Source: Neoarius graeffei (Eukaryota; Chordata; Actinopteri; Siluriformes; Ariidae). Taken from it: 64,000 nt of DNA. Where the stretch lies: positions 6,320,001 through 6,384,000 of the forward strand of contig NC_083586.1 of NCBI RefSeq assembly GCF_027579695.1, in the 5' to 3' direction. The notes under the pieces were generated by a model. It searched no databases. It had not been told where the DNA came from and saw only the letters and a program-made list of their open reading frames with translations. Positions within the stretch are counted from its first letter, which is position 1. Every line of letters begins with the position of its first letter. This document shows positions 1-64,000 of this stretch, piece by piece. A program made the position numbers and the translations under genes.

Positions 1-395
1 CAAGAGATGTTCTGGCATCTACCAACAAGGATTTTATCTGGTGGCCATCTTGTAATTCAATATGGCTGCCAGAAATGTAATAAAAACATGTAATTTTGCC
101 TTCCAGAAAGATACAAACATACTCTTAGTGTCAAAAATTATGTTTTTGATGGTTAGAAATAATGTGGTTATATTGAATTACATCCACACTTATCATTAAT
201 GAAGCATTTCCAATATAAAATAATGCTAAATTTCTAATTTAAAAAAAAATATCAGATTTGGTCCACCATTCACTTCAAGCATACTGAAATAGAAAAAAAT
301 GCACATAGAATGTTTGAAAATATTTCAAAAGTCATGGAAAAGCAGAAAAATATAATAATTTAACAACTTTAAATAACCAAAATCATAACTGTAAG

Positions 396-742
396 CTATG
401 GTGGTGTAGTGGTTAGTGCTGTTGCCTCATAGTAAGAAGGTCCGGGTTCAAGCCCCATGGCTGGCGAGGGCCTTTCTGTGTGGAGTTTGCATGCTCTCCC
501 TATGTCCGCGTAGGTTTCCTCTGGGTACTCCGGTTTCCCCCAAAGACATGCAGGTTTGGTTAACTGGTGACTCTAAATTGACCGTAGGTGTGAATGGTTG
601 TCTGTGTCTATGTGTCAGCCCTGTGATGACCTGGTGACTTGTCCAGGGTGTACCCCGCCTTTCGCCTGTAGTCAGCTGGGATAGGATCCAGCTTGCCTGT
701 GACCCTGTAGAACAGGATAAAGGGGCTAGAGATGATGAGATA
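396..742 (+). mobile_element. tRNA-derived SINE
   Basis: The tRNA-like head (GGTGTAGTGGTTAG; B box GGTTCAAGCC at 445-454), the middle block (AAAGACATGCAGG) and the tail (GATAAAGGGGCTAGAGATGATGAGATAA) match seven other copies in this window. Confidence 0.85.
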
Positions 743-888
743 AGTGTAAGCCATTGTTCATAACTGCCTACAGGTTGACCATCGAAGCATTATGGGTATC
801 AAAGAAATTTCACTTCATTACCTGCATATATTGGTTTTTATGAGTGTGCAATATATGTTATGTTGTCCAATCAGAGACCTGCTTTTCT

Positions 889-1205
889 CATTCATCTCAT
901 TATCTCTAGCCGCTTTATCCTTCTACAGGGTCGCAGGCAAGCTGGAGCCTATCCCAGCTGACTACGGGCGAAAGGCAGGGTACACCCTGGACAAGTCACC
1001 AGGTCATCACAGGGCTGACACATAGACAACCATTCACACCTACAGTCAATTTAGAGTCACCAGTTAACCTAACCTGCATGTCTTTGGACTGTGGGGGAAA
1101 CCCACACAGAACATGCAAACTCCACACAGAAAGGCCCTCGCCGACCCCGGGGCTCGAACCCAGGACCTTCTTGCTGTGAGGCGACAGCGCTAACCACTAC
1201 ACCTG
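889..1205 (-). mobile_element. tRNA-derived SINE
   Basis: Same family as the copy at 396-742, in reverse orientation. The tail is at 889 and the tRNA-like head at about 1205. The two lie head-out with about 150 bp between their tails. Confidence 0.85.
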
Positions 1206-2064
1206 CTTTTATTCACTTAAAAATATGATACTTCAAACATTTTGGTTTGTTTTTTCTTGGAAGAACTGGAAAAAGCAGCCAATAAGGTCACTTGTTCCAG
1301 AGGCAGCAATCTAGAAGATCCTAGAAGGTGTGGCAGTGTACCTGAAAACAGAGAAAATCAGTGGGTTTATTCAACATGAAAGTAGTTTTCCTCTGCCAAT
1401 GAAACATTGATGTGTTTTGTAACATGATGCATATTATTTATAAAATGGGAGACAAGGTACAGATGTAATATTGTACAAGACAGTACAAGACAGCCTTACA
1501 AGACAGTGTAAACTGGACAGATTGCCTGCTTGCCAGTTTTTAACACAGCCTGGATGAAGACACCTTGGAGCTGGAACATAAACAAGAACAAAGACAGTGG
1601 GCTTATGTCATTGGCTGCTGAGGTCAGTATAAAGATGTAGGGTTGGTTTCCTGCAGCAGAACTGGAAAAATGTGACAAATAATATCTTGAAACTTGGTAT
1701 ATAGTTGGTTTATAGGGTAGGGGATACAGATGACTCTGTCTTCTTGTCTTTTTTAACTTGTAATTTTCTCAACCTCATGCTTTTTCTGTGTACATCTATA
1801 GATTTCTTGTCCAGAGTTTCCTAGCACTACATAGTCAAAAATTGGAATTGTGTAACCAGGATCTTACAAATATGGGCAGCATGATAAGACTTCTTTAAAG
1901 TTTTAATTGAAATATTTTTGATGATGATATCAAAGGCTCATTTATTGAGACTTGAGTGCAAAACTGCACCTTCCTCAGCAGCATCAGTACATGCACCACT
2001 TCTCTCAGTTCCCAATATTTTTAGATCAGAACATGTTTTTTCTCATTTCAGGACATCTGCCAAA
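1206..2064. other. No gene seen
   Basis: AT-rich sequence. 1600-1710 contains GAACTGGAAAAATG and TTGAAACTTGGTAT, a phrase repeated at 24.6-24.8 kb, so it is probably an unnamed dispersed repeat. Confidence 0.5.
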
Positions 2065-2134
2065 GGCCCCAGTGAGGCTTGAACTCATGACCCCTGGTTT
2101 ATAGGGCTGCTCTAATCACTGAGCTACAGACCCC
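2065..2134 (-). pseudogene. tRNA-Thr-like pseudogene
   Basis: The minus strand shows a D-arm GTAGCTCAGTGATTAGAGC and a T-arm GAGTTCAAGCCTC, but the acceptor arm does not pair and the anticodon stem has a mismatch. The flank (CAGAACCTTGAGG...CTGATCCTCAA) recurs beside the tRNA-Thr copy at 24253. Confidence 0.55.
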
Positions 2135-2246
2135 TATTAGTGTAGATTCAGCCCAAAGCAGAACCTTGAGGACCCTCTGCTGATCCTCAAATACCACTTG
2201 TCCACCAAGTCACCACTTTTCCACTGAGGGCTGGTTCTGAGCTGGT

Positions 2247-3542
2247 CAGTGCTGTATTAAGCCAATGCAGTGCCCCTGGGCACTATACCTCAAGTGCCCC
2301 CCACCACCACCACCCTGCGCGCATGCGTTCAGTAACCTCCTGCACACACTCACAAACCTTGCCCTTTGCTGTCAAAAATAGTAGCATATACATAAACAAT
2401 AGTACACATAAACAAGGTCATTCTTCCTCATTGAAAATTTATTAAGTAGGCTACATCAGCCCATCAAATTCACTGAAAACAACCAATGATATGCATGTAG
2501 GCATATTGAAATGTCTTATTAAAAAATGAGCAGCATATATTTGTATGTCTCAAGGGGATCCTCGTCGTCGCCGACCCCTCGGCTAACAGTGGCTGTGGTT
2601 GTAGCATCTCCCCGGCTAGTGTTAGCAGGGCCATCTCCCTCTCTAGCATCGCTGATTTCACTAGCTTCGGCTTCAGCTCTGGTAGTGACAGCAGTTGTCA
2701 TCTCATCTCATTATCTCTAGCCGCTTTATCCTTCTACAGGGTCACAGGCAAGCTGGAGCCTATCCCAGCTGACTACGGGCGAAAGGTGGGGTACACCCTG
2801 GACAAGTCGCCAGGTCATCACAGGGCTGACACATAGACACAGACAACCATTCACACTCACATTCACACCTACAGTCAATTTAGAGTCACCAGTTAACCTA
2901 ACCTGCATGTCTTTGGACTGTGGGGGAAACCGGAGCACCTGGAGGAAACCCACACGGACACGGGGAGAACATGCAAACTCCACACAGAAAGGCCCTTGCC
3001 GGCCAGGGGGCTCGAACCCAGACCTTCTTGCTGTGAGGCGACAGCGCTAACCACTACACCACCGTGCAGCCCGCCAGCAGTTGTCAATGTTTTTATATAT
3101 AAAAAAAAAAAACGATCTAACACTGGAACATTTTTAATTGCAGCTACACGCCTGGAGTCTTTCTCTTTTTTAATTTTCTCTTTGCACAACCACTCAATTG
3201 ATGTCTGTCCATTTTTCATTTCTACCACGGTTTTTAAAAAATTGATACATTTCACCGTAGGTGGACGGGCTCAACTGACAGGTTGAGAAAAGGGGGGTTA
3301 ATGGTCACATAGGCCACTCTTGCTCAGAATTATGATTATTGTTGTTGTTCTTATGAAATTAGTGTTCATAATGAATTATTTATGACTATTTAACAATGTC
3401 AAGTGTATAACCATTTTAAGTGTACAAACATTCACAAAAAATATTTTTAAAGTTTCTGTCATGTGGTGCGCCCCCCACTGGCTGTGAGTGGTTAGTGCCC
3501 CTGGGCACTGTGCTGCAGGCCCATATAGTTAATCCGGCCTTG
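2247..3542. mobile_element. Non-autonomous hAT element with perfect 8-bp target duplication, hosting a SINE
   Basis: The target duplication GAGCTGGT occurs at 2239-2246 and 3543-3550. The left end reads CAGTGCTGTATTAAGCC and the right end, complemented, CAAGGCCGGATTAAC; inside both ends lies a GTGCCC..GGGCAC motif. No transposase frame is seen. A SINE occupies 2701-3075. Confidence 0.8.
2701..3075 (-). mobile_element. tRNA-derived SINE nested in the hAT element
   Basis: Near full length. Its 11-bp target duplication AGCAGTTGTCA is present at 2690-2700 and 3076-3086 without mismatch, so it inserted after the hAT element. Confidence 0.9.
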
Positions 3543-4115
3543 GAGCTGGTGTCTAATTTTGAGCCAGTTCTTGAAGTTTCCACAGCCAAAGAACCAGCTC
3601 TCAGCCAGGAAAACTGGCCCCAGATTGCCACCAAATCTTTGCTGGTCTAGAACCAAGAACCACTTACATCAGTGGCTTGGACTTGTTTTGCTGGGAAACA
3701 ATCTTGAAGGTTTTTTTTTTTAATCCAACATTTAAGGGTTCATCTCTGAGAAACAACCAAAAACTCCACGAGATGACATGAGGAAGAAACCTTGAGAGCA
3801 AGCAGACTCAAAAGAGAACCCATCCTCATCTGGGTCACACCAGATAGTGAGATTCTAAGTCAGAGAGAAGCAAAGGATAGATACAGACAGAAGGTAGCTT
3901 ATTTATGGTTATGATGTGTGCAAAATTGCTCGAAATGATTGGAGTGATGATGTCCATTTTTGGCCTAGGTTTACCTACATGGATGTTGGAATGTACCTCC
4001 TCACTGCATTTTCTCTGTTTTAATAAATTAAAAAAAACCCTTATCATTTACTGAAAGAGAAGGGCAGGAAGGACAACAAAAATAAGATTCAAAGACAGTT
4101 TCATTAACTCTTTAT

Positions 4116-4188
4116 AGGCTCCAGCAAGAATTGAACTCACAACCCCTGGTTTACTAAACCAGTACTCTCACCACTGAGCTTTGGAGCC
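4116..4188 (-). tRNA. tRNA-Thr (AGT)
   Basis: Perfect acceptor stem GGCTCCA/TGGAGCC. The anticodon stem CTGGT/ACCAG holds loop TTAGTAA, anticodon AGT. The T-loop is TTCAATT with a pairable stem (two wobbles). No intron. It may be functional or a recent copy. Confidence 0.75.
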
Positions 4189-6409
4189 TTAATACTTTTG
4201 CAGCTGCTGAAGATTGAATAGGGTATATATAGGAACTTGAAAATCGTTGCACTCCTGACACATGCCACTTCTCCATTGTGTACTGAGAAAAAGCGCATCC
4301 AACAACATATCCTGGTATAGGTGGCATGTCCTTTAGGTAAACTACATAGCCAAGTCCCCAAAATGCAAAGTGCATGCACAGTAGGGCAATAAGTAATTTT
4401 ACTGTAACACTCCTGACAGTTTTGAAGTGCTTTGAACAGCTTTCAGCCCACCGCCACTGTGTTAGCGACATAAATGGTTAGCAGCAGAACAGAAGAACAA
4501 ATGTAGAATTGAGAAACTGGTCACAGGTTTATTATTTAGGGCAATTTTCAAGCAACAGTGATGCTGTATTTGGTAAAAAAGACAAATTAGTCAAATTTGT
4601 TACAAGTCAACACATTCAGTGCCAGCTGGTGTGACAATAAGGGTACGGTAGCAACTGCGAAACACCTGTCGCACTCAGATTTGAACCACTAGTTGGATAT
4701 CAAACATCAGCCATCAGAGTACCTGTAAAATTAAGCAGATTGCTGTTGAATTAAGAGCATTAAAAGTTTTGTCACAGCAAATGCGTAACAGTCCTGACAT
4801 TTGTAACACTTTCAAGGTAGCAACACCAAATTTGCAACAGATTTTCTTTGATGTAAAGACTTTCTGGAGAACTGCTAACTTCATCTGCAATAGATAAACA
4901 TGGCTCCTGTTACAGAGCATTTGGACCTGAACAAACAGGTAAAGGAATCATCTTTCAGTCTTCTCATTTATTTCAGAACAATCATTAGAACAATTTTTAC
5001 AATAGAACTGCATTCCTGTTTTTTTTTTCTTTGTAGTATTGGTATACTGCCCAATATAATGGTAGGGGATACACTGTGTTTTTTGCAAAAATGAGCCTTT
5101 TTTGTTTTTGTTTTTAAATGGGCCGTATCTCAAATGAGGACATAATAGCAGACCATCAATTTGCTTGAGATGTGACATGAAATCAGATGCACGGGTCTTC
5201 ATGGTCAGGACACAGTTACTTTGATATCCATAAAATCTGGTACGAGCATGTCTGTCATCATTCTGGAAATTTTTAACATTGGGTTGAGTGACGTCACCCA
5301 TTTTGGATTTTGTGTATTTTTCACATATTTTTTACAATCTTTTTTTGACCTCCTTCTCCAGAGTTCATCGGATTTCTTTGAAACTTGCTTGGAATAAACT
5401 TCACACATATTTAATGATAAATTGCAAAGGAATAGTGGATATCTCGAACAAAGACACAGTCGTGGGAAATTGATTTCCACGGGATGCCAATCCAAAAGGG
5501 GAAGCAGACATTACTTGCTGATGCTTGGTTTGATCAACCTCAAATTGTGAGCATGGCACTGCATTTTCACATGGAGCATTGTTCAAATGTATCATGTTTC
5601 ATATTTACTATTTTATATTTTGCACTTTCATGTGTGTTGTAAATAGATATTTTTGCCTCCTAAATTCATTGGGACAGCAGTGCTGACAATGTTTTCCCAC
5701 CTTGAAATCCACCTTGTCAGCACTTTCGCTCCCTGTTAGCAAGGTAGATTTAATGATGATTGAAAAACTGTTGTACCTGCTGGAGCAATATTCCCTCAAT
5801 GTTGGCCAAGTGGATTTAAATGTAGTGTAACCAGGGTTCCCACTGGCACTCGTCATGCTTGTCACTGACGAACATAATCCATCAATGACAGAGAAAATTA
5901 CTAGCAGTCATCACCATGACGAATGTATTTGTCATCATTATCATATTTCATCTTTTCTAGAACTCCCTCCACAAATCCCTCCGTTTGCCAAAATCCAACC
6001 CCAGTGAAGAGACGGCAGGAAGCCAGAGTGTAAACTTTGAGCACGTGCTTGTGACAAATAAAAATCGGCAACACATAATGCCCAAATAAGCTCCAAGCTT
6101 TTGACCAATCACAGTGTGTCTTAATCGGTCTGGCGTTTTGGTGGAATTATCTCTGCATGACCCAAACAATGGCATAGTCTAAGCTGACAAAGTTTTTTGG
6201 GTGGGCTTCTTTAAGCACTGAAGATGATTTAAGGACTAAAACAGCCATGAGGGAGGCACACTCGGAGCCCCTACTGTCCCCAAGCACATCAGACAGTGTC
6301 AGTAATAGAGGAGTCAGTTAAAAAAATGCCAAAGTGAAATTGCTGTCAGCTGCAGCAAGAGACTGGAGGGAGCTAAATTTTGGGGTGGCATGGCGTGTTG
6401 ACCTCACGT
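4189..6409. other. No gene seen; old repeats
   Basis: Frames are short and without domains. CAGGGTTCCCACTGGCAC at 5832 looks like one end of a hAT element whose other end I cannot find. GACGTCACCCATTTTGG at 5289 is a common fish repeat phrase. Confidence 0.4.
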
Positions 6410-6985
6410 GTGGGCCATGCACTTGGCTAACTATTGCAATACTCTGTATTGGCAGTGCTTTTACAAGCAACCTCTGCAAACATTTTACGACAGTGCTTTG
6501 ACTCGACCTGCCAACCATCTGTGGGCAGTGCTGCTAAATAAAGCCAGCGTTGTAAAATGAACCCTAGAATGGACTGCAATGACCAGTTTTCACTCATCGT
6601 ATGGCAAAGAGAATCTCAAACTTACTCGTAAGCATTCTAAATGATGTAGGGGAACATCAAGGCATCTGTTTCAGTACCTTAAGATGCAAAACTGGAGTTC
6701 AGCGTGGTATCAGCACACCATCCCAAACATCAGTAAACAGGACTCAACAAACATCAGGATCAAGATTGAAGAACACGTCTCCACTGGATACCACAAGCCA
6801 AACAGTGCTCCTTAGTCCGCTCGGCCAGACCAACAGCCAGGCACCAAAGCAAAATGCGTCATTGACCATACACATGTCTTATGCTGACCACATGAGTTGG
6901 CAATGCACTTGGGTCAATGTTCAAATACCTATGTCCAGTGACCAAAAGAAGCCTGCCACCCTGCTTATCCTCACCAAGAGCGACA
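6410..6985 (+). repeat. Single-copy form of the 456-bp tandem unit
   Basis: Matches the unit at 33601 (AAGGCATC...TTTCAGTACCTTAAGATGCA, ACTGGATACC, AGTCCGCTCGGCCAGACC, TGAGTTGGCAATGCACTTGG). It joins the THAP cassette at 6986 without a gap. The tRNA-Ser half is not seen here. Confidence 0.65.
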
Positions 6986-7822
6986 GGCTAAACGCAAGCT
7001 TGACACTTACTGTGCGGTGAGCTCTTTGGGATGGCACGTCTGACTTTTGTTTCCAGATCGTAGAAACTGCTCCATGTACCAGACATTGCTCAAATCCTTC
7101 TATGTGAATCTGCCTCACAAATGTATCTTTTTCAAAATCTATGGAGCAGACACCAAACCATCCTGTTGGCTTGAGGTTACCTCTCTTTGTTGGTACAAAT
7201 CAAACCCATTCATTCCGCAAGTGTCCTGCCGACTTTTGGGCTACAATGGATCAAAATTCTGCTTTTTTTTAATGGCTACACTTGACCAGCCTTGAAGGAC
7301 ACACCCCTTAGGAGGCATTCTTTGGTTTTAGATTTGTTGCGGAATAAATAAAAAAAATCGTTAAAAACATGCTACAATTTGCAACTTTTAAGCATTTCTC
7401 ATATGATGTCACTTCTTTGAATGAACAGTAACTTACCAGGAACATGTTCATGTAATGGTGGACTCAAAGAGCCAAACTTTACCAAATAAACAGAACATGT
7501 TCCCGGTCTCCCATTAAAATACAATTTAGACAGTAAACTATTAAACATGTCTAGTTTTATCAGGTATAATTCCCAGGGGTAATATCATTTTCAGACGACT
7601 GGCACTTTAACGGAAACAAAGGGCTTGGGACATGATAGCTTGCTTGACCAGAAGGAGCATGCAGTTGAGATAGTCTGAGCATTTGAATTCAGAAGCCACA
7701 AACAAAGGCTTGAGAGGTTCCACTGAGATTTGAACTCAGATCACTGGAGTCAAAGTCCAGGGTGCTAGCCATTACACCATGGAACCAAGACACCACCAAA
7801 GGGTTGTTTTCACTGTCAAACC
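6986..7822 (-). repeat. tRNA-Gln + THAP-exon cassette, inverted copy 1
   Basis: Matches 14054-14896 in reverse complement: tRNA-Gln, then an AT-rich stretch with two GAACATGTTC palindromes, then a decayed THAP-type exon (about 7270-6990). On the minus strand the exon reads HLRNEWV, RGNLKPTG, VCSIDFEKD and CLVHGAVSTIWKQK, with stops. The zinc-ligand His is Asp here (CSIDF against CSIHF). Confidence 0.7.
7715..7786 (-). tRNA. tRNA-Gln (TTG)
   Basis: Acceptor GGTTCCA/TGGAACC is perfect. The anticodon stem CTGGA/TCCAG holds loop CTTTGAC, anticodon TTG. T-arm CTGAG-TTCAAAT-CTCAG is perfect. It looks intact and lies in one arm of an inverted duplication with 14054-14896. Confidence 0.8.
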
Positions 7823-8646
7823 TTTGAATGATATAATGAAATTCCAGCAGCACATGAACACATGATTTAAGGTTTTATCTGAAATCGTCACCCTGTTGGA
7901 AAAAAAAAATTAAAGGAACCCTGGACTGCTAGCTATATGGTTAATCATTCATTGTTGTTTGTATTAATTTCTAGTTTTGTACTTAATGTCAACAGGCAAT
8001 TTACATTGTAACCACATGAAAATCCATGTCAAAGGTCACATGTCGTTCCACGAACTAAAACTTTATATTTTTACATCTAAAAATATAAAATACCTGCTGA
8101 TATTGTAATATGTGGCAGATATTCACAACAAACTGGAAAAAAATAAATAAATAAAAATGTATCTGAATAGAATTTAAAAATCTGAATATTTCAAGCACGC
8201 AATTTTTTACAGGCTAAGAATTTAATTTTGATCTAATTTTATTTATTGAAGTAGGACTGCAAATACTCTCTAAGCATTCTATTCCAAAAGTTTTTCAAGC
8301 TTATTTTTGCAAAGGCATGCTAGCTGAAGCTTCCATTTTCAGTCATGCACTGGCAAAACTCCCAACAAGCATTGACCAAACACAGACCATGAGCAGAGAA
8401 CCCATGGCCCATTAATAACCTGCAATAACAAATATCAGAAGTGGGATTCATGGGGAATTCAATGGAGAAAAGGTCGACCCAGCAAAGAAAAAAATAACTT
8501 TTTTCTTTAACAATACAATTCCTAGATCTACTACAATGCCATGTGAACAGATAGAATAAAAAAAGCTCTATTCCCACTTATTACTTTAGAAAACTCATTT
8601 ATCACCTTTATTTAAAGAATAAAGTGTTTCTTTGCATTTAGAACAA
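7823..8646. other. No feature seen
   Basis: AT-rich, no domain-bearing frame and no clear repeat ends. Confidence 0.5.
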
Positions 8647-8822
8647 GGCACTACTCCTAGATATACTATAATATCAGGTTGATGGGTGGAGAAGAAAGAG
8701 TAAACCCCAAGGTCTAAAAATCTATTTAACATGATAGTCTCAGTTAAAGAACATATTAGATACTAAAATGAGAAAAACAAACACTACACTTGATCTTAAA
8801 CAAAAGGCCAAAAAGCAAGAAC
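8647..8822 (-). pseudogene. U2 snRNA pseudogene
   Basis: The minus strand carries TTTTTGGCCTTTTG, AAGATCAAGTGTAGT, AGTATCTAATATGTTC and the 3' stem-loop end ATATCAGG...GTGCC region, in U2 order and near full length. There are many substitutions, including in the branch-point recognition segment. Confidence 0.75.
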
Positions 8823-9018
8823 TTGCTACTGTCAATGGCTTTAAATAAACCACTTCCAAATATTAAAATCCAGAAAGGTAAACACAGCTTGACTCCGCCC
8901 CCAACAGCTGGATCCTTTTGAAGAGAGACATCACTTTGGGCGTGTGTGTGTGTGTGTGTGTGTGTGGTTTCCATGCAAAAAGCTCGATATTTCTAACATT
9001 TGACCACCAAAAATTTTC

Positions 9019-9100
9019 AGCTCTACCAGAGCAAAGCCTGCAAAAATAAGCTGAACTCATTAACATTCCTCTCCCCGGAAATCTGTAATATGTAGATTGA
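9019..9100 (-). pseudogene. U5 snRNA 3' part, linked to the U2 pseudogene
   Basis: Reads AGATTTCCGGGGAGAGGAAT, then a TTATTTTTGC Sm-like site and the 3' stem GCAGGCTTTGCTCTGG. It lies about 195 bp upstream of the U2 pseudogene on the same strand. Confidence 0.65.
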
Positions 9101-9689
9101 GGCACTGCCTAAAAGCAGAGCTCCATCTGTTTCTGGGTTGTAGAATTTTCTTATATCATAGCCAGACTCTCTTGTTTTATTTCTTTACCATTATAGTTAC
9201 TATACTGTTTCCTTATGTTGTACAAAACAGACACAGAAAGAGAATAGCTCTGGCCTGATGAGTAGAGTCAGGGCAGTGATTTTATTTACAAATTCGATTT
9301 CACCATTGCTGAGACAAGAATACAAAAAAAACATATTGGAAAAATAATATCATATTGAAAAGTAAATATAATACAATGAATCCGCTGCCCGGTACGAAAC
9401 CCCGGGATAAAACCCCAGTGGGATTAGAACCTCCCGGGAACGGACTCCTCGTCCGAATGCAGTGCATGGAGCTCCGGGGATTCGAGCTTTGGCTTTGAAA
9501 AGATGATCGAGGCTTTGTTTAAAAAAAAGTGCAATTGAGGAAATATTTAAAACACTCAGCATCGGTATTATCAACATACTAATATTAAGAAATTGTGTTA
9601 GGAAACTAGAAAGACCATTAAAGAGTTTTCTAGAGTTATAGTTTGTTTGTAAAAGATGAAAATATTGTTTTAGAAGTGTGCACGTTTTG

Positions 9690-10680
9690 CACGAACCAAT
9701 GGAAACTCGGGCATGGTTCCAGAGAGCAACGAACAGGCTAGGAAGGCCAGTTTGGGGGGGGGGCTTGCCATAGTTAGTTGGACAAAGCCTGCTACACAGC
9801 AGGGGAATTAGCTCAAGTGATAGAGTGCTTGCTTTGCATCTAAGCGGTAGTAGGATCGATGCCCACATTCTCCAAAACAACATCTACCATGTTGCTTGCA
9901 TTTTAGAGAGAAAAACTTTCTTTTCATCTTGCAAACCATCTGAATCATCTGCACTTTCAGCCAAGTCAAGATCAAATTTCTTTCGCCACATTCAAAACAG
10001 CACATCTGTGAAAACAGCCACTATTTGGTTTAAACCCACAACCTTGGCTCTTTTTGCAACAATGACCAAATCAACTACCTGCACACTACTTTTCTGCTGA
10101 TATGCTCCTCTGATGAGCTCTGAAGGTTAGCTATCACAGATTCCTTTCAGTTTGCTTGGCTTTATTTCTTGGATTGCTGACTGACCTCAGTATCTCCAAA
10201 TCACATTTTTCAAAAGGGTTGTCATATTCACACCATCCCCTATGAAATTCTAACTCTCGCTCATGTGCAAAGTCAGCTGAGACAGCTTTTATAAAGTGAA
10301 AATATGATGCTTACCTGCTTGTATTCTTAAAGCTGCTGGTGAAAAGCAAGCTGCTGTCCTGAAAAGGCACTTTTCACCACCTTCCACCCAACTGGGCTCA
10401 TTGAACAATGAAGCAACAAATGCTTCCTGAGGCATGTCCCAAAAGTGTGAGAAGCATGCCATGTGAGGAGATTGGGTTGTTTTAGTGGCAAAACTCTTGA
10501 AGCTCACCAACTGGTATTCATGCAAATGGGAGTCAGAATACACTCCTCCAGAATAAAATCCACTTCTGGGCAATCGCTCACTTGAAAATAAACAAACAAC
10601 CAATGGAAACTCAGGCATGGTTCCAGAGAGCAATGAGCAGGCCAGGAAGGACAGTTTGGGGGGCTTGTGGTAGTTACACA
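9690..10680. repeat. Local direct duplication around tRNA-Ala
   Basis: CCAATGGAAACTCGGGCATG and the following 60 bp (9698-9780) recur at 10599-10675 (CAATGGAAACTCAGGCATGG). Only the first copy is followed by a tRNA. The long minus-strand frames here show no domain. Confidence 0.65.
9802..9874 (+). tRNA. tRNA-Ala (TGC), possibly decaying
   Basis: Begins GGGGAATTAGCTCAAGTGAT and ends GATCGATGCCCACATTCTCC, close to vertebrate tRNA-Ala. The loop TTTGCAT gives anticodon TGC. The anticodon and T stems each carry one mismatch, so function is uncertain. Confidence 0.65.
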
Positions 10681-10825
10681 GCAAAATCAAAAGTGTTAGA
10701 TTTCCAGTGTTGGTGTTGTTCGTTAAAAATACAGTGTCAATTCAACACTTGTTTAGTCTAATTCAACTATGTGAGAGTTAATTGCTCAAAAGAGTTGGTG
10801 TTAATCCGGGGAGTTAAATCTAAGC

Positions 10826-10869
10826 AACTCTGTTAAGTGTTGATTTTAAAATCAACACTTAACAGAGTT
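10826..10869. repeat. Perfect 44-bp palindrome
   Basis: Two 22-bp arms meet without a loop (arm begins AACTCTGTTAAGTGTTG). It is embedded in 10730-10870, where shorter TTAACTC/CAACAC motifs repeat, just upstream of the first exon of the SAMD3-like copy. It resembles the core of a fish MITE. Confidence 0.8.
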
Positions 10870-10899
10870 ACTGCCAGCATTCCAACGTATGTGTGACGT

Positions 10900-13466
10900 G
10901 TTTGCCTAAAGAGCGGGACGACTCCGAGCGGGGACAGCGGACGACAGCTTTCTCTTCGCTTCCTTCGACTGTACTGAGTGTCTTTGTGTAAGTAAATCAA
11001 AGGTATTATGTCTATTTAATAATAGTTTCTATGCAGTAGCATTTTATATGTGCTGAAAATAAGTAGCAGGGAGTCCCGGCTGCAGCTAACATTGTGACTA
11101 GGCAAGTCCCATTTTAAGGTTAGCATGATTGTTATATGTTATTTTTTGATGGGTACATTAATGTTCCTTTTGCACAAGAGTGTCGATGAATATACGTAGT
11201 TTGCTTGACGTAAGTATACACATTTGGATAATGTGGTATATATGTACAACTGCACATTTTTTGTGAGGGGTTTAAGCTAGCTAAAGTGATGTAGCACACG
11301 CACCAGGCGTCGCGTTGGCGAACATTCTCTGTCGGAAAAATCAATTGGGAAAAAAGAAATAGCTATGGTCTAGTCTTGATGAATGACGTTGTTGGCTTTA
11401 CATGGCAAAATGTCATGGCAGCTGAGTGTCAAGCTATGGAGTAGAGAGCCGGGGCTGGACCGGGGGGTTGAGCTCCTGCTTGCCAAGGGGCAGCTACTGA
11501 AAGCTGGGCAAGCTCTGAGAGCCGGGTGGCATGTTGCTGCTGGAGGAATACACACACACACTAGGCCGCCACACCAAGTCCTGCTCTAAATCCGGAGCTT
11601 TTTAGGGGCGGGAGTTTATTTTTAAAAAACTTTTTCGGGATTAAAAAAAACAACTTTTATCTTAACTTTAGCTTCTCAATCTAACGTTAGCCGGAGCTAA
11701 CACCGGAGTCACACACCCCCTCAGCTGCTGCCATAATAATAAACGTCTGAAATGCAAAATGAGTTTATTTAACTAAACAAGTTACACACTGTGTAGCTAT
11801 CTATGCATATAAACAATAACATCGCTATCATGTTTATGCCTTTACTCGTGAGTAACCCTAAAAATAAAAAAAATACTCCGACGGTCGAACTCAGGCGATT
11901 AAAGCCAGGCAAAAATTCTCCTGTCTCTACACATCCATGGTGAACATACTGTAAATTATGGCACAGTGTGGATGTATTCTCTTCTTTTTTTCTTCATAGT
12001 TAATCATGTTGGTGAAGGTGAGATTTGGAGAAACGCAGAAGTATGTCAAAGTGGCTGAGACTGAAGATGGCTATGATGACTTCAACACATTTCTTCAGAA
12101 AGGTTGGCATCATTTTTCATGCAGCCCAGAATGTTTGTGTTAATTGACTACTTGCTATAATACCTGTTGAATGTATGTGATATTTACATGTCTTATATTG
12201 TGGAGTTGTGTTTATGATAGCTAATGGTAATGCCCTGGGAAGAAAACAAAAAGTACTTTTAGAAGTTGACCTAAAATGTTGAAAAACAAGCTTAGCAAAT
12301 TTCTGATAATGCTCTTATTGTAATTTTTCATTGCTCTAAATCTAATATTTTTATCAGTCATTCAAAAGCTAGATCTTCCACTTGAGACTGAGCTGCACTT
12401 GACAGATGAATCAGGGACAGAAGTCGATGCAGATGTGTTTGAGGAGCTTTTGCAAGCAGGGAACCTTACTGTTAGGGTGACGACTGAAAAGTCAACAGGT
12501 GAGACTCAGCCTTGTTAGGGAGGGAGTGGATCATCAATAATGAATATTGTGGAGAACTACTTATTTTTTCATTTTGTGTATACATTTTTTTAACTGTTTA
12601 TGGTTGTGCTTCAACATGATCTATCGCATGATTCATCAGATGCAACAGTGATTGTTCAGACAAATGGAGGGAAGAGAACCCATGCTGAACAAGAATCGGC
12701 AAAAGAGGTATGCAGCTTTTGCAACAAATGATATTAGTTATCAGATATCAGACACAAAGATATTGTGCAGTTAAACTGTGGTTTTGTTTTTGGACGTAAT
12801 GATGATGATGGATAACTGCTAACTTTCTGATTCTTTATCTTTCAGATGGTGAGAGATGCTCTCCAGGCTAAACCGGGTGGACAGATTATTTTGGATGAAT
12901 ATGATAAAATGAAAACATTGACGGATAGCACAAGGAGACAGTTGGGAAACCTTCTTATGGCCGACATGATTGAAATTCATGCGTAAAACTTAAATGTCTA
13001 TATTTGTACTTTACTTAATATAGAAATTATTTTAAAAAGAGCACACTCATTTTACGACATTGCATATTAGTAAAGCAATTTATTACTTCATTTTTCCTAT
13101 GATAGAAATAGATATTAAATGGCTAAAACATTATACAAAAACTAACAATTTGAGAGAGACTAAAACCCACTGAAGCTAACAATACTAAAAATTTGTATCT
13201 TTTAAACTGAAGGAAATGTAGTAGTAATGTCATGTTTATGTTTCAGGAGGAGCCCACCTGTCTCTGTGTGAAGTAAATATGCTTTGGGCATCATCTCTCT
13301 ATTTCCCAGCCTCAGAGAGCCATACTCAGCCAATGGATATGTAAGTTTGTAAATGAAAAGCTTGTACGTCAATTTTTGTAGTAGTAATACGTTCTGAATT
13401 TACGCTACAATTTATTGTTTTTAATATTACAGGAACACTTCTATGACCCACAGAGTGGATCCGGCT
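10900..13466 (+). pseudogene. Decayed copy of a fish multi-copy gene (SAMD3-like family)
   Basis: A non-coding exon ends near 10988 at GTAAGT. Coding exons 12006-12102, 12358-12498, 12640-12707, 12846-12982, 13247-13340 and from 13433 join in frame. The product starts MLVKVRFGETQKYVK (PB1/ubiquitin-like fold expected), then GTEVDADVFEELLQ, GGKRTHAEQ, KPGGQIILDEY, SKYALGIISLFPSL and EHFYDPQSGSGY, all familiar from a fish family often labelled SAMD3-like. There is one in-frame TGA at 13269-13271 and the gene is cut off at a CT microsatellite at 13466, so it is a recent, 3'-truncated pseudogene. The family name is from memory; its function is unknown to me. Confidence 0.7.
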
Positions 13467-13890
13467 ATCAAAACCTCTCTCTCTCTCTCTCTCTCTGTGT
13501 GTCCACTTCTAAGGGAGGTCATTACCCACTTGACACTGTGGATAACAGTGAAATAATCAGGACTGCATGATTGGGGGGTAACAGTGAAATGAGCGAGCAC
13601 AGAGAACACATTTACCTCATTATTTGCTCATTCTTTCATGTGAACTTTTGTTCATTTAAGTAAAAACATGCTTGGAATAAAACAAATTGCCAACAACATA
13701 AAAGAGTTTCATTAATCAATTAGCACTATATATATGTAATACTTCCAGATGATACTATAGATCATTTTAATCACTTTATATTTAATTAGATTTTGGTTAA
13801 AAAGGAACACCATGTGACCTGACCGATTGGATTCAGCAACTACTAATGTTTATATTGGGGATGCAACTGCTCAGACGGTGGCATTCTCTT

Positions 13891-13963
13891 GCTGAAATAG
13901 CTCAGTAGGGAGAGCGTTAGACTGAAGATCTAAAGGTTTCTGGCCCAATCCTGGGTTTCGGCA
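13891..13963 (+). pseudogene. tRNA-Phe (GAA) pseudogene
   Basis: GCTGAAATAGCTCAGTAGGG through the anticodon arm TTAGACTGAAGATCTAA is almost identical to vertebrate tRNA-Phe. The T-loop reads CCCAATC instead of TTCGATC, destroying the B box. Confidence 0.75.
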
Positions 13964-14053
13964 TTGAGGACTGTGGTGTGTGTTCATTTAATCCTTTGAC
14001 CAAGGGGCTGATTGATTTTTTTTTTTTTGCCAGGACGCTGTCAGTATATGCCA

Positions 14054-14896
14054 GTAATTTGGTGGTGAAAACAACTTGCCCTTTGTTCCATGGTGTAATG
14101 GTTAGCACTGTGGACTTTGACTCCAGTGGTCTGAGTTCAAATCTCTGTAGAGCTTTTGTTTGCAGCTTGTAACATACACACATTGTCTCAACTACAGGGT
14201 CCTTTTGGTCAAGCACGCTGTCATGTCCCAAACCCTTTGTTTCCGTTAAAGTGCTAGTCTTATGAATTTGCATTACCCCTGGAAATTATACCTTATAAAA
14301 CTAGGCATGTTTAATAGTTTACTGTCTAAATTGTATCTTAATACAAGACAGGGAACATGTTCTGTTTAGTTGGTAAAGTTTGGCTCTTTGAGTCCGCCAT
14401 TACACGAACATGTTTCTGGTAAGTTACTGTTCATTCAAAGAAGTGACATCATATGCAAAACACTTGAAAGTTCGTGGCATTTCCAGCTTCGTCTGCTTTG
14501 CAAAGTGCAGCACATTTTAAACTTTTTTTTTAAATTCTGCAACAAAGCTAAAACCAAAGCATGCCTCCTCAGGGGTGTGTCCTTCAAGGCTGTTCAAGTG
14601 TAGCCAATGAAAAAAGTAGAGTTTTGATCCATTGTAGCCCAAAGTCAGCAGGACACTTGCGGAATGAATGGGTTTGATTTTTCCCGACAAAGAGGTAACT
14701 TCAAGCCGACAGGACGGTTTAGTGTCTGCTCCATACATTTTGAAAAAGGTAAATTTGTGAGGTAGAGTCACAGTGAAGGATTTGAGCGATGTCTGGTACG
14801 CGGAGCAGTTCCTACAATCTGGAAACAAAAGTCAGAAGCACCATCCCAAAGAGCTCACCGCACAGTAAGTGTTAAGCTTGCGTTTAGCCTGTTGCT
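14054..14896 (+). repeat. tRNA-Gln + THAP-exon cassette, copy 2
   Basis: The exon at about 14650-14870 reads RGNFKPTGRFSVCSIHFEKG then CLVRGAVPTIWKQK, with an in-frame stop between. CxxHF and the AVPT box are hallmarks of THAP DNA-binding domains. The amino-terminal CxC part is not seen. It may come from a P-element-like transposon or a host THAP gene. Confidence 0.7.
14085..14154 (+). pseudogene. tRNA-Gln (TTG) pseudogene
   Basis: Same cassette as 7715-7786 but opposite strand. The anticodon loop CTTTGAC is kept; the T-stem (CTGAG/CTCTG) and 3' acceptor no longer pair. Confidence 0.75.
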
Positions 14897-15589
14897 TGAA
14901 TTTATAAGTTGTCCATTGGCTCGCCAGACCCATTTTACTGGGGCACGTGCCCCAATATATATCTGCTGTGATCCAATAAAATTTCCTGATCACATTTCAG
15001 AAACAGTAATGTATTTGGCACTGCGGAATCAGTTACTGCAATTTATTTTTTCATTAGAACCCCGATGCTGTAGTTGAAGGAGAGGGTGTAAAGGCTGTTT
15101 GTGCCTGATGCAGTATTTGAAGAAGGAGGAGCTGCTATTTGTACAACAGTAGACACAGATGCTCCAGCTGTTTTGGTTATAGCACACTCAGATGAAATAC
15201 CAAAAGGAGAAGAGAGAGGTTGTTGAGAGAGTTTATTGTGTTTCCAGGCAGTATTTGACGGAAGATGGATATGATGTGTTAATAGTAGCTGAAGATACAG
15301 TATTAATTGAACAGCGTCCATTTTGCTCATGTTGTGAGAGAATCTCCTTCAGAGCCTATAAATACAGAAAAACCCCAATGAGTTAGTTGAGAGAGATAAC
15401 AGGATGGTGTGTCCATTCATTTTATATAGAAATCATGCTTTTAGCTGCAATATAACATCGCACCTGTTTCAGTGGACAAAAAGGCAATGACAAGATTCAG
15501 AAATACACAGGGAAGTTTATCACAGAGTGATAAATTATAAATTAATCTTGCAATGGCCTTTTCCTTCACACCAATTACATGATTATTGT
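14897..15589 (+). other. Unassigned, with one coding-like patch
   Basis: 15085-15215 reads FVPDAVFEEGGAAICTTVDT and DAPAVLVIAHSDEIPKG without a stop. I do not recognise it. It follows the THAP remnant on the same strand and might be a later exon of the same dead gene. Confidence 0.3.
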
Positions 15590-16601
15590 AGGGACTTTAC
15601 CTTAAAATTTCAAACAGGTTCAATTCACCTTAAAATCAGCTCTCTGTAAAAGGACACCACAAGACGATTGTAGGGTTTGGAATTTTGGGAAAAAAAAATA
15701 TTTTATGGTTGCAGAGATACGATGATTTTAGTAAAAAATAAATAATGGAAATTGTGCCCCCCCCCCTTCACATTGTAGCACAAAACAGAAAGGGTCTACA
15801 TGGTCCTAATTGGTTCTGTTAGAACCAGAAAAGGTTGGTAGTTTTATGAGCAACTTAGTTTTGGAGGTGAATCCGAACAAATTCCTGCCTGTTGTGTGCC
15901 ACCTGCTCCTGCAGCTCCAGCACTGTAAAGTGAGAGTAAGTGACTATTTACTGCCATTATTGAGCCTTCTGCCGAGCAAGTGAGCTTACAAAGATGACAA
16001 TTACAAAGAGACACAGCTTTATCATAACTGTGAAAGTCGAACACCAAATCAGGAAAAAAATAGCAAACTATGATTTGTACCATGTATTAACTTCCTGGGT
16101 TCCAGAAAACAGCTGGCGCAATTGTTGCTCTTCTTCTTCACGAGTGACTTGGCTTGTGTATTCGTCCGCCTCTTTCTCCGTGGCTATAGGTTCTAAATCA
16201 TTCTCAGACAACTAACCAAAGACTGAGGACGGATTTGAAGAGCTTTCGTGTCTTTTTCAAAAGACTCGGTATCAAGAACGCACGCCACTGCAGAGAATAG
16301 GATAGAGTCCGTGTGAAAACAAAAGAAGGTTCTGGCGCAAATGACGTCACGCGTGCAGCGCCACTGACCTGTAAATCGCTGCTATCTAATAATGGCGGAC
16401 AAGCTTTTAGTGATTTTTGGATGCGAAAACCTTCTTTTATTTGATTTATCTACCAACTTTACAGTGTATTTGAGCACATCACACACAGAAAACCAGGGAT
16501 TTTTTTTATATAACTTTCATTAAACTCATGCTTTTAGAATGATGCAGCCAAGTGAAATCCATGTCCCCAGCAGTCCAGATCAACCATTTAAGGTAAAACC
16601 T

Positions 16602-16673
16602 GGGCTCGTCCAGGATTTGAACCCGGGACCTCTCACACCCGAAGCGAGAATCATACCCCTAGACCAACGAGCC
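16602..16673 (-). tRNA. tRNA-Pro (CGG)
   Basis: Nearly identical to vertebrate tRNA-Pro-CGG: acceptor GGCTCGT/ACGAGCC, D-arm TGGTCTAGGGGTATGATTC, anticodon loop TTCGGGT. One T-stem mismatch. It sits in the spacer of the large palindrome at 15590-17639. Confidence 0.8.
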
Positions 16674-16981
16674 AAACAACACACAAAAAGTTGTGTCTAT
16701 GCTGCTGGAATTGCATTATATCCTTCAAAGGTTAATCTTCAAAAAATATTTTTGTGTCTGAATTCTGTTCCAAAAATCACTAAAAGCTCGTCCGCCATTA
16801 TTAGATCGCAGTGATTTACAGGTCAGCGGCGCTGCATGCGTGATGTCATTTGCACCAGTGCCTTCTTTTGTTTCCACATGGACTCTATCATATTCTCTGC
16901 AGTGGCGTGCGTTCTTGATACCGATTCTTTTGAAAAAGACACGAAAGCTCTTCAGATTCATCCTCAATCTGTGGTTAGTTG

Positions 16982-17100
16982 TCTGAGGATGATTTAGAAC
17001 CTATAGCCATGGAGAAAGAGGTGGACGAATACACAAGCCAAGTCACTCGTGAAGAAGAAGAGCAACAACTGCGCCAGCTGTTTTCTGGAACCCAGGAAGT
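16982..17100 (+). pseudogene. Acidic coding-like exon in the right palindrome arm
   Basis: An open stretch reads SEDDLEPIAMEKEVDEYTSQ then VTREEEEQQLRQLFSGTQE. The left arm (minus strand, about 16215-16097) and the copy near 54130-54275 encode the same peptide with changes. The composition recalls the leader region of fish transposon-linked P2X7-like proteins, but this is a weak match by eye. Confidence 0.4.
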
Positions 17101-17261
17101 TAATACATGGTACAAATCATCGGGGTTTTTTGTTTGTTTGTTTTTTGTTTTAAACTGATTTGGTGTTCAACTTTCACAGTTATGATAAAGCATTGTCTCT
17201 TTGTAATTGTCATCTTTGTAAGCTCACTTGCTCGGCAGAAGGCTCAATAATGGCAGTAAAT

Positions 17262-17348
17262 AGTCACTCTCACTTTACAGTGTTGGAGCTGCAGGAGCAG
17301 GTGGCGCACAACAGGCAGGAATTTGTTCGGATTCACCTCCAAAGCTAA
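17262..17348 (+). pseudogene. Coding-like exon, right arm
   Basis: HFTVLELQEQVAHNRQEFVR then IHLQS and stop. It is also present in the left arm on the opposite strand (15920-15840) and at 53990. Unrecognised, but conserved in reading sense among the copies. Confidence 0.35.
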
Positions 17349-17639
17349 GTTGCTCATAAAACTACCAACCTTTTCTGGTTCTAACAGAACCAATTCGGAC
17401 CATGTAGACCCTTTCTGTTTTGTGCTACAATGTTAAGTAGAGAGGTGTGTGTGTGTGTGTGTGTTGGGGGAGTTAGCACGCAATTACCGTTATTTCTTTT
17501 TTACTAAAATCATCGTATCTCTGCAACCATAATCTTTTTTTCAAAATTCCAAAACCTATGACCTTCTTGCGGTGTCCCTTTACAGAGAGTTGATTTTAAG
17601 GTGAATTGAACCTGTTTGAAATTTTAAGGTAAAGTCCCT

Positions 17640-17960
17640 GTGGCCCTCCTGCAACCTGCTGGTGGGGAAGCGGGTGATGGTGCCCTTGCACGCACTCGAA
17701 AAGCTGGTAAAATCTTCACTGCAGGAGGCACTGCACGCCCACAATCAGAGGAGGGGGCCGGGGTCACAAGCAGGGTGGTCCCGGCCACCACAGTACTTGG
17801 CTCTCATAGATGCCCACCAAAGAGATGTGAAAAACTACAAGGATGGAGCAGTGGGCAAAGGGTGAGGATCTCTGCTGGGTCCTGAAGTGGCAGCTATACG
17901 CATTCTGGGGGTCAGGGGGGAGCCAGCTTGAGAGTGGCTCACGGTCCTGTATGACAGAGA
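17640..17960 (+). other. GC-rich coding-like patch beside the palindrome
   Basis: LVGKRVMVPLHALEKLVKSS and LALIDAHQRDVKNYKDG are open to a stop at 17863. Unrecognised. It starts exactly where the right palindrome arm ends, so the palindrome may have inserted into or beside an older element. Confidence 0.3.
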
Positions 17961-18118
17961 ATTTTATCATTTTATTGTTTTTTTGTATTTATTTTCATTG
18001 GCTTTGCATTCTATGCTTGTTTATTTATTCATTTGTTTTTTAATTTATGAGTTAACAAAATCTATTAATATTCTTAATATTCTGTATAAAACTGGTTTGT
18101 ATATATGGGGGGGGGGTG

Positions 18119-18162
18119 TCCATGCAAAAAGCTCGATATTTCTAACATTTGACCACCAAAAA

Positions 18163-18165
<3 letters not shown>
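18119..18165 (-). repeat. Fragment of the U5-U2 spacer
   Basis: CATGCAAAAAGCTCGATATT with the following 25 bases matches 8973-9015 exactly or nearly so. It is a third remnant of the snRNA unit. Confidence 0.6.
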
Positions 18166-18229
<64 letters not shown>

Positions 18230-18230
18230 A
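18166..18230. repeat. (ATCT)n microsatellite
   Basis: About 16 uninterrupted tetranucleotide copies. Confidence 0.95.
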
Positions 18231-18416
18231 GAAACACTTATTGGTCAGACATTTCTCTGCCTGTGTGCAATGGCTAACAAAGCTGTAAAGGTGTAAGAGA
18301 TTGGCCCAGTCCACCTTACCCTATAGAGGATGTGCAGTCACGTGACCCGCACGTGTGTACTCTGCCCACTCCGCCACATTGGACGGCATCAGGATAGTTT
18401 ACCTTGCGCGAGCGTA

Positions 18417-18788
18417 ATGGATCCAGGCAGTAATCCCCAAGAAAATTCGGAAAATACCCCATCTACATCGAGTGATTACTTGTCTAAGTTTGTTCAGCAT
18501 CTTGAAGGTGACGTGAGGCAGCGTTACGTAGAAAAGTGTTCCAGGTTGAGGACTGCAGATCCGTACAACTTGCCGCAATCTTTGTTCAGGGAAATTCGGA
18601 GCTGCGGTGCCAGCGATTTGCCCAATCCGGCCTACCATAACATTTACAATTTTCTCGTTAATCGTGAATCGTGTTACACTGGCAAAGCCCTCAAAGCTTA
18701 CAAGAGCCTGGAAGCTTATAAATATTTTGTTGTGGGATGGGTATCCCAACTATACCTCAGGAAGTTCCCGAGAAGAATGTCTACTTGA
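18417..18788 (+). CDS. First exon of an uncharacterised transposon-associated protein
   Basis: An ATG at 18417 opens MDPGSNPQENSENTP, then DYLSKFVQHLEGDVRQRYVE, DPYNLPQSLF and a conserved-looking block ending KALKAYKSLEAYKYFVVGW. That last block resembles the amino-terminal region of the fish and invertebrate proteins that carry SWIM and YqaJ-type nuclease domains further on. A donor may lie at 18741 (GTATCC) or 18806 (GTAAGT); otherwise the frame stops at 18788. No later exon is found here, so the gene is partial. Function not established. Confidence 0.5.
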   Translation: MDPGSNPQENSENTPSTSSDYLSKFVQHLEGDVRQRYVEKCSRLRTADPYNLPQSLFREIRSCGASDLPNPAYHNIYNFLVNRESCYTGKALKAYKSLEAYKYFVVGWVSQLYLRKFPRRMST

Positions 18789-19455
18789 TAACCTCACGGG
18801 TAAGTGGCATTAAGACGTTTATCATGAAGAGACTATGCAGGACTTTTATCTTAAGAATGTTCGTAATCTAAACTCAGTTCCAGATAATGACTGGGTTATA
18901 AATATGTATGTTTTTGTCTGAAAAACAAAAAATCAGAAAGCCGCGCACGCCTGCGCGGAAGCTGCGCAAATGTGCGCAGCTTTCTAACCAACTGCCTTCT
19001 TCTCATACTAATACTTCCTATGTTTCATGGACTGTAACAGCATTTGCTCATTTAGTAATTTTAATACATAATTTACTTTGATGAAATTATTCAGACACTC
19101 CAACGCCCCCCCTAAAAAAATCGGATCTGCGCGATTCAGCCGTGAAAAAGGCGCATCCGCCGTTTGCATCCCTGTTTAAACTCATAGGTTAACCAACTTT
19201 AATCGGCCAATGAGGCTCGGTGGTCGGTCAAGATTTTTTTTAGTTTTCGCCATCCCTACTATGGATTGGCCTTTCAAAGGCATATATGAGCCAAAAAGAT
19301 AAAACATTGTCATAGACTAGGCCAGGGTAGTAGGGCTAGGCATAGCCATTTTAAACGTTAGAGACGGTCTAGTTTCTAAGTATGCAGTTATCATTCAATC
19401 TGAAAATCAACTTAACAGATGTACTAGGAGTATTGAATTAGAAGATTACACCTAC

Positions 19456-19633
19456 CTGATATGAAGTGTTCACTACAAATTCGGCTGGTAGAACTGGGGT
19501 ACCAGTTTTCTCTTCGCACAGCGGACACCCATTTTGCGCGTCTCTCCTCGTCTGCAGGGAATCTATAAAATGACAGGCCCTCCTTTTGGCCCTGTCTATT
19601 GGTACAACCAAATGCTGAACAAGATATAACCAT
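19456..19633 (-). CDS. THAP-domain first exon, intact
   Basis: The ATG at 19633 starts MVISCSAFGCTNRQGQKEGL; residues 21-59 include FYRFPADEERRAKWVSAVRR, a Pro-Ser pair and ICSEHFIS. The C-x4-C and C-x2-H zinc ligands, the conserved W and the F/P positions of the THAP C2CH finger are all present. The exon ends at a good donor (GTAGGT, 19455-19450) in phase 1. THAP domains bind DNA in P-element-type transposases and host regulators. The AVPTIF box and later exons are not found downstream (towards 18.4 kb), so the gene is partial. Confidence 0.7.
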
Positions 19634-19820
19634 TCTCGAAAGATCGACTCCCACACACTTGATAATTAGAACGGGTTCATCTAAGTTCTATGCGCGGCCA
19701 TGCCGTCCAAAATGGCGGATAAACAAATATCACGTGACCTCGTGACGTCACGTGCACACTCTCTATACCAGCTTTCTGCACCTCCAATACAGTGTCACTA
19801 ACCTGACCCAATGTTAAGTG

Positions 19821-19942
19821 TAATTCAGGGTTCTCTTCATTGTCGGTAAATCTTTTGTCTTTTATTAAAGATTTCTGGAGAGAGGAATGCTAGTTAGTCC
19901 AATGTATTTTTGCAGGCTTTGTTCTAGTAGAGCTGTACATTT
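19821..19942 (+). pseudogene. U5 snRNA pseudogene
   Basis: AATTCAGGGTTCTCTTCA, ATCTTTTGTCTTTTATTAAA, GATTTCTGGAGAGAGGAAT and an Sm-like ATTTTTGC followed by a 3' stem follow U5 order. Near full length, diverged. Confidence 0.7.
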
Positions 19943-20130
19943 TAGGTGGTCAAATGTTAGAAATATTGAACTTTTGGCATGGAAAACACACACAAGCCCC
20001 CAAGACAATGTCTTTCTCTTCAAAAGGATCCAGCTGTTGGGGGTGGAGTCTAGCTGTGTTTACCTTTTTGGATTTTAATATTTTCAAATTTTGGAAGTGG
20101 TATATTTAAAGCCATTGAATACAGAAAGTT

Positions 20131-20290
20131 ATTGCTTTTTGATTAAGAGCAAGTATAATATCTGTTCTGATCACTTTAATATCTGATATGCTCTCTAAAT
20201 AAAGATGTTGAACAGGGAGCTAAAATAGGGGCTTGCTCCTTCTGCTCCACACATCAATCTGGTATTGTACTATCTTCAGGAATGGTGCCT
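20131..20290 (+). pseudogene. U2 snRNA pseudogene
   Basis: ATTGCTTTTTGATTAAGAGC, AATATCTGTTCTGATCACTT, GGGGCTTGCTCCTTCTGCTC and CAGGAATGGTGCC follow U2 in order. It lies 190 bp downstream of the U5 copy; that spacer matches the spacer of the 8.6-9.1 kb unit. Confidence 0.75.
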
Positions 20291-20517
20291 TTGTTTAAAA
20301 AAATAATGTTTTTGTGTGTCATTTTAACATTTGATGTGTTTTCTGACTGACAATAATATACCAGTATAAGGCATCATTATAAATCCTTAACGAACTATTA
20401 ACAAACACTTAACAAGTCATTAATAACTCATTAATTAACAGTTTACTAATGATCTATTAACTAGTTATAACGGATCATTATTATAAAGTGTTACCCAATA
20501 TTAATAATTTCACACAA

Positions 20518-20810
20518 TGACCAGGCATAACATGGCATCATGCAAACTTCATAACACAATCACACCGTGTCAAGCAACGGTGACCCATAAAAAATAACTT
20601 CACACAATGAACAGGTGCAATTTTGTTAACCACCAAGAGTGACTTTAGTGGGTACATGTTACTTTTTTCCGATTTGGTGATATAACAAAAATGACATGAC
20701 ATCATGCAGTCTTCATAACACAAAATCACACTGTGTCAAGCAATGACACATAAAAGAGAACTTCACACAATGAACAAGTGCAGTTTTGTCAACCTACATG
20801 CAATGGTGGT
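20518..20810. repeat. Two diverged tandem copies of a ~170-bp unit
   Basis: Both copies contain ACTTCATAACACAATC-, GTCAAGCAA- and CTTCACACAATGAACAGGTG-like blocks. Upstream (20370-20490) is an AT-rich run of ATTAATAACTCATTAATTAAC motifs and TTATAAAGTGTTACC, typical of a fish MITE end. Confidence 0.5.
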
Positions 20811-21522
20811 ACTACAGTAACATTTACAGATTAGTATAACAAATAGATTTATAGATATAACTCCTTCTTACATTGGTGCCACCACAATTTCTACCACTTC
20901 ATAACTTTTATCCCCCTTTCCTTCACAATCCACCTGGAATAACATCCATCTCTCTCCATCGCTTTCCTTTCTACTATTCCTTCCCCATACACTGATTTTC
21001 CATGTTACTTTCCAGAAAACTGGCAAAGACCAGACAAAACAAGTTCTTCAAATCAAACAGGGAATCAATAAATATCATCAGAGCAGACTTGACCTCATTC
21101 TTGGCATTACAGTAAGGGAGGCCTACTGGGTTTGAATTAAATGATAGCTAACATTAAGCTATCTGATACATCACCTAACATTTACTAGCCAGCTAACTGC
21201 ACTAACATTTCCATTGGGACAAAAAAACCCTGTCCTGTGGGGAAATTTTGACTGACTTTCCACTTCTTTGTAAAGAATTTCCTCATGTCCATTGTGTCTG
21301 GGGAGGGAGCAAATACTGCAAACAATTCATCATCAACCAAGAATACCCCATTAGGCGAAGCTTATTTCATTGTTTAGTTGAACATTAATTTAATGTGGCC
21401 TAGGGTTGATTTTGAGGGCATATAACAAAAGAATAAGGTTTTAGCAAAAGCTAGACATTGTGAGGTAGCGATGGAGCTGACGTCACCTCCTCCACTTTTG
21501 AGCAGCTGGACCTTGCACCAAA

Positions 21523-21562
21523 ATGTCTCTGCTTGCACTGAGATTCACTTCACTTGCGCGTG
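21523..21562 (+). other. Candidate lone first exon with mitochondrial-type leader
   Basis: ATG opens MSLLALRFTSLAR and meets GTGAGT in phase 1. About 40 bp upstream is TGACGTCA (CRE-like). The peptide is basic, amphipathic and acid-free, like a mitochondrial presequence. No following exon was found up to 22.8 kb, so it may be a chance match or part of a retroposed fragment. Confidence 0.25.
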
Positions 21563-22814
21563 GTGAGTTGTTGTATGTAACTCCCAGAAAACCCGGAGTG
21601 GATTTTCAGTGGTATGTGTATTCTCTTATCGATCAAGTGGAATGGATTCTTTCACGAAGCAATAGAAATGGCGCTGGGTTAACTAATATTTTATGTTAAA
21701 TATGGGGGGGTCCGGAATTAAACTCGCAAGCAAAAGTCACATGACTGAATACAACCTACTGTATGTTCTATTCCAGGTTAAGCACTCGCAAAGAACGACT
21801 GAAAAACTTTTAACTCCGTGGATTGTCGATGAATAAAATAGCAAGATCTTGGCCGCAAACTGTGACTGTATGGCAGGCCTTGGAGAGAACTTTTCTCACA
21901 TGCCATCACTGTTGTGGGCTATCGAAGCTGAAGTGAAACAAAGGGATTCACTGACAGTTACAGATAAAAACTGTCAGTGAAAAACATCTCCTACTCCCAG
22001 TTCAGAGATATTTCCTTTCTCAAGAAATGCCTGAGTCAAGTTACTAAGCCAGTATCAGAAGTTCAAGACAAAGTTCCAGGTAGACAGTAATACTTTTTTC
22101 TGTTTTTCTCTGTTTGAATGAGTAGAAAAAACAAAACCAGTGCAAAAATGAACCATATTTAAGACCCATTAAGCGTTGCTCACAAGAAAGACGGTCTCTG
22201 GTTGTCCCCCAGAAGAAATTATCACCTGACGCCACACACAAGGGGTCTATTGCTTAACCAAGAACTCATGAGCATGTGAATTATTTCTGAATTCATTATA
22301 GTCTTCATTTGAAGTCTTTTTTTTGTTGACATTATCAACTGTTAGTCAGGGAGCATATGTACGTAACCTACTTTGCAAAATTTGCCAAGTCTGGTTTCTC
22401 AGTATTAACCCTTTATTTACATCCCAAACAAATTATTTTTACTTGTTGTAATGTCAGCAATTACCATTTTCACCAAAAAAAGGAAATGCTAAATATGTAA
22501 AAACATAAACAAAAAAAACATATATCAGTATCACTAAAGTCCATTATAACATCTGTATTTTTTTTTAAATTACCCGTTTACTAACTTTATGTGAATAGAA
22601 ATCATATATTTGCATGATATTATCAAGTTAAGTTTAAAATGAGACATTTAAGTACATAGAGAACATAAAAAAGCCAGAAAAATTTTACACTATTGCTACA
22701 GAACTTGAGAATATTTATAGCTTATCTACATTCCAGAACTCAGCTCACAATCTCTCATTTCACTGAGATTACTAAGTTGCTAGCAGTTTTTTTTTTTATG
22801 TCCAAACTACATCA
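21563..22814. other. No gene seen
   Basis: Contains a 13-bp perfect hairpin (21947-21959 with 21969-21981, loop of 9) within GATTCACTGACAGTTAC. Otherwise AT-rich. Confidence 0.45.
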
Positions 22815-23131
22815 GGCAGCACGGTGGTGTAGTGGTTAGCACTGTGGAGTTTGCATGTTCTCCCCATGTCCGCGTGGGTTTCCTCCGGGTGCTCCAGTTT
22901 CCCCCACAGTCCAAAGACATGCAGGTTAGGTTAACTGGTGACTCTAAATTGAGCGTAGGTGTGAATGTGAGTGTGAATGGTTGTCTGTGTCTATGTGTCG
23001 GCCCTGTGATGACCTGGCGACTTGTCCAGGGTGTACCCCGCCTTTCGCCCGTAGTCAGCTGGGATAGGCTCCAGCTTGCCTGCGACCCTGTAGAACAGGA
23101 TAAAGCGGCTACAGATAATGAGATGAGATGA
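22815..23131 (+). mobile_element. tRNA-derived SINE with internal deletion
   Basis: Starts GGCAGCACGGTGGTGTAG. The segment between the A box and the GGAGTTTGCATG block is missing, so the B box is gone. The tail ends GATAATGAGATGAGATGA. Confidence 0.85.
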
Positions 23132-23133
23132 AA

Positions 23134-24252
23134 TCTTTTATTCGAATAAGGAATCACTTATCCCAGCTTTTTATTGAAGAGTTGGTCTGTGGACACATTG
23201 TTATTAAGCATTAGCATATTAGCACAAAGCATATTTACAGGATCGGTGCAAGGATGAGGAACCTGTTGTGGTATGTGGTTGTGTATGGAGAGTGCATGGA
23301 CAGATAAGCATCAGACATTTCAGTAACTCTATAACTAACAGGTTCACTAGTTATCTACAATTTTGTAAGAAAGAGTTATATTCTTAATTATGGCAGATAT
23401 CTGAGACAAGCATGCAAACATACAGATAGGCAAAGATAGACACACAAAGAAGCGACTAACTTGCTGAAATATTTTTGCAACAAATCTCACAGAGTTATGC
23501 GACCCAAACAGAAAATCAGTCACCTTGTTAAACACTTTTTTTCATCAATCTTGAAACAAACATACTTTAAGATAAAGAATCTATATAGTAACAAACTCCG
23601 AAAAGCAGAAAGTGATGTCAGTTGAATAGACTGAGCAGCACACCACCTCTGAGGTTCTAACTGATCCCACTCAGTAGTTTAGGTCCTTTTAGGGTTAAAT
23701 GGGTATCTAATGTATGAACCCTGCTTTTGACCTCAGTAAAAAGATTGTGTGGCACAAATAACACCTATTATGGATATAATAATTGCATATTAACGATGTA
23801 ATACTTTTATACCAATTTCCTATGTGGTTTCAGGGATCTTTGTATGCGCAAAGTTCCCCTGCATAATTAACGATGAAACAGCAGCCTACAAACATTACAA
23901 GAAGTCTAGATTTATGAATTTATATCTGAACTTGTATATTATTACAAAAAACAAGACTTGGTAAATTTTGCAAAATAGCCTCCAAATATAAACAAATACC
24001 ACCTGACTATGTGCATTGATGGAGACTTGAGGGCAAAGTGCTTTGCAGAAATTGCACACCAAAGACACCTTCAGGTCCTCAGTCTCATCCACAGTGATCT
24101 CACTGATCATCAAACTGTCCATATGAGGCCATTCTCACCAGCAGAAAGTGGTCTTCAGGTCATGAGAAATCATGCTCACCTTCTGGTGTCAGTGTCCTCA
24201 ATATCCCCTCTTTCATCTGGATCATCTTTCCACTTTCAAAATATCCCTTCTA
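23134..24252. repeat. AT-rich; contains a segment duplicated at 54.9-55.1 kb
   Basis: 24010-24105 (GAAATTGCACACCAAAGACA, CCTTCAGGTCCTCAG) matches 55015-55098 closely. The remainder shows nothing I can name. Confidence 0.6.
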
Positions 24253-24324
24253 AGCCCTAGTGAGAATTGAACTCACAACCCCTGGTTTACTGCGCCAGTG
24301 CTCTCACCACTGAGCTATGGAGCC
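24253..24324 (-). tRNA. tRNA-Thr (AGT), degenerate
   Basis: D-arm TAGCTCAGTGGTGAGAGC, anticodon loop GCAGTAA (AGT) and T-arm GTGAG-TTCAATT-CTCAC are sound. The acceptor has one mismatch and two wobbles, and the anticodon stem one C-A mismatch. Confidence 0.6.
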
Positions 24325-24851
24325 TTAACTCTTTCATAGCAGAACCTTGAAGCCCCTGTGCTGATCCTCAAAACAGCCCACAGAAACTGCTGTAACATCA
24401 CTCACAACTTTAGTTCCTAGCTGCAGTTAGCTTCTGTTTACTATTTGCCTCACAAAAAAAGGACACACATTTTAAATAATGCAGTGTGTCAATCGTAGAG
24501 TGGGCTGTGGACTGTACATTCTGGCTACTTTCTCAAGTATTTTTCACATTTTTACATAAAAAATAGATTTTGACTTAGTTTCTAAGAGCAGTGTTTGTTT
24601 CTGGAGCATATATCCAAAACTATTCATGATACGGATTTGAAACTTGGTATACATATTAACAAGGTGATGTAGATGTGCCTTTTCATACTAAGAAATTTGA
24701 GAAATTTTAATTTGTCATGTTTCCATGGAAACAATTTCAGACTTAGTCTCTCAGGTTAGTCTGAGGGGGAGGTTTTGTTTCCGGAGCAGAACTTGAAAAC
24801 TATGAGTGGTATGGTCTTGAAAGTTGACATGAGACTACCTCTGAGTAGTTT

Positions 24852-24923
24852 GCCGTGATCGTATAGTGGTTAGTACTCTGTGTTGTGGCTGCAGCAACCC
24901 TGGTTTGAGTCTGGGTCATGGCA
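24852..24923 (+). tRNA. tRNA-His (GTG)
   Basis: GCCGTGATCGTATAGTGGTT matches vertebrate tRNA-His. The anticodon loop TTGTGGC gives GTG, and all four stems pair when wobbles are allowed. Confidence 0.75.
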
Positions 24924-24964
24924 AACAAAAAAATGCCTACCTGAGTAGGCTTAATTTTGGACAG

Positions 24965-25140
24965 AGTGGAAGTGGTTAGCAAGGTTACCTCACAGCAAGA
25001 AGGTTTTTGGTTCGCGGCCAGCAGGGGCCTTTCTGTGTGGAGTTTGCATGTTCTTCCGGTGTCTGCGTGGGTGTGCTCTGGTTTCCCCCATAGTTCAAAG
25101 ACATGCGGTTAGGTTAATATGGGATGACCTTGAGCGAGGC
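24965..25140 (+). mobile_element. Partial SINE (head and middle, different tail)
   Basis: GTGGTTAGCAAGGTTACCTC through CAAAGACATGCGG matches the SINE family, then the sequence switches to a GACCTTGAGCGAGGC tail typical of a related subfamily. It lies 45 bp after tRNA-His. Confidence 0.65.
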
Positions 25141-25852
25141 ACCTAACTCCCAACTGCTCCCAAAAAGGTTTTTGGCTTTTAAAAATTGTTCTCCTGTGTC
25201 TTGGGAAACAGGGCGGGGACACTCTAATCCAACACAGAACAAAAGCTATTTACATTTCATGAAGAGAAATGTCTATTAAATCCAGGAGTAACATCCCAAA
25301 TAAATGTCAGTTACACCCACAGTTTCCAAACATTCACAGCAAATCCAATTCTCTGGTATCGAGAGACAGAGAGAGAGAGAGAAATATGTCCAGAGATGTA
25401 ACAGAGTCCCTTATTTATTATTTATGTAAAATATGATGAATGTGGTATGTAGACAGTCAACTCTTTTGATTTAAACCATTAATTCCTTTGTGCTGAATAT
25501 TACACAGAATGATATGATCTCAAATGATGATGTGATCTCATAATGAAAAGTTTCATTATGTCAAGATCTCAAGAAAATGGTTCCAACAAGAATCAGTTAT
25601 GTTCTGAGAAAGAAATAAATACCTTCAGATTGAAAGAAAATAAATGTAACTTAATATAAGAGGAAAATTGAGTCAAGGAAATATGTAAATCCATGGCTTC
25701 TTAGGATATTTTATGATTCATGGAAAATAAGTTTGTAGTATGTGATGAAGCTGTTATGAATATGAATAAATATACATGGAGTGGGTGGAGCTACTTGTGA
25801 GCTGCATGTTATTTCTAAAGCTCGAGGTCTAAACTAAACACTCAGGATAACA

Positions 25853-26304
25853 ATGTCACCCCTCTTGTTGCTTTTCTTCACTATTGCTGATATTGGTAAG
25901 TCATATACATTATGCATGACTTTTTTTATTCACAGAAAACAGTTTCCACTTGAAACTATGATTAAAATAAATGGTCATGATTATTTTAACATCTTTATAG
26001 CAGAGGCTGCTGACAACAGCATTAAACCAGACCAAACCACCATGTCTGGAACTGAATACAGCAACATCACACTGTCCTGCACATAAACTGGATCAGTTAG
26101 ATATCTACACTGGTATCGACAAAAACCTGGATCAAGACCAGAGTTTCTGATGCTGATTGATGAAGTCACTGAAAGTGTCACCAAGGCTCAACCCCCTCGT
26201 CCACAATTTTCCATAAAACTTGATAAACCGAGTAAGAAAGTGGATCTGTTCATCTCCTCTGCTGCAGTGACAGACTCTGCACTGTACTACTGCGCTCTGG
26301 GGCC
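25853..26304 (+). pseudogene. T-cell receptor V segment (alpha/delta type), pseudogene
   Basis: A leader exon 25853-25895 (MSPLLLLFFTIADI, donor GTAAGT) is followed by a V exon 26001-26304. It has the first Cys (LSCT), WYRQKPGSRPEFL in framework 2, and DSALYYCALGP at the end. An in-frame TAA follows the first Cys region (SCT-stop-TGS), so this copy cannot encode a V domain. A recombination signal follows directly. Confidence 0.85.
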
Positions 26305-26342
26305 CACAGTGACAGGAAACCCAACTACACTGTACAAAAAGC
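26305..26342 (+). promoter_or_regulatory. V recombination signal (23-type)
   Basis: Heptamer CACAGTG, 22-bp spacer, nonamer ACAAAAAGC. Confidence 0.8.
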
Positions 26343-27624
26343 ACTACACATGACTGGAACAGAGCCGTGCTTTTCTCATAAGATGGAGCTCTTTACATGT
26401 TCACATGCACATTCTAACTGTCTGTATATCAATTCACTTTTGGATGATCAACCATCATTTTTGTCCTGATTATAAACTGTTAATGTTTAATTTGGATTTA
26501 GACCTAAATACTAATCCTCACCTCTAACTTCTTAAAAATACTAATGATTAGTTAAAACTTTGCTTTTTTTTATTATTTACTTCATTAACAATAATTATGT
26601 GCAAAATATATTCGTGGCCACCATATAGCCTGTAAAATTATTCTTGAAGTTGTAGCACAGTAATGATCCACTGAAAGCCTCGCAGTGTTTCTCACACACA
26701 GGTGAGACTTGCATGCTCCAGATATACTGATGATGCCCCAAGGATAATTTTTTTCTGATTTAAAAAAAAAATCACATTTTATTTATTAATTGATTCTGCA
26801 GAAATGTCTTCATTCTTTTTGTTGGTGGATGCAAGAAAAAGAGAGCTGAGAGAGAGAGGAGGGGCAGAGCAACAGCAACACTAACTGAGAGAAGAAACTG
26901 GTAAAGATTCTCCTTTCCTCTTCATGTTTGGATGTTAATTATCCATTAATTTGTTAATTTTGTGCACTTTGTGGCTATGGTACAAGAGAACAAAGACTAC
27001 AATTATGTTGCTAAAAACAATAACATAGACTTATCTAATGATCTGGGGTGGGTTTCCTGATAACGTTGCACTTTAGAGCTAAAGAGCAAGTTTAAAGACG
27101 TTCTTATGCAACAAACGTTGTCTCTGTATGTGGTTTTCCCGAACTCACTCGTAAGAAGGAATCTTAAGTGCAACTTCATCCACAGCATCTTTGCAATGCG
27201 TATCCTCGCAATAGGCATTAGTAACTGCTAAAGGTATTTTTACTGTAGTTGCTAAAGGCATTATCGTAGTTGATAAATTCAGTCGATGAGGTCATGTGGT
27301 ATTTGTTTTTAATAAAAAAAAAACAATGAAATATAAAGTGTCAAAATATGTTTACATATTGTATTGTCGTTAAGCATTACATATATAATGTGGGAATGAA
27401 TAATTGAAACTTTTTACATTTTTGGACAATAACTTGTTTTTTTTATTCCAAGCATTTTTTTAATTAAATGAGCAAATGTTCACACAAAATTATGAACAAA
27501 CAACAAGTTAAATAGTTCGGTAAAATGTTTTTCCTTCGCCTGCTCATTTCATTGTTACCCAATCAAGAGCTTAATGTCCCTTATACACTGGCATGCAGCT
27601 GAGTGGTGTTTGTCATATGAAGGA
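26343..27624. other. V-segment downstream flank and transposon remains
   Basis: 26343-26400 matches the 3' flank of the inverted V copy (50890-50945). A purine-rich stretch ends ACTGGTAAAG at 26900, possibly a lone exon edge. GGGTGGGTTTCC at 27050 begins the Harbinger-like remains. Confidence 0.4.
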
Positions 27625-27868
27625 GGTACAGTATCGATCCCATCACTTCCCCAGACCGCAGTGCCGCTTCCCAGATTGCAGGCAGCCAGATTACAGCTGG
27701 CCGAGAGCGTCAGTGCACCCGGGAGGTGATCAGCATTGAGAAGGAGCGGCTCCAGTTACTCCGAGACCTGTATGAGTGGCACCATCAGGAGCGGATGGAC
27801 CTTAAACAGGCAAAACTAGACCTGCAGGTCAGAGAAGTGGAGCTTCAGAGTGGATTCGTGGAGTCATG
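27625..27868 (+). pseudogene. Carboxy-terminal fragment of a Harbinger-type Myb/SANT-like protein
   Basis: An open stretch reads QITAGRERQCTREVISIEKE, then RLQLLRDLYEWHHQERMDL and a Lys/Leu/Glu helix ending ELQSGFVES and stop. The coiled-coil tail matches the kind that follows the Myb-like domain in Harbinger transposon accessory proteins (MSANTD/NAIF1-like). GGGTGGGTTTCCTG at 27050 may be the transposon end. Confidence 0.5.
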
Positions 27869-28264
27869 ATTATTTCAACTGTTATTCACAGTGCCAAGTT
27901 GGCAATGGTCTCCGATATATAAACACACACACACAGTGTTAGAAATTTGACACTAAATGAGATAATCACTTGGCTAATGGAGTTAAATTTGATTACAATG
28001 TGGTGATATCAATGTGACATTCCAATATCCATACATAATTCCATAACGCATTGAAATATAGTCATAATGTTTCGCATATATTTATTTAATAATTAACTTG
28101 ATGTATGTGCAATGTACAAGAAAAATTATTGCACACCAGCAGCATATTCAGGTTATCATTAGGGTATTTTAGGATTGTTGTACAATAATTATCTGCTGAA
28201 ATCTTGTTTATCAGTGTTTATTCCACATCAGCAATATCTACTGATGAACTGCCAAGGATATTTT

Positions 28265-28626
28265 CATCTCATCTCATTATCTCTAGCCGCTTTATCCTGT
28301 TCTACAGGGTCGCAGGCAAGCTGGAGCCTATCCCAGCTGACTACGGGCGAAAGGCAGGGTACACCCTGGACAAGTCACCAGGTCATCACAGGGCTAACAC
28401 ATAGACACAGACAACCATTCACACTCACGCTCAATTTAGAGTCACCAGTTAACCTAACCTGCATGTCTTTGGACTGTGGGGGAAACCGGAGCATCCAGAC
28501 GAAACCCACGCTGACACGGAGAATATGCAAACTCCGCACAGAAAGGCCCTCGCCGGCCATGGGGCTCGAACCCAGACCTTCTTGCTGTGAGGCGACAGCG
28601 CTAACCACTACACCACCATGTCGCCC
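28265..28626 (-). mobile_element. tRNA-derived SINE
   Basis: Near full length. Target duplication AAGGATATTTT (28254-28264) against AAGGTTATTTT (about 28629-28639), one mismatch. Confidence 0.85.
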
Positions 28627-29268
28627 ACAAGGTTATTTTGTCTTTTTTTTTAAAAGAATGTACATTTTACTAACCCACTGTGTGTAAACCTTTTTCCACA
28701 CCTTGTTTAAGTCCTGTTCGGAAAAATTTATTTCAGAGAAACTGACAGAGGTGCTTGTGCCTCAACTTGCGACAAAAAAAGTCTTCTTTTGTGAAGCTCC
28801 AAAAACTCTGAAATAAAATGAAGATAATTCCTGCGACTCGCTCCGTGTGTTCAGGAAAAGGTTCCAGATCCACTGTGCACTTAGTAAAGATAAAGGGATG
28901 TATGGAAGCAGAGATATTCAGTTCTGGATGTGTGCTGTTTTTTTTTTTTAATAATGCTGTTTAAGAGTCAAATCATGATCATCCATCAATTTCATGGGTA
29001 AAATCATCATGAACTACAATTGCGATGGAAAAAAAGCATGCTTTGGGTTGATCAGCAGCAGGACTTGTTCTGTGTTGTACTGGTGACGCAGTTCACTGTC
29101 ACTGATGCTGTGAAGTGATGATCTGTGTAACATTCTGCTTCAACAGCTGCACTTCCTGGGTGTGGCCTTCTAGAGACACATGTTCCCTCATGTGTAAACC
29201 TTGTTTCACCCTCAGCTTCAGCACATACAGCACTATTACACAGAATCCTCACAGAGCTGTGTTCAGAA

Positions 29269-29789
29269 ATGGCTCAACTATACAACTTACTGTACACAGT
29301 GAGATACATCCCACTGATTCTCACTGTAGCAACAGGTAATTAACCTTCCTCAGCTCATTCATTGTATTCACTAATACTCGTGTGTGTATTAATCTATTAA
29401 TTTCTTACTTTTGTAAGTCAGTATTTTGTTTACAGAAATATTTCACAGATCTATTTCTTTCTATTCTTCTTTGCAAACAGGCAGTTTTGCAGATAACATT
29501 GGGCCGATGGACAAAGATACCAACATTGTGGGGAAAGAAACAGACACTGTTACTCTGAAATGTTCATATCAGTCAAGCAGCGATTACATTCTGCTTTACT
29601 GGTACAAACAATATCCTAACAGCACGCCACAGTTTTTACTGCTTAAAGGCGCAAAGTCAGCAAGTTCTGCTGACTACAACCCTTCTGGCGCTCGATTCAA
29701 GGCAAAAACTTCCTCAGACTCGACTGAACTTACTATTAAAGATCTACAGATCTCAGATTCTGCACTCTATCACTGCGCACTGAGAGCAG
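29269..29789 (+). CDS. T-cell receptor V segment (alpha/delta type), intact
   Basis: A leader exon 29269-29335 (MAQLYNLLYTVRYIPLILTV...) and a V exon 29481-29789 splice in phase 1. The V domain shows first Cys in TLKCSYQ, LLYWYKQYPNSTPQFLLLKG in framework 2, and ISDSALYHCALRAA before the heptamer. No stop or frameshift is present. It serves as the antigen-binding V part of a TCR alpha or delta chain after rearrangement. Framework 3 has YHC in place of YYC, which keeps the Cys. It is unlike the V copies at 25.9 and 51.4 kb and belongs to another V family. Confidence 0.85.
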
Positions 29790-29828
29790 CACAGTAATAC
29801 AGAGTCAATGAGAGGCTGTACAAAAACC
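29790..29828 (+). promoter_or_regulatory. V recombination signal (23-type), consensus nonamer
   Basis: Heptamer CACAGTA, exactly 23-bp spacer, nonamer ACAAAAACC. Confidence 0.9.
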
Positions 29829-30400
29829 TAAAAACAATACATATGAAGTTAAAAGGTTTATATTAAAGATACTTCCTTTACCAACTTATCACAGATACAA
29901 ACATTTGCAGCTGAATAACAGAAAATAAAAATAAAGAGGGAGTGTGTCAGGTGTTACTGCTGCATACTGTTTTAAATTCATTGTAGATGACTTTGTTGCC
30001 CAGTTTACCCCCTGATTTATTCCAATCAACTTTTATTCATTTATAGCAGAGCGTAGCCCCAGACTTAAGAGAATATGATAATGCATTGGCCTGTTTTTTG
30101 ATGCCTTTGACCATACGACGTGTGCAAGTTCATCCCTTCCGGACAAAGATTTCTTTGGGTTCTCTGAATCTTTTAATGATATTATGTACCATAGAGGATG
30201 TGATCCCAAATTCTTTGCAATTTAACTTTGAAGAAAGTTATTGTTAAATTGTTGCACTATTTGCCCACACAGCCTTCCACAGAGCGGTGAACTCCTCCCC
30301 ATCTTTACTTCTGAGAGACTCAGCCTCTCTGGGATGCTCTTTTAAAACCCAATCATGTTACTGACTTGTTGGCAATTAACCTTATTAGTTTGTTAATTAT

Positions 30401-30771
30401 CTCATCTCATCTCATTATCTCTAGCCGCTTTATCCTGTTCTACAGGGTCGCAGGCAAGCTGGATCCTATCCCAGCTGACTACGGGCGAAAGGCGGGGTAC
30501 ACCCTGGACAAGTCGCCAGGTCATCACAGGGCTGACACATAGACACAGACAACCATTCACATTCACACCTACGGTCAATTTAGAGTCACCAGTTAACCTA
30601 ACCTGCATGTCTTTGGACTGTGGGGGAAACCGGAGCACCCGGAGGAAACCCACGCAGACACGGGGAGAACATGCAAACTCCGCACAGAAAGGCCCTCGCC
30701 GGCCACGGGGCTCGAACCCGGACCTTCTTGCTGTGAGGCGACAGCGCTAACCACTACACCACCATGCCGCC
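30401..30771 (-). mobile_element. tRNA-derived SINE, young-looking
   Basis: Full length, with a perfect 11-bp target duplication TTGTTAATTAT at 30390-30400 and 30772-30782. Confidence 0.9.
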
Positions 30772-30873
30772 TTGTTAATTATTATTTTTTTATTTTTATT
30801 TTTTATTTTTAAACATTACACAACTTTCCCAGTCTTTTGTTTTCCCTATCCCAACTTTTTTGTGTAATTATTA

Positions 30874-32250
30874 CGGCTACAATTATAAACAGTCCATAAT
30901 TATTGACACCTCTTCAGATTTACTAATAAAAAACAATTTTACAAAGGTGAGTTTCAGTTCCAACAGTTTTTATTAGTTAATTAATCAACCAGAAGACCGC
31001 CCTCGCCCTTTGATCTTGTCGTCTGATGACATGCTCATTACCTGAGATGGAATTTTTTTCAGCACAATCAGCAAGTTGAGGAAAACCTGGATGTTATCAT
31101 CGCAGGTAAGCATGGTGGAAAGATCATGGACATGTTTTTACTTATCAAATTCACCGATATTTCATGATATCTTGTCTAACCCTATTTTATTTCTTACTCT
31201 TTCATTTGACAGTTGCCATTTTGTATCTAAACGCATGTTTGAGAAATCACATGAGGTGTCGATAATAGTGATCACTTTCTCTGGTGTCCACCATTATCAA
31301 CACACTGTGGAATTGACATTTACAACTGTTATGGATCGATCTTTGTGTAACATTGTTGAAGTAGATGAAGTACTTTTAAAAAAATAATAAAAAGTGCTGT
31401 GATTTATAATAATTTTTTTTTCTGATTCATAACAGAATGGAATGTTTATAGAGTATTTGGAATCCTATTGCAATAAATAGAATTAGACCAGAATTAAATT
31501 CCTTGCATATGAAAATTACATGCTTGAAATATTCAGATTTTTCTATTCCATTCAGATTTTTTTTTTCAGTTTGTTGTAAATATCTACCACAAATTACAAT
31601 ATTAGGAGACATTTTATATTTTGGTTCGAGGAATGACATGCAACCTTTGACCTGGAGTTTCATGCAGTTACAATATCAATTGCCTGTTGACATTTATTGG
31701 TAAACTACAAAACTAGAAATTAATACAAACAACAACGAATGATTAACAAAATGTGATCTACAAGAATACATAGAAAGTGGGTAGAAAGTGGAACAAAAAG
31801 AGTTCTGACAGGTTAAACATTATCAGTTCATTTGTTTACAAACATTAGAATTACTTCCTCATTTGCATAAGCACCAACATATATATTTACAGTATATAAA
31901 ATATATTTGGTAAGAAATATAAGTCTATGTAAAACAAATTTTAAATAAAAACTATGTTTTGTTAACTTAATACCACATACTGATTATTTTTTAAAATAAA
32001 TAATCATCTGGGTGTTGATAATTGTGGAACTGTGTCGATACCTGTGGACAAAGGTGTCAGTACTTGTGGAACGGTGTCACGTGATCTGATACGCTAAGTA
32101 ATCGGGAATCAACTCTTTTTTTTTTTCCAGTGGAAGCTTGCATAATTATTAATGCATAATTTATGTATTGAAAATCGACTCTGATTTTTTGCAACTTTTT
32201 GCAACGGCCAAAAGATCGTTAAGGTGTCGATAATTATAGCCGCTGCTCTA
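30874..32250. mobile_element. DNA element with ~40-bp imperfect terminal inverted repeats
   Basis: The left end reads ACGGCTACAATTATAAACAG...ATAATTATTGACACC. The right end, complemented, reads GCGGCTATAATTATCGACACC. GGTGTCGATA-like motifs repeat inside both ends (31255, 32010-32060). No transposase is recognised; the superfamily is open. Confidence 0.5.
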
Positions 32251-32394
32251 GTTCATTGATACAGGTTTTTTTTTTATTCTAATCATGGTATTGCTATGCA
32301 TATAAATGCCCAGTTGAATTATTGCCATATTCAGTGCATGTACATGCATTCAGCAGGCTACTTGATTAGACGCATTTTCAATACTCGTCTCGTC

Positions 32395-33081
32395 TTCATC
32401 TGCTTATCTGGGGCCGGGTCGCGGAGGCAGCACTCTGAGCATGGAAGCCCAAACTTCCCTTTCCCCAGACACCTCGGACAGCTCCTCGGGAAGAACACCG
32501 AGGCGTTCCCAGGCCAGCCAAGAGACATAGTCCCTCCAGCATGTCCTGGGTCTTCCCCAAGGCCTCCTCCCAGGGGGACATGCCTGGAACACCTCCCCAG
32601 GGAGGCGTCCAGGAGGCACCTGAAAGAGATGCCTGAGCCACCTCAGCTGATTCCTCTCGATGTGGAGGAGCAGCGGCTCTACTCAGAGCTCCTCCCGAGT
32701 GACTGTGCTTCTCACCTTATCTCTAAGGGAGCGCCCAGCCACCCTGCGAAGGAAACTCATTTCGGCCGCTTGTATCCGCGATCTTGCTCTTTCGGTCATT
32801 ACCCAAAGCTCATGATCATAGGTGAGAGTCGGAACGTAGATCGACCAGTAAATCGAGAACTTCGCCTTTTGGCTCAGCTCCTTCTGAACCACGACGGACC
32901 GGTAAAGCGACCACATCAATGCAGAGGCTGCATCGATCTGCCTGTCGACCTCACGCTCCATCCTTCCCTCACTTGTGAACAAGATCCTGAGATACTTAAA
33001 CTCCTCCACTTGAGGCAGGACTTCTCCACCAACCTGGAGAGGGCAAGCCACCCTTTTCCGGTCAAATCCGGCGTGGAACAT
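32395..33081 (-). mobile_element. 5'-truncated LINE, end of reverse-transcriptase ORF and 3' UTR
   Basis: The minus strand encodes EEFKYLRILFTSEGRMEREV, SIYWSIYVPTLTYDHELWVM, RSRIQAAEMSFLRRVAG and, after a frame change, MPPGRLPGEVFQACPPGRRP and REVWAS. This is the very common fish LINE whose 3' end reads CGCGACCCGGCCCCAGATAA. It is 5'-truncated at 33081 within an older repeat also found at 6.4-6.9 kb. Confidence 0.8.
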
Positions 33082-33089
33082 GCTGAGGT

Positions 33090-33600
33090 CTCATGCTGCT
33101 CTCATGCGTGGGCCATGCGCTTGGCTCACTATTGCAATACTCTGGGCAGTGCTTTTACAAGTTTGCAGAAACTCTTTTGCCAGACATGCTCAGGTAAAAG
33201 CCGCCACAGAACAAGGCTCCGGCTGCCTTTCAACAAACCCAATTTCAGATGGCGTCGGCAGCACACTCAAAGCAGCGTGGGAGACATCGAGCGGACGTCG
33301 AGGACATCGCTTTAACCAGGTGGCCATGACTGCACACAGGGCCTCGGGACAGCATGGACAAATTATCAGGAGATGCTTCGGTGCACTCCGTTTCAAAACG
33401 CATACGCTTCAGGGAGGCAAAATCCTCAGGTTGGACGTGAACGAGTCTACGGCCTAGCCTCGTTGATTCACTGGATGTACAACCATCTGTGGGCAGCGCT
33501 GCTAAATAAAGCCAGGGTTGTAAAATGAAACCCTAGAATGGACTGCAATGACCAGTTTTCACCCATCATATGGCAAACGGAATCTCAAACTTACTCGTAA
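33090..33600 (+). repeat. Diverged repeat shared with 6.4-6.7 kb
   Basis: GGGCCATGCGCTTGGCTCAC, TATTGCAATACTCTG, CCAACCATCTGTGGGCAG and the run up to the tandem array match 6410-6630. The 6.4-kb locus is the single-copy form of what is tandem at 33.6 kb. Confidence 0.65.
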
Positions 33601-34015
33601 GCATGCTAAATTGCATAGGGAAACATCAAGGCATCCGTTTCAGTACCTTAAGATGCAAAACTGGATTTCATTGTGCTATCAGTACACCATCCCGAACATT
33701 AGTAAGCAGGACTTAATGGACCTCAGGATCAAGATAGAAGAATGCTTCTTCACTGGATACCGCTAGCCGGACACTGCTCCTAGTCCGCTCGGCCAGACAC
33801 CAAAGCAAGATGCATCGTTGACCACGCCCAGGTCTTGAGCTGACCACGTGAGTTGGCAATGCACTTGGGTCACTGCTCAAATGCCTATATTCGGTGATCA
33901 AAAGAAGACCGCCGTCCCGTTTCAGGCCGAGAGTACAGGGGCCATGGCGAAACCCATCCGCTGCCAGCTGGACCGTTACGGGCAACACTCGATGGGCCCC
34001 AAATTTCGCACCGCA

Positions 34016-34056
34016 CGTAGACAGCAGGATTCGAACCTGCGCAGGGAAACCCCAGC
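34016..34056 (-). pseudogene. 3' half of tRNA-Ser in tandem unit 1
   Basis: The variable arm GGGGTTTCCCTGCGCAGG and T-arm GGTTCGAATCC, ending TCTACG, match the 3' half of vertebrate tRNA-Ser. The 5' half is absent. Confidence 0.65.
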
Positions 34057-34471
34057 GCATGCTAAATTGCATAGGGAAACATCAAGGCATCCGTTTCAGT
34101 ACCTTAAGATGCAAAACTGGATTTCAGCGTGCTATCAGTACACCATCTGGAACATTAGTAAGAAGGACTTAACAGACCTCAGGATCAAGATAGAAGAACG
34201 CTTCTTCACTGGATACCGCTAGCCGAACACTGCTCCTAGTCCGCTCGGCCAGACACCAAAGCGAGATGCATCATTCACCACGCCCAGGTCTTGAGCTGCC
34301 CGCGTGAGTTGGCAATGCACTTGGGTCACTGCTCAAATGCCTATATTCGGTGATCAAAAGAAGACCGCTGCCCCGTTTCAGGCCGAGAGCACAGGGGCCC
34401 TGGCGAAACCCATCCGCTGCCAGCCGGACCAATATTGGCAACACTCGACGGGCCCCAAATTTCACACCGCA

Positions 34472-34512
34472 CGTAGCCAGCAGGATTCGAACCTGCGCGG
34501 GGAAACCCCAGC
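34472..34512 (-). pseudogene. 3' half of tRNA-Ser in tandem unit 2
   Basis: Same fragment as in unit 1, with the variable arm fully paired (GGGG/CCCC) and GGTTCGAATCC intact. Confidence 0.65.
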
Positions 34513-35504
34513 GCATGCTAAATTGCATAGGGAAACATCAAGGCATCCGTTTCAGTACCTTAAGATGCAAAACTGGATTTCAGCGTGCTATCAGTACACC
34601 ATCCCGAACATTAGTAAGCAGGACTTAACAGACCTCAGGATCAAGATAGAAGAATGCTTTTTCACTGGATACCGCTAGCCGAACACTGCTCCTAGTCCGC
34701 TCGGCCAGACACCAAAGCGAGACGCATCGTTGACCACTCCCAGGTCTTGAGCTGGCCGCATGGCACAATCTTGCGGTACGGTGACGTCACGCGGTAGCCC
34801 TGGATAGAAGAGAAAATGGGGAAAAAAGAAGATAAAGACAGAAAACACAAGAAATCTGCTGCTACTTTGTCCCAAAATATTGGCGCCATGTTCCAAAAAA
34901 GGGCCAAAATGGGTAAGGTGCTGAGTGCAGGACTTTGTTTTTCTTTTGTTTACAACAGTAGTAGTAGATTGATCTGTCAGAGTGATCAGTGGGGGGTAGC
35001 GTCAGCCCGTCCGTCAGTCTATGTGTGTCAGTGACACACACACACACACAGATGAGTTAGGTTGCTCGATGGCTAGGTACTAGTAGTGTCGGACCTGCGG
35101 CTGCTTTTATATTTTTTTCAGCTTGGGAAATCGGAGCTGTGGTGTGGTGTGAAGACAGTAAAATGCGAGACTTTAAGAGCACGTGTTTTTCAGTCGTCAT
35201 GGTAACATGGCATCATGGTAACATGATGCCCTGTCAGTGGTTTGGCATTTGGATCAGAGTGAAAAGAAACATGTGCACTAGCTGAAAAATGAAAATGTTC
35301 AGACCAGTGTGTGTGAAAACACCCACTGTTGCTGCATTTGGGCAATTTTAAATTAATTGTCCTTATAGGGCTGTGCGATATTATTTCAATCTCAGGATTA
35401 CTTGAAACATTTATCTCAATTAGAAATTATTGTTGTTTTTTATGCTAAAGCATGGGCAGATCAGGAGTGTTCTGATGCCATAAACAACAACTGAAGTGAG
35501 CAAC

Positions 35505-36110
35505 AGAGACAGACAACAACAGACAGACAATGAAGGAGAGCAACAACAGACAGGCAATGAAGGAGAGCAACAACAACAGAGACAGACAATGAAGGAGAGC
35601 AACAATAGAGACAGACAATAAAGGAGAGCAACAACAGACAGACAATGAAGGAGAGCAACAACAGAGACAGACAATGAAGGAGAGCAACAACAGACAGACA
35701 ATGAAGGAGAGCAACAACAGACAGACAAAGAAGGAGAGCAACAACAGAGACAGACAATGAAGGAGAGCAACAACAGACAGACAATGAAGGAGAGCAACAA
35801 CAGACAGACAATGAAGGAGAGCAACAACAGACAGACAATGAAGGAGAACAACAACAACAGAGACAGACAATGAAGGAGAGCAACAACAGACAGACAATGA
35901 AGGAGAGCAACAACAGACAGACAATGAAGGAGAGCAACAACAGAGACAGACAATGAAGGAGAGCAACAACAGACAGACAATGAAGGAGAGCAACAGAGAC
36001 AGGCAGTGGAAGAGAGAAACAACAGATAGACAATAAAGGAGAGCAACAGAGACAGACAATGAAAGAGAGCAACAACAGACAACTGAGGTGAGCAACAGAG
36101 ACAGACAATG
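35505..36110. repeat. Minisatellite of ~26-bp units
   Basis: About 22 copies built on ACAGACAATGAAGGAGAGCA plus CAACAACAG or GAGACAG spacers. The minus strand is open in three frames (Cys/Leu/Ser repeats) simply because the unit lacks stop codons there. It is flanked by GGGCTGTGCGATAT at 35368 and CCCGTAGCC-type sequence at 36303, both typical of hAT ends. Confidence 0.9.
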
Positions 36111-39054
36111 AAGTCACAGCACAGTTGTAGGAACATAACAATAATAAGTTAGACAACAGAGAACTTATAACGAATATAAAAATGTCTAAATTAGAAGATT
36201 TGAAGTGTGCTCGTGTATTTGGGGGTACGGGAGTAGGGGGCCAGATGAAGTCCACTTTTGGGGAAAAAAGATCCCCCCCCTCCACAATGCTGGCTACGGG
36301 CCTGGTGTGTGCATGTTAAGCGCAGTGTAATATTAGCCACTGATGACTGGGATCCTGGGGACCCCAGCCATAGTGGCCTGTTTGTCTCTGTTTCCACAGG
36401 CATAACTCCAGCAGAGGTGCACCCCAAATTGGCGGGAGTTCCAAATTCCGTTTGGGCGAAGGGTAAACATGATGTAGGCCTAATAAAGAATGCTGAACCA
36501 GTGGTGAATACCCCCAAATCAGATTTCAGGCCTAAACAGACCCAGTACCCACTCAAACCAGAAGCAATTGCAGGTATAAGACGGGTCTTTGATTCATTGC
36601 TGAAGGCAGATGTAATTGTCCCTTGCCAGGACTCTCCAGTGCGCACTCCTATTTTTTCCAGTTAAGAAGGCAAGAAAACCATCCCAGCCCGATGAGTGGA
36701 GGTTTGTCCAAGATCTACAAGCAGTCAATGCTGCGGCTGTCCCGCACGCGCCTGACGTCCCTAAAGAGTGCTCTGCAGACCACACCCACTTTGGGACTGC
36801 CTGACCCCAATAAACCATTTGTTCAAAGTGTAGATGAAAAGAAGGGTTTTTATGACCTCTGTTCTTTTGCAGAAACACAGGGATAGATTGAGACCTGTAG
36901 CCTACTTCTCCAGCAGGGTGGATCCAGTGGCGGCTGGACTTCCTGTTTGCCTGCGTGCAGTTGCTGCAGCTGAAAAGGTGGTAACTGCTTCCAGAAATAT
37001 TGTGGGGTACTCTAACCTCACCCTTTTGGTCCCACATGCTGTCTCCCTGCTTCTGTTGTAGAAAAGACGTCACATTTGTCAGCACAGAGATGGTTGAAGT
37101 ATAACACTGTCATACTTGATATGCCTAACATCATTGTGAAACGTTGTTCTGTTCTGAATTCTGCCTCTCTTCTCCCTACAGAGGATGATGGAGAGCCACA
37201 TGACTGTGTTGCTCTCACTAATGATTTTTGTTCCCCCAGGTCAGACTTAAAGAGTGACCCTTTTGGAAAATCCAGACATGGTCCTCTATGTGGATGGTTC
37301 AGCCTCCAGAGACTCAGAGACAGGAAAGAGCAAAGTAGGTTTTGCCGTAGTCTCAGATCACGAGGTCCTCAAGGCGTTGTGTCTGCCCTCAAACCTGTCA
37401 GCGCAGGCCGCAGAGCTCTGTGCCTTTATTGAGGCATGCAAATTGGCTGCAGGGCAATCTGTCAATATTTTTACGGACAGTAGGTATGCATTTGGCGTTG
37501 TGCACGATTTTGGCACTATTTGGAAACATAGAAATTTTCTCACTAGCACAGGATCTCCCATTGCACATCATAAACTGGTCTCTGAGTTGTTGGATGCTGT
37601 TCTACTCCCTAGAGCCATTGCTGTGTGTAAGTGTGCTGCCCATACTAACAATACTGATCTTCTGTCTCAAGGGAATGCCAGGGCAGACGCAGCAGCTAAG
37701 TGTGCAGCCTCGGCTTCCAGTTCACTCTCTAACCTTGCCTTTCCTCAGGTTTCTACCCCTTGTTTACAGCTAGCGGACCTTCAGAGCACTGCCACCCAGG
37801 ACTAGAGATGAGTCTGGAAACAGGCGGGCTGTATCCTTGCAAACTTGGTCTGGGTTTGTCCCTCGGGCCGTCCCTGTCTACCAAAATGCATGTTCCCTTT
37901 CAATGCAAAATTGGCACATGGGCTCACCCATGTGTCAAAAGGGGGGATGGTAGCAGAAGTAACAAAGAGATGGTTCACAAAGGGGTTTTCAAATTATGCT
38001 GCGAAATTTTGCAAGCAATGCTTGATATGTGCACAACATAATGCAGGTCAAGGTATCAAACTAACTCAAGCAGCACACCCAATACCAGACAAACCATTTG
38101 ATCATCTCCAAATGGACTTCATTGAACTGACACTTAAAAATAAACTAAGCAAAGCTTGTGCAGAAACAGGGCTAGGATGGACAAAGGTCCTCCCTGTAGT
38201 ACTCACACAAATGAGGATGCAAACTAGACCTAAACATGGGTTAAGCCCATTTGAAATTCTGTTTGGACGAGTACCCAACACGAGGATAGGGCCAGCTCAA
38301 GGAACACTGCCAGACACCACACTGTGTGATGATGCAATGTTGAATTACTGTGCAACGTTGTCCTCTGCTTTGAAATCTATCCACAAAGAAGCACTTCCCA
38401 AACCCGCTGAGGGACCTCTGCATGATCTACAACCAGGGGATTGGATCTTGGTGAAGGACTTCCAACAAACCAAGTTGAACAAGCCACGGTGGAATAGCCC
38501 ATTCCAGGTCCTGCTCACGACCCCAGTGGCAGTGAAGGTCACAGGCAGAGTGACATGGATCCACGCTAGCCGCTGCAGGAGGGTTCCTGAACCGGCTGAG
38601 CAGGAGGAAAAGAAGGCCTAAGTGACCCAGACGCTGACTAAAGCTCGTGAGGAAGAAAGGCATCACTGCATGGAACAGTGCAAGTATCACATCAATCACG
38701 CATGCACCCTCAATAGGGAAGAGTATTTCAGTGTCTAGCTCATAGATAAGCCTGAGGGTTTCGAGTTTCCTCCAAGTCCCGGTGAGATGGGACGAGGGCT
38801 GATAGGGCGTGCCCGCCCTCTGAGCACCAATACATGTCAAGAAGGGCAAGGGTTAACTCGGTAACATCATTGAGGCACTGAACAAGATGCGCAAGGTTGC
38901 TGAACAATTACGAGCAGATGAACATGGAGGAGTTGAAGATAGCTGATCGTGTTAGTTCAGTGGATGGAAGACTCTGATTCTATCCACCATACCGGTCCTG
39001 GGCTTAGTGATTGTGATGCTATGTTTGCTCCCTGTTTTCTGTCAATGTTGTATA

Positions 39055-39974
39055 CACTGGTGCCATCTGCGGGGGGGCACGGACCTTTTTGACCCCCCAA
39101 AGACAAAGTTGGGGGGGCAAAAACACCCCAATAATGAAACGTGAAAAAGTAGTAAACAGTACAGATGAATTCATGTTAACTGACGATTGAAACCAACTAA
39201 ACAAATAATAGCCTAGCTTTGAATGCAAAATAAGTAATCTATAGAAAAATCACCTAAAATGTTATGATCGGACATGACCCGCCCCCTTTTCCGCTTGCAA
39301 TATTCCAATGGTTGGCAGTGAGTGATTGACAGATTGCACTCCGCAAAATTTACACTGCGTAGCACTAGGCCTATGCGGCCCAGGCAAAAAAAAAAAACAT
39401 AAATAAAATATTTCATTGCGTAGCAACCAAGGCAGCACTACTGAGGCGAAAAGTTCTGTGTGGCCTCCCGCAGCCATTTTCACTGAACAGTGAACATAGA
39501 AATGAAGCAAAATGGACAAGTGGATTATCCGAACCAGTAGGCCGGCAGCCACCAGCAATGAAGGTGATCATGTTGTGCAGAATTTGGACACTGAAGTCTG
39601 TGTTAAAGCCGATGCGGATATATAAGTTTAACGCGCTTAAGCCTTTTTATGGAGTATGGTGCACGTTTTTTTTTTGCACTATTCTTGTCAGTTGTCTGCC
39701 GAATTCATCTCAAAGAAAATTGCATGAAACTAAATTTGTTTATTGAATAAATTGTGTTTCATACAATGTTTAAAGTTGTGAGATTTTTTTAATGCATCAT
39801 AATAAGTTATCGTTAAAATGGGCGCTTCCCACTTGCAACGGTGAATAGTAATGAATGAAAATGACTTACAACTGAGTCTTTGATATTCAACTACATACAC
39901 TGCCGACGTCATGACGTCACGATGCAAGAACATAATTCTGACCCCCCAGTGTTGACATGAAGTTGGCGCCTATG
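39055..39974. mobile_element. hAT-like element inserted in the retroviral env region
   Basis: Flanked by GTTGTATA (39047-39054) and GTTGTATG (39975-39982), an 8-bp target duplication with one change. Ends CACTGGTGCCA and, complemented, CATAGGCGCCA form the inverted repeat. 920 bp, no transposase. Confidence 0.75.
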
Positions 39975-40365
39975 GTTGTATGTCTGTGTTTCAGAGGCAG
40001 CTGACAAATATCGGTTACCAGATGGTGAAAATAGACTCTGATGACATGCCTGACTGGCCTCCAAACTCACATGAAGACTATAACCCACTGTTCGATGACA
40101 TCAGCACAGTTGACATGAAACTAGTCCTGACTTAAAACATTTTCATTATGATTGTTTCCTGTTCTATTGTTTCCTGATCTATGTATGTAGCTTGCTAGCG
40201 TTAACTTAAGATGTCTATGTCTTATAAAAAAACAGCCTTAGCATTATCCCTGTACACTCAATGACATGTTAAGTTGAATCTCTCTGGGAACTCTTACCAC
40301 TGAAATTGTGTACATTTTTTTTCTTTTAGCAATTATTATCCTATAGGATAAAAAGAGGGGAGAAT

Positions 40366-40955
40366 GTGAGGGAATTTTAATGGATGAACATTATTATTCT
40401 CTGTGTTTCTGTATGTTGAGCTCAAGTGACTTAATGGATGAACATTATTATTCTCTGTGTTTCTGTATGTTGAACTAAAGTGGCTTAGTTACTGAGAAGA
40501 GATGTTTTTCCACATGCTGTAATCGCTTTTCTGTGGCCTTGGTGGTAATGAGCAGGGTGCTTGAGTTCGTCCTAACTACGCATCTTCTCATGATGTAATC
40601 ACCTTTCCTGACCTCGGTGGTGATAAGCAGGGAGCTTGAGCTCTCCCTAACTCGCATCTGCCTGCACATACCAGAGCACGCCAGGTGCACTCATTAGTAA
40701 GACTTCATAGAAAATCTTGAGCCAATCACGTGACGACACAAGCAGTGAGCGAATGCTTTCAGAGTATAATAGATAACATTCCTAAAACACAACTCAGAGT
40801 GCGCGTACTCTCGGCATCATCAGAAGTGGTGTCTTCTTCTATTCTTCTCTTTCCTTTCCTATTTTATATATATTTTATATGATCTACTGTAATAAATAAC
40901 TGAAAAGACGACTCCTAAGCGTTCTGAAGTGTTTATTAGAAATTTCCATTACGGG
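40366..40955 (+). repeat. 3' LTR of the class I retrovirus fossil
   Basis: Follows the purine tract AAAAAGAGGGGAGAA, starts TGTGAGGGAATTTT and ends near AAATTTCCATTACG, an imperfect inverted repeat of the start. Two ~60-bp direct repeats (ATGGATGAACATTATTATTC) open the U3, and AATAAA lies at about 40890. The 3' edge is uncertain by about 15 bp. Confidence 0.7.
40932..40937 (-). promoter_or_regulatory. Polyadenylation signal AATAAA for the PABP-like gene, inside the LTR
   Basis: AATAAA reads on the minus strand 30 nt after the stop codon at 40967. It falls in the last part of the retroviral LTR in antisense, so the gene may use a virus-derived 3' end. Confidence 0.5.
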
Positions 40956-40966
40956 TGCAGTGTTTT

Positions 40967-41377
40967 TTAAAATCTATACTCCTTCTTCCTTCTTTTCTTG
41001 TTCTCGTCACCGAACAGCATCTTGACGGCTTCCTGTAAGAGAAGTGCACAAGGTCAGAAACAACTCCTGAATGTTTTTGATCTCTGTGTAAACTGTGATG
41101 TGACGAAACGTTTCAATAGAAATCGAATACAAAATATCGTTGTGTGTCTCAGAACTGAATTTCAGCAGACGTCCAGTTTTTATTAAAAGATCCTCACCGG
41201 CTTGAGACCAGCTTCCCTCGCTTTCAGGATCGCGTCCATTTCATCCACCTACACACAGAGAGAGGAGGAAAGAGGGATTGGTGGGTGGGGTTTTGTTTCC
41301 ACATAGCCAAAGTTAATTCATCATTTCATTATCAGACGCTTTTAAGAATCAGAGGTGAAACACTCTGTAAATTGCTT

Positions 41378-41455
<78 letters not shown>

Positions 41456-42232
41456 TGTGTGCGCGCTCACTTTGGCATACAGGAGCTCAGGATCGCTGAT
41501 CATATTCATGATTTCGTAATTGTTCTGGTTCCCTGCAAGCATCCAGGTGATCTTATTTGCCAAGTTCGGGTGGATTTTCTCAACAACAGGCAACAAGTGA
41601 TCATCTGCAGACAGACAGAGAGAGTGAGTGAGGTGTGAGAGAACAGAAATCGAGTGAATGGTCCCAGCCATCCAATCATGTAACATGGGCGGGGTTCAGG
41701 CGCCAGACTCTTTCTATTCTCGATTATTGAGGAACAAAAGCAAGACGAGTTGAAAGCAGGTGCTTGGAGAAGTTTTCGATCTCGACAAGGAAACACATCG
41801 CAAACCATAATGGGGGAGAAAAAAAAGGTACCCTATGGGTCCATGTGGCTGGCTACTGTTTATAAATAAAATAGTTTTCTGATCCCATGTCCATACAGTA
41901 AATATAGCATATATACACATGTTATCAATTCTACTCGCCTCATCTCTTGCAAGCATCACCAAGCTGCGAGCAGCATCAGGGTTTGGAGTGTTTTGGTTAC
42001 CATGTTTTGTTTAGTGTATTTTGTTCTAAATGCAGTGCTGTGAACTCGATCTATTTTTAAAATAGTATGAAAGCACTTGTTCATGAATTGTCTTTGAAGC
42101 ATTATTTAGAACTAATGAGCATATTTTGTTTCACAAGTGGAGTGTAAAGACTCTGAAATAAAAAATACAATTAAAAAATTAAAGCCAATAGCAGAAGTTT
42201 GATATCGGCTTCTCAAGTTATCTGCCAAAGAG

Positions 42233-42263
<31 letters not shown>

Positions 42264-45200
42264 CACCTTTCATTTGACCTTTCAGAAGGACCAAACAAAA
42301 GCCATGATAATCAAAAAGGTACATTTTCTTCAAATGAACACCACTTACTCGATATCGAATCAGTAGCCTTGGTGAACCACAAGGTGAATTTCGTTTATCT
42401 TTTTATCTGCCCGTTATCTTACAACACTACGAAGTTATAACGAGGTTTCTCTTATTCCATTTCTGGTTCTGATTGGTTCTGAAGTCTATCAAGAAGTAGA
42501 ACGGGTAATCGAACTTGATCAGGATAAGTGCTGATTGGTTACAAAGTCTCACTATTGTTACACTCATTCTTACAACACGATGACATAGTGGCTACTGCCT
42601 CGCTTCGCCTCTTTGAGGCAGTGGCCACAAAAAAAACAAAAACAAACAGTGGATTATACGCTGAGCTGCAGAGCAGGAGTGTGTATGAGCCAGATGTTGG
42701 TGTGTGTTTATGCGTGTATGAGTGTGAAACTCACGCGCCATCTGGACTTGTTCATCTACAGGACATGATTCCAACATGTAGATGGTCAGCCTTTTCCCAG
42801 CAGATGGTGATGTGGGTCCATCCTGGACGCAGAGGAACTCATTCTTCTTCTATTATTATTATTATTATGACTCATTACTTGTGTTTTGTTCTTACTGTTG
42901 TGTCCTTGTCTGGCTGAACTTCACTCACAGGTGACACAGCTGTAGGAGGCACTGCATCAGTTGTAGCTGGAAGTTCTTTTGCAGCTGAAACTGGAACCAC
43001 AACTGGACTGCTGTCCCCAACTGCAGCTGTCTCAACAGCTGGGACGCTTTCCAGCACTCGCTCAGCTGAAGGAACGAAAACACATCACAGCTCATTCATT
43101 TCAGTGAAAAAAACATTATCGGTATCAATTATACTATGTGCATGCAGTCAGATTCAGAAGTACTGGCATCCTTGGTAAAGATGGGTCAGAAAGGTTATGA
43201 AAATTTGAATATTATATATACACACACAGTATATATGGCTTTACATTAACTTTTTTGCTCACCGGCCACTGTGGCTAGTGGTTTTCCTGAGTCACTAGCC
43301 ATTCAGCCTTTTCACTAGCCACAATTTTGTTGCCAGGAAATCGAAGTTTTTTATTCACCATGATATGTTAAAGTTTGGAAGATCTAGATTTAATTATGAA
43401 TGGCAGCGTATAATGTATCTCTACAATAGCACTCAAGTATTCAGTGCTGTTAAGGTCGCTCCCTATATGAAAACATGCAACCAATTCAGACAAAAATATA
43501 AACAGAGTATTCTGTTTATTGAACTCAAATTCAAGCCCCTTACAATATGAAATATCGTACGATATGAAAAATAACATTCAGTACAACTGAACTGATTCTA
43601 ATATTAAAAGTCCAATTCAAAACATTTATCATTGAAAAACATTTGATGTTTTGATATGCAAGTATTATGTGTATTATCAAGTATTATTATGTATATTATG
43701 TATTATCTATTAATAGTGTGCGTGTGTGTGAACATGTGTAGAGAGAGACATTAAATGTCCTCATTACATTCATCATCAGATGAGTCTGAATGGTCCATGA
43801 AAAATGGTCTTTGTGACCTGAGGCTTCCAGCAGGCCATAAGTTGATAGCTGGGGTGAGATCAACTTCTTTCCAATCGCATGAACGTTTCTAAACCGCAGC
43901 TCCAGCCTCTCCAGCTCAGCCGACTGCATGACAGCCAGGGACTGAAAGCAATGCTGTCCTGTAGTGACCAGCCGTCTTCGCCTGTTTTGATGTTCTAGGA
44001 CTGATGTGTGCATTTGACTTTTCGTGGTCCTTTATAGTTTTGAGTTTAAAATTACTGGTGCCTGTCTTTGCCAGACTTTCTACAGTCTTCACAGTACATG
44101 TTATTTTCGGTTTTGCTATGAACTAGCCAATCACACCCGAACTTCCATTTGTCATTGAACTGTCTTATCTTCCTATTAGTGTCTTGTTCATCTCCATGGC
44201 CGCAGCCAGCTCTGAGGCCCCCGCGGTCCAGACCTCAGTCACTTTTAAGAGCTGAAATTACATTGGTATGCTAAATATTCAACTGGATAAAAAATAAAGA
44301 ATAACATTAAAATGTCTGCGTAAAAAGTGCATTGTTAATGATGTTAAACGCTGATTCTGTCTCTGTTTGGTGTGCGTGGCTCTGAGACCAAGAACAAAAA
44401 AGCGAATGAGCGCATGCGTGACTCGGGGGAGGAATGCAGTGCAGGAGACACGGGGTTTCCATGGTAACCATCAGCGCACTTTCATGAAGCTATTAAATTT
44501 ACATTTTCGAACTTCGTAGTCAGCTGGGATAGGCTCCAGCTTGCCTGCGACCCTGTAGAACAGGATAAAGCATCTAGAGATAATGAGATGAGATGAAAAA
44601 ATAAATATTATTTCCCAGCTTAAGGTCAGTCCGTATTGTGAAATACTGTGACCTCGGCCCAAAGGCCTCGGTCAGTATTTTCAAGACCTCGGTCATGGTA
44701 TTTCACGATACGGACCCCCCCAGCTGGTAAATAATACACACACACACACACACACACACGACGGTACTGTTCCATCCCGGGTTATGAGAGATATGTTACA
44801 CTGATTCTGACAACATGATGACATTGTGGCTACAGCCTACAAAAGAAACAAACAAAAAAAAACCCTTACGAATGACTAGGTACACCTTTTCGACCAACAG
44901 GGAACAAGTTCTTGAACCAATTCCATTCAGGATTCTTTGAACAGGAACAGAATCCGTTCTCTGTGGGTCGAAAAGGGGTAACGTCCCAGTTTGGTTATAC
45001 TAAACATAGGCACGAATGGAACGCTGCTCAGCCAATCAAATTATTGAGTCTGTATATTACTGAACTGTTGTATAATTAGTTAATTAGCTGATTATAGCTG
45101 AATCAGGGGAAAATGGTGCATTCCAGGACCACATTCAGGAACCTGTGGTGTAATGTGAACGTGGCCATGCCTCTAGTGGCTTTCCATATAGGATGCGCCA

Positions 45201-46576
45201 TCAAAACCCTATATTCAACATCTTGAAAGAGGCTCAAGAGGAGCTCAAATGACTCTCTGAGCAGATCGGGTTTACTTTTCAGGTTTACTCCGGACTACAT
45301 GTGCAGCAGTGCAGTTGTAGCCTGCCTTGTTTGTGATTTTAAAAATACAGTTAATCATTCGATAAGCCAAAGCAATAGAGTGGAAAGTTTCAACTTATGT
45401 TTGCCTTGGATAACTTTGCCTAAAACATGGTGGTGTATACTGATTTTTTTTTTCCCCAGAATGTTTTTTTTTTGTGTCGGTGTAACGGATGCCAGATTGT
45501 TAATGTATCTCAGTTCCTTGGGCTACATGGTTAGGGGATCTTTTGTCCTCATTGCTTGGGCCAGAGGAAACCATTAAACAAGCTTCAATTATTCTTACTC
45601 TTGCCACATACATGATTTTTTTTTCAAAACTGATGATATTCAGTTCAAACACCATTAAAAGTAACTTCAGGAATAGATCTCTTGTGTGATGTGTAATTCA
45701 CCCTCTCATTTAAATATGGAGAAAATGTTTTGGCGCGCGCTTTGCGCATCACGGACCTCGGTGATTTTAAAATGCTGCTCCGGCCCTGATCATCTCTGCC
45801 CCTTTTTCCCTGAGCAGCAGGGTTTGAAACTCCAGCTATATGCCGCCACATAGTGCACTTGTCAGTCGTCAGCAACTTTGTTGCTTCGTTCATTAACCGC
45901 AGGTTACTGCATCACTGATTTTACCTGAGACGTTAAAGTACGTTCTAAACAATTCTAACATGTTGTCAGAATGTTTACGCAGGTGCTCATGGGAGTTGTA
46001 GGCATGTAATGTTACATTGCAATGCGTTTATTATATCAGATGCCTTCAGAGAAAACTACAAAAAAATATATTGTCATACCACAGAATAAACCACCCGCCA
46101 AAGTGGCTATAGTGAGACTAAAGTCATTACCCGCCAAAGCCCAATTTTACCCGCATTTGGCGGGTGCTAATGTAAAGCCCTGATTTTATATGCATTCTAA
46201 GAGAATTTAAAAAACTTCAAAAAATTAAGCTTTTTAGAGGCACAGATTTTAACTTATCCATGTATGAAAGCAGTAACATCATACATAAATCACACATGGA
46301 TCCTTGAGCAGGCTATAAACTGGTATTAAAAATGCAGAAATAGTGTCGGGAACAGCGTTCTCCTGTCTTTTGTATGGTTTGTACTGTCTTACCATCAGCT
46401 CGATGCAGAAAGTTGACGAAAGTGTAGCCGCGTGAGGAGAAGGTCTTCTTGTCCCTGCACATGTGGACAGAGTGAATAGGTCCTGCACGGCTCACCATCT
46501 CCACCAACATCATCTCGGTGACATCAGGGTGCAGATCACCCACATACAGTGAGGTCATTGTGGAGTTTGAGTTCAT
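40967..46576 (-). CDS. Short poly(A)-binding-protein-like gene: partial RRM1 + linker + MLLE domain
   Basis: Six coding exons join in frame: 46576-46393, 43065-42896, 42822-42735, 41604-41471, 41248-41198 and 41032-40967. Each intron is GT...AG and the total is 693 nt, giving 230 residues plus stop. Residues 1-70 match the start of PABP RRM1, with RNP2 LYVGDL and RNP1 RGYTFVNF, then ADAERVL at the start of helix 2; strand beta-4 and RRM2-4 are absent. Residues 71-145 are a Pro/Val/Ala/Ser-rich linker. An MLLE (PABC) domain follows from PVDEQVQMA through KITWMLAG to about EAGLKP, and the tail [12 protein letters not shown] is basic and could be a nuclear signal. In this family the RRM binds poly(A) and MLLE binds PAM2 peptides; here the MLLE signature reads MLAG. 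Full PABPs have about 630 residues. I do not recognise a named gene. The exon 4 acceptor (42823) was chosen because it alone keeps frame and has a pyrimidine tract. Confidence 0.8.
41375..41453. repeat. (GT)n microsatellite
   Basis: About 38 GT units in the intron between exons 5 and 6 of the PABP-like gene, some 17 bp beyond the exon 5 donor. Confidence 0.95.
43228..46182. mobile_element. hAT-like DNA transposon in intron 2 of the PABP-like gene
   Basis: The left end reads GGCTTTACATTAAC at about 43233. The right end, on the opposite strand, reads CAGGGCTTTACATTAGCAC. Flanking 8-mers are only partly alike (acagtata, attttata), which suggests an old insertion. A SINE 3' fragment (44515-44597) lies within. 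No transposase frame is recognisable. Confidence 0.55.
44515..44597 (+). mobile_element. SINE 3' fragment
   Basis: Only the last 80 bp (GTAGTCAGCTGGGATAGGCT to GAGATGAGATGA) remain. It is inside the hAT-like element in intron 2. Confidence 0.75.
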
Positions 46577-46774
46577 TTTACCTAGAGAGAGAGAAAAATC
46601 AGACTTTCAGTGGTGGAGAAAAGCAAGGAGACCAACTGAATGATGGACAGAACATTGTCAGCATCGACACGGTAACCTCCTGTTTTAAACAGACAAAGCT
46701 GAGGATAAGTACACTAAAATGCATTTCTCGATGGAGACTGGAGGAATCGTAAAACGTAAGGACCTAAAGGCTGA

Positions 46775-46841
46775 AGGTGGGTTTCCCAAAAGCATCGCAG
46801 CAAAAAGATTATCGTTAAATGGTAGAGCAAGCAGCACAATG

Positions 46842-46877
<36 letters not shown>

Positions 46878-46922
46878 GTGAAGAATGTCTTAGCGTTAAG
46901 AGGCTTTTGGGAAACCCAGCCC
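46775..46922. mobile_element. Short hairpin-type MITE in intron 1 of the PABP-like gene
   Basis: Termini GGTGGGTTTCCCAAAAGC (from 46776) and its complement (46903-46920) are perfect over 18 bp and enclose a CT microsatellite (about 46842-46874). The ends resemble those at 27050, next to a Harbinger-type coding fragment, so this may be a Harbinger-derived MITE. Confidence 0.65.
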
Positions 46923-47047
46923 TGATCAGTATGAAGGTAAAGAAGAAGGAACGAGAATACACAGTTATGAGATTAGTGTGTGGCGTGTTAGTAAACTATT
47001 AAAACTTAAAAAAATACAAATCACTCAGTTAGTACAAGGTGACTTAC

Positions 47048-47112
47048 TACGAAGGAGAAGATTAAATCGCTGAAACTCGCTGTTACTCGCTGTGAAGGTT
47101 TGTGTCGCTCTG
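47048..47112 (-). other. Non-coding first exon (5' UTR) of the PABP-like gene
   Basis: The exon lies about 25-30 bp downstream of the TATA box and ends at a clean donor (GTAAGT, 47047-47042). It contains three spaced AGCGA motifs and no ATG. The next exon starts after an acceptor at 46582, with five UTR bases before the start codon at 46576. The transcription start is inferred from TATA spacing only. Confidence 0.55.
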
Positions 47113-47133
47113 AAGCTCTGTGTGGATGTGTGG

Positions 47134-47144
47134 CTCTTATATAG
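47134..47144 (-). promoter_or_regulatory. TATA box of the PABP-like gene
   Basis: CTATATAAGAG reads on the minus strand directly upstream of the predicted first exon. A canonical TATA box at this spacing suggests tightly regulated rather than housekeeping expression (inference). Confidence 0.6.
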
Positions 47145-47163
47145 CTGCAGATTTTGAAACATA

Positions 47164-47211
47164 ACTAATTAAACTGTTTTCATTTAAACTAATTAAACTG
47201 TTTTCATTTAA
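47164..47211. repeat. Two perfect 24-bp tandem copies just upstream of the TATA box
   Basis: A 24-bp unit beginning ACTAATTAAACTG occurs at 47164-47187 and again at 47188-47211, followed by the first bases of a third copy. It sits about 20-70 bp upstream of the TATA box and contains AATTAA homeobox-like cores, so it may be part of the promoter. Confidence 0.6.
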
Positions 47212-47243
47212 ACTAATTGAACTAATGAAATTGTCTGCATCAT

Positions 47244-47287
47244 GTGACCTGGGTTTTCCCTAAACTTTAGGGGAAAACCCAGGTCAC
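47244..47287. repeat. Near-perfect hairpin
   Basis: GTGACCTGGGTTTTCCC pairs with its complement at 47271-47287, and the intervening TAAACTTTAG also pairs, leaving almost no loop. It lies about 100 bp upstream of the TATA box. Confidence 0.8.
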
Positions 47288-47465
47288 GTGACCAGGTGCC
47301 ATCAGCTCCCTGAGAGAGAGAGAGAGAGCGCATCCTGATCGCTCTGTCTTGTTCAGTAGCCCATTCAGTGTTCTGTGTGGGTGGCTTTGTGTAGCAGGTG
47401 GAATCACCTTTTACTCTGCAGTTTCCCTGAGATCTGGCTGCATTGGGAGGGGCCAGTCCAATTAA

Positions 47466-48035
47466 ACTAGCAGTCCCAGCATTTTTCTGTCTACCTAGAA
47501 GACCCACATAGGGGCCATTTGGCCCGACCGCTTTTCCCCAATACACTAATCACTCATTTTGTTATGGTAATGAGGCTGTTAGTGGCAGTGTGTGGGGTGA
47601 GGAGGTCACATTTCACACACTTCACACTTCAGTGGTGAAGTCATGTTGGCTACTTCTGTGTGAATGTGAGAATGAGGAATAAAAACACATTCTATTCTAA
47701 AATGTGAACATATGAATGTCCCATGTGACCATAACGACTCATGTGACTGCAACCAGACAATTGTTTGATGGATAAATACCTCAGTGCACATGGACTATCG
47801 CTTCAGTTCCCTCAAGAATTTTGTGGTGAAAGAAGCTCCTCTCCAAGGAACGAAGATGCAGAGATTCAACATTCAACAGGCATTGTAAGATTTCATTTCT
47901 AAGCTGTAAGGTAACTAACAGCCACATTTCCATAACAAAATGAATGTCTACAGGGAGGACTTGGGGCCAATTGGCCCTCTTGTGGGTTTTCTAGGTAAAA
48001 AGGCCAAATGGCCCCTGTCTGGGACTTCTAGTGTT
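47466..48035. mobile_element. piggyBac-like non-autonomous element
   Basis: Flanked by TTAA at 47462-47465 and 48036-48039. The left end reads ACTAGCAGTCCCAG and the right, complemented, AACACTAGAAGTCCCAG; inside both ends lies GGGGCCATTTGGCC. The TTAA target and long subterminal repeats fit piggyBac. It starts about 350 bp upstream of the PABP-like promoter. Confidence 0.65.
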
Positions 48036-48039
48036 TTAA

Positions 48040-49957
48040 CCAATGGGGCGGACTTTTATTTATTATAATTATGCTGGACTGTGTCATCGTAGCTGCTTTC
48101 ACTTCCGACCGACCGGGGGTTGAATCGGTGGCAAGGAGTACGCACTGGCCGGTGCTTCTTCCTATAAACGGGTGGTTTCGCTGATGCTGGTAAGCGAGTC
48201 TTTTTACCGTACTGCTCAACATTTGGGGACGTTTATTCGGGTAGGCTGTAACATTCATTTCCTTGTTGTGCAGTTTTCCTGCCGTGATTGCTCATGGTTC
48301 AGCGTATGGCTGTTGCCTAAGGCATTTAATCTTCAAGTGCGTGCTGATGAGTTCCTTCTAACTAAACTGCTACGGAGTTTTCCTTGTGCCATCACGGGTT
48401 TGAGAAAGATCTACGTATGCGGTATCCACTCACTTGTGTTATAGGGCAGCGGCCGGTGTTGGCGTGACTCCACGCCACCCTAGGCTGCTGTTCTGTTGGG
48501 CCTCGAATGCTGCTTCGTGGGTCTGCTGCTGTTCTTGCCAGCGCGTTTCTACCAAGTGCTGCTTTCTTTGATTGGTGCAGCTGCCTGTATGAAGAAGGCT
48601 GCAAAACCACCATAGTACTTTAACACTAGTTTTAACTTTTGTAGGGTGTGTGTGATACTGTTTGTGTGCTTGATCATTATTCACTTATTAGTGTGTGTAT
48701 GTGTGCTTGGAGTGTGGTATGAGGGATATTTGCTTTTCTGTTAAATTGGGTATTTTTGTTTATTTGCTTTAGTCCTGCTCAGGTTTTACCTACTGGCAGG
48801 AGGCTCTTTTTCTATAGCTGTGGATAGCCAGCGGGCTATCTTATTGGGCCTGATTTTATGTTAATGCTTTTTCTTTATTTCTTATCTGTTTATTTGGTTT
48901 AATGCTCACGAGCTTATTTTATGTGAATTTGTGTGCGGCTAGCAACCACGTTTGCCCAATTTTTCTGTTGTGGCAAGCAGCCTTTTGTTGTCAGCTGTAT
49001 GCCAGTACTGGTGGGAGGCCATTGCAAGCTGTGGATCATCAGTGGTCCATGTAGTTTCCCTCCCTTAGTTTATATTGTGTGTGGTTGTGTGTTTTTTAAT
49101 TGGTTAGTTTGTTGTGATCAAGCTGTATGTTATTTCTTTTGTTTCTTTGTTTGATTTTCTTTTCTTATCTTTTTTTTCTGTTTATTTACTTTTCAGGTGC
49201 TGAGTGCCCAAGGCGGGGTGGCAGCTGATCCCTTAGGTGGTGGTGTTCCCCTATTTTCCGTGTGTGTGTTCACGTGTGCCTGTGTGGAATTCTCTTTTTG
49301 TTGTGTTTTTGATTTATTTCGATTTGTTGCAGTGAGTGTGACACGTATGCTTGTATGGTGTGCCTCCTTGGATTCCTCCTTCGTCTCTTGGTATCTTGCC
49401 CCCTGCTGGTAGGCTTCAGCCCCGTTAATATTGATTTTTCCCTTATCCTTGCCCCACATACATGTCAGTTAAATCTTTGGATTGTGAGTGTGAATGAAAG
49501 TGATTGTTTGTGAAGTAAAGGGAAATTTTTATTTTTGTAAACATGGTAATAAAATAGCCTTTTTGTATTTTCATAACTTTGGTCTCTGGTGTCTTTAGTC
49601 AAACGAACCTTGCGTGTCAACATGTGAAGTGTTTTCTGGTTAATATTCCTGGGGTGAAAGTCCCCTGGTGGCGTAGTCAATAATTGTTCTTTGGCTCTGT
49701 TTAAGGTCCAATTTAGTCAACGCGTCACTTTGCTGCCCAAGGCCACATTTGCATCTTCTCTCCCGGACCGAGAGCTCAGGCTCGTCAGAGTGAAGCCATC
49801 TGGCCGCCATCTTACCCCTCACATCGCGTGGATTTGGTTTGTGTGTTAAACCATCATATCCGATCAAACTGGCCCCAAGACAAGTTTCTCCTGACTTTTT
49901 TCCCACTGCTATAATTATTTTTACGGAAATTATTTCAGTTTATCTTTCTCTTACAGT
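48040..49957. other. Unassigned G/T-rich stretch
   Basis: Frames on both strands lack domains. AATAAAATAGCC (49547), then TGGTGGCGTAGTCAA (49668), might be a retroelement terminus and leader, but I could not find a matching terminal repeat or a coding region. Confidence 0.3.
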
Positions 49958-50032
49958 CAGGTCTGAACAGTATTTGTCACAAGCTGCATGAATATTGACA
50001 GTGAATTATGTGACAAATACTGTTCAGACCTG
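49958..50032. repeat. Hairpin with perfect 24-bp arms
   Basis: CAGGTCTGAACAGTATTTGT plus four bases (49958-49981) pairs exactly with 50009-50032 across a 27-nt loop. No coding context. Confidence 0.85.
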
Positions 50033-50940
50033 TATTTATTTGTCCATAAATACAGGAATATCAGGAATAGATCTTTCTTTCCTCTGTCATTAAACATAAG
50101 AAGTACATTAAAAGGATGACTTAAAATCCAACAATCAAGACAATGATGGAATCAGTTTTCATGCTCTCATGTTAAAGAAGAGTATTGCTTATGGAGCCTC
50201 TCAGAAATGAAAGTTCGTATGAACAGAACTGGTAACTGGTGCCAATGTTCGGCTGTTACCAATGTTGCTGAAAGATGTTCTCCCATTGTTTAGTCTTTGT
50301 TTGCAGAAATATTTTTACAAGCCTTGAGACATATTGAAGCATTTAATAATAATTCACAAATAAACAGTTTATTATAAAAAAAAAAGGAAACACAAAGTAA
50401 ATTGCACACAAGCATGGCAATTTTCTCATTTTTAAGTAAATGTATAAAAGGTATGATTTATATTATGTGTAATAGCTCTTCCTAGTTGTACTGTGCATCC
50501 ACCAGACTAATATATATCAGAAATTCTCAATAATGACTTCATTTCACTAAAACACACCTCACTGTGTAAAATCACTGTGGATTTGCAGGATCTTGACTTT
50601 AGAAAGTGGGATGCATATGAACTTATTAAAAACTTGTTTAGTGCTTTTTAGCTTCTAGTGATAATTTAAGGCCTGTTTCATAACAGAGGACACATTGTAG
50701 TTATTATAATTATAAAGAAATACAGGTCTTTATAAATAAAGACTAAAGAATAGTGAAGTGCAAGTTGGGCTTTATTCTACCAAGAATAAGACATTAGTTT
50801 ACCTCCAATATTGTCTTCCTTTAAAATAATGTATTACCACAGCATATTGTCAGTGAAAAAATGATGGTTAAACTGACATCATGAAGTGAGGGTGAACATG
50901 TAAATAGCTCCATCGTGTGAGAAAAGTACGGCTCTGCTCC
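50033..50940. other. V-segment downstream flank, no gene
   Basis: AT-rich. 50890-50945 is homologous to the 3' flank of the 25.9-kb V copy; the homology fades further out. Confidence 0.5.
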
Positions 50941-50953
50941 AGTTATGTGTAGT

Positions 50954-50991
50954 GCTTTTTGTACAGTGTAGTTGGGTTTCCTGTCACTGTG
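50954..50991 (-). promoter_or_regulatory. V recombination signal of the inverted V segment
   Basis: Heptamer CACAGTG (50991-50985), 22-bp spacer, nonamer ACAAAAAGC; identical in layout to the signal at 26305. Confidence 0.8.
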
Positions 50992-51444
50992 GGCCCCAGA
51001 GCGCAGTAGTACAGTGCAGAGTCTGTCACTGCAGCAGAGGAGATGAGCAGATCCACTTTCTTACTCGGTTTATCAAGTTTGATGGACAGTCGTTGATGAG
51101 GGGGGTTGAGTGTGTATGACACTTCCACTGCTTTCAAGAATCAGCAGCAGAAACTCAGGTCTTGATCCAGGTTTTTGTCGATACCAGTGGAGACTGGTCT
51201 CTGGTCCAGTATATGCGCAGGACAGTGTGGTTTTGCTGCCTTCAGTTGAAAATACATTAGTTTGGTTTGATTTAATGCTGCTGTCAGCAGCCTCTGTTAT
51301 AAAAAACATGAATATTGTGATATTTTCATCATAAATGCAGATATTCATACAGAAATTGCTTCTTAATGATAAAAAAATTTTCATGTGTAATGTATATGCC
51401 TTACCAATATCAGTGATGCTGAAGAAAACTAAGAGGAGTAACAT
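50992..51444 (-). pseudogene. T-cell receptor V segment, inverted paralogue with one-base frameshift
   Basis: Leader from 51444 (MLLLLVFFSITDI), V exon 51293-50992. The first Cys (LSCAYTG), WYRQKPGSRPEFLLL and SALYYCALGP are all present, and there is no stop where the 25.9-kb copy has one. The frame breaks at a run of six C on the coding strand (51105-51100), where the sister copy has five. Removing one C restores the frame to the end, so it is either a very young pseudogene or a homopolymer sequencing error. Confidence 0.85.
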
Positions 51445-51479
51445 TATCCTGAGTGTTTAGTTCAGACCTCTAGCTTTAG

Positions 51480-52464
51480 AAATAGATGCCTGTGTTGTGT
51501 GTTTGAGATTTTCTCTGATGTCTCGACATGTTGCTCCACCCACTCATATTTATTCATGACAACTCTGCTTCATCTCAGAATGAAAATGTTAATTTTATTG
51601 ATTCAGTCTGCTTGTTTAACATCCTATAAATATATAGAAAAATACCATCAACAATAAAATTCACTAGATTATGAATTCATATAGTGTTACTCCTTGTGAC
51701 AACCTTTTTTTTTAATTCATAGTCTTGTATGAACACTGGTCACTTCAGCTTAAAAAAACTGTCAACATTCCACACATATTTGAGTAAAATGTAATTTTGG
51801 ATAAAAATTCAAATTATTTATTTAAAATTCATAAAACTGTGTGTGTTTTTTATAGAAGTTTGTTCTAGGAACAAGTATTTAAAGTTCCCTGTATTTGAAA
51901 ATTGAATTGGATGTAACCTATAAATTTGTGTTTGAATAAAGTTACATTCACTCATAATTCTATATCCAGTTCTCAGTCATTACGAATGGAAGTTTGTCTG
52001 ACTTACAAATTTGTTTTATATTGAGTGCTCAGTTTAAAAAATCTGAGGGGAGAAACTGAGTCAACAATAATTGATGACTCAGTTTGTGTTTATTTTTTTA
52101 AACACAAATTATTTGTGTTTTGAAGAAATATTTTTGTATTAAAATTCTTTGCCAAACATTGGGGGGGGGGATGACTTTCAACTTCAGACTTCAGTTCTCT
52201 AAAACTACAAAAATGATGCATTTGGACAATATACTAATATTATATAATACTATATTAATACAGAAAATAAATGTTATTCCTTAATTGCCATTCTTACAGC
52301 TTGTAGAGCAACACAAATAAAAATACAGTTTTTACCCCAAGAATCTGAATTTTATTTAAACACCATTGGGAGAATTTATAGCAAAGTTTTGAGACCCAAT
52401 AGGCATAAACAGAAAAGTCTTTCTTGTTGGTTTACACAACTTTTGTCAAATTGAAGATAGCATA
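51480..52464. other. V-segment upstream region
   Basis: 51450-51570 matches the upstream flank of the other V copy (CTAAACACTCAGGATAA, GAGTGGGTGGAGC, ATGAATAAATAT), probably the V promoter. Beyond that, only AT-rich sequence is seen. Confidence 0.5.
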
Positions 52465-52680
52465 ATGTGGTCAGAGCGGTGCAGTGGTCAGCATTGATGC
52501 CTTACAGCAAGAAGGGTCTGGGTTCAAGGCCTTTCTGTGTGGAGTTTGCATATTCTCCATGTGTCTGTGTGGATTTCCTTCCAAAGACATATGAATCAGG
52601 TTGACTGGCTGTTCTAAATTGCCCATAGGTGTGCGTGTTGAGCTGGGATTGACTCCAGCTTCCTCTATGTGAAACAAAGC
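52465..52680 (+). mobile_element. Old, diverged SINE
   Basis: A worn copy of the family: GTGCAGTGGTCAGCATTGATGC, CAGCAAGAAGG, GCCTTTCTGTGTGGAGTTTG, then a shortened middle. Confidence 0.6.
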
Positions 52681-52904
52681 ATTTTAAGTTTCTTCTCACA
52701 GAACTGTGCTTCTTAATTACTTCTTCAGGCACACATCTTCCAAGTTGGCTTTTTACGGTCTATCAGTACAAGTCTATGGCTTTGATAAAACTACAATTTT
52801 AAACCTTGTGGAGCCAAGCTACAGAGCAACCATCAAAAATCCTCAAGTTTGGTATATTATATAATCATTTACAAACCCACTCTACACAATATAAGCAGCT
52901 GCAG

Positions 52905-53085
52905 CCAACAAATGTTCATGTAACTGCTTTATCCTGGTCAGGACTGCGGTGGATTTGGAGTCTATCTGAACATCACCAGGCATAAAACCAGGAAATCCAT
53001 CCTGGATGGGACACAAGAACAACACAAGACACCATGTACACGTACATTCACACTTATCTGCAATTAGCCAGTCCACCTACAAACA
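52905..53085 (-). mobile_element. Fragment of another fish SINE/LINE tail family
   Basis: ACTGCTTTATCCTGGTCAGG, then CCATCCTGGATGGGACAC and CATTCACACTTATCTGCAATT, resembles the 3' tail block of a second fish retroposon family. Not assigned further. Confidence 0.4.
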
Positions 53086-53734
53086 TGTTTGAAAGTTTAA
53101 ATCTCATTTCAAATAGAGTACGATGGCATATTAGGGCCATTGCAGATATTTACAAGAAAAAAGTCACAAATTTATGAGGAAAAAAAACAATTGATGAGAA
53201 AACTCTGAAAAATAGTGGGGGCAGTCGACTACACAGACTGCACTTCCTGTAACTCTCAGTTATAGTTAATAGCTGAGCCGTTTCAAACTGACACTTTATT
53301 CTTTTATATTACACAATTGATGAGGAAGGACTGCATTTCCTATAACTCAGGAAATCTATGGCATCTGTGTCGTGATGATGTTGATCCAACCTTGCAAAGT
53401 GAAGTGGTTACTTAACAAAAACACTATTTTTCGAGTTTTGTTTCCCATAAATTTGTGACTTCTTTTCTTGAAAATGTATACCTTTACAATCTGAGTATCT
53501 GAGTTTTTTTAATCATACATTTACAACTTTAATCTCAGAAATTATGAATTTTCCTCAGCATATTACCCTCACACCCCAGCTCTGTAAAAAACTGTTTAGC
53601 TACAGTGGCCCGAATACACCATCACACTAGAGCCATTCCTGATCACATAATTATGCTTTAGATTGCAGAGCTTTCCCCAGCAAAAGCTATCAGAGCCGTG
53701 CTTGGATGGAGACATGACCTCATTATGAAAGGTT

Positions 53735-53800
53735 TGCTGGAATAGGTCAGTAGTGAGTGCGTTAGCCTAAAGCTCCCTGGTTCAATCCTGGGTTTTGGCA
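53735..53800 (+). pseudogene. tRNA-Phe pseudogene (second copy)
   Basis: A shortened, decayed copy of the 13891-13963 sequence, followed by the same spacer (CATTGAGGA..., TTTGACCAAGGG...). It marks a duplicate of the Phe-Gln cassette. Confidence 0.6.
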
Positions 53801-53915
53801 TTGAGGAGTATGTGTGGTTTGCATACATCTAAGTCTTTGACCAAGGGCATGCTTAATTTTTTGCCTGGTCCATTCCAGTAGTTTGGTGGTGAAAACAATC
53901 TTACAGCAATGTTTT

Positions 53916-53952
53916 GGTTCCATGGTGTAATGGCTAGCACTCTGGACTTTGA
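53916..53952 (+). pseudogene. 5' half of tRNA-Gln, cut at the anticodon
   Basis: GGTTCCATGGTGTAATGGCT through TCTGGACTTTGA is the 5' half of tRNA-Gln. It then runs directly into the palindrome-unit sequence (GCAACTTAGTTTTGGAGG), so a recombination breakpoint lies at the anticodon loop. Confidence 0.7.
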
Positions 53953-54810
53953 GCAACTTAGTTTTGGAGGTGAATCCTAACAACTTCCTGCCTGTTGTGC
54001 GCCACCTGCTCCTGCAGCTCCAGCACTGTAAAGTGAGAGTAAGTGACTATTTACTGCCATTATTTAGCGACACTGCTTTATCATAACTGTGAAAGTTGAA
54101 CACCAAATTAGTTTAAAAAATATCAAACTATGATTTGTACCATGTATTAATTTCCCGGGTTCCAGAAAACAGCTGGTGCAGTTGTTGCTCTTCTTCTTCA
54201 TGAGCGACTTGGCTTGTGTATTTGTCTGCCTCTTTCTCCGTGGCTATAGGTTCTAAATCATCCTCAGACAACCAACCAAAGATTGAGGATGAATTTGAAG
54301 AGCTTTGGTGTCTTTTTCAAAAGACTCGGTATCAAGAACCCACACCACTGCAGAGAATAGTATAGAGTCCGTGTGGACATAAAATAAGGTACTTATAACT
54401 TCACGTGTGCAGCGCCACTGACCTGTAATTCGCTACGATCTAATAATGATGGACAAGCTTTTAGTGATTTTTGGAATAGAATTCAGACGCATAAAAAATA
54501 TTTTCCTGACCAATTTTTTATTTGTCCACCAACTTTACAGCATATTTGAGCACATCACACACACAAAACTGGGGATTTTCTGATGTAACTTTCATTAGAC
54601 TAGCACTTTAAGAACAATGCAGCCAAGTGAAATCCATGTTACCAGCAGTCCAGGTTGACCATTTAAGGTAAAACCTGGGCTCAGCTGGAATTTGAACCCA
54701 GGACCACGTGCACTCTAAGCAAGAATCATACCCCTAGACCAACAAGCCAAACAACCCATGAGTAATTGTTTTTGCGTTGCTGGAATTTCATTATATCCTT
54801 CAAAGGTTTG
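53950..54810. repeat. Third, partial copy of the palindrome unit
   Basis: Matches the left arm from 15846 onward plus the spacer with its tRNA-Pro, in the same orientation. It lacks the outer 250 bp and the right arm. Its left edge is fused to half a tRNA-Gln. Confidence 0.8.
54677..54748 (-). pseudogene. tRNA-Pro pseudogene (second copy)
   Basis: Keeps TGGTCTAGGGGTATGATTCT and a B box, but the anticodon loop is changed to TTAGAGT. The flanks match those of the tRNA-Pro at 16602. Confidence 0.65.
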
Positions 54811-55098
54811 ACTTTTTCATGTCTGCAGAATCCTGCTCAACATTTGAGATGGTTGCATGAGATGTGTGGAGGAAAGCAGGTTCATGTTACTTTCTTCAGA
54901 AAATCTCTATGGCTTTACTGATTTTGCTGTGTTCAACCAGGGCTATAATTAAATTGTCTTTGTGAAAAATTCCATAGCAAGGATGTTTTTTTGATGTTAT
55001 CAACTGTGCATTGATGGAGCCTTGAGTGCAAAGTGTTTTGGAGAAATTGCACACCAAAGACACCTTCAGGTCCTCAGACTCATCCACAGTAATCTCAA

Positions 55099-56188
55099 TG
55101 TTAGGTTTATATAAGTATTATTCTTGACCAAGAAGGCAGTAATATTTTTGTGACAAAATTAAGGATTAATTTCTGTCAGTTAAAATGACCTTATGTCTCG
55201 GCTGGACATTGTTTGGGAACATTTTGTTTATGTTTGATATGAAATGTGTATTATTGATCAGATATGTGTCTAAACGGCACCTGGAGGTCTACATATGATG
55301 TCAGACACACCAACACACACTCACAGCTGCATATCCAATGATTGAATGTAGTTTTATAATTACAGAATATAACTTAGGATTGTTAAGACTTTATGATTCT
55401 AATGTTAAAGATTTTATGAGTTTAATCCTGAATCCTGTCCTCCGGTGAAGTAGCATTTCTTTGCTTTGCCAGACATATTCTTATTTTTCTTATTTTTCGT
55501 ATGGCTGTTTTGTTTAAGTTTGTTCTTATTTTGTTTATAACATATAACATATATTGATAACATATCTTTGTTAAAATTGTTTGTTATTTTGCTTATGATT
55601 TTCTTACTACATATTGCTGAAATCAAGATGTAATTTGCTGACTTAGCACAAGACACACATTCATGTGTTGAGTTATGATTTTAATATTTTTAGCTTTTCA
55701 TCTTTTAGCTTTTAGATCCTTTAAAATTATTGCTGTTTAAATTGGTATTAATGTCTGATGTATTTTTCTTTGACTAGACTTCGTAGACTAGATATATTAT
55801 CTGTGTTTAAGTACATAGTGCCCTGACCTGAAGGGGGGTACGTAAACAATGACCTTTAAGATGTCTGAACAATGAAGTAATTAAGACCTGCTCATACACA
55901 CACACACACACACACACACACAATAGACACAGATATCAAAATGATGTCACTCACTCACACCCCCCCATATGCACACACACACACAGATATCAAACAGTGA
56001 TGTCATTTCATCAGATAATATCCACATATAATAACCCTCTGTATTCCTGTCCAATTGGGGAACTTGCAAATAAAGATGTGAACTACATTGGGGTTCCTGT
56101 CTTTCTTTGCGACTGACCTCCAGAGCTCTGGGTGGCATGAGGGCGGTGGTCTCGAGACGTTGACCTTCTAACTGGGTTGAACCTAACA
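55099..56188 (+). repeat. 5' LTR of a second class I retrovirus
   Basis: Begins TGTTAGGTT and ends AACCTAACA, a perfect 9-bp inverted repeat. 1090 bp, with AATAAA at 56068 and a CA microsatellite at about 55898. The sequence left of it (54890-55098) is a duplicate of 23.9-24.1 kb, dating the insertion after that duplication or into one copy only. Confidence 0.85.
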
Positions 56189-56720
56189 ATTTGGGGGCTC
56201 GTCCGGGATGATACTTTCCAATCAGGTAAGGAGTCTCTTTTAATTGATTAGTTTGATTGGTGGACTGCCTGGTTGGTAGTATCAGAAAAAAAAAAACCCA
56301 GTTGTTTTTATTTGGTAATCCTCGTAGATTTTGTCTGCAGGACGATTTTATTGGTAATCCTCGTGTAAAGGCACGGGACGATGCTAATCCTCGTGTGATC
56401 CTCGTAGACTTTTGTTTACGGGATGTTTTTATTTTGGTGATCCTCGTAGAATTTGTTTACGGGATGTTCTTTGGAGCCACGGGAAGGTTATCCTAGTAAT
56501 TTGTTTACGAGATGGTTATCCTCGTGAATAAGCTGTCATGGGAAGAGCGCACTTTATGAGTTAAACCCTTAATAATAATTAATCTCGAGACTGATTCCTT
56601 CATGCCACCATGGGGGGAAAATTGTATTGTAATAAGGAGGTACTCAGACCCGATTCTGAAAAACCCACGGGATTGGATGAATTGCTGTGGTTTAGTATTC
56701 TACACAAATTCTAGACAATT
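56189..56720 (+). mobile_element. Retroviral leader and gag start, truncated fossil
   Basis: Directly after the LTR lies TGGGGGCTCGTCCGGGAT (56192-56209), the classic proline-tRNA primer site of gammaretroviruses. A leader follows with a splice donor (GTAAGG, 56225) and several imperfect repeats of ATCCTCGTAGA/TTTACGGGATG. Gag begins MGGKLYCNKE at 56610, a myristoylation-type start, and is soon lost. The remainder of the element is absent; the copy is broken. Confidence 0.8.
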
Positions 56721-57330
56721 TGGCCGGCTCAGTTTTGATTTATCCTCATTCAGGTATTTGCAATCTCTAGGAGCTGTGTAATGTATCTTTAATTGTTATA
56801 GCATTTATATAAGGCATTACTGGATATGCACAAAATAATGAAACAACAAATCAGTACTCTGGACATGAACAGTTAGAACTGTGTTCCTGGTGTGCATAAA
56901 TGTCAAGCCTTTGGTCAATCAAACCTGTGTGACAAACTTCCAAAATCCTTATTTCCTTTATAAAATCCTTATAGGATGTAAATTAAAATGATTTACCTAA
57001 AATTTGAATGATAATTAACAATGATATATCCCAGGTACTTTTTATTCAATATTAATAATAATAAACTTTAAGAATGAATACAAGCTTCAATGTTTGACAA
57101 AAAAACACAAAGTGTAAATGTTATGTGCTCTTTTATCATCGCGGGAATTGATTATAGCTCTAAATAAATATTGAAGTGGTTTTTTTTTGTTAAAAAGAAT
57201 CCGTATAACTTTATTTGTACGCCCGTATACTATGTTTATTGAATCAAATCCGTATAAAATACGGACATTCTGTATAAGTTGACATGGGTGTGCATTTTAA
57301 TCTCAATGAAAGCTTCACTGAATCAATTCT

Positions 57331-59200
57331 TTAGAACAAACTCGTATGCGTGTGAATCAATTTACTTGATTCACTCTTGATTCTTAACTCATTCTTTAGC
57401 AAGAGTAAGTTGTGCAAAGTGGGGTCCCTCTTCCATTTAACTAATGCTTCTTTTTTGGCCCGGGTTGCTGGCTCCATAACCATAAGGTTGGCTTCGTACC
57501 AGTCAACATTTCTCTTTTCTTTCCTCCCAAATGCGGCAATAGCAGACTTGTATATAGCAGTGCTGAGGTGCTGCCATCGTGTTTCTGCTGACACAACATC
57601 CCTGGCCTGTCTCAGGCCATTGATAAGGGAATGGAATTTGTTTTTGCTGTCAATATCTTTAGTACGGGCAGGGTTTATCCTTGGGAGACTCCTAGGCCTC
57701 GCATGGTGCAGCAGTTTTCTTCCTTGTAGCGCTATTTTGCTGATAACAAGGGAATGATCGGAGTCACAGTCAGTGCTGCGATAGCTCTGTGTGCTGTGCA
57801 CCGTTTGGAGTGTTTTCCTTCTGGAAATGATGAGGTCAAGCTGGTGCCATCGATGTGATCTGGGGTGCATCCAGGAGACTTTGTGCTTTTCCTTGTTTGG
57901 GAAATAAGTATTTGTTATACATAAGTTCCTGGCGCAACATAGTTCCAAAAGTCTCTGTCCGTTTTCATTTATTTTGTCCACTCCAAAGTGGCCGAAGCAT
58001 GCCGGACAGACATCGTGCTCAGTGCCAACTCTGGCGTTGAAATCGCCAAGCAGGTAGATGTCCTCTGTTGGAGACATTTGACTAATAAGCTCATCGAGCT
58101 CATTGTAGAACTTGTACTTTGTCTCAGTAGGGACTTAAGCGTGGGTGCATAGACAGACACAAGGTTTACTGGACTGTTTGTGGAGCTTAGACGAAGGCAC
58201 AGTAGCCGTTTGGTACCGCCAGAAGGTGCTTCTATCATGGTTAGGAGAGATGTTCTTACTGCGAACCCAACTCCTTGTTCACCTCTGTCATCCTGGTGTT
58301 TCCCCTTCCAGAAGAAGGTGTATTGGCTTTCTTGTAATGAGCCATCATTTGCAAGTCTAGTTTCTTGGAGTGCAGCAATGTCCATGTTTAGTCTGGCAAG
58401 TTCAGCATCAATGACAGCTGTTTTTCGGTTGTCATCGATAAGTTGTAAGTCATTTGACCATCCTGTTAGCATTGTCCTAACATTCCAGCTTGCTATACGA
58501 AGCGCTGGAGACTTCCTTTGCTTTGTGTGAGCAGGTGTGCTGAGTATCAGCCTGCTTGTCAAGCGCGAGCGCCCTAAGCCCCTTACACCCAAAGGAGCAG
58601 CAGACCGTGATGGATCAGCACCCTATTGACTGGGGGCTGCCCAGCTTCAGGTGGGCAGTAGCTGATCAGTGGAGCGTGGTGGCTCCTCCCACCGTCAGAG
58701 GCAGCCCGTGGCGTTCTTTTTCTACGCCAATTGAAATAGGACTTATTACCCGTAACTGCTGACTCCCATGTTGTGCCCTTGCTTGTAACCAAAAAGATGG
58801 AGTGACCTCTCCATGATGCAAAACGCCTGGGGAGGGTTATGAAGATCCTGAGTTGCCCAAGCATCAGGACCCCCCTCTCGGCCTCACTGATGTGGTCCAG
58901 AAGAAAGCAGTGCAGTACATCTGCCACAAACTTGGCTGCAGGAGCTGCCGGAAGAGTTGACTGGTAGCCAGGTCAAACTGCCTAACGGGGCTCCGCTCTG
59001 AGTTTTCTGTCAGGGTTTACTTCCTGAGCCTTCCACTATCCCTAGCACTCACAAGGCAGTGAGACTATTTACCCATAGTTGGGGCCCTTGACAGGTGCTG
59101 TCACTCCAGGCCAGAGTGAGCCTGGGAGTAGTGATAGCTAAGGGGTCACTCCGCTCTCCCCACAGCCAGACCATGGCCCTATCACAGGTTGCAGTTTAAA
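57331..59200 (-). mobile_element. RTE-type LINE, endonuclease half only
   Basis: The minus strand encodes ALRIASWNVRTMLTGW, ALQETRLANDGSLQESQYTF, VSVYAPTLKSLL, then in another frame YLLGDFNARVGTEHDV, HPRSHRWHQLDLII and DSDHSLV: the exonuclease/endonuclease motifs N-E-D-H of an APE-type LINE, of the kind labelled craniofacial-development-protein-2-like. One frameshift near 58080. GC-richer 5' UTR to about 59200. It stops at 57331 before the reverse transcriptase, i.e. 3'-truncated. Confidence 0.75.
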
Positions 59201-59220
59201 GCCATACCCAGGACAAATAT

Positions 59221-59282
59221 ATATATATATATATATTTATATGTGTATATATATATATTGAGAGAGAGACAGAGAGAGAGTT
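59221..59282. repeat. AT and GA simple repeats
   Basis: (AT)n, then (GA)n, at the 5' border of the RTE-type LINE. Confidence 0.85.
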
Positions 59283-60483
59283 TATTCCAAAGATACCATT
59301 TATTGAAATAGCTGACATGAATTAGCGAACTAATACTGATTGGATATAGCAACGATAGCAGCCAAGGAATAGTTCAATATAACTGGTGATACAATATGTG
59401 CAAATAAGAATCGGTAGTGTATATGATGATAACTAAGGCACTAATGGTGATCAGAAATAATAAGCTATATCCAAGTTTGCAGTGTAGGGGTGAGTGGATG
59501 TTAATTATGTGATAGGGAAACCATGTGTTTGTGGGTGGGTGTGGGTGTGAGAGTGTGTGTCTGGAATGCGAATGGAATGCAGCCCTGCCCAAAAGGTGGA
59601 TGGTCAGCACAGAAAGGGCGTGCGAAATTGAACAAAGTAGTTCAAACTAGTCTTGGCTTGGCCTTAAACCCAAATTCTACTCAAATCCCAATGTTGAGGA
59701 GTGAAGTACGATGGCGGGAGTTAAAAAGAGAGAGAGAATGCATGCACAAAATAACTAAATACAGATCGTAAATAAAGTAAATCAAACAACACATGGTCTA
59801 AGACTGACTTTCATGTGAATCAAAATGTGTACATTTAAATCATAAATGAATTCAAATAAAGAACACTATTAACTAACTGCAAGTAAAAACTAACACATTT
59901 TGCCCAGATGCTAGCCTCACTTGGGTGATCGCTCTTGTTAGCGATTGAAGTGTGCCTTCTCCGAAGATAGCGCGGGATGCAGATCCAGGATGAAGACGGT
60001 TTTGTTCCTTACAGCTCATCAGCTGACGATCCTCGGTGTCCCTTTGGCTGTCCGATAATCTAGAAGGAATCTTGTTTATAATTTGTTGACGTTGAGAAAG
60101 GGAAAAGGAATCCGGTCGCCTTTTCTCTTTGAAACACTGCGTGGGCTGAAGTAACTAACCAGTTCAATTATTATTACAACTCTGCGAAGGTCAAATACAT
60201 TGAACTTTGGCTAAAGTCCGGTATCAATAGCTGGTTCCTCGTTCTCTGTCCTTCTGTCGTGCCAATGCAGAGCTTCTCTTTCACGTGTGGAATCCACTGC
60301 CAGAGAGGAAATCCACCGCCAGAGACACAGAATTTTGGTGCCGCCACTGGTTTAAAGCAGTCGTGACATCAATGTATTTGGTATCTGGTATCGTCTCTGT
60401 CCAATACCGTTACAGGGATTCAGAAGAATGGGCAGAGATAGAACATGGCGTCGAGTACAGAGATTGGTGTGTTCAAAGGAAAG
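59283..60483. other. No gene seen
   Basis: AT-rich between two LINEs. CCACTGCCAGAGAGGAAATC and a near repeat (60294-60325) is a short local duplication. No domain is recognised. Confidence 0.5.
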
Positions 60484-63400
60484 GCAAGGCAAGTTTATTT
60501 ATATAGCACATTTCATACACAGTGGCAGTTCAATGTGCTTTACAGAAGTAAAAGCAAAACAGTAAACAATAGAAAATAAAATTGCATAAAATAAATGAGG
60601 AAGAAAAATAATAAGAATTAAACAATAGTAGAAATAAAATAATAAAATGAAGTAAAAGTTCAGTAAAAAAAACAGCAGAATAAAATAGAATAAAAGTAAA
60701 GTAAAATTTAAAACATGCAGAGACTGTAAAAGTTAAGAGTTTAAAACATGTAGAGATGACAATATTAATAATTTAGCAGAAAGCATCTGAAAACAGCTTG
60801 GTCGTTAATTTAGATTTGAAGCTGCCAACAGCAGGAGCATTTTTGATGTCCTCTGGCAGTTGGTTCCATAGCTGTACTGCATAGAAGCTAAAAGCTGCTT
60901 CACCACACTTTGTTTTAACAACAGGTTTTACCAGTAAATTTTGCTGCTGCGATCTGGTAGATCTGATTGGGTTAGGCCGCTGTAGCATATCAGAGAGGTA
61001 ATTGGGCCCTGTACCATTTAGAGATTTGTACACCAGCAGCAATGCTTTAAAGTCAATTCTGTAGCTTACTGGAAGCCAGTGAAGGGACCTTAGAATTGGA
61101 GTAATGTGCTCTGCTCTTTTTGTTCATGTGAGAACCCTAGCCGCTGCATTTTGAACCAGCTGAAGTCGTTTGATGGTCTTTTTTGGCAGGCCTGTGAAAA
61201 GGCCATTGCAGTAATCAACCCTACTAGAGATGAAGGCATGTATAAGTTTTTCCAGATCATTTTTTGACATAAGTCCTCTTAGTTTGGAAATGTTTTTAAG
61301 GTGATAAAATGCCATTTTAGTGAGTGCTTTCATGTGACTGTCAAAGTTTAGCTCGCTATCAATGAAAATACCAAGATTTTTAACCATTTCTTTTGTTTTA
61401 ATCCCCTTTGTGTCAAGAATAGTGGTAATCCTGAGTCTTTCATCTTTTTTCCCCAAATAGAATTACTTCTGTTTTATCTGTGTTCAGCTGAAGAAATTTT
61501 GTGACATCCAGTTATTGATTTGGTCAATACACTGGTAGAGACATTCAAGGGGGGTATAATCATTAGGTGATAGAGCAAAATAAATGTGGGTGTCATCTGC
61601 ATAGCAGTGATACAAAATTGAGTTGTTCTTGATAATTTGCCCAAGTGGGAGCATATAAAGGTTGAATAGTAATGGTCCAAGAATCGACCCCTGGGGGACA
61701 CCACAGGTCAAGGACATTGATGTTGAGGTACAATTTCCCATGGTAACAAAGAAGCTTCTATCTTTTAAGTATGATTTTAACCAAGTGATAACTTTACCAG
61801 TCAACCCAACCCAGTGTTCAAGTCGATATAGCAGTATGTTGTGATCAACAGTATCAAAAGCTGCACTGAGGTCCAGTAACACCAGGACCGATGTTTTGCC
61901 TGCATCAGTATTAAGACGTATGTCATTTATAACTTTAATTAGCGCTGTTTCAGTGCTATGATTGGCACGAAATCCTGACTGAAAGTTATCAAAACAGCTG
62001 TTTGATATCAAGAAGGAAGTTAATTGATTGAAGACAATTTTTCAAGGATTTTCCCCTATGAATGGTAAATTTGATATTGGCCTGTAGTTGTTTAATACTG
62101 AAGCATCCAGATTATTCTTTTTAAGTAGGGGCTTTACAACAGCTTTTTTTCAGGGACACAGGAACAATGCCAGTCTCTAGGGATGTATTTATGATTTGAA
62201 GCACATCTGTAATTATAAGATGAAGAACAGACTTAAAAAAGTTGGTGGGCAGAATGTCCAATTCAGATGTTGAGGAACTGAGATTTTGTACAGTTTTTTC
62301 AAGAGTCTCATAATCAATTAAACAAAATTCTGACATTGTGTTGAAGTTATCTGTCTGTGTCACTGGTGATTGCAGTTTTTCAATTATTTGCAACTGAGAT
62401 ATATTATGAGCAATATTCTGCCATATTTTATCAATTTTACCTTTGAAGAAGGATGCAAACTCTTTGCATTAACTGAGAGAAGTTCAGGTGCTAATTGTGG
62501 TGGGGGATTAGTTAGCTTCTCTACTGTTGAAAATAGCACACTGGCATTGTTCATATGCCTGTTGATGATGTTGGAGAAGAAAGACTGTCTTGCTTTACGA
62601 ATTTCATAATTATATTTACAAAGCATCTCTTTATGGATTTGATAATGGATGTGAAGTTTAGATTTGCGCTATTTTCTTTCAGTCTTTCTACATTCTCTCT
62701 TTAGCAATTTAACAGCTGGGTATTGCTTCCATGGTGCTTTCTGCTTGTCATTGACTCTTTTGATTTTGAATGGAGCAATATCATCCATAATTTGGGTCAT
62801 ATTTAAATTAAAAATTTCCAGTAAATCATCTACAGAGTCTGACATTTTGGTTGAGATCCGAGAGAGAGCTTGCTCAAAGAGAACACATGTGTTGTCGTTT
62901 ATGACTCTCCTACCCATAGTTGTTGAGCTGTTCTGAATGTGAGGAGACATAGAAACATCAGAGAAAACACAAAAATGATCAGATAAGGCCAGGTCAACAA
63001 CAGTAGTAGAAACAGTAAGACCCTTTGTGATGACGAGGTCAAGGGTATGACCACGAGAGTGGGTCGGCCCCTGTACATGTTGTACTAGGTTGAAGTTGTC
63101 AATAAGTGCAAGTAGTTCTCTGGCATAAGTGTTTGCAGGATTATCTACATGCAAGTTAAAATCCCAGATATAATAAGACAGTCAAACTCTAAGCAAATGA
63201 CTGACAACAGTTCACCAAACTCTTCCAGAAAAATTTTGGCTGAATGTCTCGGAGGCCTGTAAATAGTTAATAACAATATGTTAGGAGAGCATGTAACAAG
63301 TGCACATAAGTGGTGAAAGGATGTAAAATCACCAAGTGAGGATTGTTTACATTGAAAAGAAACTTTGAATATATTTGAGATGCCTCCACCTTTTCCCTGT

Positions 63401-64000
63401 CAGGTAACATTCATAAAATTAAAATTTGGGGGAGCTGCTTCAATAAGGGTGGTAGCACTATTTGCTTGATCCAGCCAAGTTTCAGTTAGAAGCAAAAAAT
63501 CAAGATTGTATTTGCAGATAAGATCATTAATTAAAAATGACTTGTTTGAAAGTGATCTAACGTTCAGAAGAGCTAGCTTTACAGAAAGTCTAGAAGTAAT
63601 ATCCGCTTGGGCACGCTGATGTTGTTTTGAAACAGGAAGGAGACTAGACTGGTTTACCCCCTGGGTTAAATATGCTCTATGTTTTCTATTTCTTATCAAC
63701 ACAGGAATAGAGAATGGCATAGGCATACTGGGTCCCAGCTTGTTTTCAAAACTACACCCAATGCAGGGACCCACAGCACATCATACAAGACTCTCTGTAT
63801 GTTCCATTTGGTTTGAGGGTGTAAAGATTGGAGATGTCATGTATCTTTTAGATGGTGAAAAAGATTGGTAGCCAGCTGAAAGTCCTGGGCGAACACAGTT
63901 CAGTCTGTTGGTTGATTTTTGATGAGCTGGGTACACTGCTTGTCGCGACAGATTTGGGCTGGAAAAAGAGAGTGTAGCCATTGGCAGCAGTCTCTGCATA
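60484..64000 (-). mobile_element. L2-clade LINE, near complete, running off the window
   Basis: From right to left: ORF1/linker remnants (63999-63780), endonuclease (63774-62670: LLNVRSLSNKSFLINDLI, LLLTETWLD, HTLDLVIT, LSDHFCVF), reverse transcriptase (62011-61124: FQSGFRANHSTETALIKVIN, LDLSAAFDTVDH, GVPQGSILGPLLFNLYML, CYADDTHIYFA) and tail (61042-60773: HWLPV-type region, CGEAAFSFYAVQLWNQLPED). The 3' end reads TTTATATAGCACATTTCATA complemented, typical of fish L2. The frame is interrupted several times, so it is inactive. Confidence 0.85.

Follow-up and report, generated by a model that had tools for sequence, protein, structure and literature searches.

The mini gene in the window

The window, that is, the whole 64,000-nucleotide stretch of Neoarius graeffei DNA that was analysed, holds on its minus strand a small gene derived from poly(A)-binding protein (PABP) sequences, referred to below as the mini gene. 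Its coding sequence of 693 nt (230 residues and a stop) lies in six exons that join in frame, each preceded by AG and all but the last followed by GT. This six-exon model had been proposed in an earlier note on the same DNA and it stands, as the splice dinucleotides and phases are correct and further copies show these exons too. The TATA-like box, the non-coding exon 1 and the AATAAA described in that note were also found at the same positions by reading the window sequence.

On the minus strand, the TATA-like box CTATATAAG (47136..47144) precedes the non-coding exon 1 (47048..47120, its 5' end being approximate), which is followed by the donor GTAAGT at 47047-47042. Exon 2 (46393..46581, with the ATG at 46576) encodes strands 1-3 and the start of helix 2 of RRM1, with the motifs RNP2 LYVGDL and RNP1 RGYTFVNF. 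Comparison with the long gene L017 and with L010, a B-type locus (type B is defined below), indicated that exon 3 (42896..43065) opens with the initial codons of exon 2 of PABP, to which a linker exon is fused, and located within it the shared repeat TGGAAAGC (43053-43046). Exon 3 also contains an alternative donor, GTGAGT (42923..42928), recognized by setting the NCBI model P0003 against the 230-residue model. In the gene model, the MLLE region starts in exon 4 (42735..42822), which carries the LTIYMLES block, has its core in exon 5 (41471..41604), with KITWMLAG where canonical PABPs have KITGMLLE, and ends in exon 6 (41198..41248), of 51 nt. Exon 7 (40967..41032) encodes a basic tail and the stop, its lysine run and tail frame differing among copies, and the polyadenylation signal AATAAA was read at 40932..40937.

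The proposed content of an RRM fragment and an MLLE domain was borne out by two Pfam matches above cut-off, RRM_1 at 48.5 bits (cut-off 20.7) and MLLE at 42.5 bits (cut-off 27). The RRM_1 match covers profile positions 1-59 of 70, which leaves the RRM domain without its end, and the protein has this single fragment where PABPC has four RRMs. Both the Pfam cut-off and the fold identify it as an MLLE-domain protein: the best 50 rows of a Foldseek search with the mini model contained no MLLE, and an MLLE structure match was obtained in a second search (VIA).

The gene products are represented by predicted models (P0001-P0005, P0007). The N. graeffei predicted proteins P0001-P0004 are 85-96% identical, and P0003, the NCBI model of the window copy (scaffold C18), has the same coding exons, with an exon 3 that is 33 nt shorter through use of the internal GTGAGT, giving 219 aa. 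P0007, predicted for a copy on C21, splices exon 1 to exon 2 as had been proposed. In P0007 the reading frame already starts before the TATA box, which means that the model and the TATA reading cannot both be right there. When the TATA-like 9-mer was compared across copies, it was also found in the mini copies L015, L023, L026, L027, and L031 and in the B-type pair L024/L025, and was absent from the sequence stretches examined of L011 and L018. The promoter and exon 1 (window 47066-47367) are 94% identical to those of L024 and L025, as against just ~82% in the coding exons, a likeness that suggests promoter conversion or strong constraint. A hairpin-like inverted repeat around CACGTGACCTGGGTTTTCCCC lies upstream of the TATA box, at window 47241-47293.

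Several repeats were noted elsewhere in the window. Downstream of the mini gene, open frames at 37251-38621 (plus strand) match RNase H and the C-terminal part of an MLV-type integrase and are, judging by these matches, the remains of a retrovirus-like element; this flank is shared by two C1 copies at ~97%. A minisatellite with a 27-base unit in ~22 copies occupies 35514-36113, where more than 220 codons are open in three minus frames. LINE-type fragments lie at 57331-58622 and 61484-62041 (minus strand), with a reverse transcriptase match and endonuclease-like matches that fell below the curated cut-off.

Long parent gene and catfish relatives

The long parent of the mini gene lies on scaffold C24 at 6.19 Mb (L017). 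The RRM exon at this locus starts P0036, a 534-residue model in which RRM1-RRM3, an RRM4 remnant, a linker, and an MLLE were recognized by eye; a view of L017 as a broken mini copy was dropped after P0036 showed the long parent. The intron preceding exon 3 of the mini gene matches the intron preceding exon 2 of the long gene, and this intron, together with the exons shared with a multi-RRM parent, marks the mini gene as a descendant of an intron-bearing PABP gene. Exon 3 follows exon 2 of the long gene through CTGGAAA and then continues as the linker exon (GTGGAAAGCGTCCCAGCTG). Both breakpoints were found in L017 and were also seen in the B-type gene, at a repeat that reads TGGAAA in the former and TGGAAAGC in the latter, and the fusion point was placed within this 6-8 bp repeat. 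The repeats of L017 are 1727 bases apart, and the frame is preserved across the fusion. The fused exon 3 is present in the 24 copies counted for exons 3-6 (see below) and in L019 and L022, and is lacking in L017.

A PABP origin with loss of RRM2-4 by deletion, as the earlier note had it, is thus supported by a long parent still in the genome and a visible fusion point, and we consider an origin by deletion from the catfish PABP lineage very probable. The deletion, of ~1.7 kb, took place in the C24 gene lineage between the short direct repeats (TGGAAA, or TGGAAAGC in B-type); it took out the end of RRM1, RRM2, RRM3, and the RRM4 remnant, and left exon 2 joined in frame to the linker exon. Afterwards the mini gene spread, partly as head-to-head inverted pairs. 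Exon matches for all four RRMs were found at the type C locus L030, and for RRM1, RRM2, and RRM3 at the type B loci L009 and L020. Comparison of type A with type B gave ratios of 0.37 for the RRM exon (a count that includes L017) and 0.27 for the MLLE, with a silent divergence near 0.43. The mini gene and the long parent differ by 11 silent changes at ~101 sites, and these few changes imply that most of the A-B divergence is older than the deletion.

The relatives of the mini protein are mainly catfish proteins. Of the 17 proteins returned by the first protein search, three matched the RRM only and the other 14 were from catfish (Neoarius, Hemibagrus, Tachysurus, Silurus, Ictalurus), and all 13 proteins of a further relative search were from catfish. 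In a profile search (7988 candidates scored), the best 120 of the 4028 that passed began with mostly catfish proteins, among them a small number of PABP1-like proteins from other fishes, and continued with canonical PABPs. A FastTree run on 23 chosen proteins (14 derived, nine canonical) placed the 14 derived catfish proteins in one branch, inside which the mini protein grouped with P0036 in this one run. More than one PABP-like copy exists in several catfish species.

The mini protein belongs to this branch by its LTIYMLES block, a His or Tyr at position 563, the absence of Gly at 579, and a basic tail. The first three features are common to the long catfish PABP-like proteins, represented by P0036, P0040, and P0043 of N. 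graeffei, P0049 of Ictalurus punctatus, P0022/P0027 of Tachysurus, P0018/P0033 of Hemibagrus, and P0023 of Silurus, and the basic C-tail to most of them; in P0043, the block reads KRLTLYMLES. The long proteins keep two or more RRMs, whereas the mini protein has an RRM1 fragment only. The source of the mini gene is a divergent multicopy branch of cytoplasmic PABPs that keeps several RRMs and that is seen here only in catfish. Among the relatives listed, which include no other ariid, the mini form was found only in Neoarius, and none of the paper titles listed from an open-access library concerned the mini family. For channel catfish, an excerpt of PMC3709890 describes a testis-biased "polyadenylate-binding protein 1-like", which could be an ordinary germline PABP.

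Spread and constraint of the mini copies

According to an excerpt of PMC11579386, the N. graeffei assembly comprises 2.34 Gbp in 38 scaffolds. The RRM1 exon had 40 genomic matches (43 candidates, 40 scored), 29 of them at 93-100% identity, one partial at 91%, and ten at 81-84% (type B). The first group contains 28 loci that are mini-like by sequence, its 29th member being the long parent L017. At least 50 genomic matches at E <= 0.001 (71 candidates) were obtained with the MLLE exons; four canonical PABPs and a few other loci among these 50 lie outside the mini family. The single-gene reading was rejected on account of these dozens of genome-wide matches to the RRM1 and MLLE exons. Mass duplication, inverted pairs, and a living parent form a setting that goes beyond the single-gene view of the earlier note.

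By coordinates, 14 of the 29 loci form seven head-to-head pairs (three on C1 and one each on C4, C12, C21, and C28); a single type B pair of this kind also lies on C12. In the pairs whose centres were read, arm identity was 98.2, 97.8, and 97.6% for three mini pairs and 99.1% for the B pair. Eleven of the 29 RRM1-exon loci are located in the first 6.4 Mb of scaffolds C17, C18, C20, and C24. In a nucleotide tree of the copies, which is disturbed by insertions, pair partners are intermixed.

Copies on many scaffolds, some in inverted pairs, and a repeat-like sequence at the pair centres that recurs, by eye, in the window at ~49.7-49.9 kb would be expected if the mini gene were the cargo of a fixed-end mobile element, for example a transposon whose long inverted repeats make the head-to-head pairs. 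We regard this as extremely unlikely, given the outer flanks that were read for some of the copies: the downstream end of the shared stretch varies by copy (window 40953, 40431, 40161, or beyond 36305), and L015 and L029 have a common downstream flank through the end of the sequence read. Such variable ends fit segmental duplication better than a fixed-end transposon, and segmental duplication is the likeliest route by which the mini gene spread. Two blocks on C1, at 18.77 Mb and 26.50 Mb (L021, L022, L031), are 99.5% identical over ~9.9 kb, and in each of them a gene copy and a head-to-head pair are accompanied by an additional 3' fragment (exons 5-7); from this identity we read them as a recent block duplication.

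Exons 3-6 were read in 24 copies selected for the exon lengths of the window copy, types B and C not being counted. L017, L019, L034, L035, L038, and L042 were left out because an exon was missing in the sequence read or had another length, as was L022, which is at the same place as L031. Twenty of the 24 copies contain no stop in these exons, and L011, L014, L040, and L046 have one; in addition, a donor has been lost in L037 and an acceptor in L015. All six coding exons were covered in eight mini copies (window, L011, L015, L018, L023, L026, L027, and L031), and seven of them are open through the RRM and MLLE, the exception being L011 with its stop. The tail frame is shifted in L018 and L023.

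Divergence among copies was 0.027-0.040 in three introns and 0.072 in the fourth. Pairwise pN/pS in the 20 open copies was 0.48 (bootstrap 0.30-0.85), with values of 0.88 for exon 3, 1.12 for exon 4, and 0.215 for the MLLE exons 5-6. As CpG changes were very frequent in the introns, unique variants were counted against the expectation from two introns. Over exons 3-6 of the 24 copies, there were 62 replacement (63.3 expected), 31 silent (27.5), and three nonsense variants (3.2), a replacement to silent ratio of 0.87 relative to the intron spectrum; the value of 0.48 was thus not accepted as proof of function. Exons 3 and 4 were neutral against the intron mutation spectrum, and the MLLE exons had 19 replacement (27.3 expected) and 17 silent (13.2) variants, a ratio of ~0.5 of neutral (MLLE versus exons 3-4, Fisher p = 0.04, uncorrected for multiple tests). 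In the 19 intact copies, from which L037, one of the 20 open copies, was dropped and which, like the 20, include L015 with its lost acceptor, the ratio was 1.1 for singletons and 0.63 for variants present twice or more. No constraint was seen in the RRM exon over 11 arms, including L017 and both arms of three pairs; this count and that of the RRM exon in eight copies, used in the A-B comparison, both include L017 and carry little weight. These data point to some constraint since the copies arose, weak and in the MLLE only.

The earlier note had argued from the kept frame against a pseudogene. This argument is weakened, as the copies are young and nonsense variants occur at the neutral expectation; what remains in its favour is the weak MLLE constraint. 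It may be that the mini genes arose as a side effect of segmental duplication and are for the most part functionless, most of them being open only because they are young. Neutral linker and RRM exons, stops at the neutral rate, variable tails and lysine runs, and several broken copies are all in keeping with such a passenger expansion, to which we give serious weight while judging it somewhat improbable. It accords less well with 20 of 24 copies being free of stops in exons 3-6, with replacement relative to silent changes in the MLLE exons at about half of expectation, with the derived MLLE being kept by long paralogues in several catfish genera, and with a TATA-like box kept in six mini copies, including that of the window.

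The altered MLLE pocket and its putative role

In an excerpt of PMC2854688, from which our pocket residue numbers were set, the PAM2 phenylalanine is given as the most important binding determinant, and its pocket in PABPC1 is formed by G563, E564, T582, L586, and F567, while G579 contributes a bond through its carbonyl. The window protein, aligned to PABPC1, has H563, D564, L567, N579, T582, W583, A586, and G587. G563, G579, G583, F567, L586, and E587 are thus replaced, KITGMLLE has given way to KITWMLAG, and of the PAM2 phenylalanine pocket (G563, F567, G579, T582, L586) T582 is kept. All 14 derived catfish proteins, the mini protein included, have His or Tyr at position 563 and a residue other than Gly at 579, and 12 of the 14 have Trp at 583. 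In contrast, G563, G579, and AGKITGMLLE are kept in all nine canonical PABPs compared, and AGKITGMLLE also at the four loci with a canonical MLLE in the N. graeffei genome.

With such replacements in 14 of 14 derived proteins, canonical PAM2 binding is doubtful for the whole catfish branch, the mini protein included. The earlier note had pictured a protein able to touch PAM2 partners, with weak or no poly(A) binding, as a possible competitor of full PABP. The first part is not supported, as the residues forming the PAM2 phenylalanine pocket are replaced, and the changes at 563 and 579, found in every derived and in no canonical protein compared, make competition with full PABP for PAM2 proteins very unlikely. 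The long catfish paralogues are more plausible rivals of the mini protein than canonical PABP is.

Altogether, the explanation that we favour, by a modest degree of belief, is a young multicopy family that originated by deletion and whose product is a small adaptor with a modified MLLE. The product, if made, would bind little or no poly(A), and the modified MLLE would be its working part. It would compete with the long paralogues that share the modified pocket, for a putative other ligand, and not with PABPC for PAM2. This function of a small modified-MLLE adaptor competing with the long catfish paralogues is a guess, and taken by itself a rather unlikely one. The parent, the breakpoint, and about thirty daughter copies stand side by side in one genome, and a domain-fused mini gene can thus be viewed soon after its birth. 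A PABP branch with an altered MLLE pocket is indicated in several catfish families, and both the ligand of this MLLE and the adaptive or passenger nature of the mass duplication of a truncated regulator can now be tested.

Compared with known proteins, the mini protein has the MLLE fold in common with canonical PABPC1 and PABPC4, and its RRM part is 59-64% identical to the PABP 1cvj chains in the structure match; it differs from them in lacking RRM2-4, KITGMLLE, and the PAM2 phenylalanine pocket. Human PABPC1L2A/B are shortened PABP paralogues that form an inverted pair on X. They keep RRMs and are not known to have an MLLE, whereas the mini protein has kept the MLLE and lost RRM2-4. The fungal Rrm4 (MLLE1, MLLE2), an endosomal RNA transporter with three MLLE domains according to an excerpt of PMC9249222, is another MLLE protein, with no close relationship implied.

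In the best of five AlphaFold2 models of P0001, the LTIYML segment is placed as the fourth strand of RRM1, and full RRMs align over residues 6-136 of this model (78 residues of 80 of 6pai_D). Confidence in the block is low in this model (mean pLDDT 58), and in a two-RRM relative the segment is partly helical. A bolder scheme would have the MLLE pocket re-specified in the catfish branch for a new ligand (His/Tyr at 563, mostly Trp at 583), the many N. graeffei copies acting as a decoy, and LTIYML in this decoy leaving the first helix of the MLLE to form a strand in place of the fourth one that RRM1 has lost; it appears quite improbable to us. In P0025 of Tachysurus ichikawai, a HARBI1-like nuclease is joined to a derived MLLE in the protein model, which may reflect an artefact of the prediction or a transposon that inserted at one of the copies.
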